64,000 nt of DNA from positions 1 to 64,000 of the forward strand of contig CACHRP010000005.1 in the NCBI GenBank assembly GCA_902582315.1. Direction: 5' to 3'. The position numbers were made by a program, and so were the translations under genes. Under the pieces are notes generated by a model that made no database searches, was not told where the DNA came from, and saw only the letters and a list, made by a program, of their open reading frames with translations. Each line of letters opens with the position of its first letter. Within the stretch, counting starts at the first letter, position 1. Positions 1-64,000 of this stretch are shown piece after piece. Source of the stretch: an uncultured Pelagibacteraceae bacterium (GTDB taxonomy: Bacteria; Pseudomonadota; Alphaproteobacteria; Pelagibacterales; Pelagibacteraceae).

Positions 1-169
1 TTTTTCCATCCTGCTTTGCCATAATTGTGGTTCCTCTTTGCTTTCTTATCTGTGAATTAGTTCTTTTAATCATGCCATGTCTCTTTCCTGCTTGAGGCAT
101 AACAACTTTTCCTCTTGCAGTGATTTTAAATCTTTTTTTTGCTGAGCTTTTAGTTTTTAATTTTGGCAT
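1..169 (-). CDS. rpmI: 50S ribosomal protein L35 (partial, C-terminus beyond window)
   Basis: This is the N-terminal 56 codons of a small basic protein that starts [17 protein letters not shown], the L35 signature, followed by a [10 protein letters not shown] stretch that is also typical of the family. It is absent from the ORF track because it runs off the left edge. L35 is a structural protein of the large ribosomal subunit. It lies 53 nt downstream of infC on the same strand, in the classic thrS-infC-rpmI(-rplT) order, so rplT is expected just outside the window. The ATG start at 169 gives the normal N-terminus. Confidence 0.95.
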
Positions 170-222
170 ACGTGGCAGGACTTATACAAATATTAGAATT
201 AATTTACAACCTTAATTATTGC

Positions 223-768
223 TTATAATGGCTGTATTACCATTATCATCTGTTTTCCATCAAATTTCGGTTGAAGCTCAATTTTACCAACTGAGGACAT
301 ATCAGTTTTGATTTTTTCCATCAACTCATTTCCAAGATGTGTGTGTTGAAGTTCTCTACCTTTAAATCTAATAGTAAATTTTACCTTGTCTCCTTTAGTA
401 AGAAATTTTTGAGCATTTTTAATTTTAAAAGAATAATCGTGCACTTCAGTAACTGGTCTTAATTTAATTTCTTTTAGATCAACTTTTTTTTGTTTCTTTT
501 TAGCTTTATTTGCTTTTTTTTGAGCGTCGTATTTAAATTTACCCATATCCATAATTTTACATACTGGAGGTTTGGCATTTGGAGAAATTTCTATAAGATC
601 TAAACCCTCTTCTCGAGCAATTGAAATTGCTTCATTTGTATTTAAAATTCCTAAATTTTCACCAGCACTTGAAATTACTTGGACCTCTGGAGAATAGATT
701 CTATTGTTGGCCCTTGGACCTTTATCCTTAGTTCTTCTTTGAAAATAATTTTTTTTATGATCTGCCAC
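223..768 (-). CDS. infC: Translation initiation factor IF-3
   Basis: This 181-residue protein has normal IF-3 length. The N-terminal domain carries the family signature PPVCKIMDMGKFKY (about residues 67-80). A lysine-rich linker follows, and the C-terminal domain (about 95-181) starts with the KEIKLRP-type segment. IF-3 binds the 30S subunit and checks start-codon selection. The start codon is GTG and directly abuts the TAA stop of thrS with no spacer, so translation is probably coupled. The E. coli gene starts with AUU and is autoregulated through it; GTG here is also non-AUG, but whether it serves the same control is inference. Confidence 0.97.
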   Translation of the reverse strand: MADHKKNYFQRRTKDKGPRANNRIYSPEVQVISSAGENLGILNTNEAISIAREEGLDLIEISPNAKPPVCKIMDMGKFKYDAQKKANKAKKKQKKVDLKEIKLRPVTEVHDYSFKIKNAQKFLTKGDKVKFTIRFKGRELQHTHLGNELMEKIKTDMSSVGKIELQPKFDGKQMIMVIQPL

Positions 769-2688
769 TTAATTGAGAGATGCTTGATTTAGAGCAGAGT
801 ACTTTTTGATAAAATCTTTAAGCTTCATATTTTCTTGTTTTTTATTATCTAATTCTCTAATAGTTACACTATCACTGTCAACTTCTTTTTTACCACAAAT
901 TAGTAAAACTGGTACTTTAGATAGTGAATGTTCTCTTATTTTGTAATTCAAATTGTGATTTTTTAAATCAACTTCACAATTTAATCCAACATTTCTAAGT
1001 TTATCAGCTACTTGTATAGCATATTTATCAAATTCATCTGAGACAGGGATGACAACTATTTGAAGTGGACTAATCCAAAATGGAAGCTTGCCTGCGTAGT
1101 TTTCAATGAGAATTCCAATAAATCTTTCTAATGATCCAAATAGAGCTCTATGAAGCATTACAGGTACTTTTTTTGATCCATCTTTATCAACAAATGTTGC
1201 ACCTAATCTTTCAGGAAGATTTAAATCTACTTGCAAGGTTCCACATTGCCAGTCTCGTCCTATTGCATCTCGTAAAACAAACTCAATTTTCGGTCCATAA
1301 AATGCACCTTCACCTTTATTAATGGTATATTCTAATTTTGTTGCTTTCACTGCTTCTAATAATGCAGCTTCAGATTTATCCCAAACTTTATCATCTCCAA
1401 CTCTTATCTCAGGTCGGTCAGAATATTTTAATATTACATTTTTAAAGCCTAAATCTTTATAAATATCTAATATTAAATTAGTTACGCTTAAAGACTCTTC
1501 TGTAATTTGTTCCTCTGTACAAAAAATATGAGCGTCATCTTGGGTAAATGCTCTTACTCTCATAAGTCCATGTAAAGCTCCTGAAGGTTCATATCTGTGA
1601 ACTTTTCCAAATTCAGACATTTTTAAGGGTAAATCTCTATAACTTTTAAGTCCCTGATTAAAAACTTGTACACATCCTGGACAATTCATTGGTTTAATTG
1701 CAAATACTTTTTCATCAGGAGTGGTAGATGTATACATGTGTTCTCCAAATTTATCCCAATGACCAGATTTTTCCCAAAGAGACCTGTCTAAAATTTCTGG
1801 TGTATTTATCTCTTTATAACCCGCTTTTTTTTGCCTATCTCTCATATAATCAACAAGTTTTTGAAAAAGACTCCATCCTTTTTCATGCCAGAAAACTGAG
1901 CCTGGACTTTCTTCTCTAAAATGAAAAAGATCCATTTCTTTTCCAAGCTTTCTGTGATCTCTTTTTTCAGCCTCTTCTATTCTTTTTAAATAATCATCTA
2001 AATCTTTTTGATTAGCCCAGCCAGTGCCATAAATTCTTTGAAGCATTTCATTTTTTGAGTCACCACGCCAATATGCTCCTGAGACTTTTGTTAATTTAAA
2101 AGCTTTGCCAATTTTCCCTGAGGATACCAAATGAGGACCTCTACACAAATCATGCCAGGTTTCACCATGATGATAAATTGAGAGTTCTTCATTTATTGGA
2201 ATGCTCTCAATTATTTCGGCTTTATATTTTTCACCAATCTTTTTAAAATGGTTTATAGCCTTTTCTCTCTCCCAAACTTCTCTTTTTGTTTTGACGTCTT
2301 TATCGACAATCTCTGACATTCTTTTTTCAATTTTATTCAGATCTTCACTTGTAAAAGGCTCCTTTCTTGCAAAATCATAATAAAAACCATTTTCGATAAC
2401 TGGACCTATGGTGACCTGTGTTCCCGGATATAATTCCTGAACTGCCATAGCCATTATGTGAGCAGCATCATGTCTAATAACTTCTAATCCTTCTGGATCT
2501 TTAGCAGTAAAAATTTTTACAGAACTATCTTCTTTAATTATATGATATAAATCTTTAAGTTCTCCATTTACACTCATAATTAAAGCTTGCTTTGCTAAGG
2601 ATTTGCTAATTTTTTCAGCAACTTCTGAGCCAGTTACAGGTTTTTCAAACTTAATTGTCTTTCCATCAGGGAGTGTAATATTTGTCAT
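769..2688 (-). CDS. thrS: Threonyl-tRNA synthetase
   Basis: This 639-residue class II aminoacyl-tRNA synthetase charges tRNA-Thr and is full length. Domains in order: an N-terminal TGS domain (about 1-62), an editing domain with the HDAAH zinc-type motif (73-77) and HDLCRGPH (179-186), the catalytic core, and the C-terminal anticodon-binding domain (about 540-639). Zinc ligands of the active site are visible as Cys in NCPGC (335-339), His in DDAHIFC (about 387) and His in the MLHRALFGSLERF motif 3 region. The start overlaps the upstream glycosyltransferase stop by 4 nt (ATGA), an odd operon partner. Confidence 0.98.
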   Translation of the reverse strand: MTNITLPDGKTIKFEKPVTGSEVAEKISKSLAKQALIMSVNGELKDLYHIIKEDSSVKIFTAKDPEGLEVIRHDAAHIMAMAVQELYPGTQVTIGPVIENGFYYDFARKEPFTSEDLNKIEKRMSEIVDKDVKTKREVWEREKAINHFKKIGEKYKAEIIESIPINEELSIYHHGETWHDLCRGPHLVSSGKIGKAFKLTKVSGAYWRGDSKNEMLQRIYGTGWANQKDLDDYLKRIEEAEKRDHRKLGKEMDLFHFREESPGSVFWHEKGWSLFQKLVDYMRDRQKKAGYKEINTPEILDRSLWEKSGHWDKFGEHMYTSTTPDEKVFAIKPMNCPGCVQVFNQGLKSYRDLPLKMSEFGKVHRYEPSGALHGLMRVRAFTQDDAHIFCTEEQITEESLSVTNLILDIYKDLGFKNVILKYSDRPEIRVGDDKVWDKSEAALLEAVKATKLEYTINKGEGAFYGPKIEFVLRDAIGRDWQCGTLQVDLNLPERLGATFVDKDGSKKVPVMLHRALFGSLERFIGILIENYAGKLPFWISPLQIVVIPVSDEFDKYAIQVADKLRNVGLNCEVDLKNHNLNYKIREHSLSKVPVLLICGKKEVDSDSVTIRELDNKKQENMKLKDFIKKYSALNQASLN

Positions 2689-3842
2689 TGGTTAAATAAT
2701 TTTTTGTATTCTGAATAAGTGTTTAGACACATTTTTTCAATATTAAATCTATTTATAACATTCTTTCTACCTTCTTTACCCATTAATTCCAGGGTTAAAG
2801 TGTCAAGATTTATAACCTCTTCAATTTTTTTTGATAAAGAAACTGCATTACCACTTTCAAATAAAATACCACTTTTATTATCAATTATAGTTTCATTTGA
2901 ACCGCCAATGTTGCTAGCAATGATAGGTTTTCTCATTGATTGCGCCTCTACCGAAACTCTACCAAAAGCTTCTGGCTCAATTGAGGACGAAACTATAATA
3001 TCTGATAACATATAAGCGGCCGGCATATATTCACATTTCTCAATGAACCTAAAATTATTTGTTAAATCGTATTGTTCAACTAATCTTTCAAGTTTTTTTT
3101 TATAAACAGTTCTTCCTTGATCACTGCCTAAAATTACAGCTATGAAGTCTAGATCTGAATTAAATTTTTTGAATTTGTTAATTGCCTCAATAAATAATTC
3201 TTGTCCTTTCCATGATGTTAGCCTGCCTGGTAAAAGAATTACTTTACTATTTTCTTCTATTTGCCAAAGAGTTTTTAATTTACTAACACTGTTTTTCTTT
3301 AAGTTATCTGGATCAAAATATTCTGTATTTATACCTCTGAAGATGACTAGAAATTTTTTTTTTGGACTTAGGTATTTTTGATAATTATCGTTTATATGTG
3401 AAAAAATAAAATTTGATCCAGCGATTAATAAATCTGACTTTACCATTACAGAATTATAAAATTTTTTAATATTTGAGCTAAAGTTATAAGTTCCATGAAA
3501 AGTTGTAACGAGTTTTCTGAAAGTGAGCTTTGTTGCAATTAGACAAGACCAGGCAGGTGACCTACTTCTCGCATGAACAATGCTGATATTAAGAAATAAA
3601 ATTATGAAAGTTAGACAAATACTGTTTAATAATATTAGAAGTGGATTTTTTGAGTGTACAGGTAGCTTTATAATCTTCACTTTTTTTTTATCCACATACT
3701 TTAAAAGTTCTCCTCCACTTGTAGCTATATAAGACTTACAATCTTGTTCATGGAGGTAGTGTGCTAAGTCGTAACAACCAGTTTCAGCGCCACCATAGCC
3801 CAGTTTTGGTATAACTTGTAAAACTTTTATTTTAGATGACAT
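2685..3842 (-). CDS. Glycosyltransferase, GT4-like (GT-B fold)
   Basis: This 385-residue protein has the GT-B layout of group 1 glycosyltransferases. The N-terminal domain has a GYGGAE loop near residue 15. The C-terminal domain has LLPGRLTSWKG (start of the nucleotide-sugar binding half) and the EPEAFGRVSVEAQ motif, a form of the E-x7-E signature that contacts the donor sugar nucleotide, followed by KPIIASNIGG. It probably transfers a sugar to a lipid or surface glycan; donor and acceptor cannot be told from sequence. It is the first gene of the run into thrS-infC-rpmI (ATGA overlap) and is divergent from the hydrolase at 3885 with a 42-nt gap. Confidence 0.85.
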   Translation of the reverse strand: MSSKIKVLQVIPKLGYGGAETGCYDLAHYLHEQDCKSYIATSGGELLKYVDKKKVKIIKLPVHSKNPLLILLNSICLTFIILFLNISIVHARSRSPAWSCLIATKLTFRKLVTTFHGTYNFSSNIKKFYNSVMVKSDLLIAGSNFIFSHINDNYQKYLSPKKKFLVIFRGINTEYFDPDNLKKNSVSKLKTLWQIEENSKVILLPGRLTSWKGQELFIEAINKFKKFNSDLDFIAVILGSDQGRTVYKKKLERLVEQYDLTNNFRFIEKCEYMPAAYMLSDIIVSSSIEPEAFGRVSVEAQSMRKPIIASNIGGSNETIIDNKSGILFESGNAVSLSKKIEEVINLDTLTLELMGKEGRKNVINRFNIEKMCLNTYSEYKKLFNQ

Positions 3843-3884
3843 TCTCTAATGTTATATATTAAGAAATTACTCTAATAAACTTTT

Positions 3885-4649
3885 ATGACAAAATTTAAAT
3901 ACCTTAAAATAAAGAATAATCAGAAAATAAGATATTTAAGTAATAACTTTAAAAAAAACCTTTATGTTGTTTTTCTGCATGGATTTATGTCTGATGTTGA
4001 GGGAGAGAAACCTAAAACTTTTTTAAGTTTCTGCAAAAAGAATAAAATTGGATTTTTAGCAGTTGAATATTCTGGGCATGGAAAATCATCTGGTGAATTT
4101 ACTAAAGGGAATATTAGCAAATGGACTAGTGATACTAAGTTGGCTATCAAAAAATTAGTCAAAAAAAATGATTTTATATTAATCGGTTCAAGTATGGGTT
4201 CTTGGATATCTACAAACCAATTTAAATTTTTCTCAAAACAAATAAAAGGATTCATTGGCATTGGTTCTGCTCCTGAGTTTTTAGAAAGAGTCATGTGGAA
4301 AAAATTTTCTAAGAAAATGAAAAGAGAAACTATCAAAAATGGAGTTTATCTTTTAAAACACGGTGAGTATGAGTATCCTATTACTTTTCAACTTATTAAG
4401 GATGGAAGAAAAAACAAGGTATTACATAAAAGAATAAATTTAAAAATACCAGTTACTTTATTTCATGGTAAAAAAGATGATACGGTTCCGGTAGTTTACT
4501 CTCGGAAACTCCTTAAAATTTTTAAGTTTGCACAAAAAAAAATAATTGTAATAAAAAACGGTGATCATAGCCTATTTAAAAAGCAGTTTAAGTTAAAAAT
4601 TTTAAAAGAGTTAAAAAAAATTATTAATAATTACAAAGATTCTAATTAA
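3885..4649 (+). CDS. Alpha/beta hydrolase (serine hydrolase)
   Basis: This 254-residue single-domain alpha/beta hydrolase has the nucleophile elbow GSSMGSW (Ser about 103). The oxyanion-side motif LHGFMSD is near residue 31 and EYSGHGKSSG near 61. The likely acid is an Asp in GKKDDTVP and the likely catalytic His is in NGDHSLF near the C-terminus. No signal peptide is seen, so it is probably cytoplasmic. The family includes esterases, thioesterases and peptidases, and the substrate is unknown. Its 3' end overlaps the convergent SDR gene by 8 nt. Confidence 0.85.
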   Translation: MTKFKYLKIKNNQKIRYLSNNFKKNLYVVFLHGFMSDVEGEKPKTFLSFCKKNKIGFLAVEYSGHGKSSGEFTKGNISKWTSDTKLAIKKLVKKNDFILIGSSMGSWISTNQFKFFSKQIKGFIGIGSAPEFLERVMWKKFSKKMKRETIKNGVYLLKHGEYEYPITFQLIKDGRKNKVLHKRINLKIPVTLFHGKKDDTVPVVYSRKLLKIFKFAQKKIIVIKNGDHSLFKKQFKLKILKELKKIINNYKDSN

Positions 4650-5520
4650 GTAATTTTTTATTAATATAGTTTAAACCCTCAATATATGTAGGAAATTTAA
4701 AGTTATACTTAAAAAATTCTTTTGCTTTTTTGTTGCTTACCTTTTTGGAGTCATTGTAGAAAGCTTTTAACATTTCGCTTTCAATTTGATCTAGCTTTAT
4801 TTCTTTAGGTTCAGGTAAATTTAGAATTTTCGCACCATATTGCATCACATCCTCAGAAGATGCAGGCTTATCATCTGAGACATTATAAACTTCACCTTTT
4901 TTAAATTTATTAAGTGATATAAATAATAAGTTTGCAATGTCTTCCACATGTACTCTTGAAAAAAATTGATTTTTTTTTCTTATAATACTTCCGTTTCCAG
5001 ATTTAATTCTCTCTAACACATTATTTTTATTTGAGTAGATTCCTGACAATCTAAAAATTTGAAGCGGTATTTTATGTTCTTCATGCATTTTAAGCCAACC
5101 ATTCTCTACTGCTAATCTTTCAATGCCACTTTTGGATTTTGGTAAAGTTTCACTTTTTTCATCTACCCACTCTCCCTTGTGATCTCCATAAACACTTGTT
5201 GCAGATAAATATGTTATCCACTTGATATTTTGATTGAGAAATTCTTTTGAAAAATATTTCAAAACTAAATCTATTTTATCTTTTGGGGGTATAGATATAA
5301 GTATGTGATCAGAATTATTTAATTTTTTTTGAATATTTTTATCTATTTTTTCGTTGTTAAATTCAAAATTTGAAACTTTTTGACCTAAGAATTCGATTTG
5401 ACCACTTGCTTGTCTTGTAGTTATTGAGATATTTAATTTGTACTCCTCTGAAAGAAGTTTTTTAATAAATTCTTTAGCAACTTGTCCAAATCCAAAAAAA
5501 AAAATATTGAGTTCTTTCAA
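4642..5520 (-). CDS. NAD(P)-binding SDR-type epimerase/dehydratase family protein
   Basis: This 292-residue protein starts with a Rossmann strand and glycine loop (FFFGFGQVAKEF). It carries YLSATSVYGDHKG, resembling the active-site region of extended or atypical SDR proteins such as YeeZ. A later segment (VHVEDIANLLFISL) is typical of sugar-nucleotide epimerase-like proteins. The canonical YxxxK is not obvious, so catalytic activity is uncertain. It sits one base downstream of gltB on the same strand and is probably the last gene of the gltD-gltB transcript. Its role next to glutamate synthase is not apparent. Confidence 0.8.
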   Translation of the reverse strand: MKELNIFFFGFGQVAKEFIKKLLSEEYKLNISITTRQASGQIEFLGQKVSNFEFNNEKIDKNIQKKLNNSDHILISIPPKDKIDLVLKYFSKEFLNQNIKWITYLSATSVYGDHKGEWVDEKSETLPKSKSGIERLAVENGWLKMHEEHKIPLQIFRLSGIYSNKNNVLERIKSGNGSIIRKKNQFFSRVHVEDIANLLFISLNKFKKGEVYNVSDDKPASSEDVMQYGAKILNLPEPKEIKLDQIESEMLKAFYNDSKKVSNKKAKEFFKYNFKFPTYIEGLNYINKKLLN

Positions 5521-5521
5521 T

Positions 5522-8500
5522 TTAACTTACTTCTTTTACCATTGATTTTGTAGAGATAGGATTTTCTAGTTTATCCAACATTTCTTTAGGACAAACTTGT
5601 AGAAAATTATTTAATTCATTTTCGAAATTATTCAAAATATTTTTAGAAATTTCAGATCCAGTATATTTGACATGTTCTTTTATTAAGGATTTTAGATAAT
5701 CTTTCCAGTAATCCGTTTCTGGAATTTGCCATACTACTGTTTCTGAATTAACTTTTTTGCTAAATAATTTATTTTTATCATAAACAAAACCCATTCCTCC
5801 TGTCATCCCTGCAGCAAAGTTATCACCGACGTCACCTAAAATTACAACAGTTCCACCGGTCATATACTCACAACCATTTGAGTCACATCCTTCAATTACA
5901 GAAATGGCTCCAGAGTTTCTAACCGCAAACCTTTCTCCTGCTTTACCGGAAGCATATAATTGACCAGAGGTAGCTCCATATAAAACTGTATTTCCTATAA
6001 TAGTATTTTCAGAAGAATTTAGATTACTTTCTTCAGAAAGTTTAATTGAAACTATTGCTCCTGATAAACCCTTGCCAACATAATCATTTGCATCACCTTT
6101 CAAATTTAAAGTTAGACCTTTTCCTCCAAATGCACCAAAAGATTGCCCAGCTGATCCAACAAAATTTAGATTTAAAAAATTATCTTCTAATTTTTCATAA
6201 CCAAATTTTTTATATAAATTATGCGAAATTCTTGTGCCTACAGCTCTATGTGTATTTTTAATTTCAAATACTTCATCTATTTTCTCATTTTTGTCGATTT
6301 TCTTTTCAATTGATGACCATATTTCTTGATCAAGAGTATCAGGAACAAAATTTATTGATTGGTTTTCACAATAACGTTTATTTTCTCCGCTATCTGCTTG
6401 AACAAATAAAGGATTTAAATCTAAATCGTCCAAATTTGGCGATCCTTTACTTACTTGTCTCAATAAGTCAGTCCTTCCAATTATTTCATTAATCGATTTA
6501 AATCCTAATTCGGCTAATATCTCTCTAACTTCATTAGCTATAAAAGTAAACAAATTTACCACTTTGTCGGGTGTACCACTAAATTTTTCTCTTAATCTAT
6601 CATCCTGAGTACAAACACCGACCGGACAAGTGTTAGAATGACATTGACGTACCATAATACAACCCATTGCTACCAAAGCAGTAGTTGCTACGCCATATTC
6701 CTCGGCTCCCATCATGGCTGCAATTACAACATCTCTTCCAGTTTTAATTCCACCATCAGTTCTAAGTGTTACAGAGTCTCTTAAATTATTTAGTGTTAAG
6801 ACTTGATTAGCCTCCGTTAATCCCATTTCCCATGGTATTCCAACATATTTAACACTTGTTTGTGGAGATGCTCCAGTACCTCCATTGTGACCAGAAATTA
6901 AAATTATATCTGCTTTTGCTTTAGCTACACCAGCTGCGATTGTTCCTATTCCTGATGAAGCTACGAGTTTTACTCCAACTCTTGCTTTAGGATTAATTTG
7001 TTTTAAATCATAAATTAATTGTGCAAGATCTTCTATTGAATAAATATCATGGTGTGGTGGAGGAGAAATCAAGGTCACACCTGGAGTCGAATGTCTTAAT
7101 TTAGCGATTTCCTCAGATACTTTGAAACCTGGCAATTGACCACCTTCTCCAGGTTTAGCGCCCTGTGCAATTTTGATCTCGATTTCGTTACAATTGTTCA
7201 AGTAATTTATTGTTACACCAAATCTTGCAGAGGCTATTTGTTTCACTCTTGAGTTTGCGCTATCTCCATTATCCATTTTTTTAAACCTTATTTCATCTTC
7301 ACCGCCTTCACCGCTACATGAAGCACCTTTAATACGATTCATTCCTATTGCTAACGTTTCATGCGCTTCTTTAGACAAAGCTCCATGAGACATGCTTCCG
7401 CTTCCAAATCTTTTAAGTATGTTTTCTACTGGTTCAACTTCTGAAATATTTATTGGTTTGTTTAAGTATCTTTGTCTAAAATCAATAAGATCTCTTAGAT
7501 TTATTGGTGGCAAATTATATATTCCTTTAACATACTTTTTGTAAGCTTCATAAGAGCCTTTAGAAACAGCGCTTTGTAATAAATGTATTAAATTACCTTG
7601 ATACTGATGAACCTCACCGTTCTTTCTATAACGATAAATGCCTCCAATTGGCAAAACTTTATCCTCATTGGTAAAAGCTTTTTCATGAATAGATCTTAAT
7701 TTTTTTTCAATACCGCTTAGTCCAATTCCTGAAATTTTGGAGATAACACCAGGAAAATATTCCGAAACAACTGTTCTGCTCAAGCCAACAGTTTCAAAGT
7801 TACATCCACCTCTATAAGAGCTAATTACAGAGATACCCATTTTAGACATTATCTTTAAGAGACCACTATTCACAGATTTTATATATCTGCTGACACATTC
7901 CTCGTATTGAAATTTACCAAAAAGTTTTTTCTCAAATCTTTGGTATAATCCGTCTAATGCAAGATAAGGATTTACAGTTGTAGCACCTACCCCAATAAGT
8001 GTTGCGAACGAATGTGTATCCATTGCTTCACCTGATTGAACATTTATTGAAACATATCCTCTCAATTTATGTTTTATTAAATAAGTATTTACTGCACCTA
8101 CTGCTAACAGCATTGGCACTGGTAATCTATCATCCGAAATATTTTTATCTGATAAAATTATTTGTGTTGATCCCTGTCTAACAGCAATCTCGGAATCTTT
8201 TCTTATTCTTTCTAAAACAACATCTAAACTTTCATCTTTTTTAAATGTGCAATCTATTAATTTTATTTTTTTTTTAAAAAAATTATTAAATTTTAAAAAC
8301 TGAGAATTCGATAATATAGGGCTATTTAATACATAAATATTATCCTTTGTTAAATTATCAAAATTTAAAATATTGCCCAAGTTTCCAAATCTAGTTTTTA
8401 GACTCATAACTTTATTTTCTCGTAATGAATCAATTGGTGGATTTGTGACTTGGCTAAAATTTTGTCTAAAGAAATGATATAAAGGTCTATATTTATCTGA

Positions 8501-10027
8501 TAGCACAGCTAACGGTGTGTCATCACCCATAGAACCTGTTGCTTCTTTCGAGTCCTCTGCCATTGGGTGTAAAATTAACTCTAAATCCTCTAGGCTTATT
8601 CCAAATGCATACTGTCTTTTTTTAAGTTCATCTCCTTTAAAAAAAGGTTTTTCCTCGGCCATAGCTAATTTTTTATCTAAATCAACAATTTGATTATTAA
8701 AATGTTTATAATCTTTAGCTAAATAATTTTTAATTTTTTCGTTTGTAAATAATTTACCTTTTTCAATTCTTACACCTATTATTTCACCTGGTCCTAATCT
8801 TCCTTTGGTTACTATTTTCTTTTCATCAATATTTATCATTCCAGTTTCTGAACCTGCGAATAAAAAGTTGTCTTTGGTTACTGTATATCTTAGTGGTCTA
8901 AGACCATTCCTGTCTGTAGCAGCAATAACCCATTCATTATCTGTAGCTGCTATTGCTGCAGGTCCATCCCAAGGCTCCATTGTACTGTTAAGAAAGTTAA
9001 ATAATCTTTGATGATCTTTTGGAAGCACTTCGCTTTTTTTTGACCATGCGTCAGGGATCAACATAAGTTTAGCTAAAGGAGCAGGTTGTCCAGAAATATT
9101 TAATAATTCAAATACATTATCCAAAGATGCTGAATCAGAATTTCCTGGTAAAATTACAGGTTTTAAATTTTCAACATTCTCAAATACCTCGCTGGACATT
9201 TCTTGTTCATGCACTTTCATCCAATTAACATTTCCCTTAAGAGTATTTATTTCACCGTTGTGAGCTAAAGATCTAAAAGGTTGAGCAAGATCCCAGCTTG
9301 GAGCAGTATTAGTTGAAAATCTTTGATGAAAAATTGCATACCTAGAAATAAATCTTTCATCTGCTAAATCGGTATAAAAATCAGCTAATGCCTCTGCTAA
9401 AAACATACCTTTATAAATGATGGATTTAGAACTGAAGGAACAAATATAAAAATTATCTAAATGATTTTGTCTTACATTATTCTCTATTTTTCTTCTTGTC
9501 TCATAAAGCTTTATTTCTAATGGTTTGCCAGATAATTTTTGGTTGTTATGTCGAAATAGAACTTGAGTGATTTCAGGTCTAGTTTGTTCTGCTTTTTCTC
9601 CTAAAACTTTTGTATTAACTGGAACTTGTCTCCAACCATAAATATTAAAATCATTCTGAGTCAGTTCTTTTTCAACCAGCGTTCGACAACTTTCTTGTGC
9701 CTCATAATTATTTCTTGGTAAAAATATCATACCAATACAAATTTCAGAGTTATCATATACGTGTCCCGTTACCTCAATTTTTTCTTTGAAGAATTCTTTT
9801 GGGATTTCAACGTGAATACCGGCTCCGTCTCCTGTTTTACCATCGGCATCCACAGCACCTCTATGCCATACAGCCTTTAAAGCCTGAATTCCATATTCTA
9901 CTACCTCTCTTGATTTTTTTCCTTCGGTCGATGCGACTAGACCTACTCCGCACGCATCATGCTCCATGTCCTTTGAATAAACATTATTTCTTTCAAGTAA
10001 TTTTTTATTTTTAAGGTATCTTTGCAT
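5522..10027 (-). CDS. gltB: Glutamate synthase (NADPH) large subunit
   Basis: This 1501-residue protein makes glutamate from glutamine and 2-oxoglutarate with the small subunit GltD. Domains in order: a short propeptide ending before Cys26 (HDACGVGLV), which becomes the N-terminal nucleophile of the glutaminase domain; a central linker domain; the FMN-binding synthase domain (GEGGEDE, KPGEGGQLPG, SGHNGGTGASP); the 3Fe-4S ligand region CIMVRQCHSNTCPVGVC near residue 1100; and the C-terminal GXGXG beta-helix with repeated GG motifs. The length is typical of the family. Its ATG overlaps the gltD stop by one base (TAATG), giving the order gltD-gltB. Confidence 0.98.
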   Translation of the reverse strand: MQRYLKNKKLLERNNVYSKDMEHDACGVGLVASTEGKKSREVVEYGIQALKAVWHRGAVDADGKTGDGAGIHVEIPKEFFKEKIEVTGHVYDNSEICIGMIFLPRNNYEAQESCRTLVEKELTQNDFNIYGWRQVPVNTKVLGEKAEQTRPEITQVLFRHNNQKLSGKPLEIKLYETRRKIENNVRQNHLDNFYICSFSSKSIIYKGMFLAEALADFYTDLADERFISRYAIFHQRFSTNTAPSWDLAQPFRSLAHNGEINTLKGNVNWMKVHEQEMSSEVFENVENLKPVILPGNSDSASLDNVFELLNISGQPAPLAKLMLIPDAWSKKSEVLPKDHQRLFNFLNSTMEPWDGPAAIAATDNEWVIAATDRNGLRPLRYTVTKDNFLFAGSETGMINIDEKKIVTKGRLGPGEIIGVRIEKGKLFTNEKIKNYLAKDYKHFNNQIVDLDKKLAMAEEKPFFKGDELKKRQYAFGISLEDLELILHPMAEDSKEATGSMGDDTPLAVLSDKYRPLYHFFRQNFSQVTNPPIDSLRENKVMSLKTRFGNLGNILNFDNLTKDNIYVLNSPILSNSQFLKFNNFFKKKIKLIDCTFKKDESLDVVLERIRKDSEIAVRQGSTQIILSDKNISDDRLPVPMLLAVGAVNTYLIKHKLRGYVSINVQSGEAMDTHSFATLIGVGATTVNPYLALDGLYQRFEKKLFGKFQYEECVSRYIKSVNSGLLKIMSKMGISVISSYRGGCNFETVGLSRTVVSEYFPGVISKISGIGLSGIEKKLRSIHEKAFTNEDKVLPIGGIYRYRKNGEVHQYQGNLIHLLQSAVSKGSYEAYKKYVKGIYNLPPINLRDLIDFRQRYLNKPINISEVEPVENILKRFGSGSMSHGALSKEAHETLAIGMNRIKGASCSGEGGEDEIRFKKMDNGDSANSRVKQIASARFGVTINYLNNCNEIEIKIAQGAKPGEGGQLPGFKVSEEIAKLRHSTPGVTLISPPPHHDIYSIEDLAQLIYDLKQINPKARVGVKLVASSGIGTIAAGVAKAKADIILISGHNGGTGASPQTSVKYVGIPWEMGLTEANQVLTLNNLRDSVTLRTDGGIKTGRDVVIAAMMGAEEYGVATTALVAMGCIMVRQCHSNTCPVGVCTQDDRLREKFSGTPDKVVNLFTFIANEVREILAELGFKSINEIIGRTDLLRQVSKGSPNLDDLDLNPLFVQADSGENKRYCENQSINFVPDTLDQEIWSSIEKKIDKNEKIDEVFEIKNTHRAVGTRISHNLYKKFGYEKLEDNFLNLNFVGSAGQSFGAFGGKGLTLNLKGDANDYVGKGLSGAIVSIKLSEESNLNSSENTIIGNTVLYGATSGQLYASGKAGERFAVRNSGAISVIEGCDSNGCEYMTGGTVVILGDVGDNFAAGMTGGMGFVYDKNKLFSKKVNSETVVWQIPETDYWKDYLKSLIKEHVKYTGSEISKNILNNFENELNNFLQVCPKEMLDKLENPISTKSMVKEVS

Positions 10028-11466
10028 TACGCGACTTTAATTTTTGAAATTTGCTTTTGCTTTAGATGTTTAATAATTGAATCAGCAGCGTCTCTCCCGT
10101 CTTTAATTGCCCATACTACTAAGGATGCTCCCCTCACAATATCTCCAGCTGCAAAAACACCTGGAACATTAGTTTCTAAAGTTTCGAAATTTGTTTTAAT
10201 TGTTCCCCATTTTGAAACTCGAAGATCATTGTTATCAAAAAGTTTTGGAAGATCTTCTGGATCAAATCCTAGTGATTTAATAACTATATCAACATCTAAA
10301 TTAAAACCTCCATCATTCTGTATTTCGGGTTTTCTTCTTCCAGAATCATCTGGTTCGCCTAGTTTAATTTTATTGACACTTATTTTTTCCACCTTGTTGC
10401 TTCCATGAAATTCTTTAGGGCTCGACAACCACACGAATTCCACGCCTTCTTCCTCAGCATTTGCAACTTCTCTAGAAGACCCTGGCATATTTTCTTTGTC
10501 TCTTCTATATAAACACTTTACTGATTTTGCATTCTGTCTTACAGCAGTTCGAACACAGTCCATTGCTGTATCCCCACCCCCTATAACTACTATATTTTTC
10601 CCTTCAGCATTTAAAGTGCCATCATCAAATTTTTCAACTTTATCACCTAGGCCTTTTTTGTTTGATGCAGTTAAAAATTCCATAGCAGGAAAAATATTAT
10701 TTAAATCGCTACCAGGAATGTTAATTTCACGAGGTTTGTAAACTCCAGTTGCGATTAATATCGCATCATGTTTTTCTCTTAACTGATCTAGAGTTGCATC
10801 TTTCCCTACTTCAAAATTTTGGACAAAATTTATTCCACTTTTTTTAAGAAGCTCCGTACGTCTTTCGACTACAAATTTTTCTAACTTAAAATTAGGTATT
10901 CCATAGATTAATAGCCCCCCAGCTCTGTCGTAACGATCATATATTGTAACTTGATACCCGGATTTTCTAAGTTGTTCTCCACATGCTAAACCTGCAGGGC
11001 CTGCCCCAATAATACCAACGCTTTGATCTAACTCAGATTTTACATTTATGGGCTTTACCCATCCATTTGCCCATGCGTTTTCTGTTATAAACTTTTCTAC
11101 TGAACCAATTGTTACTGTGCCATGTCCAGATTGTTCAATAACGCAATTTCCCTCACATAACCTATCCTGTGGACATATTCTTCCACAAACTTCTGGCATA
11201 TTATTTGTGCTTTGTGATAGTTGATATGCCTCTTCCAATCTTCCCTCAGCAGTGAGTTTTAGCCAATCTGGAATATTGTTGCTTAAAGGACAATGAACCT
11301 GGCAAAATGGAACTCCGCATTGAGAACACCTGCTTGATTGCTCTTTTGCCTTGTTGCTTATAAACTCATCGTATATCTCATTAAAATCCTCTTTCCTTAA
11401 ATCAACCTCTCTTTTAGGTGGATTTTGTTGACCTATTTTTACAAATTTAAGCATTTTATCTGACAT
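10027..11466 (-). CDS. gltD: Glutamate synthase (NADPH) small subunit
   Basis: This 479-residue flavoprotein passes electrons from NADPH to GltB. The N-terminal cysteine clusters for 4Fe-4S centres are visible: CSQCGVPFCQVHC (Cys 47, 50, 55, 59) and CGRICPQDRLCEGNC (Cys 94, 98, 104, 108). The FAD-binding GAGPAGLACG follows at about 154 and an NADPH-binding GGGDTAMDC further on. The C-terminal segment GVFAAGDIVRGASLVVWAI closes the FAD site. It is the first gene of gltD-gltB. The 175-nt gap upstream, shared with divergent uppP, must hold its promoter and contains several inverted repeats. Confidence 0.98.
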   Translation of the reverse strand: MSDKMLKFVKIGQQNPPKREVDLRKEDFNEIYDEFISNKAKEQSSRCSQCGVPFCQVHCPLSNNIPDWLKLTAEGRLEEAYQLSQSTNNMPEVCGRICPQDRLCEGNCVIEQSGHGTVTIGSVEKFITENAWANGWVKPINVKSELDQSVGIIGAGPAGLACGEQLRKSGYQVTIYDRYDRAGGLLIYGIPNFKLEKFVVERRTELLKKSGINFVQNFEVGKDATLDQLREKHDAILIATGVYKPREINIPGSDLNNIFPAMEFLTASNKKGLGDKVEKFDDGTLNAEGKNIVVIGGGDTAMDCVRTAVRQNAKSVKCLYRRDKENMPGSSREVANAEEEGVEFVWLSSPKEFHGSNKVEKISVNKIKLGEPDDSGRRKPEIQNDGGFNLDVDIVIKSLGFDPEDLPKLFDNNDLRVSKWGTIKTNFETLETNVPGVFAAGDIVRGASLVVWAIKDGRDAADSIIKHLKQKQISKIKVA

Positions 11467-11641
11467 AATTTGAAGGCTTATATACTAACGTAAACAATTT
11501 ATAAACGTTAAATAGGACAGTATATTTTACCTATTTTATCAAAAAATCGTTATATTTCCTGATAAAATTCATTTTCTGCATACCACATATCTGCTCACGT
11601 TATTGCTTCATTTTAAAACTATATAGAATACAAGAAATTAA
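11467..11641. promoter_or_regulatory. Divergent gltD / uppP control region with nested inverted repeats
   Basis: This 175-nt gap lies between two divergent genes. Three exact inverted repeats are visible on its gltD side: TAACGT/ACGTTA (11486-11491 and 11505-11510), AAATAGG/CCTATTT (11510-11516 and 11530-11536) and TTTTATCA/TGATAAAA (11534-11541 and 11560-11567). They could be operator half-sites or leader hairpins of the gltD transcript. In DNA this AT-rich such dyads arise easily by chance. I could not place a convincing -35/-10 pair with normal spacing. Confidence 0.4.
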
Positions 11642-12409
11642 ATGACTTTTGATTTTTTTGAGATTTTTCTGCTTTCAACAATTCAGGGTATATCAGAATT
11701 TATTCCTGTAAGTTCCTCAGCTCATTTGTTTCTTATTTCTGATTTTTACAATTTTAAGGTTCAATCATTACTTACAGATATTGGTTTACATTTAGGTTCA
11801 CTATTAGCAATAATTACTTACTTTCACTCAGACTTAAGCAATATTTTTAAAAATAAAAATTTACTTTTTCTTATAATATTTGGTTCATTACCAGTCATTA
11901 TAGTAGGAGCCATAATTTACCAAACAAATTTAATAACATATCTAAGAAATATTGAAATAATTGCTTGGACAACATTAGTTTTTGCAATTTTATTATATTT
12001 TGCAGACAAAGTTAAAGTAAACAAAAAATTAAATACAAAATTAAATTTAAGAACCATCATTATTATTGGTTGCTTTCAAATATTAGCTCTAGTCCCAGGT
12101 GTAAGCCGATCTGGAATTGTAATAACAGCAGGTAGATTTCTGAAGTTTAATAGATATGACTCTACAAAAATTTCGTTTTATCTTTCTATTCCAGCAATAG
12201 CTGGAGCAAGTTTTCTTGGATTAAAAGATTTGCATCAAGAAACTGTGGACTTTAATTCTATGATTTTATTTACCGTACTTCTTTCCTATTTTTTTTCGTA
12301 TTTTACTATTAAATATTTTTTAATATTCGTTAAAAGATTTGATCTCAAACTTTTTATTATTTACAGAATTTTATTGTCCTTTTTATTATTTGGTATTATT
12401 TACTTTTGA
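11642..12409 (+). CDS. uppP: Undecaprenyl-diphosphatase
   Basis: This 255-residue polytopic membrane protein dephosphorylates undecaprenyl diphosphate to recycle the lipid carrier for peptidoglycan and other envelope polymers. The family motifs are both present: GISEFIPVSSSAHL near residues 16-29 and the phosphatase-like PGVSRSGIVITAGRF near 153. About eight hydrophobic segments follow the family pattern. Its 3' end overlaps the convergent DMT transporter by 24 nt, so the two C-termini share coding sequence on opposite strands. Confidence 0.96.
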   Translation: MTFDFFEIFLLSTIQGISEFIPVSSSAHLFLISDFYNFKVQSLLTDIGLHLGSLLAIITYFHSDLSNIFKNKNLLFLIIFGSLPVIIVGAIIYQTNLITYLRNIEIIAWTTLVFAILLYFADKVKVNKKLNTKLNLRTIIIIGCFQILALVPGVSRSGIVITAGRFLKFNRYDSTKISFYLSIPAIAGASFLGLKDLHQETVDFNSMILFTVLLSYFFSYFTIKYFLIFVKRFDLKLFIIYRILLSFLLFGIIYF

Positions 12410-13282
12410 TGTTGGTAAAATTTGAGATAATATCACTGCAAATAAGATCAATAAACATCCAATTATATTATTAAACTTCAAAAATTGATCCAAGATTATC
12501 CAGCCAGCTATAGCTGCAAAAACACCCTCTAGAGAGTAAATTATAGCAGCAGGCGCTTCTTCAATATTTTTTTGTGCATACATCTGTAAAGTAAACGCAA
12601 TACCGCCTGATAATGCTCCAGCGTATAATATGGAGCTTAGCTCGAGCAATATATTTGATAAAATTACTTCTTCAAACAAAAATGCGAAAAAAATAGATAA
12701 TGAAAAAACAAATGCAGCCTGTAAAGCTGCGTAAAATACTGGAATGTTAAAATTTTGCATAAATTTGCCTGCAAAGATTATATGTAAGGCCCAAAAAATT
12801 GAACAAAATATTACGAGAGCGTCACCTAACATTATTTCTGCATCAGAAAAATCTGTAAGCAAATAAACACCAACTATACAAAGGGCAATTGAAGGCCATA
12901 TGCTCCAATGAACTTTTTCTTTATAAATAACGAACAAGATAATTGGCACAAAAGGAACGTAAAAAACTGTAAAAAAGGCAGCGTTTGCAATATTGGTATA
13001 CTGGAGTGCAGCTTGCTGTAAAAAAGTTCCTAAAAAAAGAGAAACTCCCATAAAAATTAAGTATTTAATAAATAATTTTGAATTTTTTTCTATTTCTTTT
13101 TTGATTTTATTTTTTTCTATTAAAATTGCAAAAGGCAGTATTGTTAAAAACCCCACAAAAAATCTCGAGGAATTAAAAGTTAATGGACCTATATTATCCA
13201 TTCCAGTATCTTGAGCTATAAAAGCTGTTCCCCAAATAAAAGTCGTTATTAAGGCGCAAAACATTGAAAAAGATTTATTCAT
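12386..13282 (-). CDS. EamA-type drug/metabolite transporter (DMT superfamily)
   Basis: This 298-residue protein has about ten transmembrane helices arranged as two EamA repeats. Typical segments are TFIWGTAFIAQD at the N-terminus and IIYSLEGVFAAIAGWIIL in the second repeat. The superfamily includes amino acid, metabolite and drug carriers, and the substrate cannot be read from sequence. It lies 18 nt downstream of the dioxygenase gene on the same strand, so the pair is likely co-transcribed and the transporter may handle a related quaternary amine or product. That link is inference. Confidence 0.85.
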   Translation of the reverse strand: MNKSFSMFCALITTFIWGTAFIAQDTGMDNIGPLTFNSSRFFVGFLTILPFAILIEKNKIKKEIEKNSKLFIKYLIFMGVSLFLGTFLQQAALQYTNIANAAFFTVFYVPFVPIILFVIYKEKVHWSIWPSIALCIVGVYLLTDFSDAEIMLGDALVIFCSIFWALHIIFAGKFMQNFNIPVFYAALQAAFVFSLSIFFAFLFEEVILSNILLELSSILYAGALSGGIAFTLQMYAQKNIEEAPAAIIYSLEGVFAAIAGWIILDQFLKFNNIIGCLLILFAVILSQILPTSKVNNTK

Positions 13283-13300
13283 TTGTTTAAAATATTAAGA

Positions 13301-14419
13301 TTAGATTAATCCATTAATTTTGCACGCACTATCAAAGTCTTCCTTATTGATGTAGCAGCCTTTCATTTTTCTCTTACCATTAAATGATCCTCTGCCGTGC
13401 AAAACTCTCCAATTATTGAATATTAACAGTTCACCAGGTTTTAAAATATGTCTCCACTGGTATGGTTCTGAATTAGCTAAATTGTCGAACAAACTTATAG
13501 CTTCATAAAAAATTTTAGTAAGTTCTGGATTTAATCTAAAGGGAGCTCTATCATAATTATTAAAGCTAATTTGGGTTATTTTATTTTTATTATCTAATTT
13601 AATTATAGGTCTTTTAGCCTCTAAAATAACTCCATCACCTGTATAATTCCCCGGCACCTCTATACTTGTTAATGCATCATAAAGATCATTATTTTTTTCT
13701 TTAATAATTTCTGCAATCTTAAGTCCATCAACCATTATCGAATCTCCTCCTTTTGCATCATATTCACAACATAAAAGTAGTTGTAGGCCCGGAGCATCGT
13801 TGCTGTAAGTTGAGTCTGTATGTGGTCTTAATTCCTCATTAGTATATGCACTGTCTGCCATATCTGCATTTGACTCAAAACTCCATAAGCCTCCAAAAAT
13901 TGAATTTCTTACATAGCCAATTTTTTTTGCTAAAAACTCAACCGAGGACATATCTTTTTTACAATCAGTAATCACTGCAAATCCAAAGGAATGTAATTTT
14001 GTAAGTAAATCTTTAAACCCTTTTTCATTTGTTAAGTTTTTATAATTTAAAAATATGTTATCTTTAATTTCTTTTTTTTCCCAAATTTTGATTTGATTTT
14101 TATCATATGAATAATTTACCGAGTTTTTATATAAAAATTCTGACGAATATTTAATATTATTTGAGGCATCAGACCAAATTATATCAATATATTCACCCTT
14201 ATTAGAAATATTTGCATTTTTAATTTTTATATTTGGACTTAATTTTGCAGTAAACGTTTTTCTCTGATTACTTCGTTCATCCCAATTGCTTTCGTCTTTA
14301 GCGTGATCTCTCAGCCATATATTTGGAAAAGTATCCTCAGACTTGTTTGAGAAAATTACTTTAAGTCCCTCTTTTAGGACCTCAATTTTATAGACATAAT
14401 TAGATCTATTTTTGGTCAT
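13301..14419 (-). CDS. TauD/TfdA-family 2-oxoglutarate dioxygenase, gamma-butyrobetaine hydroxylase-like
   Basis: This 372-residue non-haem Fe(II)/2-oxoglutarate oxygenase has an N-terminal DUF971-like domain (IWLRDHAKDESNWDERS, about 34-50) typical of gamma-butyrobetaine and trimethyllysine dioxygenases. The catalytic domain carries the iron ligands H200 and D202 in RPHTDSTY and the distal His in RVLHGRGSF near residue 345, with an Arg a little later for 2-oxoglutarate. Such enzymes hydroxylate gamma-butyrobetaine or trimethyllysine in carnitine formation; related oxygenases act on other amines. The length matches the family. Which substrate is used here is uncertain. The DMT transporter follows on the same strand. 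Confidence 0.88.
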   Translation of the reverse strand: MTKNRSNYVYKIEVLKEGLKVIFSNKSEDTFPNIWLRDHAKDESNWDERSNQRKTFTAKLSPNIKIKNANISNKGEYIDIIWSDASNNIKYSSEFLYKNSVNYSYDKNQIKIWEKKEIKDNIFLNYKNLTNEKGFKDLLTKLHSFGFAVITDCKKDMSSVEFLAKKIGYVRNSIFGGLWSFESNADMADSAYTNEELRPHTDSTYSNDAPGLQLLLCCEYDAKGGDSIMVDGLKIAEIIKEKNNDLYDALTSIEVPGNYTGDGVILEAKRPIIKLDNKNKITQISFNNYDRAPFRLNPELTKIFYEAISLFDNLANSEPYQWRHILKPGELLIFNNWRVLHGRGSFNGKRKMKGCYINKEDFDSACKINGLI

Positions 14420-14440
14420 TTTTCAATGTAAAATTATATC

Positions 14441-14557
14441 ATGATATTAAAAATGTTTAATAAAATAATACTACCAAATAGAGAAAAGCAATTAGATGGT
14501 AAATTTTGGATACAGTCCTTGTTGTTAAAAAAATACTTAACATCTTTAAAATATTAA
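14441..14557 (+). CDS. Possible small protein (38 aa), unverified
   Basis: An ATG-started open frame of 38 codons begins MILKMFNKIIL and continues with a mixed polar segment (REKQLDGKFW). It lies in the gap between the dioxygenase start and tRNA-Arg, below the size limit of the ORF track. No Shine-Dalgarno is evident and I do not recognise the product. Its composition is more protein-like than the surrounding AT-rich DNA, but it could be chance or a gene remnant. Confidence 0.22.
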   Translation: MILKMFNKIILPNREKQLDGKFWIQSLLLKKYLTSLKY

Positions 14558-14593
14558 ATATTTATATATATTTTAAAAAAATAATGTTAACGT

Positions 14594-14670
14594 GCGCCTG
14601 TAGCTCAATTGGATAGAGCGCTTGGCTACGGACCAGGAGGTTCTGGGTTCAACTCCTAGCAGGCGCACCA
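14594..14670 (+). tRNA. tRNA-Arg (anticodon ACG)
   Basis: This 77-nt cloverleaf has acceptor stem GCGCCTG/CAGGCGC, D arm GCTC...GAGC, anticodon stem CTTGG/CCAGG around loop CTACGGA (anticodon ACG), T arm CTGGG/CCTAG with loop TTCAACT, and a genome-encoded CCA end. ACG is normally deaminated to ICG to read CGU/CGC/CGA. It stands alone, 12 nt before a tiny hydrophobic ORF. Confidence 0.97.
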
Positions 14671-14682
14671 GAAAATTAAAAT

Positions 14683-14766
14683 ATGAAAACATCGTTACAA
14701 AAATCAGTTTTTTTATTTTTTTTTATAGTTTTTGTGTTTTTAATAATAACTACTATTTTAATTTAA
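14683..14766 (+). CDS. Possible 27-aa single-pass membrane peptide
   Basis: This short frame encodes a few polar residues (MKTSLQKS) and then one uninterrupted hydrophobic stretch of about 19 residues, enough for one membrane span. It starts 12 nt after tRNA-Arg and ends 3 nt before the thioesterase start, so it fills the gap exactly, which favours a real gene. The very T-rich composition can create such frames by chance. Function unknown. Confidence 0.35.
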   Translation: MKTSLQKSVFLFFFIVFVFLIITTILI

Positions 14767-14769
14767 TTT

Positions 14770-15183
14770 ATGTCAGATAATTTTGAACAAATAAGTACCA
14801 AGTCTGGTTTTATGAAACACAATGGAGGTTTACTTGTTAAAAAAATATCTGAAAACGAATTCCGATTTAAGACTAAAGTCACCTCAAATCACCTTAATAG
14901 AGCAGGAATAACTCATGGTGGATACATAGCTTCAATAATTGATGCAGGTTGTGGTTCAGCGGCACATAGATCTGTAGAAAATATTCCATGCGTTACAATA
15001 GCTTTAGATATTAAATTTATAGCTGCAACAAAAGAAGGAGACGAAATTTTAGGTACAGCTACCATTTCGAAAAAAACAAAATCAATGATCTTTTTAATTT
15101 GTACTTTAGAATGTGATGGCAAGGTAACGGCTACAGCCTCTGGGGTATGGAAAATTTTAAGAAATAAATCCTTTCCTAAGTAA
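14770..15183 (+). CDS. PaaI-type hotdog thioesterase
   Basis: This 137-residue protein has the single hotdog fold of the PaaI/4HBT group. The helix motif is NRAGITHGGYIASIIDAGCG (about 42-61), where the HGG precedes the central helix and its Asp is a usual catalytic residue. The conserved strand VTIALDIKFIAATKEGD follows, then a closing sheet. It hydrolyses an acyl-CoA of unknown type and is cytoplasmic. It is the last gene before a 153-nt gap leading to the helicase gene. Confidence 0.88.
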   Translation: MSDNFEQISTKSGFMKHNGGLLVKKISENEFRFKTKVTSNHLNRAGITHGGYIASIIDAGCGSAAHRSVENIPCVTIALDIKFIAATKEGDEILGTATISKKTKSMIFLICTLECDGKVTATASGVWKILRNKSFPK

Positions 15184-15336
15184 GGGTAGATATTCACTCT
15201 AATTCTGCTAAAATAATTATATAAATTCTAAAATGAGAACTTTTTACAGAACGATTCGGACTAGTTTTAGACCATTTTTGTTCTAAAGAGGTAACAAGAT
15301 ATAGTAGTCAATTACGATCACATACAATTTATAGAG

Positions 15337-17814
15337 ATGAGTAAAAATAAAATAGTTGCTGTTCTTGGTCCTACAAATACAGGAAAAACTTTCCTAGCTA
15401 TTGAAACTATGCTGTCATTCGACAGTGGCATGATGGGTTTCCCATTGAGGTTATTGGCTAGGGAAGTATATGACAAGGTTGTAAAAAAAATTGATCCTAG
15501 CAAAGTTGCTTTAATAACTGGGGAAGAAAAAATAATACCTTCAAATGCAAAGTATTTTTTCTGTACTGTTGAATCAATGCCAGTAGATAAGAGACTTGAA
15601 TTTGTCGCAATAGACGAAATTCAAATGGCAAGTGATCACGAAAGGGGACATATATTTACTGACCGATTATTAAATTTAAGAGGTGAAAAGACAACCATGT
15701 TCATGGGATCAAGCTCAATGAAGAACATTATTGATAAACTTGAAGAGGATGTTGAGTATATAGATAGAAAAAGACTTTCAAAACTAACTTACTCTGGCCA
15801 TAAAAAAATTTCCAGAATTGAAAGGAAAAGTGCAATAATCGCTTTTTCTGCTGAGGAAGTTTATGCAATCGCTGAATTAATTAGGAGACAAAAGGGTGGG
15901 GCAGCAATTGTAATGGGTTCACTTAGTCCAAAAACTAGAAACTCACAGGTAGAGCTTTATCAATCAGGAGATGTTGATTATTTAGTTGCTACTGACGCAA
16001 TTGGAATGGGAATAAACATGGATTTAGATAATGTTTATTTCTCAAATTTAAAAAAATTTGATGGAAAAAAACTTAGAAGGTTGAAGGTTTCTGAAATAGG
16101 ACAAATTTCAGGTAGAGCAGGAAGATATTTGAATGATGGATATTTTGGTATTACTGGTGACTGTGGCGAAATAAGTGCAGAAGAAGTAGAACTTTTAGAA
16201 AATCATAAATTTGATGATATTCATACAATATACTGGAGAAATGCGAACTTAAATTTTAAAAATGGAGGTAACTTAATTAAATCTCTTGAAGAAAGGCCAA
16301 ATAAAACATGGCTTAAGAGAATACCTGAGTGTGAAGACGAAAAAGTTTTAAAGCATATTTTAAAAGATGTAGAAAAACTAGAAATATTTAACAATGAAAA
16401 TGAATTAAAGTTGCTTTGGGAATGCTGCCAAATTCCAGATTTTGTAAAAAAAACTTATGGTAATCACTTAGAGGTTGTTGGAAAAGTTTTCAATTTTTTA
16501 AGAGAAAAACCTGGCAGAATTTCAAACACTTATATGAAGCATCAGCTATCTAGTCTGGATAAATTAGAGGGAAATTTAGACTCCATATCGAATAGAATAG
16601 CAAACGTAAGAACATGGTCATATGTATCAAATAAAATAAATTGGGTTGAAAACCAAGATTACTGGGTTGAGAGAACTAAGAATCTTGAAGATAGATTATC
16701 AGACAGACTTCATGATGAATTAATCAAAAGTTTTATAGATAAAAGAGCAAGTGTATTAGCTAGAGGTCTAAAGCAAGATATTACTTTTGATACAAAAATT
16801 TTAGAGGGGAAAAAGGTAATGATTAATAACCAATTTATTGGACAACTTAAGGGTTTAAAACTAGAGCTGGATTATAAAGTTGGTGCACTTGATACAGATA
16901 TTAAATCGTTAAAAAAAGCTGCCAGGCAAAATGTTGGACCTGAAATAATCAATAGAATTAAAAATATAATTAATGAAAACAACGTAGAATTAAAAGATGA
17001 TTTAAAAATATATTGGAATTCTTTTCCTATAGCACAACTAACAGCGGGTAAAGATTATCTAAATCCAGATTTAAAATTAATCATAGACGATATGATAGAA
17101 ACTAGTGATCAATTTGATCTTTACAAATACTTAATTTCTTGGATTAATAAAAAAATAAAAGATGAATTAACTAATTTAATAGAGTTAAAAAATTTAGAAA
17201 ATGAAAACCCTCATATAAGAGCTTTAGCGTACAGAATTTATGAGAGCAATGGCGTTGTAAAAAGAGAAGAAGTTAAAAACTTTATCTCTAAACTTGAGCA
17301 AAATGATCGTAAAATATTAAGAGAAAAAGGTGTTAAATTTGGAAGATATCACATATTCCTTTTTAAGCTCTTTAAACCAAAAGCTGTTTCCTTGAGAACT
17401 TTGCTTTGGAAAAATTTTAATCAAAAGTACTTTAAATTAGATCCTCCGCAATTTGGATTAAATTTCGTTTATGGAGGAAAAGAATTAAATCGAGACTTTA
17501 TGCTCATGTGTGGATTTGAAAAATTTGATAGTTATTATGTAAGAATAGATATACTTGAAAGATTATTTTTAATGATTATTGATAAAAATACTAATGATAA
17601 AATCAAACTGGTGCCAGAAATGTTAAATCTGTTAGGTTGTAGTAAAGAAAACTTCGTCAAATTAATGGAAAAAATGAATTACAAATCATATTCTGATGAT
17701 CAAGAGGTTTATTTTAAATATAATTTGAAGAAAAAATTTAAAAAAATAGAAAAAAACAAAATTATTAATGATGATAATCCATTTAATATTTTAAAAGAAA
17801 TAAGGATAAAATAG
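15337..17814 (+). CDS. SUV3-like superfamily 2 RNA helicase
   Basis: This 825-residue helicase resembles mitochondrial SUV3 and its alphaproteobacterial relatives. Walker A is GPTNTGKT (11-18), motif II is DEIQ (93-96) in place of DEAD, motif V region is VATDAIGMGINMD and motif VI is QISGRAGRY near residue 245. The long C-terminal half (about 330-825) has helical segments of unknown role and ends in a basic tail. SUV3 works with an exoribonuclease in RNA turnover; the bacterial role is not well established. The next gene starts inside its stop codon (TAGTG). Confidence 0.9.
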   Translation: MSKNKIVAVLGPTNTGKTFLAIETMLSFDSGMMGFPLRLLAREVYDKVVKKIDPSKVALITGEEKIIPSNAKYFFCTVESMPVDKRLEFVAIDEIQMASDHERGHIFTDRLLNLRGEKTTMFMGSSSMKNIIDKLEEDVEYIDRKRLSKLTYSGHKKISRIERKSAIIAFSAEEVYAIAELIRRQKGGAAIVMGSLSPKTRNSQVELYQSGDVDYLVATDAIGMGINMDLDNVYFSNLKKFDGKKLRRLKVSEIGQISGRAGRYLNDGYFGITGDCGEISAEEVELLENHKFDDIHTIYWRNANLNFKNGGNLIKSLEERPNKTWLKRIPECEDEKVLKHILKDVEKLEIFNNENELKLLWECCQIPDFVKKTYGNHLEVVGKVFNFLREKPGRISNTYMKHQLSSLDKLEGNLDSISNRIANVRTWSYVSNKINWVENQDYWVERTKNLEDRLSDRLHDELIKSFIDKRASVLARGLKQDITFDTKILEGKKVMINNQFIGQLKGLKLELDYKVGALDTDIKSLKKAARQNVGPEIINRIKNIINENNVELKDDLKIYWNSFPIAQLTAGKDYLNPDLKLIIDDMIETSDQFDLYKYLISWINKKIKDELTNLIELKNLENENPHIRALAYRIYESNGVVKREEVKNFISKLEQNDRKILREKGVKFGRYHIFLFKLFKPKAVSLRTLLWKNFNQKYFKLDPPQFGLNFVYGGKELNRDFMLMCGFEKFDSYYVRIDILERLFLMIIDKNTNDKIKLVPEMLNLLGCSKENFVKLMEKMNYKSYSDDQEVYFKYNLKKKFKKIEKNKIINDDNPFNILKEIRIK

Positions 17815-18242
17815 TGTTCGATATATTTAAAAAAGATAAATCAGATCATAAAAAAAACGATAATTTATATATAAATATCAGTGCTCTTCTAATACATGTG
17901 GCTAAAATTGATGAAAACTACTCAGAACAAGAAAAAAATATAATAAAAAAGACATTAATAGAGCTAGGATTATCAAATCAAGATCTTGATAATATTTTCA
18001 AAAAATCTGAGGAACTCGAAAAAAACTCTAATCAAATTCTTGAATTTACAAAACAACTTAAAAATAAAGATGAAGAATTTAAAATTAAAATAGTAGAAGC
18101 TTTATGGAAGATAATTTATGCAGATAATGTTTCTGATATGTATGAAGCAAGTCTGATGCGACGATTGACAGGTTTGCTATATCTCGATGCCAAAATAGTA
18201 GGTGATATTAAAAACAAAATTAAAAATATTCCAAAAAAATGA
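17814..18242 (+). CDS. TerB-like small protein
   Basis: This 142-residue acidic, helical protein has the TerB-like pattern: [24 protein letters not shown] in the first helical unit and [20 protein letters not shown] in the second, each with acidic residues that could bind a metal. The start is GTG, sharing one base with the helicase stop, so translation is probably coupled. Members occur in tellurite resistance loci but most are of unknown function, and nothing here suggests tellurite resistance. fdxA overlaps its end by 4 nt. Confidence 0.75.
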
Positions 18243-18565
18243 CATATTTAGTTAATGATAAGTGTATTAAGTGCAAACTTACAGATTGTGTAGATGTTTG
18301 TCCTGTTGACTGTTTTTATGAGGGAAAAAATATGCTTGTAATTAAACCTGATGAGTGTATAGATTGTGGCGTTTGTGAACCTGAGTGTCCCGTTGATGCA
18401 ATAGTTCCCGACACTGACGAAGGTGTAGAAAAATGGTTAGAGATAAATACAAAATATTCAGAAATTTGGCCGAACATAAATAAAAAGAAGGATCCACCTA
18501 CGGATCATAAAAAATTTGAAAATGAAGAAAATAAATTTGAAAAGTATTTTAAAGAAAACCTTTAA
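18239..18565 (+). CDS. fdxA: 7Fe ferredoxin (3Fe-4S / 4Fe-4S), FdxA type
   Basis: This 108-residue ferredoxin begins with [21 protein letters not shown] and continues with [16 protein letters not shown], closely matching the Azotobacter ferredoxin I arrangement of one 3Fe-4S and one 4Fe-4S cluster. The C-terminal tail is polar. It is a cytoplasmic electron carrier; its partners are unknown. It starts by ATGA overlap with the TerB-like gene. Its 3' 44 nt are also the start of the CarD gene in another frame. Confidence 0.95.
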
Positions 18566-19391
18566 AAATACAAAACCTGTAAAGAAAAATAAAATCAAAA
18601 AAGCAAAGAAAATAAAAAAAAAAATTATTAAAAAAGTATTAAAAAATCCTAAAATTAAAAAAGAGAAAATAAAAAAAACTCCAATTAAAAAAGTAACAGA
18701 AAAAACTTCAAATACAAATCTTAGGATATTAAAACAGAATGAACAAAAACCAGAAATTAAAAAAATTAAAAAACAAGAGTCTGAAAAAAAAGAATTTAAA
18801 CCTAAAGATTATATTGTTTATCCAAAGCATGGAGTTGGACAAATATTATCGATAAATAATAAGACAATTGGAGGAATAGAGGTTCAATGCTATGACATAA
18901 AATTTGAGAAAGATAAAGCTGTGGGTCTTCTTCCGATAAATAAACAGTCTCACCTGAGACCTTTATCAACAGTCAATCAAGTAAATAAATCAATTTCAAT
19001 ATTAAAAGGAAAACCAAAAATAAAAAGATCAATGTGGAGTAGACGAGCTCAAGAGTATGAACAAAAAATCACATCTGGTAAAATTTATGATTTGGCAGAA
19101 GTAGTTCGTGACTTAAACAAAGGGGATGATTTAATGGTTGATCAATCATATAGTGAACGGCAATTGTTTGAAAAGGCCTATGATAGAATTCTTTCCGAAT
19201 TTCAAATTGTATTAAATCTCTCATATGAAGATATTCAAAAAAAATTAAATAAAGCATTAAAGAGGAATTTAGAGAACCAATCACAAACAACTCCTCAACC
19301 AACTAAACAAATCGAAAATAATACAGATAGTGAGCCTGATGTACCAGCAGAAGATGATCCTGTAGCTGGGATAGAAGAAAATCAAGAGTAA
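18522..19391 (+). CDS. CarD family transcriptional regulator with long lysine-rich N-terminus
   Basis: The core is a CarD/RNA-polymerase-interacting domain (about residues 93-165) beginning [17 protein letters not shown], followed by the helical DNA-contacting half with [13 protein letters not shown] and [16 protein letters not shown]. CarD stabilises open promoter complexes. I chose the ATG at 18522 over the TTG at 18516 used by the ORF track; no other Met occurs before the core, so the start must lie here, 44 nt inside fdxA. The first about 90 residues are extremely Lys-rich and low complexity, and the tail is acidic. Caulobacter-type CarD lacks such an extension as far as I recall. Confidence 0.88.
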
Positions 19392-19395
19392 AAAA

Positions 19396-19432
19396 AAAAC
19401 GCTTCCCACACAAAAGTTATGAGAAGCGTTTT
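19396..19432. terminator. Bidirectional hairpin terminator between carD and the tiny basic gene
   Basis: A 10-bp perfect stem AAAACGCTTC / GAAGCGTTTT has a 17-nt loop. On the minus strand the stem runs into ten T residues, giving a strong intrinsic terminator for the 21-aa gene. On the plus strand only four T follow, within the stem, giving a weaker end for carD. Confidence 0.85.
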
Positions 19433-19446
19433 AATTCAAGAAAAAA

Positions 19447-19512
19447 CTATCTTCTTTTTTTTCTTCTTTTTTTAGCTTTTTTCTTTTTAGCTTTTTTTCT
19501 TCTTTTAGCCAT
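19447..19512 (-). CDS. Tiny Arg/Lys-rich basic protein (21 aa)
   Basis: The frame encodes MAKRRKKAKKKKAKKRRKKRR then TAG: 18 of 21 residues are Lys or Arg. It is too short for the ORF track, but the context supports a real gene. The Shine-Dalgarno AAGGGAG lies 6 nt before the ATG, a promoter with consensus -35 TTGACA lies upstream, and a hairpin terminator follows 14 nt after the stop. Such a peptide must bind nucleic acid or another polyanion; comparison with histone H1-like tails or ribosome-associated peptides is inference. Alternatively the roughly 160-nt transcript could act as an RNA. Confidence 0.72.
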   Translation of the reverse strand: MAKRRKKAKKKKAKKRRKKRR

Positions 19513-19533
19513 CTTTAGCTCCCTTATTGTTAT

Positions 19534-19551
19534 ACGAATCATTTGATTCGT
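19534..19551. promoter_or_regulatory. Perfect dyad at the 5' end of the tiny basic gene transcript
   Basis: ACGAATCA-TT-TGATTCGT is an exact 8-bp inverted repeat with a 2-nt centre. It sits about 4 to 21 nt after the predicted start of transcription and 21 nt before the ATG. It could be a repressor operator or an mRNA 5' hairpin. No known regulator consensus is recognised. Confidence 0.55.
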
Positions 19552-19561
19552 TATTAATTAC

Positions 19562-19590
19562 AATTTATTTTTTTAATTAAGTTATGTCAA
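19562..19590 (-). promoter_or_regulatory. Sigma-70-type promoter of the tiny basic gene
   Basis: On the minus strand TTGACA (19590-19585) is a perfect -35, followed by a 17-nt spacer and TAAATT (19567-19562) as a 4/6 match -10. Transcription would start near 19555, giving a leader of about 43 nt. Confidence 0.55.
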
Positions 19591-19699
19591 ACATTTAATT
19601 AATTACAAAAAGTTAAGTGTTGAAAAAAAAATTTATATTTTTTTTTAAATATAAGATTGTTCAAAAGATTAGAGTTTATGCGAATAATATGCAAATTAT

Positions 19700-21385
19700 T
19701 TAATTTATTTTATAAAGGTTTTCTAAATTTTTTTTATAATTTTCTATGATAACTTTTCTTTTTAATTTTAAAGTTGGAGTTAACATTCTATTTTCAATTG
19801 TAAACTCTTCATAAATAATTAAAAACTTTTTAATTTTCTCAATTAAAGATAAGTTTTTATTTAAATTTTCAACAAATTTTTTAATTTCTTCTTTGTTTGC
19901 ATTCTTTTCGGCAATAATTAAGGCTACAAGATAATTTTTTTTATCACCATAAACAAAACTTTGTTTAATATTTTCATTTAAACAGAGTAAATTTTCAATT
20001 TTTGTTGGTGAAATATTATCTCCTCCTAAATTAACAATTAATTCTTTTTTTCTATCTGTAATTTTTAGATTCCCCACTCTGTTTATTTCACCTATGTCTC
20101 CAGTATATAACCATCCGTCTTTAATTATTTCATCAGTCTCTTTTTGTTTATTCCAATATCCAAGCATTACATTTTCTCCCTTGATCAATATTTCACCATC
20201 CTCGGCAATTTTGACAGAATTTGTTCTAAAAGGAGGACCTACTGTTTCAACTTGAATTTGGTCTGGAATATTACAACTAACAACTGGTGAAGCTTCTGTT
20301 AGTCCATAACCTTGAAGAGTCGGAAGCCCAATAGAGTTTAAAAATTCACCAATTTTTTGGTCGAGCGCACCACCTCCTGATACAAAAGCTTGGAGGTTTC
20401 CACCAAACTGTTTTTTTACTTTTTTTCTGACTAACGCATCGCAGATAAAATCTATCAAAATTTCATAATAATTAAGTTTAATTTTTTTCAGTTTTTTTGT
20501 TCCAAGGGTAATGGTAAAATCTATAAGCTTTTTTTTAAAGCCTCTCTGCTTACTAAAATTTGTATTAATTTTATTAAATAAATTTTGGTAGAATCTTGGG
20601 ACTGCTGTCATTATTGTTGGTTTTGCTTCAGACATATTAGTAAGCAATTTTTCCAAACTCTCTGCATAAAATATTTTAGCCCCAATTAATATTTGTACAA
20701 ACTGAACTGTATGCTCATAAGAATGAGACAATGGAAGCCAAGTAAGAAATACAGGGTTTTTTTTTTTGATTAAAGGTAAAAGTAAATCATAAGCACCTTC
20801 ACAGTTAGCTAAAATTCCACCATGACTTAAAATAACACCTTTAGGGTTTCCAGAAGTTCCTGATGTATAAATTATGCAGGCTGGCATATTCCTTTTTAAA
20901 TTACTATTTATTATTTTATCATCCAAAGTTTCATTAAAAATATCGTTAATCAATAAACTTTTTACGTCTATTTTTTCAAAAGAAATTATTTTAATTTCAT
21001 CGTAATTAATAAAATTTTTAATTTTTTTGAATTGAGAATTATTAGAAACAATTATTAAAGTTGGTTTACAATCTTCTAAAATATATTTATAGTCATTTTC
21101 TGAATAGGTTGTAAATATTGGTACAGATATTCCACCTGCATTCATAATTGAGATATCAGAAATCAACCAATTTGGATTATTTTCTGAAATAATTAAACAC
21201 CTATCACCAGAGCTTATTAATGTTTTTAATTTATTCGAAAGCTTAAGAATATTCTCAGATACATCTTTCCAACTATAAATTGTTTTTTCAGATTTCAATG
21301 AATTTAAAAAAGGTTTAGAATTATCTACTTCTTCTAGTTTTTTAAAAAATAACTCAACAAGACTATTTATTTTCGATACTTCCAT
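19700..21385 (-). CDS. AMP-dependent acyl-CoA synthetase (long-chain fatty acid-CoA ligase type)
   Basis: This 561-residue adenylate-forming enzyme activates a carboxylic acid, probably a fatty acid, to its CoA thioester. The P-loop-like signature IIYTSGTSGNPKGV is near residue 172. Further motifs are the acyl-binding LQGYGLTEASPVVS, the hinge region WLYTGDIGEI and the C-terminal RKKELIVNLGGDNISP. Length is slightly short for FadD but within the family. The start codon is only 4 nt from the 3' CCA of tRNA-Leu on the same strand, so the mRNA may be released by tRNA processing with almost no leader. Confidence 0.9.
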   Translation of the reverse strand: MEVSKINSLVELFFKKLEEVDNSKPFLNSLKSEKTIYSWKDVSENILKLSNKLKTLISSGDRCLIISENNPNWLISDISIMNAGGISVPIFTTYSENDYKYILEDCKPTLIIVSNNSQFKKIKNFINYDEIKIISFEKIDVKSLLINDIFNETLDDKIINSNLKRNMPACIIYTSGTSGNPKGVILSHGGILANCEGAYDLLLPLIKKKNPVFLTWLPLSHSYEHTVQFVQILIGAKIFYAESLEKLLTNMSEAKPTIMTAVPRFYQNLFNKINTNFSKQRGFKKKLIDFTITLGTKKLKKIKLNYYEILIDFICDALVRKKVKKQFGGNLQAFVSGGGALDQKIGEFLNSIGLPTLQGYGLTEASPVVSCNIPDQIQVETVGPPFRTNSVKIAEDGEILIKGENVMLGYWNKQKETDEIIKDGWLYTGDIGEINRVGNLKITDRKKELIVNLGGDNISPTKIENLLCLNENIKQSFVYGDKKNYLVALIIAEKNANKEEIKKFVENLNKNLSLIEKIKKFLIIYEEFTIENRMLTPTLKLKRKVIIENYKKNLENLYKIN

Positions 21386-21389
21386 AATT

Positions 21390-21474
21390 TGGTGGGCGAA
21401 GAGAGAATCGAACTCTCACTTCTTGCGAAACACGATTTTGAGTCGTGCGCGTCTACCAGTTCCGCCATTCGCCC
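21390..21474 (-). tRNA. tRNA-Leu (anticodon CAA)
   Basis: This is an 85-nt class II tRNA. The acceptor stem is GGGCGAA/TTCGCCC. The anticodon stem CACGA/TCGTG encloses loop CTCAAAA (anticodon CAA, reads UUG). A long variable arm follows, then the T arm GAGAG/CTCTC with TTCGATT, and an encoded CCA. Four nt separate it from the downstream acyl-CoA synthetase ATG. Confidence 0.97.
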
Positions 21475-21541
21475 AATTATAAACAATTAATTTTTATTTA
21501 AATGAATAGTATAAAAAGTTATTTTGTAATAAAACCAAAAA

Positions 21542-22141
21542 ATGTTCAAAAGATTTTACAATAAATCAATAGAATTAGCGTCTAACAAGAGATCAAATTT
21601 ATACTTAAGTATTGTTTCTTTTGTTGAAAGTTCTTTTTTCCCAATTCCACCAGATGTGATGATTGTACCAATGGTGCTTGCAAAAAAGGATTCCTATTTA
21701 AAAATTTTTTTAATCGCTACAGTATTTTCTGTTCTGGGCGGCATTGCTGGTTATTTAATTGGCTATTTATTCATAGATTTAGCGATGTATGTGATTGAGA
21801 TTTATAATTATGAAAGCAAAGTTTTAAAATTAAAAATGGATCTGTCACAAGGCAGCGGTATGGTTATATGGCTTGGTACTTTATTCTTAGCTGGATTTAC
21901 ACCTTTACCATATAAAGTTTTTACAATAACAAGTGGTCTGATTGCATTCGATATAATTGCATTTATAATAATCAGCTTTATTTCAAGAGGTTTAAGATTT
22001 TATTTAGTTTCAATTTTAACTGCAAAATTTGGGGAAAAATTTGTTAAATTAATAGAACAAAAAGGCGCAGTGTGGTCCTCAATAATTGGTATTATTATAG
22101 TATGTATTCTGGCTATTTTTTATTTTGCTTTTATTAAATGA
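21542..22141 (+). CDS. DedA/YqaA-family membrane protein
   Basis: This 199-residue integral membrane protein of the SNARE-associated/DedA superfamily is most like the short YqaA type. The N-terminal conserved segment is FVESSFFPIPPDVMIVPMVL (about 28-47), and a later one is TPLPYKVFTITSGL, both hallmarks of the family. About five hydrophobic helices are present. DedA proteins are linked to lipid-carrier flipping and envelope integrity; the exact cargo of this subgroup is unknown. It overlaps dsbB by 4 nt (ATGA). Confidence 0.88.
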   Translation: MFKRFYNKSIELASNKRSNLYLSIVSFVESSFFPIPPDVMIVPMVLAKKDSYLKIFLIATVFSVLGGIAGYLIGYLFIDLAMYVIEIYNYESKVLKLKMDLSQGSGMVIWLGTLFLAGFTPLPYKVFTITSGLIAFDIIAFIIISFISRGLRFYLVSILTAKFGEKFVKLIEQKGAVWSSIIGIIIVCILAIFYFAFIK

Positions 22142-22629
22142 CAATGAGACCATTAAAGTACAAAACTGTATTAAACTTAATATTAATCTTCTCTGTTTTT
22201 TCGATTTTATTTGCATTTTATGTTGAGTATATTTTAGGTCACAAACCATGTAATCTTTGTTTATTACAAAGGCTTCCATATATTGCTTCAATTATATTAA
22301 TAGTTTTAGTTATAATTTTCAAAAATTTGGAAAAAATGTCTTTTTTGCTTTTGAGTTTAATATTTTTGTCAGGGTTGTTGCTTGCAATTTATCATGTTGG
22401 AATTGAGCGTGGTTTAATTTCTGAGTCATTTGTATGTGGAAACAATATTGATGCTAGTATCACGGACAAAAGTGAGATTCTGAGACAATTACAAAATAAA
22501 GTAATTAGCTGTAAAGATATCACTTTTGCTATTTTTGGTATATCACTTGCTACAATAAATACTTTTATTTCTGCGTTTTTAACGATTATAACCCTATTAA
22601 TATTTATTAGATATGAAAAAAAGCGATAA
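22138..22629 (+). CDS. dsbB: Disulfide bond formation protein B
   Basis: This 163-residue membrane protein has four helices. The quinone-linked Cys pair is in GHKPCNLCLLQRLPY (Cys 38 and 41). A second periplasmic Cys pair appears as FVCGNN and ISCKD. DsbB reoxidises DsbA and passes electrons to ubiquinone. It fits beside dedA and the ubiquinone gene coq7, with which it overlaps by 17 nt. No dsbA lies in this window. Confidence 0.93.
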   Translation: MTMRPLKYKTVLNLILIFSVFSILFAFYVEYILGHKPCNLCLLQRLPYIASIILIVLVIIFKNLEKMSFLLLSLIFLSGLLLAIYHVGIERGLISESFVCGNNIDASITDKSEILRQLQNKVISCKDITFAIFGISLATINTFISAFLTIITLLIFIRYEKKR

Positions 22630-23146
22630 AAATAAAATTGAAGAATTCATTAGAGTTGATCACGCTGGGGAAAGAGGTGCGATTAAAATTTATGAAGGGC
22701 AATTATTAGCTTTAAATACATTTGTTAAAGATGATGAACTAAAAAAAACAATTGAAGAAATGAAAGAGCATGAGAGAGAACATGCAAATTATTTTGAGCA
22801 AGAAATAAGAAAAAGAAGTATCAAGCCTACAAAATTTTTACCATTATGGGATTTACTCGGTGTTGGTTTAGGTTTCGGATCAACTTTATTAGGAAAAAAG
22901 GCAGCCATGTTATGCACAGCCTCAGTTGAGGAAGTGATAGATGAACACTACCAAAATCAAATTGACCAAATTGAGTCAGATGAGAAAGAGCTTAAAGAAA
23001 AAATTATAAAGTTTAGAGAGGATGAACTTCATCATAAAGATATAGCATATGAAAAAGGTGCATCTAAGGATGGTATTTACTCTTTATTTGATAAAATTGT
23101 AAAAACTGGATCTAAAATAGCTATTCGTGTTTCTGAAAAAATTTAA
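22613..23146 (+). CDS. coq7: Demethoxyubiquinone hydroxylase (COQ7 family)
   Basis: This 177-residue diiron protein catalyses a late ring hydroxylation of ubiquinone. The diiron ligand pattern is intact: Glu in RVDHAGERGAIKIYEGQ, EHEREH near residue 50, the second-half Glu in EEVIDEHY, and EDELHHKD near 140. It is translationally coupled to dsbB by overlap. Its TAA stop abuts the stop of the convergent HNH gene with no base between. Confidence 0.95.
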   Translation: MKKSDKNKIEEFIRVDHAGERGAIKIYEGQLLALNTFVKDDELKKTIEEMKEHEREHANYFEQEIRKRSIKPTKFLPLWDLLGVGLGFGSTLLGKKAAMLCTASVEEVIDEHYQNQIDQIESDEKELKEKIIKFREDELHHKDIAYEKGASKDGIYSLFDKIVKTGSKIAIRVSEKI

Positions 23147-23713
23147 TTAAGCCTCTAGTTCAACGTCCCAATATAGATAATCAATCCAAGTTTTATGAAG
23201 AAAATTTGGGGGGAAATGTTTTCCATTTCTATGAAGGTCTTCAGTTGTAGGTTGGTACGGTATCTGGTTGAGGGTCATTCCAGATTTATTTAATAATCTT
23301 CCACCTTTTCTTACATTACAGCTAGAACAAGCCGTAACAACGTTATCCCAATCAGTTTTTCCTCCCTTAGACCTTGGTAGCAAATGATCAAAAGTAAGTT
23401 CTTTTTTACTACCACAGTATTGACAGCTGAACTTATCTCTAAGAAACACATTAAATCGCGTAAAGTTTGGATTTGAAATTGGTTTAATATAACTTTTAAG
23501 TGCAATTACGCTTGGAAGTTTCATGCTAAATGATGGACTATGAACTATTTTATCATAATAATTTACAATAGAAACTCTATCTAAAAAAACAGATTTAATT
23601 GAGTCTTGCCAACTCCAAAGAGATAAAGGATAATAACTTAATGGTCTGTAGTCTGCATTAAGAACTAGTGCTGGACAATTGTCCAATGAAGTATTCTTAT
23701 CAATAAAAGTCAT
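23147..23713 (-). CDS. HNH endonuclease family protein
   Basis: This 188-residue protein has a C-terminal HNH domain: CQYCGSKKELTFDHLLPRS, then the Asn of TDWDNVVTAC and CSSCNVRKGGR. The two CxxC pairs would bind a structural zinc. The N-terminal part begins with ALVLNADYRPLSYYPLSLW, typical of a widespread chromosomal HNH family found across alphaproteobacteria. No restriction, toxin or phage genes are nearby, so it is more likely a housekeeping nuclease of unknown role than a defence or mobile-element gene. Confidence 0.88.
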   Translation of the reverse strand: MTFIDKNTSLDNCPALVLNADYRPLSYYPLSLWSWQDSIKSVFLDRVSIVNYYDKIVHSPSFSMKLPSVIALKSYIKPISNPNFTRFNVFLRDKFSCQYCGSKKELTFDHLLPRSKGGKTDWDNVVTACSSCNVRKGGRLLNKSGMTLNQIPYQPTTEDLHRNGKHFPPNFLHKTWIDYLYWDVELEA

Positions 23714-23774
23714 AAATTTAGAATAACTTATAAAATTTTAATAATCAATATTATCAATTAAATTATTAATTTTT

Positions 23775-24425
23775 TTATATTATTTTTTTTATATATTTTA
23801 ATGCTGAACTTAGTGCTTCGATAGGTATATGATGGCCACAATTTTTTAACATATTAACTTCAACTTTAATTTTATTTCTCTCTAAAAAATCTTTTGCCTC
23901 TAGAAGACTTGACGGTGGAACTACTTCATCTGCGTCACCATGAAACAGTAACATATTTGTTTTAGAGATCATTCTATCTTGTAAATCATTCTTATCAATT
24001 ATTTTTCCGGAAAAACCTATCACTGATTTAAAACTTTGATTGCAAATAAGACCCAAATTAATTGACATCATACAACCTTGGCTAAATCCTGCTAAAATTA
24101 TTTGCGAATTATTAAGATCATATTTTTTTTTAATTTGCTCTATATATTCAATCAAAATTTTTTCAGCTTTTTTTACCTCTGCAATAACATAATCTTGATC
24201 ATCAATGCTTAAATCAAACCATTGGTAACCTTTTGGATTTAATTTGCAAACTTGGTGTCCGTCAGGACACAGAAAAATTGTATTATTTATAAACCGCTTC
24301 CAAGTATATGCAATTGAACTAATGTCTGAGCCGTCACCTCCATATCCATGAAGAAGTATTATTGCATTATTTATTTTATCTCTTTTCTCGGATTCTATAA
24401 TCTTAGAGTTTAAAGCAAATTCCAT
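23775..24425 (-). CDS. Phospholipase/carboxylesterase family hydrolase
   Basis: This 216-residue alpha/beta hydrolase is of the carboxylesterase/acyl-protein thioesterase-like family. LHGYGGDGSDIS forms the oxyanion loop (about 25-36), GFSQGCMM is the nucleophile elbow, the Asp lies in HGDADEVVPP and the His in NCGHHIPIE. The whole triad is intact. It is cytoplasmic with unknown ester substrate. It lies 5 nt downstream of the TlpA-like gene on the same strand. Confidence 0.9.
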   Translation of the reverse strand: MEFALNSKIIESEKRDKINNAIILLHGYGGDGSDISSIAYTWKRFINNTIFLCPDGHQVCKLNPKGYQWFDLSIDDQDYVIAEVKKAEKILIEYIEQIKKKYDLNNSQIILAGFSQGCMMSINLGLICNQSFKSVIGFSGKIIDKNDLQDRMISKTNMLLFHGDADEVVPPSSLLEAKDFLERNKIKVEVNMLKNCGHHIPIEALSSALKYIKKII

Positions 24426-24430
24426 AATAA

Positions 24431-24961
24431 TTAATCATAAGTTGATAGCCATTCAATGAATTTTTTATCTTCAAAATCTATAGATCCTAAAATTCTCGCA
24501 AACTCCTCTCCATTTTTATTAATCAAAATAGTAGTTGGAAGTCCTATTAAAGAAAAATTATTGGCAAGTTTGACTGAGTCATCGTAATAAAGTTTAAGAT
24601 TTTTAATTTTTAAGTCCTCAAAAAACTTCTTAGCTTTATTTACATTTTCTTTTCCAACATTAATAGGAAGAATAATTAAATTATTAATTTTTTTATTTGA
24701 TTGAAGAGTATCTAGAGATGGCATTTCCTCTTTACATGGAGCACACCAAGTAGCCCAAAAATTTATTAAAACCAAACTGTCTTTAAAATCCTCAAGTGAA
24801 ACTGCTAAACCTTTATAATCTTTAAATACTATATTTGAAACTTGCTTTGGATCTTTATAAATTTTAAGATTTTTTATATCTGGTTTTTGATCTGCGCTAG
24901 TATTTGATATAAATAATAAATATATAAAAAACAAAAATAATTTAAAGCTTAATAATCTCAT
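24431..24961 (-). CDS. TlpA/ResA-like thiol-disulfide oxidoreductase
   Basis: This 176-residue thioredoxin-fold protein has an N-terminal hydrophobic signal segment (LLSFKLFLFFIYLLFI) that places it in the periplasm, probably anchored. The active site is NFWATWCAPCKEEMPSL (CAPC), and the cis-Pro region is LIGLPTTILI. Such proteins reduce disulfides, for example for cytochrome c or cofactor assembly. It starts 23 nt from the divergent argH, so the two share a very short promoter region. Confidence 0.9.
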   Translation of the reverse strand: MRLLSFKLFLFFIYLLFISNTSADQKPDIKNLKIYKDPKQVSNIVFKDYKGLAVSLEDFKDSLVLINFWATWCAPCKEEMPSLDTLQSNKKINNLIILPINVGKENVNKAKKFFEDLKIKNLKLYYDDSVKLANNFSLIGLPTTILINKNGEEFARILGSIDFEDKKFIEWLSTYD

Positions 24962-24984
24962 TCTAAAATGTATAGTTACATATC

Positions 24985-26376
24985 ATGAGTAAAAATAAAA
25001 ACAATAAACCAGTTTGGAGCACCAGAATTAAAAGTGATAGATCTAGTTTATTTATAAAAGCTGGCAGCTCAATAAATGTAGATAAGAGACTTTTTATGCA
25101 AGATATTAAAGCTTCAACGGTTCATGTAGAGATGCTTTTTAAAAAGAAAATTATTTCTTTACAAATTAAGAATAAAATTATCTGGGGACTGAAAAAAGTT
25201 TTTAATGAGATAAAGAAAAAGAAATTTGTTTTTGATAATCAAGCTGAAGATATTCATATGGCTATAGAAAAAAGATTGTTTGAATTGATAGGTGAGGATG
25301 CTGGATTTATCCACACTGCAAGATCAAGAAATGATCAAGTTTTAGTTGATTTTAAACTTTGGATGTTAGAGGCCTCAGATGATATTGTTAAAGAAATTGA
25401 TACTTCAGTTAAATTAATAATCAAAATAGCTGAAAAAAATATTTTTACAGTTATGCCGAGTTTTACTCATTTAAAAAATGCTCAGCCAATCTCCTTTGCT
25501 CATTATATTCTTGCATACGTAGAAATGTTTACTCGTGACAAAAAAAGATTCTTAAATAATAAAGAAAATTTGTTAGAAAACCCTTTAGGTGTTGCGGCTA
25601 TAGCGGGAACTAACTTTGATATTGATAGACAATATACTACAAAAAAATTGAATTTTAAAAAACCAACTGGTAATTCAATTGATACAGTTTCAGATAGAGA
25701 TTTTGTTCTAGATTTTCTCTATTCAATTTCCGTTTGTTCAAATCATATATCAAGATTTGCTGAGGAATTTATTTTATGGAATTCTGATGCTTTTGATTTA
25801 ATTAAACTGAAAGATAAAGTTGTTACAGGATCTTCAATCATGCCTCAAAAAAAAAATCCTGATACGCTAGAGTTTTTAAGAGGAAAAACTGGAAGTATTT
25901 ATGGAAACTTATTTTCAATGCTTACAATTCTTAAAGGCTTACCGTTATCATATTTCAAGGATCTACAAGATGATAAAGAATTAACTTTTAGATCTTTTGA
26001 TCAAATTAAAATATGTTTACAAATTATGAGAGAAGTTTTGAATAATTTTGTAGTCAATAAAAAAAAAATGAGTCAGCTGGCAGAAACAGGCTATACTACA
26101 GCCACAGATCTTGCTGAATATATTGTTCGAAAATATAAGTATCCCTTTAGAAAAGCATACTTAATTACCTCTAAAATTGTCAACATTGCTGAGCAAAAAG
26201 GTAAACGGCTAAACCAGCTTACTGAAAAAGAAATAAAAGGTGTTGATAAAAAACTTAATGAGGATGTATTAAAATTATTTAATATAGAAAACTCAGTAAA
26301 ATCAAAAAATTCTTATGGTGGAACTTCTTTTGAAAATATAAAGAAAATGATAAAGAAATATAAAAAACATGCTTAA
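24985..26376 (+). CDS. argH: Argininosuccinate lyase
   Basis: This 463-residue member of the fumarase/aspartase superfamily cleaves argininosuccinate to arginine and fumarate. It shows the family signature GSSIMPQKKNPD (about 284-295), the HTARSRNDQV substrate motif near residue 110 and THLKNAQPISFAHY near 163. Length is normal. The downstream lptM frame begins 8 nt before its end, in the order argH-lptM-lysA common in alphaproteobacteria. Confidence 0.97.
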   Translation: MSKNKNNKPVWSTRIKSDRSSLFIKAGSSINVDKRLFMQDIKASTVHVEMLFKKKIISLQIKNKIIWGLKKVFNEIKKKKFVFDNQAEDIHMAIEKRLFELIGEDAGFIHTARSRNDQVLVDFKLWMLEASDDIVKEIDTSVKLIIKIAEKNIFTVMPSFTHLKNAQPISFAHYILAYVEMFTRDKKRFLNNKENLLENPLGVAAIAGTNFDIDRQYTTKKLNFKKPTGNSIDTVSDRDFVLDFLYSISVCSNHISRFAEEFILWNSDAFDLIKLKDKVVTGSSIMPQKKNPDTLEFLRGKTGSIYGNLFSMLTILKGLPLSYFKDLQDDKELTFRSFDQIKICLQIMREVLNNFVVNKKKMSQLAETGYTTATDLAEYIVRKYKYPFRKAYLITSKIVNIAEQKGKRLNQLTEKEIKGVDKKLNEDVLKLFNIENSVKSKNSYGGTSFENIKKMIKKYKKHA

Positions 26377-26488
26377 AAAAACAATTTTAATTTTATTTTG
26401 TTCATTAATTTTTTTTTCTTGTGGAAAAAAAGGTGATCCAGAATATCAAGGTCAAAAAAAACAATTAGAAATAATTAAATTAATTTAA
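26369..26488 (+). CDS. lptM: Small lipoprotein LptM (YifL-like)
   Basis: This 39-residue lipoprotein is missed by the ORF track. A signal segment (MLKKTILILFCSLIFFSC) ends in a lipobox-like FFSC, followed by GKKGDP, matching the CGxKGP-type signature of this family. In enterobacteria LptM helps mature the LPS translocon LptD, and the gene sits before dapF/lysA-type genes. Here it overlaps argH by 8 nt and lysA by 1 nt (TAATG), which strongly supports the frame. The C-terminal part is short and polar. Confidence 0.85.
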   Translation: MLKKTILILFCSLIFFSCGKKGDPEYQGQKKQLEIIKLI

Positions 26489-27702
26489 TGTATTTTAATA
26501 AAAATAAGCTTTTTATCGAAAAAGTCAGTTGTTTAAAAATTGCTAGAGAATTTGGAACACCATCTTATTGTTATTCACTCAACAGATTGAAAAATAATAT
26601 CAGAAATTTTCAAAGAAATTTTAAGACAATTTCACCGTTGTTATGTTTCTCTGTGAAATCAAATAGCAATCTTCAGATTTTAAAAGAAATTAAAAAGCTT
26701 GGGATGGGTGCTGATGTTGTCTCAAAAGGAGAAATGTTACAAGCTCTAAAAGCTGGTATATCAACAAATAAAATTGTTTTCTCAGGTGTAGGAAAAAAAA
26801 CCGATGAATTAGAATTTGCTATTAAAAAAAAAATTTTGCTTATTAATGCTGAGTCGGAAAGTGAAATATATGAAATTGAAAGATTAGCAAAATTAAAAAA
26901 AACGATAGTAAACATTGGTATAAGACTAAATCCCAACATTGATGCAAAAACATTAAAAAAAATTTCAACTGGAAAACATGAAGATAAATTTGGTTTAACT
27001 GAAAAAGCCTTTTTAAATGTTTTAAAATATTTTAAAGATTCAAATTTTGTTAAAATTAAATGTTTGAGTGTACATATAGGTAGTCAAATTACCGATTATA
27101 AACCATATTTAAAAATGATAAATGTCTTAGATAAAATTATAAAAAAATCCAAACACTTATTTGACTATATTGATTTGGGTGGCGGGATGGGAATACAATA
27201 TGAAAAAAAAACCAAACTGTTCAATTATAAAAAATATAGAGAAATAATAAGTAATTTTTTAAAAAAACATAAAGTAAAAATTATTTTTGAGCCTGGTAGA
27301 TCGATCATCGCTAATTGCGCTATGTTATTAACACAAATCATATATATAAAAAATACTTCCAAAAAAAGATTTGTAATTTTAGATGCAGCAATGAATGATT
27401 TAATGAGGCCTGCTCTTTACGGTTCCTATCATAATATAATTCCTTTAGTTAAAAGTAATAAGAAAAATAAAAAAATTCATGATTTTGTTGGTCCTATATG
27501 TGAAACTACTGACAAATTTTTATCTGTTAAAGGTTTCCAAAAACTTAATGAAAAGGATTACGTCGCTATATTGGATGTTGGAGCATATGGAATGTCATTG
27601 TCTTCGAATTACAATTTAAGACCAAAAGCATCTGAGATAATGGTAGAAAAGAAATCATTTAAAGTGATTCTTAAAAGGCAAAAATTATCTAATATTATTT
27701 AA
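26488..27702 (+). CDS. lysA: Diaminopimelate decarboxylase
   Basis: This 404-residue PLP enzyme of the fold III alanine racemase-like group makes lysine from meso-diaminopimelate. The PLP lysine is K57 in CFSVKSNSN. The phosphate-binding DLGGGMGIQY and FEPGRSI segments follow, and the dimer-interface cysteine motif is VGPICETTDKF. The length and order are normal. The start overlaps the lptM stop by one base and plsC follows after 17 nt. Confidence 0.96.
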   Translation: MYFNKNKLFIEKVSCLKIAREFGTPSYCYSLNRLKNNIRNFQRNFKTISPLLCFSVKSNSNLQILKEIKKLGMGADVVSKGEMLQALKAGISTNKIVFSGVGKKTDELEFAIKKKILLINAESESEIYEIERLAKLKKTIVNIGIRLNPNIDAKTLKKISTGKHEDKFGLTEKAFLNVLKYFKDSNFVKIKCLSVHIGSQITDYKPYLKMINVLDKIIKKSKHLFDYIDLGGGMGIQYEKKTKLFNYKKYREIISNFLKKHKVKIIFEPGRSIIANCAMLLTQIIYIKNTSKKRFVILDAAMNDLMRPALYGSYHNIIPLVKSNKKNKKIHDFVGPICETTDKFLSVKGFQKLNEKDYVAILDVGAYGMSLSSNYNLRPKASEIMVEKKSFKVILKRQKLSNII

Positions 27703-27719
27703 ATAAACTTTTTAATTTT

Positions 27720-28430
27720 ATGTCAAAAAAACTTTTTTCGATAATTTTTTATAGTGGAGTAGTTTTAGTTTGTATAATATTTCTTCCATCTTTAATAATG
27801 CCAAGAAGTATATCTATTTTTGGTGGAAAACTTTTGGGATATTGGTCTCAGTTTTGTGTAAAATTTTTTTTATCAACCACTATACAAGTAATTGGTAAGG
27901 AAAATATTTTAAAAAATGAAAAATATTTTATAGCATGTACTCATCAATCTGCTTTCGAGACTTTTTATTTACAGGCAATTTTTAAAGGACCTAAATTTAT
28001 ATTAAAAAAGGAACTTATTAAAATTCCAATATTTGGATGGTACTTAAAAAAAATTGGGTCGATAGCAGTAGAAAGAAATAAAATATCAAAAGAAAATATT
28101 AATTTTCTAGATCAGATCAAAATTTCCTCTAAGGATAACCGACCAATAGTTATTTTTCCTCAAGGAACTAGAACAGAGCCTTATGAGAGACCGAGTTTTA
28201 AAAAAGGTGTAGTCAGAATTTATAATGAACTAAATATTAATTGTTTGCCGATAACAATTAATTCTGGAGAAGTATGGCCAAAGAATGGGGACTTAAATAA
28301 AAATAAAAATATAACCATCTCAATTTTAAAACCAATAAAACCAGGTCTTGAAGATAAAGAGTTTTTAAATCTTTTACAAAACACAATGTATAATGTTTTA
28401 AATAAAACTTCTAACCCTTCATCGGCATAA
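27720..28430 (+). CDS. plsC: 1-acyl-sn-glycerol-3-phosphate acyltransferase
   Basis: This 236-residue protein has an N-terminal membrane segment (about 5-27). The acyltransferase motif is THQSAFET, an HX4E version of HX4D in the HQSxxET form I associate with alphaproteobacteria. A second conserved motif is FPQGTRTEP near residue 143. It adds the second acyl chain to form phosphatidic acid. Its last 20 nt overlap dnaN on the other strand. Confidence 0.92.
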   Translation: MSKKLFSIIFYSGVVLVCIIFLPSLIMPRSISIFGGKLLGYWSQFCVKFFLSTTIQVIGKENILKNEKYFIACTHQSAFETFYLQAIFKGPKFILKKELIKIPIFGWYLKKIGSIAVERNKISKENINFLDQIKISSKDNRPIVIFPQGTRTEPYERPSFKKGVVRIYNELNINCLPITINSGEVWPKNGDLNKNKNITISILKPIKPGLEDKEFLNLLQNTMYNVLNKTSNPSSA

Positions 28431-29523
28431 CAACATATATACTATCAAAATCTGATGGATCTTTAATCAAAGCTGGCGATCCAGTTTCATTTAAATAAAG
28501 TTCGATTTTATCACCATCTAGTTGCGAAGCTATGTCAATCAGGTATCTAGAATTAAAACTAATATTTAATTCATGATCGAAAGAAACATTTATAGTCTCA
28601 TTTCCATCACCACTACTTGTGTTATTTACAGACAAATTTAGTTTATCTTTAGTCAAAATAAATTTTACACTATCTTTTTTATCTAATGAAACGGAGGCAA
28701 CTCTATCTATGGAGTCCATAAAAAGTTTTAGATCAACTTCTAATCTTTTTTTATTACTTTTTGGAATTACCTGAATATAGTTTGGAAACTTTCCATCGAT
28801 TAATTTTGAAATTAAAATGCTATTTTCCATTTCAAACTTTATTTTCGATTTTTCATTTGAGACTTTGACATCACCCTCATAATCATCCAATAAATTCACC
28901 AGTTGAAAAATCGTTTTTTTAGGTAAAATAATTGGATCAAATTTAATTTCCTCTTTCAATTGTATTTTTGAAATTGACATTCGATGGCTATCTGTTGCAG
29001 ATGCTGTCAAATAAACTTTATCATCTAAACGCGTTTGATGGATATAAATACCACTTAAATAATGTCTTGTTTCGTCATTTGAAATTGAAAATTTACATTT
29101 GTTTAACAATTTTAATAATTGTTTTGACTGAATAGAAAACTCATTCGTATTAAAACTCTCCTCTGTGACTGGAAATTCTGCAGCTGATAAACAGTTAAGA
29201 TTAAAAATGGATTTTTCAGATTCTAATTGGATTTTATTTTCACCTGTTTGATTAAAATTAATTTTTTTTCCAGCATTAAATTTTCTTATTATATCGTACA
29301 AAGTAGATGATACGGTTGTTGTCTTTCCCTCTTCAAGAATCTCCACATTTTTAATTTCATTAATAAATATAAGATCAAGATCCGTTGCAATTATTTTAAG
29401 TCTTGAGCCTGATGCATCTAAAAGAATATTTGAAAGTATAGGAAGAGTACTTCTTTTTTCTATAACTCCTTGACAATACCCAAGTGATTTTTGAAGATCA
29501 TTTTGATTAACATTAAATTTCAT
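28411..29523 (-). CDS. dnaN: DNA polymerase III sliding clamp (beta subunit)
   Basis: This 370-residue protein has three repeated clamp domains of about 120 residues. It begins MKFNVNQNDLQKSLGYCQGVIEKRSTLPIL, in which the STLPIL segment is characteristic, and ends with the conserved YVVMPMKG tail. It encircles DNA and tethers polymerases. The start lies 11 nt inside the dnaA 3' end, so dnaA-dnaN are coupled. Confidence 0.97.
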   Translation of the reverse strand: MKFNVNQNDLQKSLGYCQGVIEKRSTLPILSNILLDASGSRLKIIATDLDLIFINEIKNVEILEEGKTTTVSSTLYDIIRKFNAGKKINFNQTGENKIQLESEKSIFNLNCLSAAEFPVTEESFNTNEFSIQSKQLLKLLNKCKFSISNDETRHYLSGIYIHQTRLDDKVYLTASATDSHRMSISKIQLKEEIKFDPIILPKKTIFQLVNLLDDYEGDVKVSNEKSKIKFEMENSILISKLIDGKFPNYIQVIPKSNKKRLEVDLKLFMDSIDRVASVSLDKKDSVKFILTKDKLNLSVNNTSSGDGNETINVSFDHELNISFNSRYLIDIASQLDGDKIELYLNETGSPALIKDPSDFDSIYVVMPMKG

Positions 29524-30925
29524 TATTTTGGTTATTGTATAAGATTTGATTTTTTAAAGTATCAATACTATTGCAAAGCTCGTTGTCACTTTTCTTTAAT
29601 TTTTCAATAGTTTTTATCGAATGAATAACTGTTGTATGATCTCTATTAGAAAAATCCCTTCCTATTTCTGGCAAAGATTTAGTCGTTAAGAGCTTAGTTA
29701 AATATATTGCTGTTTGCCTTGGTCTGACTAGATATCTTGATCTTCTAGAGGACAACATTTCAGTCTTTGAAATTTTAAAAAATTTACAGACTAATGATTG
29801 TATTAAATCTACTGTTACTTTATTCTCAGAATAATTAAGTAAATCTTTTAAAACAATTTTTGTTTCAGATAAATTTGGGGTTTTATTGTAAATTCTAGAG
29901 AATGATACAATTCTATTTAATGCTCCAACTAATTCTCTTATACTATTTTTAATTTCCTTGCTTAAGAAAAACTGAATTTCCTCTGTTATATTCAATTGGT
30001 TTGAATTGTAATTTTTCAACTCTTCAGTTTTTGATTTTATTATTTTCAACCTTAAATCAAAATCTGGTGGCTGAATATCAATAACTAAACCACCAGCAAA
30101 TCTAGATTTAATTCTTTCTTGTATCCTTGTAAGTTTATTTGGCGGTCTGTCACCTGAAATAATTATTTGCGAGCCTTTGTCTAATAAAGCATTAAAAGTG
30201 TGAAAAAATTCCTCTTGCATAGCTTCTTTACCGTTCATAAATTGAATATCATCGATTAAAAATACATCAGCATTTCTAAAATAATCTTTAAATTTTACCA
30301 TCTCATTTGATTTAATTGATTTTACAAATTGATACATAAACCTCTCAGCAGAAATAAGCATTACCTTATTTTCATCTTTAAGCTTAAGGCCAATAGCATT
30401 TAAAAGATGTGTTTTTCCCATCCCCACACCTCCATAAATATACAAAGGGTTATATTGAGAGGTCTTATATGAAACTTTTTTTGATGCTTCTAATGCTAAG
30501 GTGTTGCTTGAACCAGATATAAAATTATCAAAATTTTTGTTTGGGTCAATTCGATTAAACTGAAACACATGATCTTTAATAAATGATACATTATTTATTA
30601 CGTTATTTTGGGTATTGTATTTTGTTTTTTTATTCTCATGATTATTTTGCTCTTCATTAACAGATAATTCAATCCTATTAATTTCAGATTTATAAGATCT
30701 TACAATACCTAAAATTTGATCTAAATATCTTGATGTAATCCAATCGCGTATAAAGCGTGTTGTTACTGATAATAAAATGTAATTATTAAATTCTTCAACA
30801 AAAGAAATTTTCCTTAACCAACTTTCATAAATGTCTTTTCCTAATTTTTCTTTCATTTCTTTTTGAATTTTTTCCCAAGAAATTTTTATAATTTGTTCAG
30901 ATTTTAGTATTTGTTTGTTTTCCAT
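29513..30925 (-). CDS. dnaA: Chromosomal replication initiator DnaA
   Basis: This 470-residue protein has the four DnaA domains. Domain I (about 1-80) begins with SWEKIQKEMKEKLGKD-type helices. Domain II is a short Asn-rich linker. Domain III is AAA+ with Walker A GGVGMGKTHL (165-174) and Walker B VFLIDDIQF. Domain IV carries the DNA-binding signature DHTTVIHSIKTIEKL. It initiates replication and regulates genes. The upstream gap to rpsT (284 nt) holds no DnaA box that I can recognise. Confidence 0.98.
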   Translation of the reverse strand: MENKQILKSEQIIKISWEKIQKEMKEKLGKDIYESWLRKISFVEEFNNYILLSVTTRFIRDWITSRYLDQILGIVRSYKSEINRIELSVNEEQNNHENKKTKYNTQNNVINNVSFIKDHVFQFNRIDPNKNFDNFISGSSNTLALEASKKVSYKTSQYNPLYIYGGVGMGKTHLLNAIGLKLKDENKVMLISAERFMYQFVKSIKSNEMVKFKDYFRNADVFLIDDIQFMNGKEAMQEEFFHTFNALLDKGSQIIISGDRPPNKLTRIQERIKSRFAGGLVIDIQPPDFDLRLKIIKSKTEELKNYNSNQLNITEEIQFFLSKEIKNSIRELVGALNRIVSFSRIYNKTPNLSETKIVLKDLLNYSENKVTVDLIQSLVCKFFKISKTEMLSSRRSRYLVRPRQTAIYLTKLLTTKSLPEIGRDFSNRDHTTVIHSIKTIEKLKKSDNELCNSIDTLKNQILYNNQNNEI

Positions 30926-31209
30926 GAAATATTTATGAAATTCATTTACAGACTTTTATAAAATTTAATCAACTAAAATTTAAAAAAATTCAAAAAAAAA
31001 TAAAATCTGCAAGTGTATTTTTTATTAAAAAATTAAATCTGTAATAGAAATTTTTTTAAACTTTAAGTAGTAATTTTTTGTTAAAAAAAAAAAAATTTAA
31101 AAAAGATTTTCTTAAGATAATTTTAATCTATATTTAGTATAAATAAAAAAAACTTTATGATATTTAGTGTAGATTAAAAGTTGAAGAGATCTATGTCGCT
31201 TGCTGGTTG
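30926..31209. other. AT-rich rpsT-dnaA intergenic region with inverted and direct repeats
   Basis: No gene is seen in these 284 nt. The sequence is almost entirely A/T with long A runs. A 10-bp exact inverted repeat TTTTAATCTA / TAGATTAAAA lies at 31121-31130 and 31170-31179. Inside it, the direct repeat TATTTAGT occurs at 31131 and 31161, exactly 30 bp apart. No TTATCCACA-type DnaA box or intrinsic terminator is found, so an origin here is not supported. The region probably holds the dnaA promoter. Confidence 0.45.
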
Positions 31210-31470
31210 TTAGAGGGCGTTTATTTTTTTTGTTAATCTTGACAGATTTCTAGAAGCGTTTCCCTTTTTAATTATACCAGTTTTCGCAATCCTCATTATT
31301 TCTGAGTTTAATTTTGGCAAATAACTTAAAGCTTCTTTCTTATTTTTTTTTTCAATTAGCACGTTCATTTTTTTTATAGCATTTTTAAATCTACTTTTTC
31401 TTATCTTGTTAACTTTTGTCTCTTTAATGATTCTTCTTGTTGTTTTAATTGCAGATTTTGTATTAGCCAT
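31210..31470 (-). CDS. rpsT: 30S ribosomal protein S20
   Basis: This 86-residue highly basic helical protein begins MANTKSAIKTTRRIIKETK and contains RNKSRFKNAIKK-like repeats and the C-terminal KGNASRNLSRLTKKINAL, all typical of S20. It binds 16S rRNA early in assembly. It lies between mutM and dnaA on the same strand, an order seen in other alphaproteobacteria. Confidence 0.97.
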   Translation of the reverse strand: MANTKSAIKTTRRIIKETKVNKIRKSRFKNAIKKMNVLIEKKNKKEALSYLPKLNSEIMRIAKTGIIKKGNASRNLSRLTKKINAL

Positions 31471-31521
31471 AAAGCGAGGAGATATAACTGCTCAAATCAG
31501 CATGGTCAACCGATAATTTTT

Positions 31522-32385
31522 TTATTTTTGACAAATATTACAATAAAAAGAGGACCTATTTGAAATAACAATACGCTTAATTTTACCTTTACATTTAAAT
31601 CTAATACATTTTTTGCCTTCTCTTTCATAAACTTTAAAATATTTCTGAAAACTACCATAATCGCCCGACGTATTGACAAAATTTCTAATACTTGAACCAC
31701 CTTTTTTAATGGAGTTATTTAAAACAATTTTTGAGTATTTTACAATATTTTGCATTTCATAATCTGAAAGATCGCCCGATTTCTTTTTAGGATTAATTTT
31801 GCTTTCAAATAGAATTTCTGAAGCGTAAATATTTCCAATTCCAGAAACAAATTTTTGATCCAGAAGGTAGGTTTTTATATTTTTTTTTTTATCACGAAGC
31901 TTGCTTTTAACGTAATTTAAATTAAAATTTTTATTAAAGGGCTCAATAGCATAATTGCTAAAAAAACTTTTTAATTTTAGTTGATTTTTAAGAATTTTAA
32001 AATATCCGAATCTTCTTGGGTCATTATAAACTACTTTTAGATTTTTAAATATTATTTCAACATGATTATGTTTTTTAGGTAAAAATGGTGACTGATAAAA
32101 ACTTAAATTTGTAAATAGGTTTTTTTTGTTTTTTTTTACTAAATGCAGTGTACCAGACATTCCTAAATGTATAATACAATATATGTAATTTGGAAATTCA
32201 ATAATTATATATTTAGAAAATCTTCTTACATTAAGAATTTTTTGTTTTTTTATAATATTTTTAAAATTTCTAGGTATCTTAAATCTAAGATTTCTATTTC
32301 TAACTATTACTTGAAGAATTTTTTGAGATTTTACGTTTTTTACAAGTGACTGTTTGACAATTTCTACTTCTGGCAATTCTGGCAT
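31522..32385 (-). CDS. mutM: Formamidopyrimidine-DNA glycosylase
   Basis: This 287-residue repair enzyme excises oxidised purines. After Met removal the catalytic N-terminus is PELPEVE with Pro1 as nucleophile and Glu2 essential. The H2TH region and the C-terminal zinc finger follow. The finger is C-x4-C-x16-C-x2-C (CIRFKC to CNICQ), the CX4C form I associate with alphaproteobacteria rather than the E. coli CX2C. It is divergent from ubiE with a 34-nt gap. Confidence 0.96.
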   Translation of the reverse strand: MPELPEVEIVKQSLVKNVKSQKILQVIVRNRNLRFKIPRNFKNIIKKQKILNVRRFSKYIIIEFPNYIYCIIHLGMSGTLHLVKKNKKNLFTNLSFYQSPFLPKKHNHVEIIFKNLKVVYNDPRRFGYFKILKNQLKLKSFFSNYAIEPFNKNFNLNYVKSKLRDKKKNIKTYLLDQKFVSGIGNIYASEILFESKINPKKKSGDLSDYEMQNIVKYSKIVLNNSIKKGGSSIRNFVNTSGDYGSFQKYFKVYEREGKKCIRFKCKGKIKRIVISNRSSFYCNICQK

Positions 32386-32419
32386 TAAGTACTATATTAT
32401 CAGATAATAAAAAAAAATA

Positions 32420-33124
32420 ATGAAACAAATTTTACAAAATAATAAAGGTCTTGTTCAAAAGGTCTTTGACAAAGTATCAAATAAATATGACTTGATGAAT
32501 GACTTCATGTCACTAGGAATTCACAGGATTTGGAAAAAAGATTTAATAAACATGATGTCCCCATCAAAAGATACCAAATTAATAGATGTTGCATGTGGAA
32601 CAGGAGATATTGGTAAGTTATTTTTGGAATCAGTTAATTATAAAGGCTTAGTTTACAATGTTGATCCAAATAAAAATATGATCAATGAAGGAAAAAAAAA
32701 GTTCAAGAATGTTGATAGTATCAAATGGTTTATAAATTCAGCTGAAAATTTAAAATTTAAGGATAATTATTTTGATTTTTACACTATTAGTTTTGGATTA
32801 AGAAATACAAAAGATATTGATAAGTCTATAAAAGAAGCTTTTAGAGTTCTTAAGCCAGGTGGAAAATTTCTGTGTCTTGAGTTCTCAAAAGTTCAAAATG
32901 AAAATTTCAGAAAAATTTACGAGGGATACTCAAAATTGATACCTAAAATAGGTGATTTTATTGTAGGTGAAAAAGAACCATATGAGTATTTAGTTGAGAG
33001 CATTGATAAATTTATTAATCAAGAAGAATTACTTGATTGCATGAATAAAAATAATTTTACGAATTGTAAGTACAGAAATCTTAATGGAGGAATAGTTGCA
33101 ATTCATTCTGGTTGGAAAGTTTAA
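32420..33124 (+). CDS. ubiE: Ubiquinone/menaquinone C-methyltransferase
   Basis: This 234-residue SAM-dependent methyltransferase has the SAM loop DVACGTGDIGKLF (about 54-66) and the family signatures YDLMNDFMSLGIHRIWK and FGLRNTKDIDKS. It methylates the quinone ring precursor. The TAA stop overlaps the ubiB ATG by one base, giving the ubiE-ubiB pair. Confidence 0.97.
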   Translation: MKQILQNNKGLVQKVFDKVSNKYDLMNDFMSLGIHRIWKKDLINMMSPSKDTKLIDVACGTGDIGKLFLESVNYKGLVYNVDPNKNMINEGKKKFKNVDSIKWFINSAENLKFKDNYFDFYTISFGLRNTKDIDKSIKEAFRVLKPGGKFLCLEFSKVQNENFRKIYEGYSKLIPKIGDFIVGEKEPYEYLVESIDKFINQEELLDCMNKNNFTNCKYRNLNGGIVAIHSGWKV

Positions 33125-34692
33125 TGCTAAGAAAAATTTTTATTTTATTTAGAATCGCAAGAAGATTAGCCATATCAGATGCTGTAGAAATAATTTCAAA
33201 GATACATAAGCCCCCTATCATTATAAAAACCTTATTAAATATTTTTTCTTTTTCGTTATCAAAAAAAACCAATTCTTCAAATGGCAAATCGGAAGAAGAT
33301 AAACTATGTGAGTCCATTCAGGGTATGGGAACAACTTTTATAAAATTAGGTCAATTTTTGGCTACTAGACCAGATATAATTGGAGAGGAAATTTCAAAAA
33401 AGTTAGAGAAGCTTCAGGACAGATTGCCTCCATTTAAAATGCAAGAAGCAAAAAATATTTTAAAAGAAAGTTTGGGAGTAGATAACTTCAATACTATATT
33501 AAATCTTAGTGAACCAGTAGCCGCAGCATCTATTGCCCAAGTTCACAAGGCACAAATTAATGAAAATGGAACTGTAAAAGACGTAGCAATTAAAATATTA
33601 AGACCTGAAATAAAAAAAGTTTTTAATGAAGAAATAGATGCATTGATGCTTCTTGCTTATATAATTCAGAGCACAGTAACAAAAACAAAGAGACTTAAAT
33701 TGGTAGAAGTAGTTTTTCTTTTGAAAGAAATTACTAATCATGAGATGGATTTAAGATTTGAGGCTGCAGCTGCCAATGAATTTTCTGAAAATACCAAAAA
33801 CGACTCTGGATTTTTTGTTCCTAAAATCTACTGGAATTATACTAGTGAAAAAGTTTTAACATTAGATTGGGTTGATGGAGTATCTATAAGAGAAAGAGAT
33901 TTAATAAATGAAAAAAATATAGACGTAAAAAATATTGCCTCAAATATTATTCAACATTTTTTGAGACACGCAGTAAGAGATGGTTTTTTTCATGCAGATA
34001 TGCATCAAGGTAATTTATTCATAAATGAAAGTGGACAAATTGTGCCGATTGATTTTGGTATAATGGGCAGGATAGATAAACTTAATAGAAGATATCTTGC
34101 TGAAATTTTATTTGGTTTTATTCAACGAGATTACAAAAAAGTTGCTGAAGTTCATTTGGTTGCAGGCCTAGTACCAAATAACGTAAATGTTGATGAACTT
34201 GCTCAAGCATTAAGATCAATAGGTGAACCAATTTTTGGTCAATCAGTGAAGGATATATCTGGTGGAAAATTACTTAAACAGTTATTTGATATTACTGAAA
34301 AATTTAACATGCAAACACAACCACAGCTTCTTTTATTGCAAAAAACAATGGTAGTAGTTGAAGGTGTTGCAAGAAAACTTAATCCAGAAACTAATATTTG
34401 GGAAACCTCTAGGCCAGTTTTAGAAAAATGGCTTAGAGAAACTAAAGATCCAATAAATAATTTCACTGAAACTTTAAAAGATTCTGCTGAGGTTTTAAGA
34501 AAACTTCCTGAATTGCCGCAAATGATGGAAAAAGCAAATCAAGCACTAACATTTCTTGCTAGTGGTCAAATTCCTCAAAATACAAACTCTTACTCAGCAA
34601 TGAAAAATAAAGAGCTCGAAATGAAATCCTTTAGAAATCAAAGTATAATTGGATTATTATTGCTTGTATTTATAGGTTTCATAGTATTTTAA
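33124..34692 (+). CDS. ubiB: UbiB/ABC1-family atypical kinase for ubiquinone synthesis
   Basis: I start at ATG 33124 (522 aa, TAATG overlap with ubiE) rather than the upstream TTG at 33112 of the ORF track. The KxGQ motif appears as TFIKLGQFLATRPD. The alanine-rich nucleotide loop is PVAAASIAQVHKA, and the catalytic loop region FFHADMHQGNLF is followed by PIDFGIMGR. A hydrophobic helix ends the protein (IIGLLLLVFIGFIVF). The family supports ubiquinone synthesis as an atypical ATPase/kinase in the membrane. Confidence 0.95.
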   Translation: MLRKIFILFRIARRLAISDAVEIISKIHKPPIIIKTLLNIFSFSLSKKTNSSNGKSEEDKLCESIQGMGTTFIKLGQFLATRPDIIGEEISKKLEKLQDRLPPFKMQEAKNILKESLGVDNFNTILNLSEPVAAASIAQVHKAQINENGTVKDVAIKILRPEIKKVFNEEIDALMLLAYIIQSTVTKTKRLKLVEVVFLLKEITNHEMDLRFEAAAANEFSENTKNDSGFFVPKIYWNYTSEKVLTLDWVDGVSIRERDLINEKNIDVKNIASNIIQHFLRHAVRDGFFHADMHQGNLFINESGQIVPIDFGIMGRIDKLNRRYLAEILFGFIQRDYKKVAEVHLVAGLVPNNVNVDELAQALRSIGEPIFGQSVKDISGGKLLKQLFDITEKFNMQTQPQLLLLQKTMVVVEGVARKLNPETNIWETSRPVLEKWLRETKDPINNFTETLKDSAEVLRKLPELPQMMEKANQALTFLASGQIPQNTNSYSAMKNKELEMKSFRNQSIIGLLLLVFIGFIVF

Positions 34693-34699
34693 TCTCTAG

Positions 34700-35899
34700 A
34701 TGAATGAATTGAAAAACAAAAAAGTATTATTAATAATAACAGGGGGAATTGCAGCCTATAAATCTTTGGAGTTAATTAGACTTTTAAAAAAAAAAGGAAG
34801 CTTTATTAAAACAATTCTATCAAAGAATGCTCATAAATTTGTGACACCTCTTTCCGTTGCTTCATTGTCTCAAGAAAAGGTTTATTCAGATTTATTTGAT
34901 CCAAGTTCTGAAGCTGAAATGGATCATATATCATTATCTAGATGGGCTGATATAATATTAATTGCTCCTGCAACTGCAAATACATTATCAAAGATTTCAA
35001 ATGCTAGCGCGGATGATTTAGCATCAACTGTATTGTTAGCTGCTAATAAGGAGTTTTTTATTGCTCCAGCCATGAATGTAAGAATGTGGGAAAATAAATC
35101 TAATAAAAAAAATGTAAATATTTTAAAAAATATGGGGCATGAATTTATAGGTCCAGATATAGGCGATATGGCATGTGGTGAATATGGCGAGGGTAAAATG
35201 ACAGAGCCATCAGAAATCATAAAATATTTAGAGGCAAAAATTAATGAATTAAAAAAAAATAATGGCCTTAAGGCACTTGTGACAGCTGGACCTACTAAAG
35301 AATTTATCGATCCGGTAAGATATATAACAAATAGATCAAGTGGAAAACAAGGGTATGAGATAGCAAATTCACTTAAAAGAAGTGGATTCAATACAACCCT
35401 TATATCGGGTCCAACACAAATTGATCCAATTAAAGGTATAAACACAATCAATATTAATTCAGCAAACGAAATGTTTGATGCAGTAATTGAAAATCTGCCT
35501 GTAGATGTAGCAATTTTTTCTGCTGCTGTTGCAGATTTCAAAGTCAAAGACGTATCCAAAACCAAAATTAAAAATAAAGAAAATTATAGTCTTAGTTTAG
35601 AAAAGAATATTGATATTTTAAAACATGTTTCAAATCATAATTCCTTAAGACCTAAATTAGTTCTAGGTTTTTCCGCTGAGACCAATGATATAATCGAAAA
35701 TTCACAAAAAAAAATAAGTGAAAAAAATTGTGATTGGTTAATTGCAAACGATGTTTCTAATAAAGAGGTAGGCTTTGACTCAGACTTTAATGAAGTAAGC
35801 ATTTTTTATAAAAATGGGGAAATTGAAAATATTTCCAAAGATAAAAAATCCGTAATTGCCAACAAAATCGTAAAAAAAATTGTTTCAAATCTGGATTAA
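34700..35899 (+). CDS. coaBC: Bifunctional phosphopantothenoylcysteine decarboxylase/synthase
   Basis: This 399-residue fusion protein makes 4'-phosphopantetheine in CoA synthesis. The N-terminal flavin CoaC half has ITGGIAAYKSLELIR and the active-site PAMNVRMW segment. The CoaB half starts near residue 185 with VTAGPTKEFIDPVRYITN and RSSGKQGYEIA, and contains FSAAVADFKV. It is part of the ubiE-ubiB-coaBC-dut run with gaps of 7 and 3 nt. Confidence 0.97.
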   Translation: MNELKNKKVLLIITGGIAAYKSLELIRLLKKKGSFIKTILSKNAHKFVTPLSVASLSQEKVYSDLFDPSSEAEMDHISLSRWADIILIAPATANTLSKISNASADDLASTVLLAANKEFFIAPAMNVRMWENKSNKKNVNILKNMGHEFIGPDIGDMACGEYGEGKMTEPSEIIKYLEAKINELKKNNGLKALVTAGPTKEFIDPVRYITNRSSGKQGYEIANSLKRSGFNTTLISGPTQIDPIKGINTININSANEMFDAVIENLPVDVAIFSAAVADFKVKDVSKTKIKNKENYSLSLEKNIDILKHVSNHNSLRPKLVLGFSAETNDIIENSQKKISEKNCDWLIANDVSNKEVGFDSDFNEVSIFYKNGEIENISKDKKSVIANKIVKKIVSNLD

Positions 35900-35902
35900 T
35901 TA

Positions 35903-36340
35903 ATGGTTAAAGTTTTAGTTAAAAGACTTGATCCAAAAGTAAAGTTGCCAAAATATAAAACCAGCGGCTCATCCGGGATGGATTTAATGGCATTTATTGA
36001 AGACCCAATTAAAATCAAACCTGGGGCTTCAGCTTTAATTCCAACTGGAATCTCAATAGCATTTCCTGAGGAATTTGAAATTCAAATAAGACCAAGATCT
36101 GGATTAGCAGCTAAACAAAGCATTAGTGTTCTTAATACTCCAGGAACTGTTGATAGTGATTATCGAGGTGAGCTAAAGGTAATAATATTTAATCATGGAG
36201 AAAATGAATTCATAGTAAATTGCAATGATAGAATAGCACAAATGATTCTCACACCAGTTTTAAAAATCGAATTTGAAGAAGTAAATGAACTTCCTGAAAC
36301 TATTAGAGGAAGTGGAGGTTTTGGTTCTACTGGTAAATGA
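35903..36340 (+). CDS. dut: dUTP diphosphatase
   Basis: This 145-residue trimeric dUTPase has all five motifs visible: SGMDLMA, RPRSGLA, GTVDSDYRGE with the catalytic Asp, RIAQMIL, and the C-terminal RGSGGFGSTGK. It removes dUTP and supplies dUMP. It lies 3 nt after coaBC, a common bacterial pairing, and overlaps the next gene by 4 nt. Confidence 0.98.
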   Translation: MVKVLVKRLDPKVKLPKYKTSGSSGMDLMAFIEDPIKIKPGASALIPTGISIAFPEEFEIQIRPRSGLAAKQSISVLNTPGTVDSDYRGELKVIIFNHGENEFIVNCNDRIAQMILTPVLKIEFEEVNELPETIRGSGGFGSTGK

Positions 36341-37095
36341 GGAAAAATCTTAGCGCAAATCAAATAGAAAAATACTCAAGACAAATAGTTTTGAAAAATG
36401 TGGGAACGATAGGTCAAAAAAAAATACTTAGTTCAAATGTTTTAGTTGTTGGTGCAGGTGGTCTTGGCTGTCCAATTGTTGATTATCTAACTAGAGCAGG
36501 AGTAGGTAGGATAGGTATAGTTGATTATGATAAAGTAGACGTATCAAATATACATCGTCAATCAATTTATACATTTAAGGATGTGGGGAAATATAAAGTT
36601 GATGTTTTAAAAAAAAAAATGATAAATATAAATCCTGATGTTAAAACGAAAATTTATAAAAATAAAATATCAAAAAAAAATGCTTATAAAATATTAAATC
36701 AATTTGATATTATTTTAGATGGTTCAGACAATTTTAAGACAAAATTTTTATTAAATGAATTTGCAAATAAATTAAAAAAAAAATTAATAGTCGGTGCTAT
36801 AAGTAGATACGATGGTCATATTTTTTCATTTAATTTTAAAAGGAATAATGAAGCTTGTTTAAAGTGTTTTTATCAATCAGAAGTTATTGAAGAAGTCCTA
36901 AACTGCGAAACTGATGGAATTTTAGGTCCTGTGGCGGGTGTAGTGGGCAACATACAAGCAAATGAAGCTCTTAAAAATATATTGGGTCTACAAAACCAAT
37001 TAACAAATAAAATCTTAATAATAAATCTTTTAAATTTAACTTTCAGACAAACAAATTTTTCGAAAAAAAAGAATTGTGTATGTGGAAAAAAATAG
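36337..37095 (+). CDS. ThiF/MoeB/HesA-family adenylyltransferase
   Basis: This 252-residue E1-like protein activates the C-terminus of a ubiquitin-like sulfur carrier (MoaD or ThiS type). The ATP site is VVGAGGLGCPIVDYLTRAGVG (about 35-55), and the Asp motif is LDGSDNFKTKFLLN. Zinc cysteines appear as CLKC and, at the C-terminus, CVC. The candidate catalytic Cys lies in LNCETDGILGPVAG. No rhodanese domain is present. MoeB and ThiF cannot be separated with certainty here. Confidence 0.9.
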   Translation: MRKNLSANQIEKYSRQIVLKNVGTIGQKKILSSNVLVVGAGGLGCPIVDYLTRAGVGRIGIVDYDKVDVSNIHRQSIYTFKDVGKYKVDVLKKKMININPDVKTKIYKNKISKKNAYKILNQFDIILDGSDNFKTKFLLNEFANKLKKKLIVGAISRYDGHIFSFNFKRNNEACLKCFYQSEVIEEVLNCETDGILGPVAGVVGNIQANEALKNILGLQNQLTNKILIINLLNLTFRQTNFSKKKNCVCGKK

Positions 37096-37520
37096 TTTTT
37101 TTTATTTTAATTTTTTTTTGTAACATTGTATTTGGTAATGAAAATTACTATTTAATGCTTAAAAATTCCAAAGTAAATGTAAGAATGGGCCCAGGTTTAG
37201 ATTATCCTGTAAAATTTATTTATAAAAAAAAGTATTTACCAGTAAAAATCATTGATAAAAAAGAAAACTTTCGAAAAGTAATTGACCACAAAAAAAATAG
37301 TGGATGGATACACATCTCTCAATTGAAAAAAGTAAATTCTATAATAGTTTTATCTAGCAGAATTCTTTTTAAAAAACCTACTTTTTACTCAAAACCTATT
37401 GCAAATATTGAGAGAGGTAAATTGCTTGTCCTAGCAAAATGTAAAAAAAATTGGTGTAAAGTTAGCAGTCAAAATTATTCAGGATGGATTAATATGGATA
37501 ATGTATGGGGAAAAGACTAG
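37080..37520 (+). CDS. Secreted bacterial SH3-domain protein
   Basis: This protein has about 146 residues if the ATG at 37080 is used instead of the TTG at 37074 in the ORF track; the ATG puts MWKKIVFFILIFFCNIVFG first, a clean signal peptide. Two SH3-like repeats follow: VNVRMGPGLDYPVKFIYKK and a second ending WCKVSSQNYSGWINMDNVWG. Such domains bind cell-wall peptides or act as periplasmic modules; the target is unknown. The gene overlaps the ThiF-like gene by 16 nt and ends the plus-strand run from ubiE. Confidence 0.85.
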   Translation: MWKKIVFFILIFFCNIVFGNENYYLMLKNSKVNVRMGPGLDYPVKFIYKKKYLPVKIIDKKENFRKVIDHKKNSGWIHISQLKKVNSIIVLSSRILFKKPTFYSKPIANIERGKLLVLAKCKKNWCKVSSQNYSGWINMDNVWGKD

Positions 37521-37522
37521 TG

Positions 37523-37771
37523 TTATTTTTTCTTACTCAATTTGCTTGTCCAGATTTTGTCTAGCACAAAGTACCATACAGCATTAGCTAAAGGTTCAAC
37601 GATAGCATCTGTTAATGCAATCATAAAAGATATGTCTGCTATTAACATTAAAACTGTAATAGCAATTGCAAAGTGTCCTATGGTGTAGATTAGGGTTCTT
37701 AATAATGAACCTTTATTACTATCGTAAAATGATTTGCTTGTTTGAAATATACCTCTAGTTAATTCAGTCAT
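37523..37771 (-). CDS. DUF2061 small membrane protein
   Basis: This 82-residue protein has two hydrophobic helices and the DUF2061-type pattern SLLRTLIYTIGHFAIAITVLM and ALANAVWYFVLDKIW-like C-terminal helix. Function of the family is unknown. It sits 14 nt downstream of katG on the same strand and converges with the SH3 protein gene (2 nt apart), so it may share the katG transcript. Confidence 0.8.
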   Translation of the reverse strand: MTELTRGIFQTSKSFYDSNKGSLLRTLIYTIGHFAIAITVLMLIADISFMIALTDAIVEPLANAVWYFVLDKIWTSKLSKKK

Positions 37772-37785
37772 AAACTGATTATAGC

Positions 37786-40033
<2,248 letters not shown>

Positions 40034-40037
40034 TATA

Positions 40038-40052
40038 TTAGAATGATTCTAA
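40038..40052. promoter_or_regulatory. ICE-like Irr-binding site upstream of katG
   Basis: TTAGAATGATTCTAA is a perfect palindrome around G. It fits the iron control element described for rhizobial Irr (TTAGAA-N3-TTCTAA core). It lies 5 nt upstream of the candidate -35, a position expected for an activator rather than a simple blocking repressor. The irr gene itself starts 456 nt away. Binding is inferred from the motif. Confidence 0.65.
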
Positions 40053-40094
40053 AGTGCTTTTTTGTCCTACTTTATTAAATGTGAATAATTATTG

Positions 40095-40508
40095 TTATTT
40101 ATTAGAAACTTTAACCAAAACCTCTATTGATTTAATTTTTTTTCCTGGGAGGCTTTTTCTCAATTTTATTTCCTCAACATCTTTATCGTGAAAATCAATA
40201 AGCTCACTAGTAGTCTCGTTATAAAAGTGGTGGTGATTTGTTACATTTGTATCGTAATATGTTTTATCAGAATTTAGTGAAATTTCCTTTATATAACCTT
40301 TGTTCTTAAAGGCATTTATTGTATTATAGATTGTAGCTTGAGATATTTTAATATCTAATTTCTTTTTTAAAATTTTTCGAAGATCATCTATAGTAAAATG
40401 AAAAGTCTTTTTTCTATCAAAAAGAATTTCACACATTTTTAATCTTTGCTTAGTAGATCTTAAGCCTGCAGTTCTTAATTTTTCCTCAAAATGAGTATTA
40501 TTATTCAT
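40095..40508 (-). CDS. irr: Fur-family iron response regulator Irr
   Basis: This 137-residue Fur-fold regulator has a winged helix in the first 80 residues (LRSTKQRLKMCEILF, SQATIYNTINAFKNKGYI). It carries the HHH run (residues 92-94) that marks Irr and binds haem or metal. Irr controls haem and iron genes and, in rhizobia, oxidative-stress genes. It stands between katG (downstream, same strand) and divergent fabA. The irr/fabA neighbourhood is common in alphaproteobacteria as I recall it. PerR is a less likely alternative because of HHH. Confidence 0.85.
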   Translation of the reverse strand: MNNNTHFEEKLRTAGLRSTKQRLKMCEILFDRKKTFHFTIDDLRKILKKKLDIKISQATIYNTINAFKNKGYIKEISLNSDKTYYDTNVTNHHHFYNETTSELIDFHDKDVEEIKLRKSLPGKKIKSIEVLVKVSNK

Positions 40509-40585
40509 TATTTAGCCTAATTTATCAGTTCAAATCTGATTGTATATTGTAAATTATCTAAATACAGTATTAAAGAACAAATTTT

Positions 40586-41089
40586 ATGGAAAAAAAATCA
40601 GCATACAATTACGATGACCTAATAAAGTGCGGTAATGGTGAGCTTTTTGGACCCGGTAATGCAAAACTTCCATTGCCACCAATGCTGATGTTTGACAGAA
40701 TTACAGAAATTGAGGAAAATAAGGGTGCTTTTAAAAAAGGAGTTTTAAAAGCAGAACTAGACATAAAAAATGAATTATGGTTTTTTGATTGTCATTTTAA
40801 AGAGGACCCAGTTATGCCTGGATGCCTTGGACTTGATGCAATGTGGCAACTAGTTGGATTTTATTTAGGCTGGCTTGGAAACCCTGGAAGAGGAAGAGCG
40901 TTAGGAGTTGGGGCAGTTAAGTTTACGGGTGAAGTTTTAAAAAATGTAAAAATTGCAACATATGAAATTGATATGAAGAGAATTTTAATTAAAGAGGGTG
41001 CTACAGTTGGATTAGCGAATGGAATTCTTAAAGCAGATGATAAAAAAATATATTCTGCTGAAAATTTGAAAGTTGGGTTGTTTAAGTAA
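40586..41089 (+). CDS. fabA: 3-hydroxydecanoyl-ACP dehydratase/isomerase
   Basis: This 167-residue hotdog enzyme introduces the double bond for unsaturated fatty acids. The catalytic His70 ([15 protein letters not shown]) and Asp84 (GLDAMWQ) are at the same positions as in E. coli FabA. It is the first gene of fabA-fabB-fabI, and its stop shares one base with the fabB start (TAATG). The 77-nt gap to divergent irr has a small dyad ATCAG/CTGAT (40524-40540) of unknown meaning. Confidence 0.97.
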
Positions 41090-42300
41090 TGAAAAGGGTA
41101 GTAGTAACTGGAATTGGAGTGGTTTCTTGTTTGGGTAATAATCAAAAAGAAGTATTTAACTCTCTAATAAACTCAAAATCAGGTATCACTTTTTCTGAAG
41201 AGTACAAAGAATTTAATCTTAAGAGCCATGTTCATGGATTACCAAATATAAAATTAGAAGATCACGTAGATAGAAAAGTTATTAGATTTATGGGTAAAGG
41301 TTCAGCTTACAATTATATAGCTATGAATGAAGCTGTAAAAGACTCTGGTTTAGAGGAAAAAGATGTAAGTAATATTTCTACAGGAATGGTAATGGGGTCG
41401 GGGGGACCTTCAATTGAAAATGTAATTTTGGCTGCGGATAAAACTAGAGAAAAAAACCCAAAGAAGATGGGACCGTTCGTTGTGCCAAGAACTATGGCAA
41501 GCACTGCATCTGCTACACTTGCTGTGCCTTTTAAAATAAAAGGTGTAAATTACACAATAAGTTCTGCATGTGCTACAAGTGGACACTGTATAGGTAATGC
41601 AATGGAACTAATTCAATTAGGAAAGCAAAACGTTATCTTTGCAGGCGGAAGTGATGAGGTTCACTTTGCAATGACAGCAATGTTTGACGCGATGACCGCT
41701 TTATCCTCCAAATACAATGATACGCCAGATAAAGCATCAAGACCTTATGATAAAACAAGAGATGGATTTGTTATTTCAGGTGGTGGTGGTGTTTTAGTGC
41801 TTGAAGAATATGAACATGCAAAAGCAAGAGGTGCAAAAATTTATGCAGAATTAACTGGCTATGGTGCAACATCTGATGGTTACGATATGGTCGCTCCATC
41901 TGGAGAAGGTGCGGTTAGATGTATGCAAATGGCTTTAAAAACAGCAAAAAATAAAATTGATTATATAAATACTCACGGAACTTCTACACCTGTTGGAGAT
42001 ATAACTGAATTAAAGGCAGTAGGTGAGGTATTTAAAGATTATAAACCTAAAATAAGCTCGACTAAATCATTATCTGGACACTCATTAGGAGCTACTTCAG
42101 TTCATGAAGCTGTTTATAGTTTAATAATGATGAAAAATAATTTCATATCAGCTTCAGCAAATATTGTTGATATGGATGATGAGGCTAAAAAATACCCAAT
42201 TGTCACAAAAGTAGAAAAAGATGTTTCCTTAAATTCTATAATGTCTAATAGTTTTGGTTTTGGTGGAACAAATGCAACTTTAGTTTTCGAGAAAGTTTAA
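41089..42300 (+). CDS. fabB: 3-oxoacyl-ACP synthase I
   Basis: This 403-residue condensing enzyme has the Cys-His-His triad visible: Cys in [10 protein letters not shown], His in [11 protein letters not shown] and His in [11 protein letters not shown]. FabB extends the cis-unsaturated intermediate made by FabA, which explains the coupling of the genes. FabF would be the alternative, but the fabA neighbour supports FabB. Confidence 0.96.
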
Positions 42301-42302
42301 TA

Positions 42303-43088
42303 ATGAATTTAATGAAAGGCAAAAAAGGATTAATAATGGGCGTTGCCAATGAAAGGTCTATTGCTTGGGGTATATCACAAAAATTAGCCGAGGCCGGTGC
42401 AGAATTAGCTTTTACATATTTAGGAGATGCTCTTAAAAAAAGAGTAATTCCATTAGCAGAAAAATTAAATTCAAATGTAACATTTAGTTGTGATGTTGAA
42501 AAGAAAGAGGAAGTAGTAAAACTATTTGATGACGTAAAGTCCAAATGGGGTGAGATTGACTTTGTGGTGCATGCTATAGCATTTTCAGATAAATCTGAAT
42601 TGTCAGGTGAATATTTAAATACAACAAGAGAAAACTTTTTAAGAAGTATGTTAATTTCATGTTTTTCATTTACAGAGGTTGCAAAAGAAGCTTCAAAAAT
42701 AATGAAGCAGGGCGGAAGTATGATAACTCTTAGCTATGAAGCAAATAAGGCTATACCTAATTATAATGTAATGGGTGTTTGTAAAGCTGCTTTAGAGGCA
42801 AGTGTAAAATATCTTGCAAGAGATCTTGGGTCTAAAGGAGTAAGGGTAAATGCTATAAGCGCAGGTCCAATTAAAACTTTAGCAGCATCTGCAATTGGTG
42901 ATGCAAAATTTTTATATAAGTGGAATGCTGACCACTCTTTTTTAAGGCGAAATGTAGATAATCTCGATGTTGGAAATTCAGCTTTATATTTGTTAAGTGA
43001 TATGGCTGGAGGTGTTACAGGTGAGATTCATTACGTAGATGCTGGGTACAATAAAGTCGGAATGCCTGACCCAAAAAATATAACATAA
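42303..43088 (+). CDS. fabI: Enoyl-ACP reductase (NADH)
   Basis: This 261-residue SDR protein has the FabI-type N-terminus GLIMGVANERSIAWGISQKLAEAGAELAFTY. The catalytic Tyr-x6-Lys is NYNVMGVCK. The C-terminal region includes GEIHYVDAGYN, typical of FabI. It completes the elongation cycle. It lies 2 nt after fabB, and a small membrane protein frame begins 3 nt after its stop. Confidence 0.97.
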   Translation: MNLMKGKKGLIMGVANERSIAWGISQKLAEAGAELAFTYLGDALKKRVIPLAEKLNSNVTFSCDVEKKEEVVKLFDDVKSKWGEIDFVVHAIAFSDKSELSGEYLNTTRENFLRSMLISCFSFTEVAKEASKIMKQGGSMITLSYEANKAIPNYNVMGVCKAALEASVKYLARDLGSKGVRVNAISAGPIKTLAASAIGDAKFLYKWNADHSFLRRNVDNLDVGNSALYLLSDMAGGVTGEIHYVDAGYNKVGMPDPKNIT

Positions 43089-43091
43089 TCA

Positions 43092-43244
43092 ATGTTAATT
43101 CTAATTTGGTTTGTTGTTTGTATTATATTTTACATAGTTCAAATGATACTTGGCGACTCTGGTCATGCACTTGAAGTATTTGCTGTAGTAAGTGCTATTG
43201 CTATTTTCTTAATAAGTAAAATTAAACATAAAATAAACAAGTAG
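43092..43244 (+). CDS. Small membrane protein (50 aa), uncharacterised
   Basis: This 50-codon frame, absent from the ORF track, encodes two hydrophobic segments (about 2-20 and 28-42) joined by GDSGHALE, ending in a basic tail KIKHKINK. The positive tail predicts a cytoplasmic C-terminus. It starts 3 nt after fabI on the same strand, so it is probably co-transcribed. I do not recognise a family. The composition and position support a real gene better than chance. Confidence 0.6.
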   Translation: MLILIWFVVCIIFYIVQMILGDSGHALEVFAVVSAIAIFLISKIKHKINK

Positions 43245-43457
43245 GGACGTTCTGTTGTTCTACCTAAGAGAGTTTATTTCAGAAAATTTGGGTTTTTTGA
43301 TTTCTTCGTTGAAAATTCGTAGTAAGTTTTTATAATTTTAGACTAGTTATTTTGGATTTTAATAGTCTTTTATTCAAGTTCTTAAGCATTCTTCATTAAA
43401 TAAATATATATTTTTAAATTTATTAGTATATTTCTAATAAAAAATAATATTTTTAGA
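43245..43457. other. Gap before the TylF-like gene, nothing recognised
   Basis: These 213 nt hold no recognisable gene. The first 80 nt are less AT-rich than the rest and stay open in frame with the preceding 50-aa gene for 25 codons after its TAG. The second half is nearly pure A/T and probably carries the promoter of the methyltransferase. Confidence 0.4.
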
Positions 43458-44222
43458 ATGATTCAAAATCTTAAAAAATTCATTAATAATTTTTTATTAA
43501 AAACTATAAATTATAGATTTGTAGATAATGAAGAGTATACTGTATCACAAAATTCAATTAAGACTGATATCGTCTTAGAAAAAGACTTCCTAAAAATTAA
43601 TGATAAAATAAATAAAATATATAAACAGAATACTTTGAATGAAACAAATTATTCGGCGTATCAGGCTGTAAAAAATGCCTTAAATCTAAAATTAACAGGA
43701 AGTATTGTTGAGTGTGGTGTTTATCAAGGTCAAAAAATAAATTATTTTTTAGAAACGCTTAATACATTAAAAGTAAATAATATAGATGTTTATATTATAG
43801 ATACATTTGAAGGCATGACTGAACCATCTAATAAAGATTTACAAATGATAACAAAAAAAGTAATGAAAAAAAAAGACCTATCAGCATCCCTAGAAAGTGT
43901 TAAAGATAGAATTTTTCAGAGCAATTACCCTAGAGAGAAATTACATTTTATTAAAATGGATGTGAGAAACCAGAATGATTTAAGAAATATAGTTAAAGGA
44001 AACATTATTATACTAAGACTGGATACAGATTTTTATGACAGTACCCTAGCAAGTTTGAATTCTTTATACTCTAAAGTTGTGAAAAATGGTTTCATTATTC
44101 ATGATGATTATGGACATTGGAAGGGACACTATGATGCTTGTCAAAAATTTTACAGGGATAATAATATAAATCCTTTACTTATTAGAACTTGTAGAAAAGA
44201 GAGAATTGAAATTAAGTATTAA
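43458..44222 (+). CDS. TylF/MycF-like O-methyltransferase
   Basis: This 254-residue protein resembles macrocin O-methyltransferases. SIVECGVYQGQKINYF (about 77-92) is the SAM loop, YIIDTFEGMTEPS follows, and a metal-site pattern LRLDTDFYDST and FIIHDDYGHWKG appears in the last third, matching the Asp-Asp metal site of TylF. The family methylates sugars in antibiotics, and in marine bacteria similar genes occur in surface polysaccharide loci. It stands alone between the fab cluster and pnp, not in an operon, so it may be an acquired or variable gene. Confidence 0.82.
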   Translation: MIQNLKKFINNFLLKTINYRFVDNEEYTVSQNSIKTDIVLEKDFLKINDKINKIYKQNTLNETNYSAYQAVKNALNLKLTGSIVECGVYQGQKINYFLETLNTLKVNNIDVYIIDTFEGMTEPSNKDLQMITKKVMKKKDLSASLESVKDRIFQSNYPREKLHFIKMDVRNQNDLRNIVKGNIIILRLDTDFYDSTLASLNSLYSKVVKNGFIIHDDYGHWKGHYDACQKFYRDNNINPLLIRTCRKERIEIKY

Positions 44223-44296
44223 ATTTAAATTTGTTATATTCTAAATTAAACTAAATTAAGCATTCTGTTGCCAGGTGTCCCAAGCTAATAAGATGG
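44223..44296. other. GC-richer block with nested inverted repeats between convergent genes
   Basis: The segment around 44259-44303 is clearly less AT-rich than its flanks. It holds two alternative stems: GTTGC...GCAAC and, inside, GCTAA-N8-TTAGC, which extend into the last codons of the 74-aa gene. No U run follows on either strand, so it is not a standard intrinsic terminator. A 3' UTR structure or small RNA is possible. Confidence 0.3.
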
Positions 44297-44521
44297 TTAG
44301 CAACAACTACAACTTTTCTTTTCTTTTTTTACTAATGAAGTATCAGATTTGATTTCTTCTAATTCTTTTTTTTGCTTTTTAATAGCTTGTTTTTCTTTTG
44401 ATATTTTATCTTCAAAATAAGCATACAGTGATGTAAAGCCGAGCTTCGTTGCTTTTTTTTCCTCATAGCCTCTTCGGCCTTTTAGGTTTTCAATTATTTT
44501 TATTATTTCTTGATTTTGCAT
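44297..44521 (-). CDS. Small charged helical protein with C-terminal CSCC
   Basis: This 74-residue protein has no family I recognise. Residues 10-34 are mixed (GRRGYEEKKATKLGFTSLYAYFEDK). Residues 35-62 form a highly charged helix or coiled coil rich in Lys and Glu. It ends KKSCSCC, three cysteines in the last four residues, suggesting metal binding or a thiol anchor. It lies 10 nt downstream of pnp on the same strand, so it is likely the last gene of the nusA-infB-rbfA-rpsO-pnp transcript. Confidence 0.7.
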   Translation of the reverse strand: MQNQEIIKIIENLKGRRGYEEKKATKLGFTSLYAYFEDKISKEKQAIKKQKKELEEIKSDTSLVKKEKKSCSCC

Positions 44522-44531
44522 GTCTTGCTTA

Positions 44532-46604
44532 TTATATAGCTGCTTGTTTAATTGAAAGTTTTACTTTTCCTCTATCAAAGCCAATTACTTTAACTTTTAC
44601 TTCATCGCCCTCTTTAACAACGTCTGTTACTTTGGCAACTCTTTTATCTGCTAATTCTGAAATATGAACAAGTCCGTCTTGTTTACCTAAAAAGTTTACG
44701 AACGCACCAAATTCCATTATTTTCATAACTTTACCGTTATAAATTTTATTTAATTCAGCTTTTGCAGTTAAGTCTTTAATCATTTGCATTGCTTTATTTC
44801 TGGAATCTTCGTCTGGAGCAGCAACTGTTACAACGCCTTCGTCATTAACATCAACTTTTGCTCCTGATTTTTCAACAATCTCTCTTATTGTTGCGCCACC
44901 TTTACCAATCACTGTTGCAATATCTTTTTTATCAACAGTTATTTTTTCCATCTTAGGTGTATGTTTACCAACATTGTCTCTTGATTTAGCTAAAGCTTTA
45001 TTCATTTCGCCTAGAATATGAATTCTTCCATCTTTTGCTTGTTTTAAAGCCTGCTCCATAATTTCAAAAGTTATTCCTGTAATTTTAATATCCATTTGAA
45101 GGGATGTGATGCCGTCTTTCGTTCCAGCAACTTTAAAATCCATATCACCCAAATGATCTTCATCGCCAAGAATATCCGATAGAACACTAAAATCATCACC
45201 TTCTTTAATTAATCCCATTGCAATACCTGCAACTGGTTCTTTTAAAGGAACTCCTGCATCCATTAACGCTAATGATGAACCACAAACAGTTGCCATTGAA
45301 GATGATCCATTGGACTCTGTGATTTCAGATACTATTCTAAATGTATAAGGAAAACTTTCTTTTGATGGCAAAGATGAATTGATTGCTCTCCAAGCAAGTT
45401 TACCATGACCAATTTCTCTTCTACCTGTTCCAATCCTTCCAGTTTCGCCAACTGAAAATGGTGGGAAATTGTAGTGGAGCATAAATCTTTCTCTTTGAAG
45501 GCCGTCTAAACTTTCAATTCTCTGTTCATCGTCTGAAGTTCCTAATGTAGTTGTTACAATTGCTTGTGTTTCACCTCTTGTAAAAAGAGCAGATCCGTGA
45601 ACCCTCGGTAATATACCTACTTCGCACATTATTGGTCTGACATCCGCTAAACCCCTACCATCAATTCTATTTTTATTTTTAAGAATATCCGTTCGTACAA
45701 TTCTTTTTTCTAGATTTTTTAGCTCATAATTTACATCTAACTCAGTGTAATTTTCATTCTCTTCGTAGAGTTTTTTTGCTTTTTCAGTAATTTCAGATAT
45801 TTGATTTGACCTATCTTGTTTGTCTATTGTAGAAAAAGCTTTTTTCAAATCTTCAGTAAACTCTTTTTCTAATTTTTTCTTAACTTCAGATAAATCTTTT
45901 TTCTCAACAACCCAATCTGGTTTTCTACATTCTTTAGCAAGTTCCTCAATCATTTTTATAACTGGGATAAAATTTTCGTGGCCAAATTTTACGGCATTTA
46001 ACATCTCTTCTTCTGTTAATCCATTTGCTTCAGACTCAACCATTAGTACTGCATCTTTAGTACCTGCAACAACAAGGTCTAATTTAGATTTTTCTAATTC
46101 TATTTTTGATGGATTTAAAACATATTTTCCATCGATAAAACCAACTCTTGAAGCTCCAACTGGACCAAGAAATGGCATTCCAGATATTGCTAAAGCTGCA
46201 GATGAAGCAATTATAGATAAAATATCAGCTTCGTTTTCTTTGTCATAAGATATTACTGTTGGAAGCAATTGAACTTCATTTTTAAATTCATCTGGAAACA
46301 AAGGTCTGATCGGTCTATCAATTAATCTTGAAGTTAAAGTTTCGCTTTCTGTTGGTCTTGCTTCTCTTTTAAAATAGCCACCAGGAATTTTACCAGCAGC
46401 ATAATATTTCTCTTGATAATTTACTGATAATGGGAAGTAATCAACGTCAGGATTTATTTTTTTTGCACCAACTACAGTCGCTAGCACAACCGTTTCACCA
46501 CATGTTGCAATAACCGCTCCATCGGCTTGTCGGGCTATTTTACCTGTTTCTAACTTTATTTTTTTACCATTTAATTCAATTTCTTTTTTAAACTCTTTAA
46601 ACAT
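44532..46604 (-). CDS. pnp: Polyribonucleotide nucleotidyltransferase
   Basis: This 690-residue phosphorolytic 3'-5' exoribonuclease has two RNase PH-like domains. The second is catalytic, with [21 protein letters not shown] and the Asp-rich [18 protein letters not shown] domain follows ([15 protein letters not shown], about 556-570) and an S1 domain closes the protein ([20 protein letters not shown], about 633-652). It degrades mRNA, possibly with the window's SUV3-like helicase, as in mitochondria; that pairing is inference. It lies 4 nt after rpsO. Confidence 0.98.
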
Positions 46605-46608
46605 TTTC

Positions 46609-46857
46609 CTACTTTCTAATATTAAGTTTGCTTATTACATCCTTGTATGCCTCTAATTTATTTTTTTTTAAATAATCTAGTAATTTCTTTCTTTTATTTA
46701 CTGCTTTAAGCAGACCTACAGATGAATGCTTATCTTTCTTAAATAAATTCATATGCTTCGACAAAGTTTCAATTTTTTCAGTTAATAGTGCTATTTGTAC
46801 TTCTGATGAACCAGTATCTTTATCATGTATAGCCACTTCTTTTGCTTTTTTACTCAT
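46609..46857 (-). CDS. rpsO: 30S ribosomal protein S15
   Basis: This 82-residue protein is slightly shorter than the usual 89. The signature [20 protein letters not shown] and the [22 protein letters not shown] segment identify S15, which binds the central domain of 16S rRNA. Its start overlaps the end of rbfA by 8 nt; truB, often between rbfA and rpsO, is absent. Confidence 0.97.
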
Positions 46858-47236
46858 ATTTTTCCTGTCTGTTAGTATTTTTAATTAGGTTTTCTATTTT
46901 CTCTGCATAATCAAATGACTCATCTTTTACAAATAAGATTTTTGGGAGGAATTTCATTGTTATTTTTTTTGATAAGACTTTTCTTACTACAAATGAGAAC
47001 TCTTTCAATGCATCTATAACCTCATTTGCGTTTTTTCCTCCAAGAGGCAGTACAAAGGCTTTTGCGGTTTTTAAATCTGGACTCATTCTTACCTCTGTAA
47101 CTGTAATATTGCTTGTTTCAATGTTGGGTAATTTTGCTTCTCCCTTCATGAAAATGTTACCTAAAGCTTGTTTTATCATTTCTCCTACTCTTAATTGTCT
47201 TTGTGAAAGAGTTCTACCATTTTTTTTTGATCTCAT
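46850..47236 (-). CDS. rbfA: Ribosome-binding factor A
   Basis: This 128-residue KH-type protein helps mature the 5' end of 16S rRNA. It begins with RQLRVGEMIKQALGNIF and has the conserved VTEVRMSPDLKTAKAFVLPL strand pair and KKITMKFLPKILFVKDESFDYAEKIE. The start overlaps the infB stop by 4 nt, so the operon is tightly coupled. Confidence 0.95.
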   Translation of the reverse strand: MRSKKNGRTLSQRQLRVGEMIKQALGNIFMKGEAKLPNIETSNITVTEVRMSPDLKTAKAFVLPLGGKNANEVIDALKEFSFVVRKVLSKKITMKFLPKILFVKDESFDYAEKIENLIKNTNRQEKYE

Positions 47237-49443
47237 ATCCTTCTTTCTGTTATTTTAGAGTTGTATGCCTCTATAATGTCGTTTTTTTGAAAGTCATTAA
47301 AATCCTTCAAAGTTATTCCACACTCAAGACCAGCTGAAACTTGTTTTGCCTGATTTTTTTCTCTAAAAATCGTATTAATTTTTCCATTATAAATAATTGC
47401 ACCATCTCTGATTACTCTTGCATTCGCATCATTTAAAATCTCACCATCAATTACTTTTGAACCAGCTACTTTTCCAACCTTAGATACTTTAAATATCTCA
47501 AGTATTTCTGCTGAGCCAATAACTTGCTCTTCAATATCTGGGGATAATAAACCTGACATCCTACTTTTAATAAAATCTAGTACCTCGTAGATAATATTAT
47601 ACGATGATATAGAGACTTTTTCTTGTTCAGCCAATTTTTTTGCCTCCTTAGTTGGCTTTACATTAAAAGCAATCAATAATGCTTTAGAAGCTTTTGCTAA
47701 ACTTACGTCAGTTTCTGTAATCATTCCAATATCAGATAAAATGATTTTTGGTTTTATTTCATCGTGTTTAATCTGCATAACGGCGCTAATAATCGCCTCG
47801 GAAGATCCGTGAACATCTGATTTGATAATTATATTTAATTCTTCAGCTTTTTTATCTTTAAAAGCTGATTCTTGTGTTGCAAATGTAATTGGATTTTTAC
47901 CAATTTTAGACTCCTCAATTCTTGCATCACACAAGGACTTAGCCTCTTTTTCATTTTCCAAGACCACAAAGTCATCACCTGATTTGGATGCACCATTTAT
48001 ACCTAGAACCTCAACTGGAGAGGCTGGATATGCCTCTTGGATGTTTTGTCCTAAGTCATTAATTATAGCTCTAACCTTGCCCCACTTCAAACCACTTACA
48101 AAGTAATCACCTTTCTTTAATGTGCCGTTGGTAATAATTATATTCGCAATAGGACCTCTACCTATATCTACTTTTGACTCTAAAACTACTGCATTAGCTT
48201 TAACATTGTAATCTGCTTTTAAATCTAAAAGCTCTGACTGAAGGATTATTGACTCTACTAATTTAGATAAGTTTTGTTTAGTTTTTGTAGATATCTCAAC
48301 CATTAAAGTATCACCTGATAATTCTTCTGCAATTAATTCATGCTCTAACAATTGATTTTTAACTTTCATAGGGTCAGCTTCTGGTAAGTCACATTTATTT
48401 ATTGCTACAACTATTGGTACATTTGCGGCTTTTGCGTGTTTAATAGACTCAATTGTTTGAGGTTTTACTCCATCATCTGCTGCAACAACTAAGACTACAA
48501 TATCTGTCAATTTTGAACCTCTTGCCCGCATTTCTGTGAATGCGGCATGACCAGGTGTATCTATAAAAGTAATTTTGCTTGAGTTATGCTCAATTTGGTA
48601 TGCTCCAACGTGCTGTGTAATTCCTCCGAACTCACCTGAAACTACATTCGCTTTTCTTAGAACATCTAAAACAGAAGTTTTACCGTGATCGACATGTCCC
48701 ATTACTGTAACGATTGGAGGTCTATTTTTAAGGTTTTCAGTTTTTGCTTCTTTAATTTTTTTAATAATTTCTTCAGCTTTTTCCTCTTTTATTGGATTGT
48801 GACCAAACTCTTTAACAAGATATTCGGCGGTATCTGAATCAATAGAATGGTTAATTGTTGCCGTAACTCCCATGCCTAAAAGATGCTTTATAATACTGCT
48901 TGATTGCTCAGCCATTCTATTAGCCAATTCTCTTATTGTTATAACTTGTGGAATATTTACATCTCTTTTTACCGGTTTCAGATCCTCTCTTAAATTCTCT
49001 TTTTGTATATTTCTATTTTCTTTTTGTTTAGCTCTTTTTAGTGATGCTAAACTTCTTGCTCTACCCTCGTCTGCACCGCTCAAAGCTCTTGATACTGTTA
49101 ATTTTAGTTCCCTTCTTTTTGAACTAGTTTTATTTTTAACATCTTTTTTTTCAGGATCTGCTTTTAGTCTTCTTGTTGCTCTTTGCTCTGCAAGTTTTCT
49201 TTTTTCATAATCATTAGAGGGTACGTTTGGTTTATCATAAACTTGTGTTTTTAATTTTGTTGAATTATTTTTTTTAAAATTAGTGTCTTGGCGGTTAAAA
49301 TTAAAGGATCTTTTATTTGAAAATTTATTACTCTTCTTTTCAATTAATACTGAGTTTTTCCCTTGAGTTTTAGCTCTTTCAATATTTGATATGGATTTTT
49401 TTAAGTTTCCTGATAATTTTAGTTTGATTTTTTTTTTGTCCAT
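47233..49443 (-). CDS. infB: Translation initiation factor IF-2
   Basis: This 736-residue GTPase places initiator tRNA on the ribosome. The N-terminal about 160 residues are basic and low complexity, shorter than in many proteobacteria. The IF2N-like segment VITIRELANRMAEQS precedes the G domain with G1 GHVDHGKTSVLD, G3 DTPGHAAF and G4 NKCDLPEAD (about 246-360). Domains II to IV follow. It starts 10 nt after nusA, with ylxR, which usually lies between, absent. Confidence 0.98.
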   Translation of the reverse strand: MDKKKIKLKLSGNLKKSISNIERAKTQGKNSVLIEKKSNKFSNKRSFNFNRQDTNFKKNNSTKLKTQVYDKPNVPSNDYEKRKLAEQRATRRLKADPEKKDVKNKTSSKRRELKLTVSRALSGADEGRARSLASLKRAKQKENRNIQKENLREDLKPVKRDVNIPQVITIRELANRMAEQSSSIIKHLLGMGVTATINHSIDSDTAEYLVKEFGHNPIKEEKAEEIIKKIKEAKTENLKNRPPIVTVMGHVDHGKTSVLDVLRKANVVSGEFGGITQHVGAYQIEHNSSKITFIDTPGHAAFTEMRARGSKLTDIVVLVVAADDGVKPQTIESIKHAKAANVPIVVAINKCDLPEADPMKVKNQLLEHELIAEELSGDTLMVEISTKTKQNLSKLVESIILQSELLDLKADYNVKANAVVLESKVDIGRGPIANIIITNGTLKKGDYFVSGLKWGKVRAIINDLGQNIQEAYPASPVEVLGINGASKSGDDFVVLENEKEAKSLCDARIEESKIGKNPITFATQESAFKDKKAEELNIIIKSDVHGSSEAIISAVMQIKHDEIKPKIILSDIGMITETDVSLAKASKALLIAFNVKPTKEAKKLAEQEKVSISSYNIIYEVLDFIKSRMSGLLSPDIEEQVIGSAEILEIFKVSKVGKVAGSKVIDGEILNDANARVIRDGAIIYNGKINTIFREKNQAKQVSAGLECGITLKDFNDFQKNDIIEAYNSKITERRI

Positions 49444-49453
49444 AACTCATCTT

Positions 49454-51007
49454 TCAATCTTTATAAACTTTACTTCTAGCTGACATAATAAGTTCATCAG
49501 CCTCTTTTTTTGATAATGCAAAATCCTCTAAATGACCCTGTATTCTTACTCTTTCACCCTTTACAATATCGTAACCTCCAGTTAATTCGTCAGAAGCAAG
49601 ATCTGCAAAATCATTTAATGTTAATATCTTTTGCTCTCCAAGTGTAACTAGCATACCTGGTGTTAATCCTTCATGATTTATCAGATCGTTTTCAAGTCCA
49701 AGTTCTTTTATTTTTTTCGAAATCTCTTCTTGGTCTTTCTTATAAAATTCATTTGCTCTATCTAATAACTCTTTAGCTGTATCTTCTTCTATGCCCTCAA
49801 TCTTTATAATATCCTCAACTGTTGAGTCTTTTAAATCATCTATAGAAGAGAAGCCTTCTGCAACTAATAGCTGTCCTAATGTCTCGTCTAACTCTAAATT
49901 TTTAACGAAATTTTCTGTCTTCTCTTTAAACTCAGTTTGTCTTCTTTCTGAGTCTTCCTGATCAGTCATAATATTTATCTCGTAATTCATTAGTTTAGTT
50001 GCTAGCCTTACATTTTGTCCTCTACGACCAATTGCTTTACTTAAGTTTTCCTCAGTCAAAATTACATCTAATTTTTTATTTTCAATATCAACATTTACTC
50101 TTTGAACTTCTGCAGGGGACAATGCGTTTGAAACAACTACGGCTGGGTCTTCTGACCAATTAACGATATCTATTTTTTCACCTTGCAATTCGTTTACCAC
50201 AGCTTGTACACGGCTTCCTCTCATGCCTACACAAGCTCCAACTGGATCTAATGAATTATCGATTGCTTTCACACAAATTTTTGCTCGACTTCCTGGATCT
50301 CGTGCAGAAGAAATAATTTCGATTAAACCATCATAAATTTCTGGCACTTCTTGTATAAATAATTTTTCCATAAATTTAGGGTGGGCTCTTGATAAAAATA
50401 TTTGTTGACCTCTTTGTTCTCTTCTTACATCACTGCAATAAGCTTTAATCCTATCACCTGCTTTTATATTTTCTCTTGGGATTAATTCATTCTTTTGAAT
50501 TATTGCTTCCGTTCTTCCTAAATCAACAATTATGTTTCCAAATTCAAGTCTTTTAACAATTCCGCTTAATATCGTATCTTTTTTATCTTTAAAATCGTTA
50601 AACTGTCTTTCTCTTTCAGCCTCTCTAACGTTAAAACTTATCACCTGCTTTGCCGTTTGTGCTGCTATACGACCAAAATCAAATGAAGGCAATGTTTGCA
50701 GAATAGTATCGCCAATTTTTTTGTGCTTATTTTCATCACTCAAATTTTGAGCATCATTTAAACTTATTTCAGTATTCAAATTTTCAGGGTTTTCAGTGAT
50801 TATAAGTTTTCTAAAAATTCCTATATCACCATTTTCTCTATTAATTTGAACTTCGATTTCGTTTTCTTGCCCAAATTTAGATTTAGCCGCTTTTGCTATA
50901 CCAGTTTCCATAGAATTTATTATTACTTCTTTGTCTATAGATTTCTCTAAAGCTACAGCTTCTGCTATTCTTATTAATTCTAGTTTATCTGCTCTTCTAT
51001 TAAGCAT
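49454..51007 (-). CDS. nusA: Transcription termination/antitermination protein NusA
   Basis: This 517-residue protein has the alphaproteobacterial NusA layout. The N-terminal polymerase-binding domain covers about 1-125. An S1 domain follows (ILSGIVKRLEFGNIIVDLG). Two KH domains include GACVGMRGSRVQAV and AIGRRGQNVRLATKL. C-terminal helix-hairpin-helix repeats are near residue 370 and beyond. The start codon follows GGAAGGAATAA, a good Shine-Dalgarno. A terminator hairpin with nine U residues ends exactly before that site. rimP, usually upstream, is absent. Confidence 0.97.
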   Translation of the reverse strand: MLNRRADKLELIRIAEAVALEKSIDKEVIINSMETGIAKAAKSKFGQENEIEVQINRENGDIGIFRKLIITENPENLNTEISLNDAQNLSDENKHKKIGDTILQTLPSFDFGRIAAQTAKQVISFNVREAERERQFNDFKDKKDTILSGIVKRLEFGNIIVDLGRTEAIIQKNELIPRENIKAGDRIKAYCSDVRREQRGQQIFLSRAHPKFMEKLFIQEVPEIYDGLIEIISSARDPGSRAKICVKAIDNSLDPVGACVGMRGSRVQAVVNELQGEKIDIVNWSEDPAVVVSNALSPAEVQRVNVDIENKKLDVILTEENLSKAIGRRGQNVRLATKLMNYEINIMTDQEDSERRQTEFKEKTENFVKNLELDETLGQLLVAEGFSSIDDLKDSTVEDIIKIEGIEEDTAKELLDRANEFYKKDQEEISKKIKELGLENDLINHEGLTPGMLVTLGEQKILTLNDFADLASDELTGGYDIVKGERVRIQGHLEDFALSKKEADELIMSARSKVYKD

Positions 51008-51018
51008 TTATTCCTTCC

Positions 51019-51046
51019 AAAAAAAAATGGGCCGAAGCCCATTTTT
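51019..51046 (-). terminator. Strong intrinsic terminator or attenuator directly before the nusA ribosome site
   Basis: On the minus strand AAAAATGGGC-TTCG-GCCCATTTTT forms a stem with a stable UUCG tetraloop, followed by nine T residues that touch the nusA Shine-Dalgarno GGAAGG. It serves as the metK terminator and, since a promoter candidate lies upstream of it, may attenuate nusA. Confidence 0.88.
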
Positions 51047-51066
51047 GAAATTTCAATAATGTGAAT

Positions 51067-51096
51067 TTAATATAAGTATTTTTCTTAAATTTTCAA
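51067..51096 (-). promoter_or_regulatory. Candidate nusA promoter upstream of the hairpin
   Basis: On the minus strand TTGAAA (51096-51091), an 18-nt spacer and TATTAA (51072-51067) form a possible sigma-70 promoter just after the metK stop. Transcripts would begin near 51060 and run into the hairpin after about 14 nt. Confidence 0.35.
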
Positions 51097-51102
51097 CTTT
51101 AT

Positions 51103-52266
51103 TTACTTACTAAATACTGATGCTTTATCAGTCTTTTCCCATGAAAACGATCCATCGCTGCCTGGGTCTCTACCAAAATGTCCATAGGCAGCTGATTTTT
51201 CATAAATTGGTTTATTTAATCCCAGCATTTCTCTAATTCCTCTCGGGCTAAGATCGAAATTTTCTTTTATAAGTTTCTCAACATGTAGATTTTTTTCTTC
51301 ATCATTGTTGAACAAATCTACATAAATAGACAAAGGTTTTGAAACTCCTATTGCGTAAGCTAACTGTATCAAACATTTGTCTGCAATTTTCGATGCCACA
51401 ATATTTTTTGCTAAATATCTTGATGCATATGCTGCAGATCTATCGACTTTAGTTGGATCTTTACCTGAAAAAGCTCCCCCACCGTGAGGTGCCGCACCTC
51501 CATATGTATCAACAATTATTTTTCTTCCAGTCAGACCACTGTCCCCATCTGGGCCACCAATTACAAAATTTCCTGTGGGATTAATATATATTTCATTTTC
51601 GTCAAGACTCCCAAGCAAGTTTTTTGGGATAGATCTTTCAATATAAGGCATACAAAGATCTTTTACTTGAGCTAAATTCACATCTTTTGAATGTTGTGTG
51701 GAGATCACAACTGATTTTACGGCTTTTGGCACCCCATCTTTGTATTCAATGGTAATTTGACTTTTCGAGTCTGGCTCTATTCCTTTTAGCTTTCCAGATT
51801 TTCTATCTTCAGCCATAAGTCTTAATATTCTGTGCGAAAAATGAATTGGAGCTGGCATAAGCACATCAGTCTCGTTACATGCATAACCAAACATAATTCC
51901 TTGGTCCCCTGCACCTTCATCTTTATTACCAGATGAGTCAACTCCCATAGCAATATCAGCTGATTGGGAGTGTAAATGACATTCAATTTTAGTTGCTTCT
52001 TTATAAGTAAAACCATCCTGGTCGTAACCAATATCTTTTATACAATCTCTAACCTTGGAAATTAATTCATCTTTTTTTATATCCGGTCCTCGTGTTTCTC
52101 CCGCCAAAACAACTTTATTTGTTGTGGTCAAAGTCTCACATGCTACCCTAGCTTCGGGTTCCATGCCTAAATAGGTGTCTACAACCATGTCTGAAATTCT
52201 ATCGCAAACTTTATCTGGGTGACCTTCTGATACTGATTCACTAGTGAACAAATAATCTTTTTTCAT
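51103..52266 (-). CDS. metK: S-adenosylmethionine synthetase
   Basis: This 387-residue enzyme makes SAM from methionine and ATP. Motifs in order: [14 protein letters not shown] (about 13-26), the ATP-binding [15 protein letters not shown] near 117, and the P-loop-like [19 protein letters not shown] near 262. It lies one base after lnt, so no SAM riboswitch precedes it in its own leader; any SAM control would act further upstream. A terminator follows 57 nt downstream. Confidence 0.98.
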
Positions 52267-52267
52267 T

Positions 52268-53809
52268 TTATTTTATCTCCCTATTTGTTTTTAAAAAAAA
52301 AATTAAGCTAATATAAATAGTGATAAAATAAAAGAACATATTATTCCCATATTTAGAAAAAAAAGTTTTTTTAGGGTTTTTTATTTGGTTTATTTCAATT
52401 ACTCCCTCATAAGTTGACTCTGACATTTTCAAAATTTGTCCATAAGGATCGACTAAAGCTGATGTTCCATTATTGGTTGATCTAATGATGCTTTTACCTT
52501 CTTCGATTGATCGAAAAATAGAGTGAGAAAAATGTTGATGAGGTCCGATTGATTGTCCAAACCATCCATCTTCTGATATATTTATTATTAAGTCATAATT
52601 TTTTTTTTGTGAAAGTCTGCCTGAATAAATAATTTCGTAACAAATTAATGGCAGAAAGCTTATATCGAATTCATAATTTTTTAAATTAATTATATTTCTT
52701 TTTTCACCAGATGAGTACGAATTGTAAAAATTCGTAATAGATTTTATACCTAAATTTTTTAAATACTTTTCTAAAGGTAAAAATTCACCAAATGGAACTA
52801 GTTTATTTTTATTATAAACTCCTATTTTATCTAAATTATTATTTACTACAGCCAATGAGTTAAAAGTTTTGTTATTAACAATATTGTTAACTCCAAATAT
52901 TATTAAATGCTTATCGCTAAATTTTTCGTTAAAAATATTTTTGTATTTTTTTAAATTATCCAATTCTGTGTTATTAAATACACCTTCGGGCCACACAAAT
53001 ATAGTTTTAGTATCTTTATTTGGTTTGCTTAATTGTATTAAACTTTGAAGTATATCTTCCTCATTTTCAGTATGGTAAAATCTCTCAATTCCAATTTTTG
53101 GAGAAACGATCTTTATTAAAAAATTATTATTTTTAAATGAAATTTCCTTCGATTTTTTAAGATTTAGATGACCAAATACAACACCAGAAATTAATAATAA
53201 TCCATATGAAATTACAAAATATTTATCGTATTTACCTTTGTTTAGGAAAAAAAGCGAAGGCAAAACAAATAATGTCAAACAAAATAAATTAAAACTATAT
53301 GTCCCGATCAATGAAAGTGTTTGCAACAAATAAGAAAAATCAGAGAATGAAAATGATATTAAGTTCCAAGGAAAACCTGATAAAATATTTCCTCTTAAAT
53401 ATTCTAAAATTGAAAGTAAGCCCGAAAAAGCTAAGACCAAAGATATATTGCTAAACTTTTTAAAATAAGAGAAAAAGTATGTAGCTAGTCCGTAAAATAT
53501 TCCTAGAAACAATGGAATTAAGACTAAGGCGGTTGGAATAAGTATTTTAAAATTTTGATCAAATGTAAGAGATATAGTTATCCAATACAAACTAGATATA
53601 AAATAACCAAAACCAAACATCCAACCATAAAAAAAATACTCCTTTTTAGATAATGAAAATCTTTGATTTGCAAAAAAAATAAATAATGCTGAAAATGTAA
53701 AAAAATTTATTAAAAAAAAGTTGTAAGGTGGTAGACTGAATGAACTTAATACCCCAAGAGAAATAATATAAACATAGGATAATAATTTTTTTTTTACAAT
53801 TTTTTTCAA
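52268..53809 (-). CDS. lnt: Apolipoprotein N-acyltransferase
   Basis: This 513-residue inner-membrane protein N-acylates lipoproteins such as the LptM found in this window. It has about six N-terminal transmembrane helices and a C-terminal nitrilase domain. The catalytic triad is visible as Glu in FVWPEGVF, Lys in [11 protein letters not shown] and Cys in [10 protein letters not shown] last helix ends the protein. It overlaps ybeY by 4 nt; corC, usually between them, is absent here. Confidence 0.95.
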
Positions 53810-54261
53810 ATCTTATTTTTCACCAAATTATAGATTTTATTTTCTTCTATTTGCATTTTATAAAAATCCTTGTTTTTTTTATGGTTAAATCCATTTAAAT
53901 GCAAAAAACCATGAATAAATATTTTTACAACTCTTTTTTTAAATTCTAGTAGTTTTATCGTTTTTGGTTTGTTCATAAATTCGTAACTTATGATTATATC
54001 TCCTAAATAAAAAAATTTATTGTCAATTCTTTTTTTAATTGGAAAAGATAATATATCTGTAGCTTTATTTTTTTTTCGAAAAATTCTATTCAGTTTTTTT
54101 ATTTTTGAATTACTTGATAATAAGACTGTGATAATTGTTTTTTTATTTTTTAAAATATATTTTTTAGGTAAATTTTTTAATATTTTATTAAATAAAAAAG
54201 TAATGTTTCTTATTTTCTTTTTCCAAGCTGTGTTATCTATGATAACTTCAGCTTTAATCAT
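53806..54261 (-). CDS. ybeY: Endoribonuclease YbeY
   Basis: This 151-residue metal-dependent RNase is involved in 16S rRNA 3' maturation and ribosome quality control. The zinc motif H-x3-H-x5-H is present as HGFLHLNGFNH near residue 115. The upstream strand KKNKATDILSFPIKK matches the conserved TDVLSFP segment of the family with Ile for Val. It overlaps phoH by 8 nt. Confidence 0.94.
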   Translation of the reverse strand: MIKAEVIIDNTAWKKKIRNITFLFNKILKNLPKKYILKNKKTIITVLLSSNSKIKKLNRIFRKKNKATDILSFPIKKRIDNKFFYLGDIIISYEFMNKPKTIKLLEFKKRVVKIFIHGFLHLNGFNHKKNKDFYKMQIEENKIYNLVKNKI

Positions 54262-55255
54262 CTTTTTGATTTGAATAGGCTTTTACTATTTTCGAAACTA
54301 GTGGATGCCTCACTACATCTGAATGATCAAAATCAACTACTGAAATTTCATCTAGGTGACCTATAAGATTTTTAGATCTATTTAAGCCTGATAAAGATTT
54401 ATTTGGCAAATCTATTTGTGATGGATCGCCATTAACAACTATTTTAGAGTTTTCCCCAATTCTCGTTAAAAACATTTTAATTTGTGTATCGGTTGCATTT
54501 TGAGCCTCATCTAAAATTGCAAATGAATTTTTTAATGTTCTTCCTCGCATAAATGCCAGTGGTGCAATTTCAATATCTCCAATCTCTATTTTTTTTTGAA
54601 TTTTTTCAAAGTCCAACAAATCATATAAAGAATCGTATAAAGGTCTGAGATAAGGATCAACTTTTTCCCTCATATCTCCAGGCAAAAAACCAAGCCTTTC
54701 TCCAGCTTCAACTGCGGGCCTGGATAAAATAATTCTTTCAATCTTTTTTTCTAAAAGCATAGTTAATGCAACGGCAACAGCTAAAAAGGTTTTTCCAGTT
54801 CCTGCTGGACCTGTAGAAATTATGATTTCACTTTCTTTTAAAGCTCTAACATATTCTTTTTGTTTTTCAGATCTTGGAATAACTGATTTTTTTGGTGTCT
54901 TAATTATATATTCAATTTTTTGACCAGTATTGCTATTTTCGCTTATCATAAATTTGTTTATTGAAGATAATATATCTTTTTTCTCTATCGATCCATTATT
55001 TATAAATTGATCAGAAAGAAACATAATTGCATTTTTCACTATTTCATTATTCTTTTGATCACTTTTAATAATTATAGAATTACCTCTAAAGTATAAATTT
55101 GTTCCAGTTAATTTCTCAAGTTCTTTAAGATTTTTATTAAATTCACCAACTACACCCATCAATAGGTCATTATCTTGAAATATTACACTTAGGCTATCAT
55201 TATCAGAGTAAACAAAATTTATTTTACTTTTAAAATTTGAACTAGTTTTATTCAA
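54254..55255 (-). CDS. ybeZ: PhoH-like ATPase (YbeZ)
   Basis: This 333-residue P-loop ATPase has the N-terminal KH-like segment, then Walker A GPAGTGKTFLAVAVAL (about 145-160), RPAVEAGERLGFLPGD and Walker B FAILDEAQNAT. YbeZ works with YbeY in rRNA processing and the pair is almost always adjacent. It lies 2 nt after miaB on the same strand. Confidence 0.95.
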   Translation of the reverse strand: MNKTSSNFKSKINFVYSDNDSLSVIFQDNDLLMGVVGEFNKNLKELEKLTGTNLYFRGNSIIIKSDQKNNEIVKNAIMFLSDQFINNGSIEKKDILSSINKFMISENSNTGQKIEYIIKTPKKSVIPRSEKQKEYVRALKESEIIISTGPAGTGKTFLAVAVALTMLLEKKIERIILSRPAVEAGERLGFLPGDMREKVDPYLRPLYDSLYDLLDFEKIQKKIEIGDIEIAPLAFMRGRTLKNSFAILDEAQNATDTQIKMFLTRIGENSKIVVNGDPSQIDLPNKSLSGLNRSKNLIGHLDEISVVDFDHSDVVRHPLVSKIVKAYSNQKDD

Positions 55256-55257
55256 TT

Positions 55258-56598
55258 CTATGCTGCTTTAAATTTATATTTATTACTAAATTCACCAATC
55301 AAAGTATTTTGATTTGTTTTCACCACTTTAACTTGAACAACTTTTCCAATTAAACTCTTGCTACCCTCAAAAATAACTGAATTCATATATATATTTCTTC
55401 CAAATAATTTTTTTTGTTCCTTAATTTCATTTTCTACTAAGACATCAATATATTTATTTTCAAAAGATTTGTTTTTTAATTTTTGATATCCAAATAATTT
55501 TTCTTGTATAATTTTCAGTCTTACCTTGGAAATTTTTTCATCGATTGGTTTTAATTTTGAAGCAGTTGTACCTGGTCTTGGACTAAAAATAAAAGAGAAT
55601 GAATTTATAAATTTAATTGTATCTATTAGTTTTATTGTATTTTCAAAATCTTCGATCTCTTCTCCTGGGTATCCAATAATAAAGTCGCTCGAGAATTCTA
55701 TTTTCTCATTAATTTTTTTCAAATAATTAAATGTAGAAATATATTCCTTTACCTTATGTTTTCTGTTCATTAATTTTAATATTTTATCAGAACCAGATTG
55801 TATTGGTAAATGAACGAGTGGCATCAGTTTTTTTGAATTTTTATAACAGTCTAATAAATCTTTAGTCATATCTCTTGGATGAGAAGTTGTATAACGTATT
55901 CTCTCAATGCCATTAATTTTCTCAAGAGACATGATTAGATCTGAGAGTCGAAATTCTTTACTTACTTCTTTATACCTATATGCATTCACATTTTGTCCTA
56001 ATAAAATTATTTCCTTAGAACCATTTTGAACCATCCTATTTGCTTCATCGATTATTTGATTAAAAGGTCTTGAATATTCTGGTCCTCGTGTATACGGAAC
56101 GACACAGAAGTGACAAAATTTATCACATCCTTCTTGTATCGTTAAAAATGATGAAACTTTACTATTCTTATTTTGTATTTTGCTTAAGTAATTAAATTTT
56201 TCTAAGGTATCAAAATCTGTAATCTCATTTTTCTGTTTATTTTTTTCAAATTTTAAAATAGTTTCGTTAAGCTTATGATAGGATTGTGGTCCAATAACTA
56301 AATCTATGTAAGGTTCTCTATTTAACATCTCAGAATTTTCAGCTTGTGCAACACATCCAACGACTATCACTAATGGTTTTTTTTTATTGAGAAACGCCTC
56401 CCTTACTCTACCGATTTCATGATAGACTTTTTCTTTAGCTTTATCCCTTATGTGACAAGTGTTTAAAACAAAACAATTTGCAGAGTCTAAATCTTCGGAT
56501 TTTTCGTATCCAATATTTTTAAGAGTATCGGTTATTTTGTCAGAGTCATAAACATTCATCTGACAACCAAATGTTTTAACAAATACTTTTTTTGACAT
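55258..56598 (-). CDS. miaB: tRNA-2-methylthio-N6-dimethylallyladenosine synthase
   Basis: This 446-residue radical-SAM methylthiotransferase modifies A37 of tRNAs that read UNN codons, which includes tRNA-Leu(CAA). The N-terminal UPF0004 domain supplies three cluster cysteines (Cys12 in TFGCQMNVYDSD and two further on). The radical SAM motif is CDKFCHFCVVPYTRG near 153-167, and a C-terminal TRAM domain is present. The ATG shares a base with the fur stop (TAATG), in the alphaproteobacterial order fur-miaB-ybeZ-ybeY. Confidence 0.97.
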   Translation of the reverse strand: MSKKVFVKTFGCQMNVYDSDKITDTLKNIGYEKSEDLDSANCFVLNTCHIRDKAKEKVYHEIGRVREAFLNKKKPLVIVVGCVAQAENSEMLNREPYIDLVIGPQSYHKLNETILKFEKNKQKNEITDFDTLEKFNYLSKIQNKNSKVSSFLTIQEGCDKFCHFCVVPYTRGPEYSRPFNQIIDEANRMVQNGSKEIILLGQNVNAYRYKEVSKEFRLSDLIMSLEKINGIERIRYTTSHPRDMTKDLLDCYKNSKKLMPLVHLPIQSGSDKILKLMNRKHKVKEYISTFNYLKKINEKIEFSSDFIIGYPGEEIEDFENTIKLIDTIKFINSFSFIFSPRPGTTASKLKPIDEKISKVRLKIIQEKLFGYQKLKNKSFENKYIDVLVENEIKEQKKLFGRNIYMNSVIFEGSKSLIGKVVQVKVVKTNQNTLIGEFSNKYKFKAA

Positions 56599-57030
56599 TA
56601 ATTATTTTTTTTTTTGACACCGTATAATTCAAGTTTATGATCAACTAGTTCATATCCATACTTTTCTGCAACTTTTTTTTGTAAATTTTCAATTTCGTTG
56701 TCAACAAATTCTATAATCTCTCCTGTTTTAACATCAATCAAATGATCATGATGACTCTCTCTCAATTCCTCATACCTTGCTTTCCCTCCTTTAAAATCGT
56801 GTTTAGTTAAAATGCCTGCTTCTTCAAAAAAGCTTTACAGTTCTATAAACTGTAGCAATACTGATTTTAGGGTCAATTTTAAGTACTCTTTTATAGAGTT
56901 CGTCGACGTCTGGATGATCGGACTCTCCATAATTTTTTTTTGACTCTGAAACAACTCTTGCAATGGTTTTTCTTTGGTCAGTAAGTTTTACTCCTTTTGC
57001 TAAACATTTTTGCTCAATTGTATCTGACAT
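56598..57030 (-). pseudogene. fur: Fur-family regulator with a single-base frameshift
   Basis: The first 68 codons (winged helix, ATVYRTVKLF) are in one frame and stop at TGA. After removing one T from the T6 run (A6 at 56826-56831 on the plus strand) the frame continues without a stop as EEAGILTKHDFKGGKARYEE, then the metal-site SHHDHLIDVKTGEI, and ends with TAA overlapping miaB by one base. The whole span is 433 nt, exactly one over a 143-residue gene. The protein lacks C-terminal cysteines, as in alphaproteobacterial Fur/Mur. It may be a sequencing or assembly error, a real mutation, or slippage at the homopolymer. Confidence 0.9.
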
Positions 57031-57038
57031 ATTTTATT

Positions 57039-57449
57039 TTAACTTAAATAAACAGGTTTAATCAAATTTTTTTTAATATTAAATTTATTACATAAATTGG
57101 GCAATTCTCCTAGGTTTTTTAAGTTCCATTGATAATCATGATTTTTTTTTTTATGTTTTAAATCGAGGTAGCTATAAGCATAATAATCGATCTTTTTGGA
57201 CATATGTATGGCTTTAACAATAGATAATGAATTTCTTATACCGGCATAACTTCCTGGTCCTCTATTGACGTATATTTTTTTAATTTTCTCTAATTTAGTT
57301 TTATATTTTAATATAAATTTATTAATTAAAATTATCAATTTATCATAATTCTTTTTACTATTAATGTAAGTGCCTGTATAAATATTTTTATTTAAAATGA
57401 GGCCTAATAAAATTTTTTCACCTGTTGCATCTATTATTAATGTTTTCAT
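57039..57449 (-). CDS. tsaB: Short TsaB-like tRNA threonylcarbamoyladenosine protein
   Basis: This 136-residue protein is clearly TsaB by its N-terminal ASKHA fold (MKTLIIDATGEKILLGL) and the family motif NRGPGSYAGIRNSL near residue 65. Usual TsaB length is about 220, so most of the second ASKHA lobe is missing or strongly diverged. TsaB is a platform for TsaD in making t6A on tRNAs. It lies 8 nt upstream of fur, as in other alphaproteobacteria, but rimI is not present. Its 5' 53 nt overlap a divergent gene. Confidence 0.82.
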   Translation of the reverse strand: MKTLIIDATGEKILLGLILNKNIYTGTYINSKKNYDKLIILINKFILKYKTKLEKIKKIYVNRGPGSYAGIRNSLSIVKAIHMSKKIDYYAYSYLDLKHKKKNHDYQWNLKNLGELPNLCNKFNIKKNLIKPVYLS

Positions 57450-58455
57450 AATATTTTTCTTTCTTACTATTAGTGTAAAAACGGATGAAAATAAAATTAA
57501 ATTTTTTGCAAATGATAGAGGCGTTCTTTCAATTATGTATCATAGATTTGACGAAAATAAATATCCATCTACTAATATACGGATGGAAATTTTCAAAAAA
57601 CACATGGAAATTATAAGAGAAAAAAAATATAATTTTTTAAGTCCAGACGATTTCGATAAAAATTTTCATAAAGTGAAATCAAATAAAGATATACTAATTA
57701 CTATTGATGATGGTTTTTCATCTTTCTATAAACATGCTTGGCCATATTTAAAAGAGAGAAAAATTCCATTTATATTGTTTATTTCTACTGAGGCAATTGG
57801 AAAAAATGGATACATGAACTGGGAACAAATAAAAGAAATTGAAAAAGAAAATTTTGCATTTATAGGAAATCATTCTCATTCACATAAGTATCTATTAGAA
57901 TTCGGTCTTGATCATTTTAAAAATGATATATTAAAGTCCATAGAGATTTTTGAGACCAATCTCGGTTATAATCCTATTTATTTTTCATATCCATTTGGTG
58001 AATTTAGCCTTGAACAAACTTCTTTTATAAAAAAATATTTTAAATATGGTTTTGGTCAACACTCAGGAGTTATAGATGTAAATAAAGATCCATATGAATT
58101 ACCAAGATTTCCTATAAATGAAAAATATGGCGAGTTAGAAAGATTTGCATTTAATATAGATTTATTGCCATTGGAGTATAAGAAAGTAATACCTGAAGAT
58201 AAGTATATTGTTAATAACAATCCTCCTAAATTAGAAATTGAATTTTTCAAAAACCAAAAAAATTTAGATAAAATTAATTGTTTTTCAGATGAAGGTGATG
58301 GATGGAAAAAAACAAATATTATGTATGAGGGCAAAAAACTTATTGTAAACTTTTCTGATAAATTTAATTTTCGAAGAGGAAGAATTAATTGTTCACTTAA
58401 CGATACAGATGGTTGGCGATGGTTTGGTTTGCAATTTTCTGTAAAACTGAATTAG
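57397..58455 (+). CDS. Polysaccharide deacetylase family protein
   Basis: This 352-residue protein begins with a hydrophobic signal or anchor (INVFIIFFFLTISV) after a short basic start. The NodB-type domain shows LITIDDGFSSFYKHAW for the metal Asp, IGNHSHSH for the His pair and YPFGEF. A C-terminal beta-rich extension (about 250-352) follows. It probably removes acetyl groups from an envelope or peptidoglycan sugar in the periplasm. The only early Met in frame is at 57397, which puts its start 53 nt inside divergent tsaB. Confidence 0.85.
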   Translation: MRPNKIFSPVASIINVFIIFFFLTISVKTDENKIKFFANDRGVLSIMYHRFDENKYPSTNIRMEIFKKHMEIIREKKYNFLSPDDFDKNFHKVKSNKDILITIDDGFSSFYKHAWPYLKERKIPFILFISTEAIGKNGYMNWEQIKEIEKENFAFIGNHSHSHKYLLEFGLDHFKNDILKSIEIFETNLGYNPIYFSYPFGEFSLEQTSFIKKYFKYGFGQHSGVIDVNKDPYELPRFPINEKYGELERFAFNIDLLPLEYKKVIPEDKYIVNNNPPKLEIEFFKNQKNLDKINCFSDEGDGWKKTNIMYEGKKLIVNFSDKFNFRRGRINCSLNDTDGWRWFGLQFSVKLN

Positions 58456-59579
58456 ATTATATTTTTTAACTGAAAGCTAGATGGTAATAATTTTACTTTA
58501 TCAAAATCTTGTAAATTATTTTGTTTAATAATTTGTTTTATTATTTTTGTATATTCTTTACCCGTAGCTGCGTATTTGTCCAAATAATCTGCTAAAATTA
58601 AACTATTTAATTCTTCATCACTGTCTCTCATATTTGCTCTTTCAGATCTAAAATCTTTATAACTTCCATGCGTATTCAAATTTCTCTGATATGCTCTTAC
58701 AGATGCTTTTAAAACTTTAAATTTCATTACTTTATGTTTCTCTTCAGAGTCTGTACCTGCAGGCTTTATACCCTCGCCTGACCACGTCCACTGACCAAAG
58801 AGTGCATTTCCCTCAATTGCAAACCTGGAGGTTCCCCATCCACTCTCTTTTGCTGCTTGAGCAATTGCAAGGGAAACTGGCACAATATCCATTCGAACTT
58901 TTAAAGTAGACAAATCTTTATTTAAAACACCATATTGTTTAAATTTAGAATTTAACCATTTTTTTTCAGAGTCTGAATTCATATTTCTATTAAGGATTTT
59001 AAAGAGTTTTTTTCTATCTATTATAATTCTGTTATTTTCTTCAAGAATTAAAGGCAAGACAATTTTAATAAATAAATTTTTCTTTTTTTTTGTGTTTTCG
59101 ATATTTCTTATTTCTGATGGAAGCAAAGACAGATTTATTGGTTTAACTATTTTACTCTTTCTCACATTATCTAAACTATATTTAGTATCTTTAAAAAGTT
59201 GATTTATTGTTGCGGCACTTAATCTTACTGTATCAGTTGGGACTTCCTCAATAGATAAGATGTCTTCGAATAAATTTTCTAAATCTAAACCCTCATCAAT
59301 ACTTTTTTGATTAATTGATTTGCCATCTAATACTTTCTGAAAATTAACATTTGAATTATTATCGATTGTCGATTTGCTTACGTTTATATCATCTTTAATA
59401 TTCACAGACAAAGGTATCAGTGTAGATACTAAAATTAAAGCAAAGCTGAATAAAGCAGTAAAATAAAAGCTTTTGAAATCATTTAAAAAAAAATTATTTT
59501 TTTTTTTTTTGATCACAAAACCCTTTTCTGTAAGGATTTTCTTTATCTTGTTAAGATTAAATTTTTTTGTTTTAAGCAT
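58452..59579 (-). CDS. Bax-like glucosaminidase domain protein
   Basis: This 375-residue protein has a single transmembrane anchor (about 37-57, TALFSFALILVSTLIPLSV) with a basic N-terminus, so the rest is periplasmic. A low-complexity segment leads to a C-terminal Bax/glucosaminidase domain: ALAIAQAAKESGWGTSRFA-like, with the likely catalytic Glu in AKESGWGTS, then GNALFGQWTW and SVRAYQRNLNTH. It would cleave peptidoglycan glycan strands. It ends 4 nt inside the convergent deacetylase, also a wall-modifying gene. Confidence 0.85.
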   Translation of the reverse strand: MLKTKKFNLNKIKKILTEKGFVIKKKKNNFFLNDFKSFYFTALFSFALILVSTLIPLSVNIKDDINVSKSTIDNNSNVNFQKVLDGKSINQKSIDEGLDLENLFEDILSIEEVPTDTVRLSAATINQLFKDTKYSLDNVRKSKIVKPINLSLLPSEIRNIENTKKKKNLFIKIVLPLILEENNRIIIDRKKLFKILNRNMNSDSEKKWLNSKFKQYGVLNKDLSTLKVRMDIVPVSLAIAQAAKESGWGTSRFAIEGNALFGQWTWSGEGIKPAGTDSEEKHKVMKFKVLKASVRAYQRNLNTHGSYKDFRSERANMRDSDEELNSLILADYLDKYAATGKEYTKIIKQIIKQNNLQDFDKVKLLPSSFQLKNII

Positions 59580-59595
59580 AAAAATTATATACCTT

Positions 59596-60138
59596 TTATT
59601 CTGCCTCCACTTGTTTTATGTCTGGAATATAATGTTGAAGTAAATTTTGAACTCCACGTTTTAAAGTAATTGTTGAACTTGGACATCCAGAACAACTTCC
59701 CTGAAGTTTTACTTTTACTACTCCATTTTTATAATTCAAAAATTTAATATCTCCACCATCATTAGCAACTGCAGGTTTTACTTTGGTTTCTAAAATATGA
59801 ATAATTTTTTTTTCTATATCCTTATAACTCTCCTCAGTTTTACCATTTTGATTCTTGTGAAGAATAAGATTATTTCCTTGCGCAAAAAAATCATTAATCA
59901 AAGAAATTACAATGTGTTTTATATCCTCCCATTTCGTTTTTTCATTTTTATTTACAGATAAAAAATCTAAACCCAAAAATACACTTTCCACACCATCAAT
60001 TGATAAAATATCTCTTATTAAATAATTATCTGTTTGATCCTTATTTAAAAATTCAACAGAATCAACATTTGAGATTTTTATTCCAGGTAAGAATTTTAGA
60101 GAATTCGGATTTGGTGTTTTTTGTGTTTGTATAAACAT
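59596..60138 (-). CDS. nfuA: NfuA-type iron-sulfur cluster carrier
   Basis: This 180-residue protein combines an N-terminal Nfu_N domain (FIQTQKTPNPNSLKFLPG, about 2-19) with a C-terminal NifU-like domain holding GSCSGCPSSTITLK, whose CxxC binds a 4Fe-4S cluster. The region before it, VKPAVANDGGDIKFL, is typical of the family. It delivers clusters to apo-proteins such as MiaB and GltD, both in this window. Gaps are 16 nt to the Bax-like gene and 43 nt to trpS. Confidence 0.94.
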   Translation of the reverse strand: MFIQTQKTPNPNSLKFLPGIKISNVDSVEFLNKDQTDNYLIRDILSIDGVESVFLGLDFLSVNKNEKTKWEDIKHIVISLINDFFAQGNNLILHKNQNGKTEESYKDIEKKIIHILETKVKPAVANDGGDIKFLNYKNGVVKVKLQGSCSGCPSSTITLKRGVQNLLQHYIPDIKQVEAE

Positions 60139-60181
60139 ATAATTATATATAGTTATTATGATTTAAATTTGAAGTATTTTT

Positions 60182-61183
60182 TCAAAATCCTATTTTTTTT
60201 TTGATATCGTTTACTTTTTTACTAGCTATTTTTTCAGCTTTTGATGCTCCCGATAACAATATTTCATCAATATATCTCTCGTCCTTTAGAAGTTTGTTAA
60301 TTTCTTCAGATATTGGGTAAATTTTTTCAACTAATGCATCGGATAAACTATTTTTAAAATCTGAAAAATTTTTACCTTTGAATTCATCTATAGTCAGATC
60401 TAAATTTTGATTCTGTATACTCGAAAATATCCCATACAAATTATTTAACTCTGGTCTTTTTTGAAGTTCACTGTCATTGTCAGGCAATATTCCACTATCA
60501 GTTTTTGCTTTTTTTATTTTATTCACGATCTGGTCCTTATTATCAGTCAAGTTTATTCTGCTTTGATCAGAAGGATCAGATTTACTCATCTTTTTTTTTC
60601 CATCTTTTAAACTCATTATTCTTGAAAAATTTTGCTGGATTAAAGGTTCAGGCTCAATTAAAAAATTTGGAGCATTAAAATCTGAGTTAAATTTTTGCGC
60701 TATGTCTCTTGTAAGTTCAAGATGCTGTTTTTGATCTTCCCCGACAGGTACGTGTGTTGCATCATAAAGAAGTATATCTGAAGCCATCAAAATTGGGTAA
60801 ATATAAAGTCCAACGCTAGCTTTTTCTTTGTCCTTACCAGCTTTTTCTTTAAATTGTGTCATTCTGTTTAACCACCCCATTCTAGCAACGCAACCCAGAA
60901 TCCACGCGCCCTCAGCATGAGATGAAACCATTGATTGGTTAAAAATAATACTTTTTTTTGGGTCTAGCCCGCTAGCTAAAAACGCAGCAGTTGTCTCCCT
61001 TATATTTTTTTTTAAAGTCTCGGGATCTTGTTTTATTGTTATTGCGTGAAGATCAACAACACAATAAATACAAGCATTATCTTTTTCTTTTTGCAAATTC
61101 ACAAAATTTTTGATTGCACCTAAATAATTTCCTAAATGTAAATTTCCGGTAGGTTGCACTCCTGAAAATATTTTTTTTGACAT
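60182..61183 (-). CDS. trpS: Tryptophanyl-tRNA synthetase
   Basis: This 333-residue class I aminoacyl-tRNA synthetase shows the HIGH-equivalent [15 protein letters not shown] (about 13-27), the [15 protein letters not shown] tryptophan-site helix and the KMSKS motif in [11 protein letters not shown]. Length is normal. It lies 5 nt downstream of murJ on the same strand. Confidence 0.98.
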
Positions 61184-61188
61184 TGTAA

Positions 61189-62718
61189 TTAATACCTTAT
61201 TTTAATATCGGATGTTTTGAAAGCTTTTGTAAATATTGATATAAGCATATAGATTAGAAAAGTTATAGCAACAATTGTAATAATTGTTAAAAGTTTATAT
61301 TTACTTTCATAGACTAAAAAATCACTAAAATAATTTAAGAGATTATAAAACAAAAAAGATGTTAAAATTGAAGAAAATAAAATTTTTATCAAAATTAGAT
61401 ATGAGATACTAATAATTGCAAAATATTTTTTTTTAATTAGGTAAAAAAATAAAATTATTGCATTGAACCACGAAGAAATGGTTGTTGCTATTGGAATTAT
61501 AATAAATCCTATATCTGAAAAAAAATATAAACTTATACTAATATTTATAATTACTGAATAAACTGAATAAATAAATGGTATTCTAGTATTGTGTCTAGCG
61601 AAAATGAAGCTTGAGAAAACTTTTATGAGAGCAAATGCTGGCAATCCTAAAGCAAAATAAAATAATGCATTAGCAGAGTTTTTTACACTTAAAATATCAA
61701 AAGATCCATATCCAAAAAGTGCTGAGGTAATTTGTTCGGATGAAATTAAAAGTGCGAAAGTAGCTGGTAAACATAAAAATAAGCTTAGTTCTAGAGATTT
61801 ATTTTGAATTGCATTTATTTTTTTACTATTTTTTTGTTCAACATATTTACTCAAATTAGGAAGCAATACTGTACCGATTGCAATTCCAGCTATAGCCAAA
61901 TTAATTTGATATATTCTATCTGCATAATAAAGGTATGAAACTGCACTTGCCTGAAAAGATGCAATAATTGTTCCAACCAAAATATTTATCTGCGTGACTC
62001 CAGAGGAAAATATACTAGGTATCAATTTTTTAAAAAAAAACTTTAGTCTTTGGTCGAAAATTATTTTTAAATTAAATTTTGGAAAAAAGTATTTTCTTGT
62101 AAAAAAAATTAGAAATATTAGCTGAACAAAACCTGCTATAGTAACAGCATAAGATAAATAAAAAACTAGAGTATCATTTAAGTAATTTGCAAAAAGTAGG
62201 GTTAAGATTAAAAATATATTTAATATTATAGGGGCCGCTGATGCGATAGCAAATTTGTTATATGAATTTAATATTGCTCCAAAAAAAGATGATAAACTTA
62301 CAAACAAAAGAAATGGAAAGGTAATTCTTGTTAAATTAATAGTCAAACCCAACTTATCTGAACTCTCTGTGAAACCTGGAGCAATTAAAAAAACGAATAT
62401 CGGCATGAAAATTTCTACAATCACAATAATAAAAAGAAGACACAAAATTAAAGAGTTAAATATATTGTTCGCAAACTTCCCTGCATTCTCTTTTCCTTTA
62501 TCTAATTCGGTCATATAGCTTGGCACAAATGCAGAATTAAATGTTCCCTCGGAAAAAAGTCTTCTAAATGTGTTTGGAATTCTAAAAGCAACAAAGAAAG
62601 CATCTGCTATAGGTCCTGAGCCTAAGAAAATAGCAATTAAAACGTCTCTCACATATCCTAGAACTCGGCTAATTATAACAAAGAAGCTATATGTGCTTGT
62701 TGACTTAATCAGATTCAT
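61189..62718 (-). CDS. murJ: Lipid II flippase MurJ
   Basis: This 509-residue membrane protein has about 14 transmembrane helices of the MOP superfamily. The MurJ signature is visible at the N-terminus: [19 protein letters not shown], then [29 protein letters not shown]. It flips lipid II for peptidoglycan synthesis and complements uppP in lipid-carrier cycling. It is the first gene of murJ-trpS and diverges from maeB with a 53-nt gap. Confidence 0.97.
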
Positions 62719-62771
62719 AAATCATATTAGTCTTATAAATTAGTTCTATTTTTATATCTATTTAATAAACA

Positions 62772-64000
62772 ATGAAAAAAAATAAAATTGAACATTACTC
62801 AGAAAAAGAGGCCTTAGAGTTCCATCATAAAAAAAAATCTGGCAAGATTGAGATTATTTCATCTAAACCTATGACAACTAAAAGAGATCTTGCACTTGCT
62901 TATTCGCCAGGAGTAGCTGCTCCGGTTAAGGCAATATCAAAAAATCCTGAAGCAGCGTATGATTATACTAGTAAAGGAAATTTGGTGGCTGTAATAAGTA
63001 ATGGTTCAGCAATTCTAGGTATGGGCAATCTTGGGGCACTTGCTTCTAAACCTGTAATGGAAGGTAAGGCAGTTTTGTTCAAACGTTTTGCGGATATAAA
63101 TTCTATAGATATAGAAATTGACTCATCCAATCCAGAAGAAATAATTAAAAGTATAAAAAGTATTTCTGGAAGTTTCGGAGGAATAAATTTAGAAGATATA
63201 GCTGCTCCAGATTGTTTTATTATAGAGGAAAAATTAAAAAAATTATTAGATATACCCGTTTTTCATGACGATCAACACGGCACAGCTATAATAACCACGG
63301 CTGCACTTATAAATGCATTAGACATATCAAAAAAATCAATTAAAAAAATTAAAGTAGTTGTTAATGGTGCAGGAGCATCTGCTATTGCATGTACGAACTT
63401 ACTTAAAAAAACAGGCGTACCATCAAAAAATATTGTAATGCTAGATAGTAAAGGTGTTATTTATAGAGGTAGAGATAACGTAAACCAGTGGAAAATTTCT
63501 CATGCGATAGATACAAAAAAAAGAACTCTTGAGGATGTAATCGTAGGAGCAGATGTTTTTTTGGGATTATCTTCAAAAAGTATATTGTCAAAAGAAATGG
63601 TTAAGAAGATGTCAAAAAATCCTATAATTTTTGCATGTGCAAATCCCGATCCAGAGATTACTCCAGAAGAAGTAGAAGAAGTGAGAAAAGATGCAATTAT
63701 AGCAACAGGAAGATCTGATTATCCTAACCAAGTGAATAACTTAATAGGATTTCCATATATATTCAGAGGTGCTCTAGATGTAAGAGCTAAAACTATAAAT
63801 GAAGAAATGAAAATAGCTGCTGCTAATGCTATCGCATCATTGGCAAGAGAAAGGGTACCCGATGAAGTGGTTGCTGCAATGGGAGGAGATAGACCTTCTT
63901 ACGGCAAGGATTATATTATTCCGTCAACTTTTGATCCAAGATTAATTAGCGTAATACCTGTTGCAGTTGCAAAAGCAGCAATGAAGACAGGTGTAGCTAG
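62772..64000 (+). CDS. maeB: NADP-dependent malic enzyme, MaeB type (partial, C-terminus beyond window)
   Basis: About 409 codons are visible, and the frame runs off the right edge, so the ORF track omits it. It begins MKKNKIEHYSEKEALEFH and shows LALAYSPGVAAPVKAI, GNLGALASKPVMEGKAVLFK with the catalytic Lys, EDIAAPDCF, FHDDQHGTAI and the NADP loop VNGAGASAIACTNLL. The segment IIATGRSDYPNQVNNLIGFPYIFRGALDV ends the malic domain. The MaeB class normally carries a C-terminal phosphotransacetylase-like domain, probably just outside. It converts malate to pyruvate. Confidence 0.96.
   Translation, partial: MKKNKIEHYSEKEALEFHHKKKSGKIEIISSKPMTTKRDLALAYSPGVAAPVKAISKNPEAAYDYTSKGNLVAVISNGSAILGMGNLGALASKPVMEGKAVLFKRFADINSIDIEIDSSNPEEIIKSIKSISGSFGGINLEDIAAPDCFIIEEKLKKLLDIPVFHDDQHGTAIITTAALINALDISKKSIKKIKVVVNGAGASAIACTNLLKKTGVPSKNIVMLDSKGVIYRGRDNVNQWKISHAIDTKKRTLEDVIVGADVFLGLSSKSILSKEMVKKMSKNPIIFACANPDPEITPEEVEEVRKDAIIATGRSDYPNQVNNLIGFPYIFRGALDVRAKTINEEMKIAAANAIASLARERVPDEVVAAMGGDRPSYGKDYIIPSTFDPRLISVIPVAVAKAAMKTGVA

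Follow-up and report, generated by a model that had tools for sequence, protein, structure and literature searches.

A conserved SAR11 gene for a 21-residue lysine/arginine-rich peptide and the predicted pairing of its translation start with the orphan RNA rhtB

The present analysis shows that positions 19447-19590 of a 64,000-nucleotide stretch of DNA from an uncultured member of the Pelagibacteraceae (the window) make up a transcription unit of one gene, which encodes a Lys/Arg/Ala peptide of 21 residues (the KR gene and KR peptide), and that the loop of rhtB RNA (Rfam RF01814) is a perfect complement of bases -11 to +7 of the KR mRNA (GGGAGCUAAAGAUGGCUA). We consider it likely that the unit is the gene of a short H1-like polycation, and that rhtB would pair over its Shine-Dalgarno sequence and start codon and thereby repress its translation.

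The minus-strand translation of the 21 codons gives 17 Lys or Arg residues, three Ala, and the initial Met. The length given in a preliminary description of this DNA is thus correct, while its count of 18 Lys/Arg residues is one too high and its term "Arg/Lys-only" does not apply. The acyl-CoA synthetase gene upstream is on the same strand as the KR gene, with the KR gene's own promoter between the two, and carD reaches its stop codon at 19391 on the opposite strand. A leader peptide or upstream ORF would be expected to precede a regulated gene of the same strand, whereas the terminator and the convergent carD gene are what lies 3' of the KR gene. It is worth mentioning here that the N-terminus of the CarD-family protein is extended by a lysine-rich stretch (window 18516-18770, plus strand), also present in the relatives read, such that the adjoining genes both encode H1-tail-like basic stretches. 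The coordinates are collected in Table 1.

Table 1. Coordinates of the KR gene, its signals, its neighbors, and rhtB (window positions unless a contig is named)
Feature	Position	Strand	Remarks
KR gene ORF (MAKRRKKAKKKKAKKRRKKRR)	19447..19512	-	21 codons + stop; ATG at 19512, stop codon ends 19447
18-mer GGGAGCTAAAGATGGCTA: Shine-Dalgarno, start codon, second codon	19506..19523	-	Perfect complement of rhtB loop
5' transcript hairpin ACGAATC-loop-GATTCGT	19534..19551	-	Hairpin in 180/181 leaders, loops 3-8 nt
-10 element TAAATT of KR gene	19562..19567	-	17 nt from -35; 17-nt spacing in 184/184
-35 element TTGACA of KR gene	19585..19590	-	TTGACAT in 184/184 genus sequences
Intrinsic terminator, bidirectional, common to KR gene and carD	19396..19432	-	Kept in 182/184
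CarD-family gene, convergent	18516..19391	+	Pfam CarD_TRCF_RID + CarD_C; 18516 is the most upstream start possible; translation may truly begin further downstream
AMP-binding acyl-CoA synthetase, upstream of KR gene	19700..21385	-	KR gene promoter lies between this gene and the KR gene
rhtB RNA	G000:C4:20703-20785	+	Outside the window, on a different contig; 76 bits vs cut-off 55

The comparison with relatives establishes the KR gene as a real, widely conserved protein gene in SAR11, an abundant ocean bacterium with a streamlined genome. A DNA search of relatives gave highly significant matches to the locus in 47 genomes of Pelagibacter (coded g1), the genus of the window, whose own genome is among them; pattern searches widened the set beyond these 47 DNA-similarity loci, and the orthologues adjoin carD throughout the genus. 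The 99 distinct g1 ORFs have 20-35 codons, encode 51 peptides, and differ in length by whole codons only. The preliminary description had held that a frame disrupted in close relatives would speak against the gene; no such disruption is seen among these 99 ORFs, for which an intact frame was a search criterion, and the 47 loci found by DNA similarity likewise show the KR frame wherever the stretch is complete. Close pairs of ORFs exhibit 348 synonymous and 105 nonsynonymous differences (77% synonymous), compared to 19% synonymous expected for random single changes. Since the pairs are not independent and third-position A/G transitions favor synonymous change, we regard this excess as a strong tendency and not as a formal test. 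The synonymous-site comparison that had been proposed to separate protein from RNA function thus favors the protein, and the suggestion that the transcript itself acts as a regulatory RNA is not supported, as selection on the ORF is at the amino-acid level.

The ends of the peptides recur, with M[AP]KRRKKA at the N-terminus and an Arg cluster at the C-terminus. Other genomic DNA matches to the lysine codons of the KR gene fall on low-complexity sequences, among them the Lys-rich tail of a FecR-like protein, and are unrelated to the gene; L109:639-2027, for instance, encodes a 462-aa protein with a FecR-like region and a long lysine-rich tail, whose codons cause spurious matches of this kind. 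All Rfam matches inside the KR region are under the cut-off and fall on the A-rich stretch and the terminator.

The locus had been called a complete miniature gene, and its promoter, 5' hairpin, ribosome-binding site, synonymous-biased frame, and terminator are indeed all conserved. The -35 and -10 elements with their 17-nt spacing and the Shine-Dalgarno sequence AAGGGAG 6 nt before the ATG are read on the minus strand just as had been reported. By chance alone, about two promoter matches of this grade would turn up in such a region, so that in a single genome the match proves nothing; the weight comes from the 184 distinct genus sequences, all of which have TTGACAT exactly 17 nt from a TAnnnn hexamer. 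As these sequences were chosen by the start motif, they are evidence for the promoter and the terminator but not for the motif itself. The hairpin and T run noted after the stop codon are also present (19432-19396, followed by the T's), with the correction that the terminator is bidirectional and serves carD as well. The 161-nt KR region folds 5.2 standard deviations below its shuffles.

The inverted repeat at the 5' end of the transcript had been described as a perfect 18-bp dyad; the dyad is there, but its arms of 8 nt each flank two central bases that do not pair, so that it is not a perfect 18-bp palindrome. Among the 181 leaders scanned, G-U pairs occur in the stem along with some GCGAATC/GATTCGC double changes. 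The scan accepted 6-bp stems, which A+T-rich DNA can supply by chance, while the stems found are mostly of 7-9 bp and of a single recurring sequence. We have also considered a DNA operator at this position and rejected it, since the dyad motif occurs only once in the genome, the loop length varies between 3 and 8 nt, and G-U pairs are found, features that fit an RNA hairpin better. The element is thus likelier to be a protective RNA stem. GANTC, which the CcrM methylase recognizes, is found in each of its arms (as GAATC and GATTC).

At the equivalent place beside carD, a sister family (f2) has a 76-89-aa H1-like protein with AAPKKK repeats, suggesting that the KR peptide is probably a miniaturized H1-like polycation. 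Elsewhere, the carD-anchored ORFs encode peptides of 34-58 aa (g7), 36-38 aa (g5), 31 aa (g6), and 21-24 aa (g8 and g9). The 21-residue form is thus one of the shortest in a length series of H1-like polycations. The composition is H1-like both in f2 (AAPKKK repeats) and in the window's genus (KKAKKKAKK). The upstream neighbor in f2 differs from that in the window's genus, and the homology therefore rests on the carD side and on composition. Neither the short nor the long forms match any Pfam or NCBIfam profile, a search in which low-complexity queries have little power, and no convincing KR-rich ORF was seen beside carD among 28 loci of other alphaproteobacterial families. From its composition, we infer that the KR peptide, which is presumably disordered, binds or condenses DNA or RNA. 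The nucleic-acid-binding peptide proposed previously is accordingly retained as the likeliest reading of the product, now on the basis of the f2 protein in the same place. A role as the sole nucleoid protein is ruled out by the three HU/IHF-family genes of the genome.

The 2009 description of the RNA partner presents a bulged hairpin to which no function was assigned (PMC2704228). No target was proposed in that work, and no later work on rhtB was found in the literature searched. The RNA considered here is a member by model score, whereas the original description is of an orphan (PMC2704228). Its loop (UAGCCAUCUUUAGCUCCC) is an 18-nt perfect complement of the KR mRNA, from the Shine-Dalgarno sequence into the third codon. 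The genome has exactly two copies of the 14-mer GGGAGCTAAAGATG, one at the KR locus and one, inverted, in the rhtB loop (C4:20737-20750). The calculated duplex of the loop with the KR mRNA has an energy of -35.3 kcal/mol, whereas 1840 other start regions average -9.2 kcal/mol and reach -28.6 kcal/mol at the lowest. Against this, the predicted fold puts four weak inner pairs inside the rhtB loop, which have to be opened for pairing. The KR locus itself is below the RF01814 cut-off; the 18-mer that it shares with rhtB gives it ~26-31 bits on the antisense strand. The ribosome-binding motif has a second site, which could be read as the start of a gene beginning MAKKDY; this gene was rejected, because the site is the rhtB hairpin in reverse reading. 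The reader behind the preliminary description could not have seen that an existing small RNA is antisense to the ribosome-binding site. The complementarity accounts for the 18 nearly frozen bases of the KR leader, and the predicted rhtB-KR mRNA pairing is well supported.

In 167 g1 leaders, positions -12 to +3 are conserved at 99-100% except for the covarying -1, and most of -24 to -17 at 40-76%; these leaders were chosen by part of the start motif, which inflates conservation, and the plain DNA-similarity loci show the same pattern. For the covariation at -1, 399 g1 genomes were searched for start motifs in which the AUG is preceded by a base other than G. Base -1 is A instead of G in 16 of the 399, and 13 of these carry the matching change in the rhtB loop; in the other three, the partner is absent from the assembly even with one mismatch allowed. 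All genomes with A at -1 in which both KR mRNA and rhtB are assembled therefore covary (13/13). On the tree of the neighboring acyl-CoA synthetase, the change takes 4-6 steps, and the rhtB state agrees in every genome with both partners (39/39); that of G188, assumed in the count, was confirmed afterwards. The independent contrasts number three on supported branches and five on the best tree; they all point one way, although a sign test on so few falls short of significance. The same rhtB-KR match is found in G106, where the KR peptide has 29 aa.

Two observations count against the proposed pairing. The change from G to C at +4 in the MPK lineage (61 of 167 distinct leaders) has no compensation in rhtB, and rare TTAACC loops of rhtB are uncompensated as well. 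We take this to mean that the constrained core is ~14-15 nt, from the Shine-Dalgarno sequence to the AUG.

In the order as a whole, rhtB scores above the cut-off in 109/197 Pelagibacterales genomes, all of them g1, and is thus confined to the genus in which the KR 18-mer is fixed. About eight g1 genomes of this order-wide sample are without rhtB above the cut-off, perhaps owing to assembly gaps. Genera without rhtB keep the KR ORF behind different ribosome-binding sequences, and no rhtB counterpart was seen at the equivalent place in the upstream regions examined in g6-g9. It thus seems that the KR gene is older than its putative regulator or that rhtB was lost in the other genera.

The rhtB gene lies at a separate locus with its own predicted promoter. 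An extended -10 stands 6-9 nt before the rhtB stem on the Rfam strand in 73 of 82 loci and on the other strand in 0 of 82. This bias suggests that the loop is most likely transcribed as the strand antisense to the KR mRNA. Some 25 nt before the extended -10, an element resembling TTAATGCA recurs, which may belong to the promoter or be the site of a regulator. A close poly-U follows rhtB in 21 of the 82 loci, and in 41 a LysE-type start (ATGYTYCCC) is found within 30 nt after the hairpin. Roughly half of the loci (L264, L382, L262, and others) therefore have the hairpin just 5' of a LysE/RhtB-type exporter start, while in the window's genome a poly-U and no LysE start follows. In L383-L388 (g8 and g9), the exporter adjoins a DUF2805-like gene without an rhtB hairpin between them, indicating that rhtB was gained in g1 or lost outside it.

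In the proposed mechanism, the KR mRNA would begin with the stem-loop, and the rhtB hairpin loop would pair with 18 nt of it (-11 to +7). The duplex would cover the Shine-Dalgarno sequence and the AUG, keeping the ribosome off, and KR translation would fall when rhtB is made. Blocked initiation is the simplest outcome of a duplex at this position, and we infer that such a duplex forms in the cell and is repressive. It is doubtful, although conceivable, that rhtB acts as an antisense switch dedicated to a single target, a miniature histone, and at the same time as an exporter leader in about half of the loci, coupling amino-acid export to the synthesis of a Lys/Arg polycation.

The same exporter starts, and the genomic context of rhtB already noted in 2009 (PMC2704228), would also suit an action in the reverse direction, in which rhtB is mainly the 5' leader of the LysE/RhtB-type exporter and the KR mRNA is its regulator or sponge, tying amino-acid export to the synthesis of a Lys/Arg-rich peptide. 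We find this rather unlikely, as the duplex sits on the Shine-Dalgarno sequence and AUG of the KR mRNA and not on the exporter start, and the window's genome has a poly-U and no LysE start after rhtB. It is improbable that the 18-mer is instead a DNA or RNA site at which one protein binds in two places. Joint change at the two loci would be expected here too if the protein shifted its preference; however, the site coincides exactly with the Shine-Dalgarno sequence and AUG in the KR transcript and is an inverted hairpin loop in rhtB, has no other exact copy in the genome, and is not palindromic.

Concerning the product, the very short, all-basic composition resembles that of mini ribosomal proteins, and this, together with the recurring Arg-rich C-terminus, argues for a ribosome-associated mini-protein or for a peptide that binds RNA rather than DNA. 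The profile search, a weak test at 21 aa, gave no family at E<=1, mini ribosomal proteins included. The length ranges from 20 to 58 aa in the family and up to 89 aa in the sister family with its H1-like repeats, which is unlike a ribosomal protein and makes this assignment unlikely compared to the H1-like polycation. The ORF is A-rich and of low complexity, as might be expected of an untranslated sequence in a region that is no more than a noncoding RNA or an extension of the carD terminator. This reading is extremely improbable in view of the synonymous excess and the whole-codon length differences, the fixed Shine-Dalgarno sequence and AUG, and the retention of the ORF in genera without rhtB.

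Among the closest known systems is IhtA of Chlamydia, which was shown experimentally to repress the H1-like protein HctA (Hc1), with a loop occluding the AUG (PMC3469542, PMC4355289). Both cases have a trans-encoded RNA, a hairpin loop over the start codon, and a small, highly basic, H1-like target; the rhtB loop is complementary to the KR translation start over 18 nt, with the compensatory change at -1 (13/13). The differences are that IhtA pairs over 6-7 nt around the AUG, without the Shine-Dalgarno sequence, and has three stem-loops, whereas the rhtB pairing spans 18 nt including the Shine-Dalgarno sequence and is a prediction. Since the bacteria and the sequences are unrelated, rhtB-KR would work like IhtA-HctA but is not a member of that system. 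Hc2 of Chlamydia, BpH1 of Bordetella, and AlgP of Pseudomonas, of ~165-350 residues, share the Lys/Ala(/Pro)-rich repeats and the variation in length by repeat number with the frame kept (PMC2848022, PMC9239181). The Pelagibacter form differs from these in its 20-35 residues, its Arg clusters, and in being the basic tail alone. According to the main text of a GC-IGR survey of strain HIMB5, which mentions neither carD nor rhtB, this SAR11 genome has at least three short ORFs without a known function (PMC6429828); the KR gene could be among those ORFs.

With the KR mRNA, an Rfam RNA that has been an orphan since 2009 gains a concrete candidate target. The KR protein is too short for gene callers, the ORF track included, and tryptic proteomics is expected to shred the peptide. 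The findings suggest that streamlined SAR11 keeps trans-acting antisense control of a histone-like peptide, convergent with IhtA-HctA of Chlamydia.
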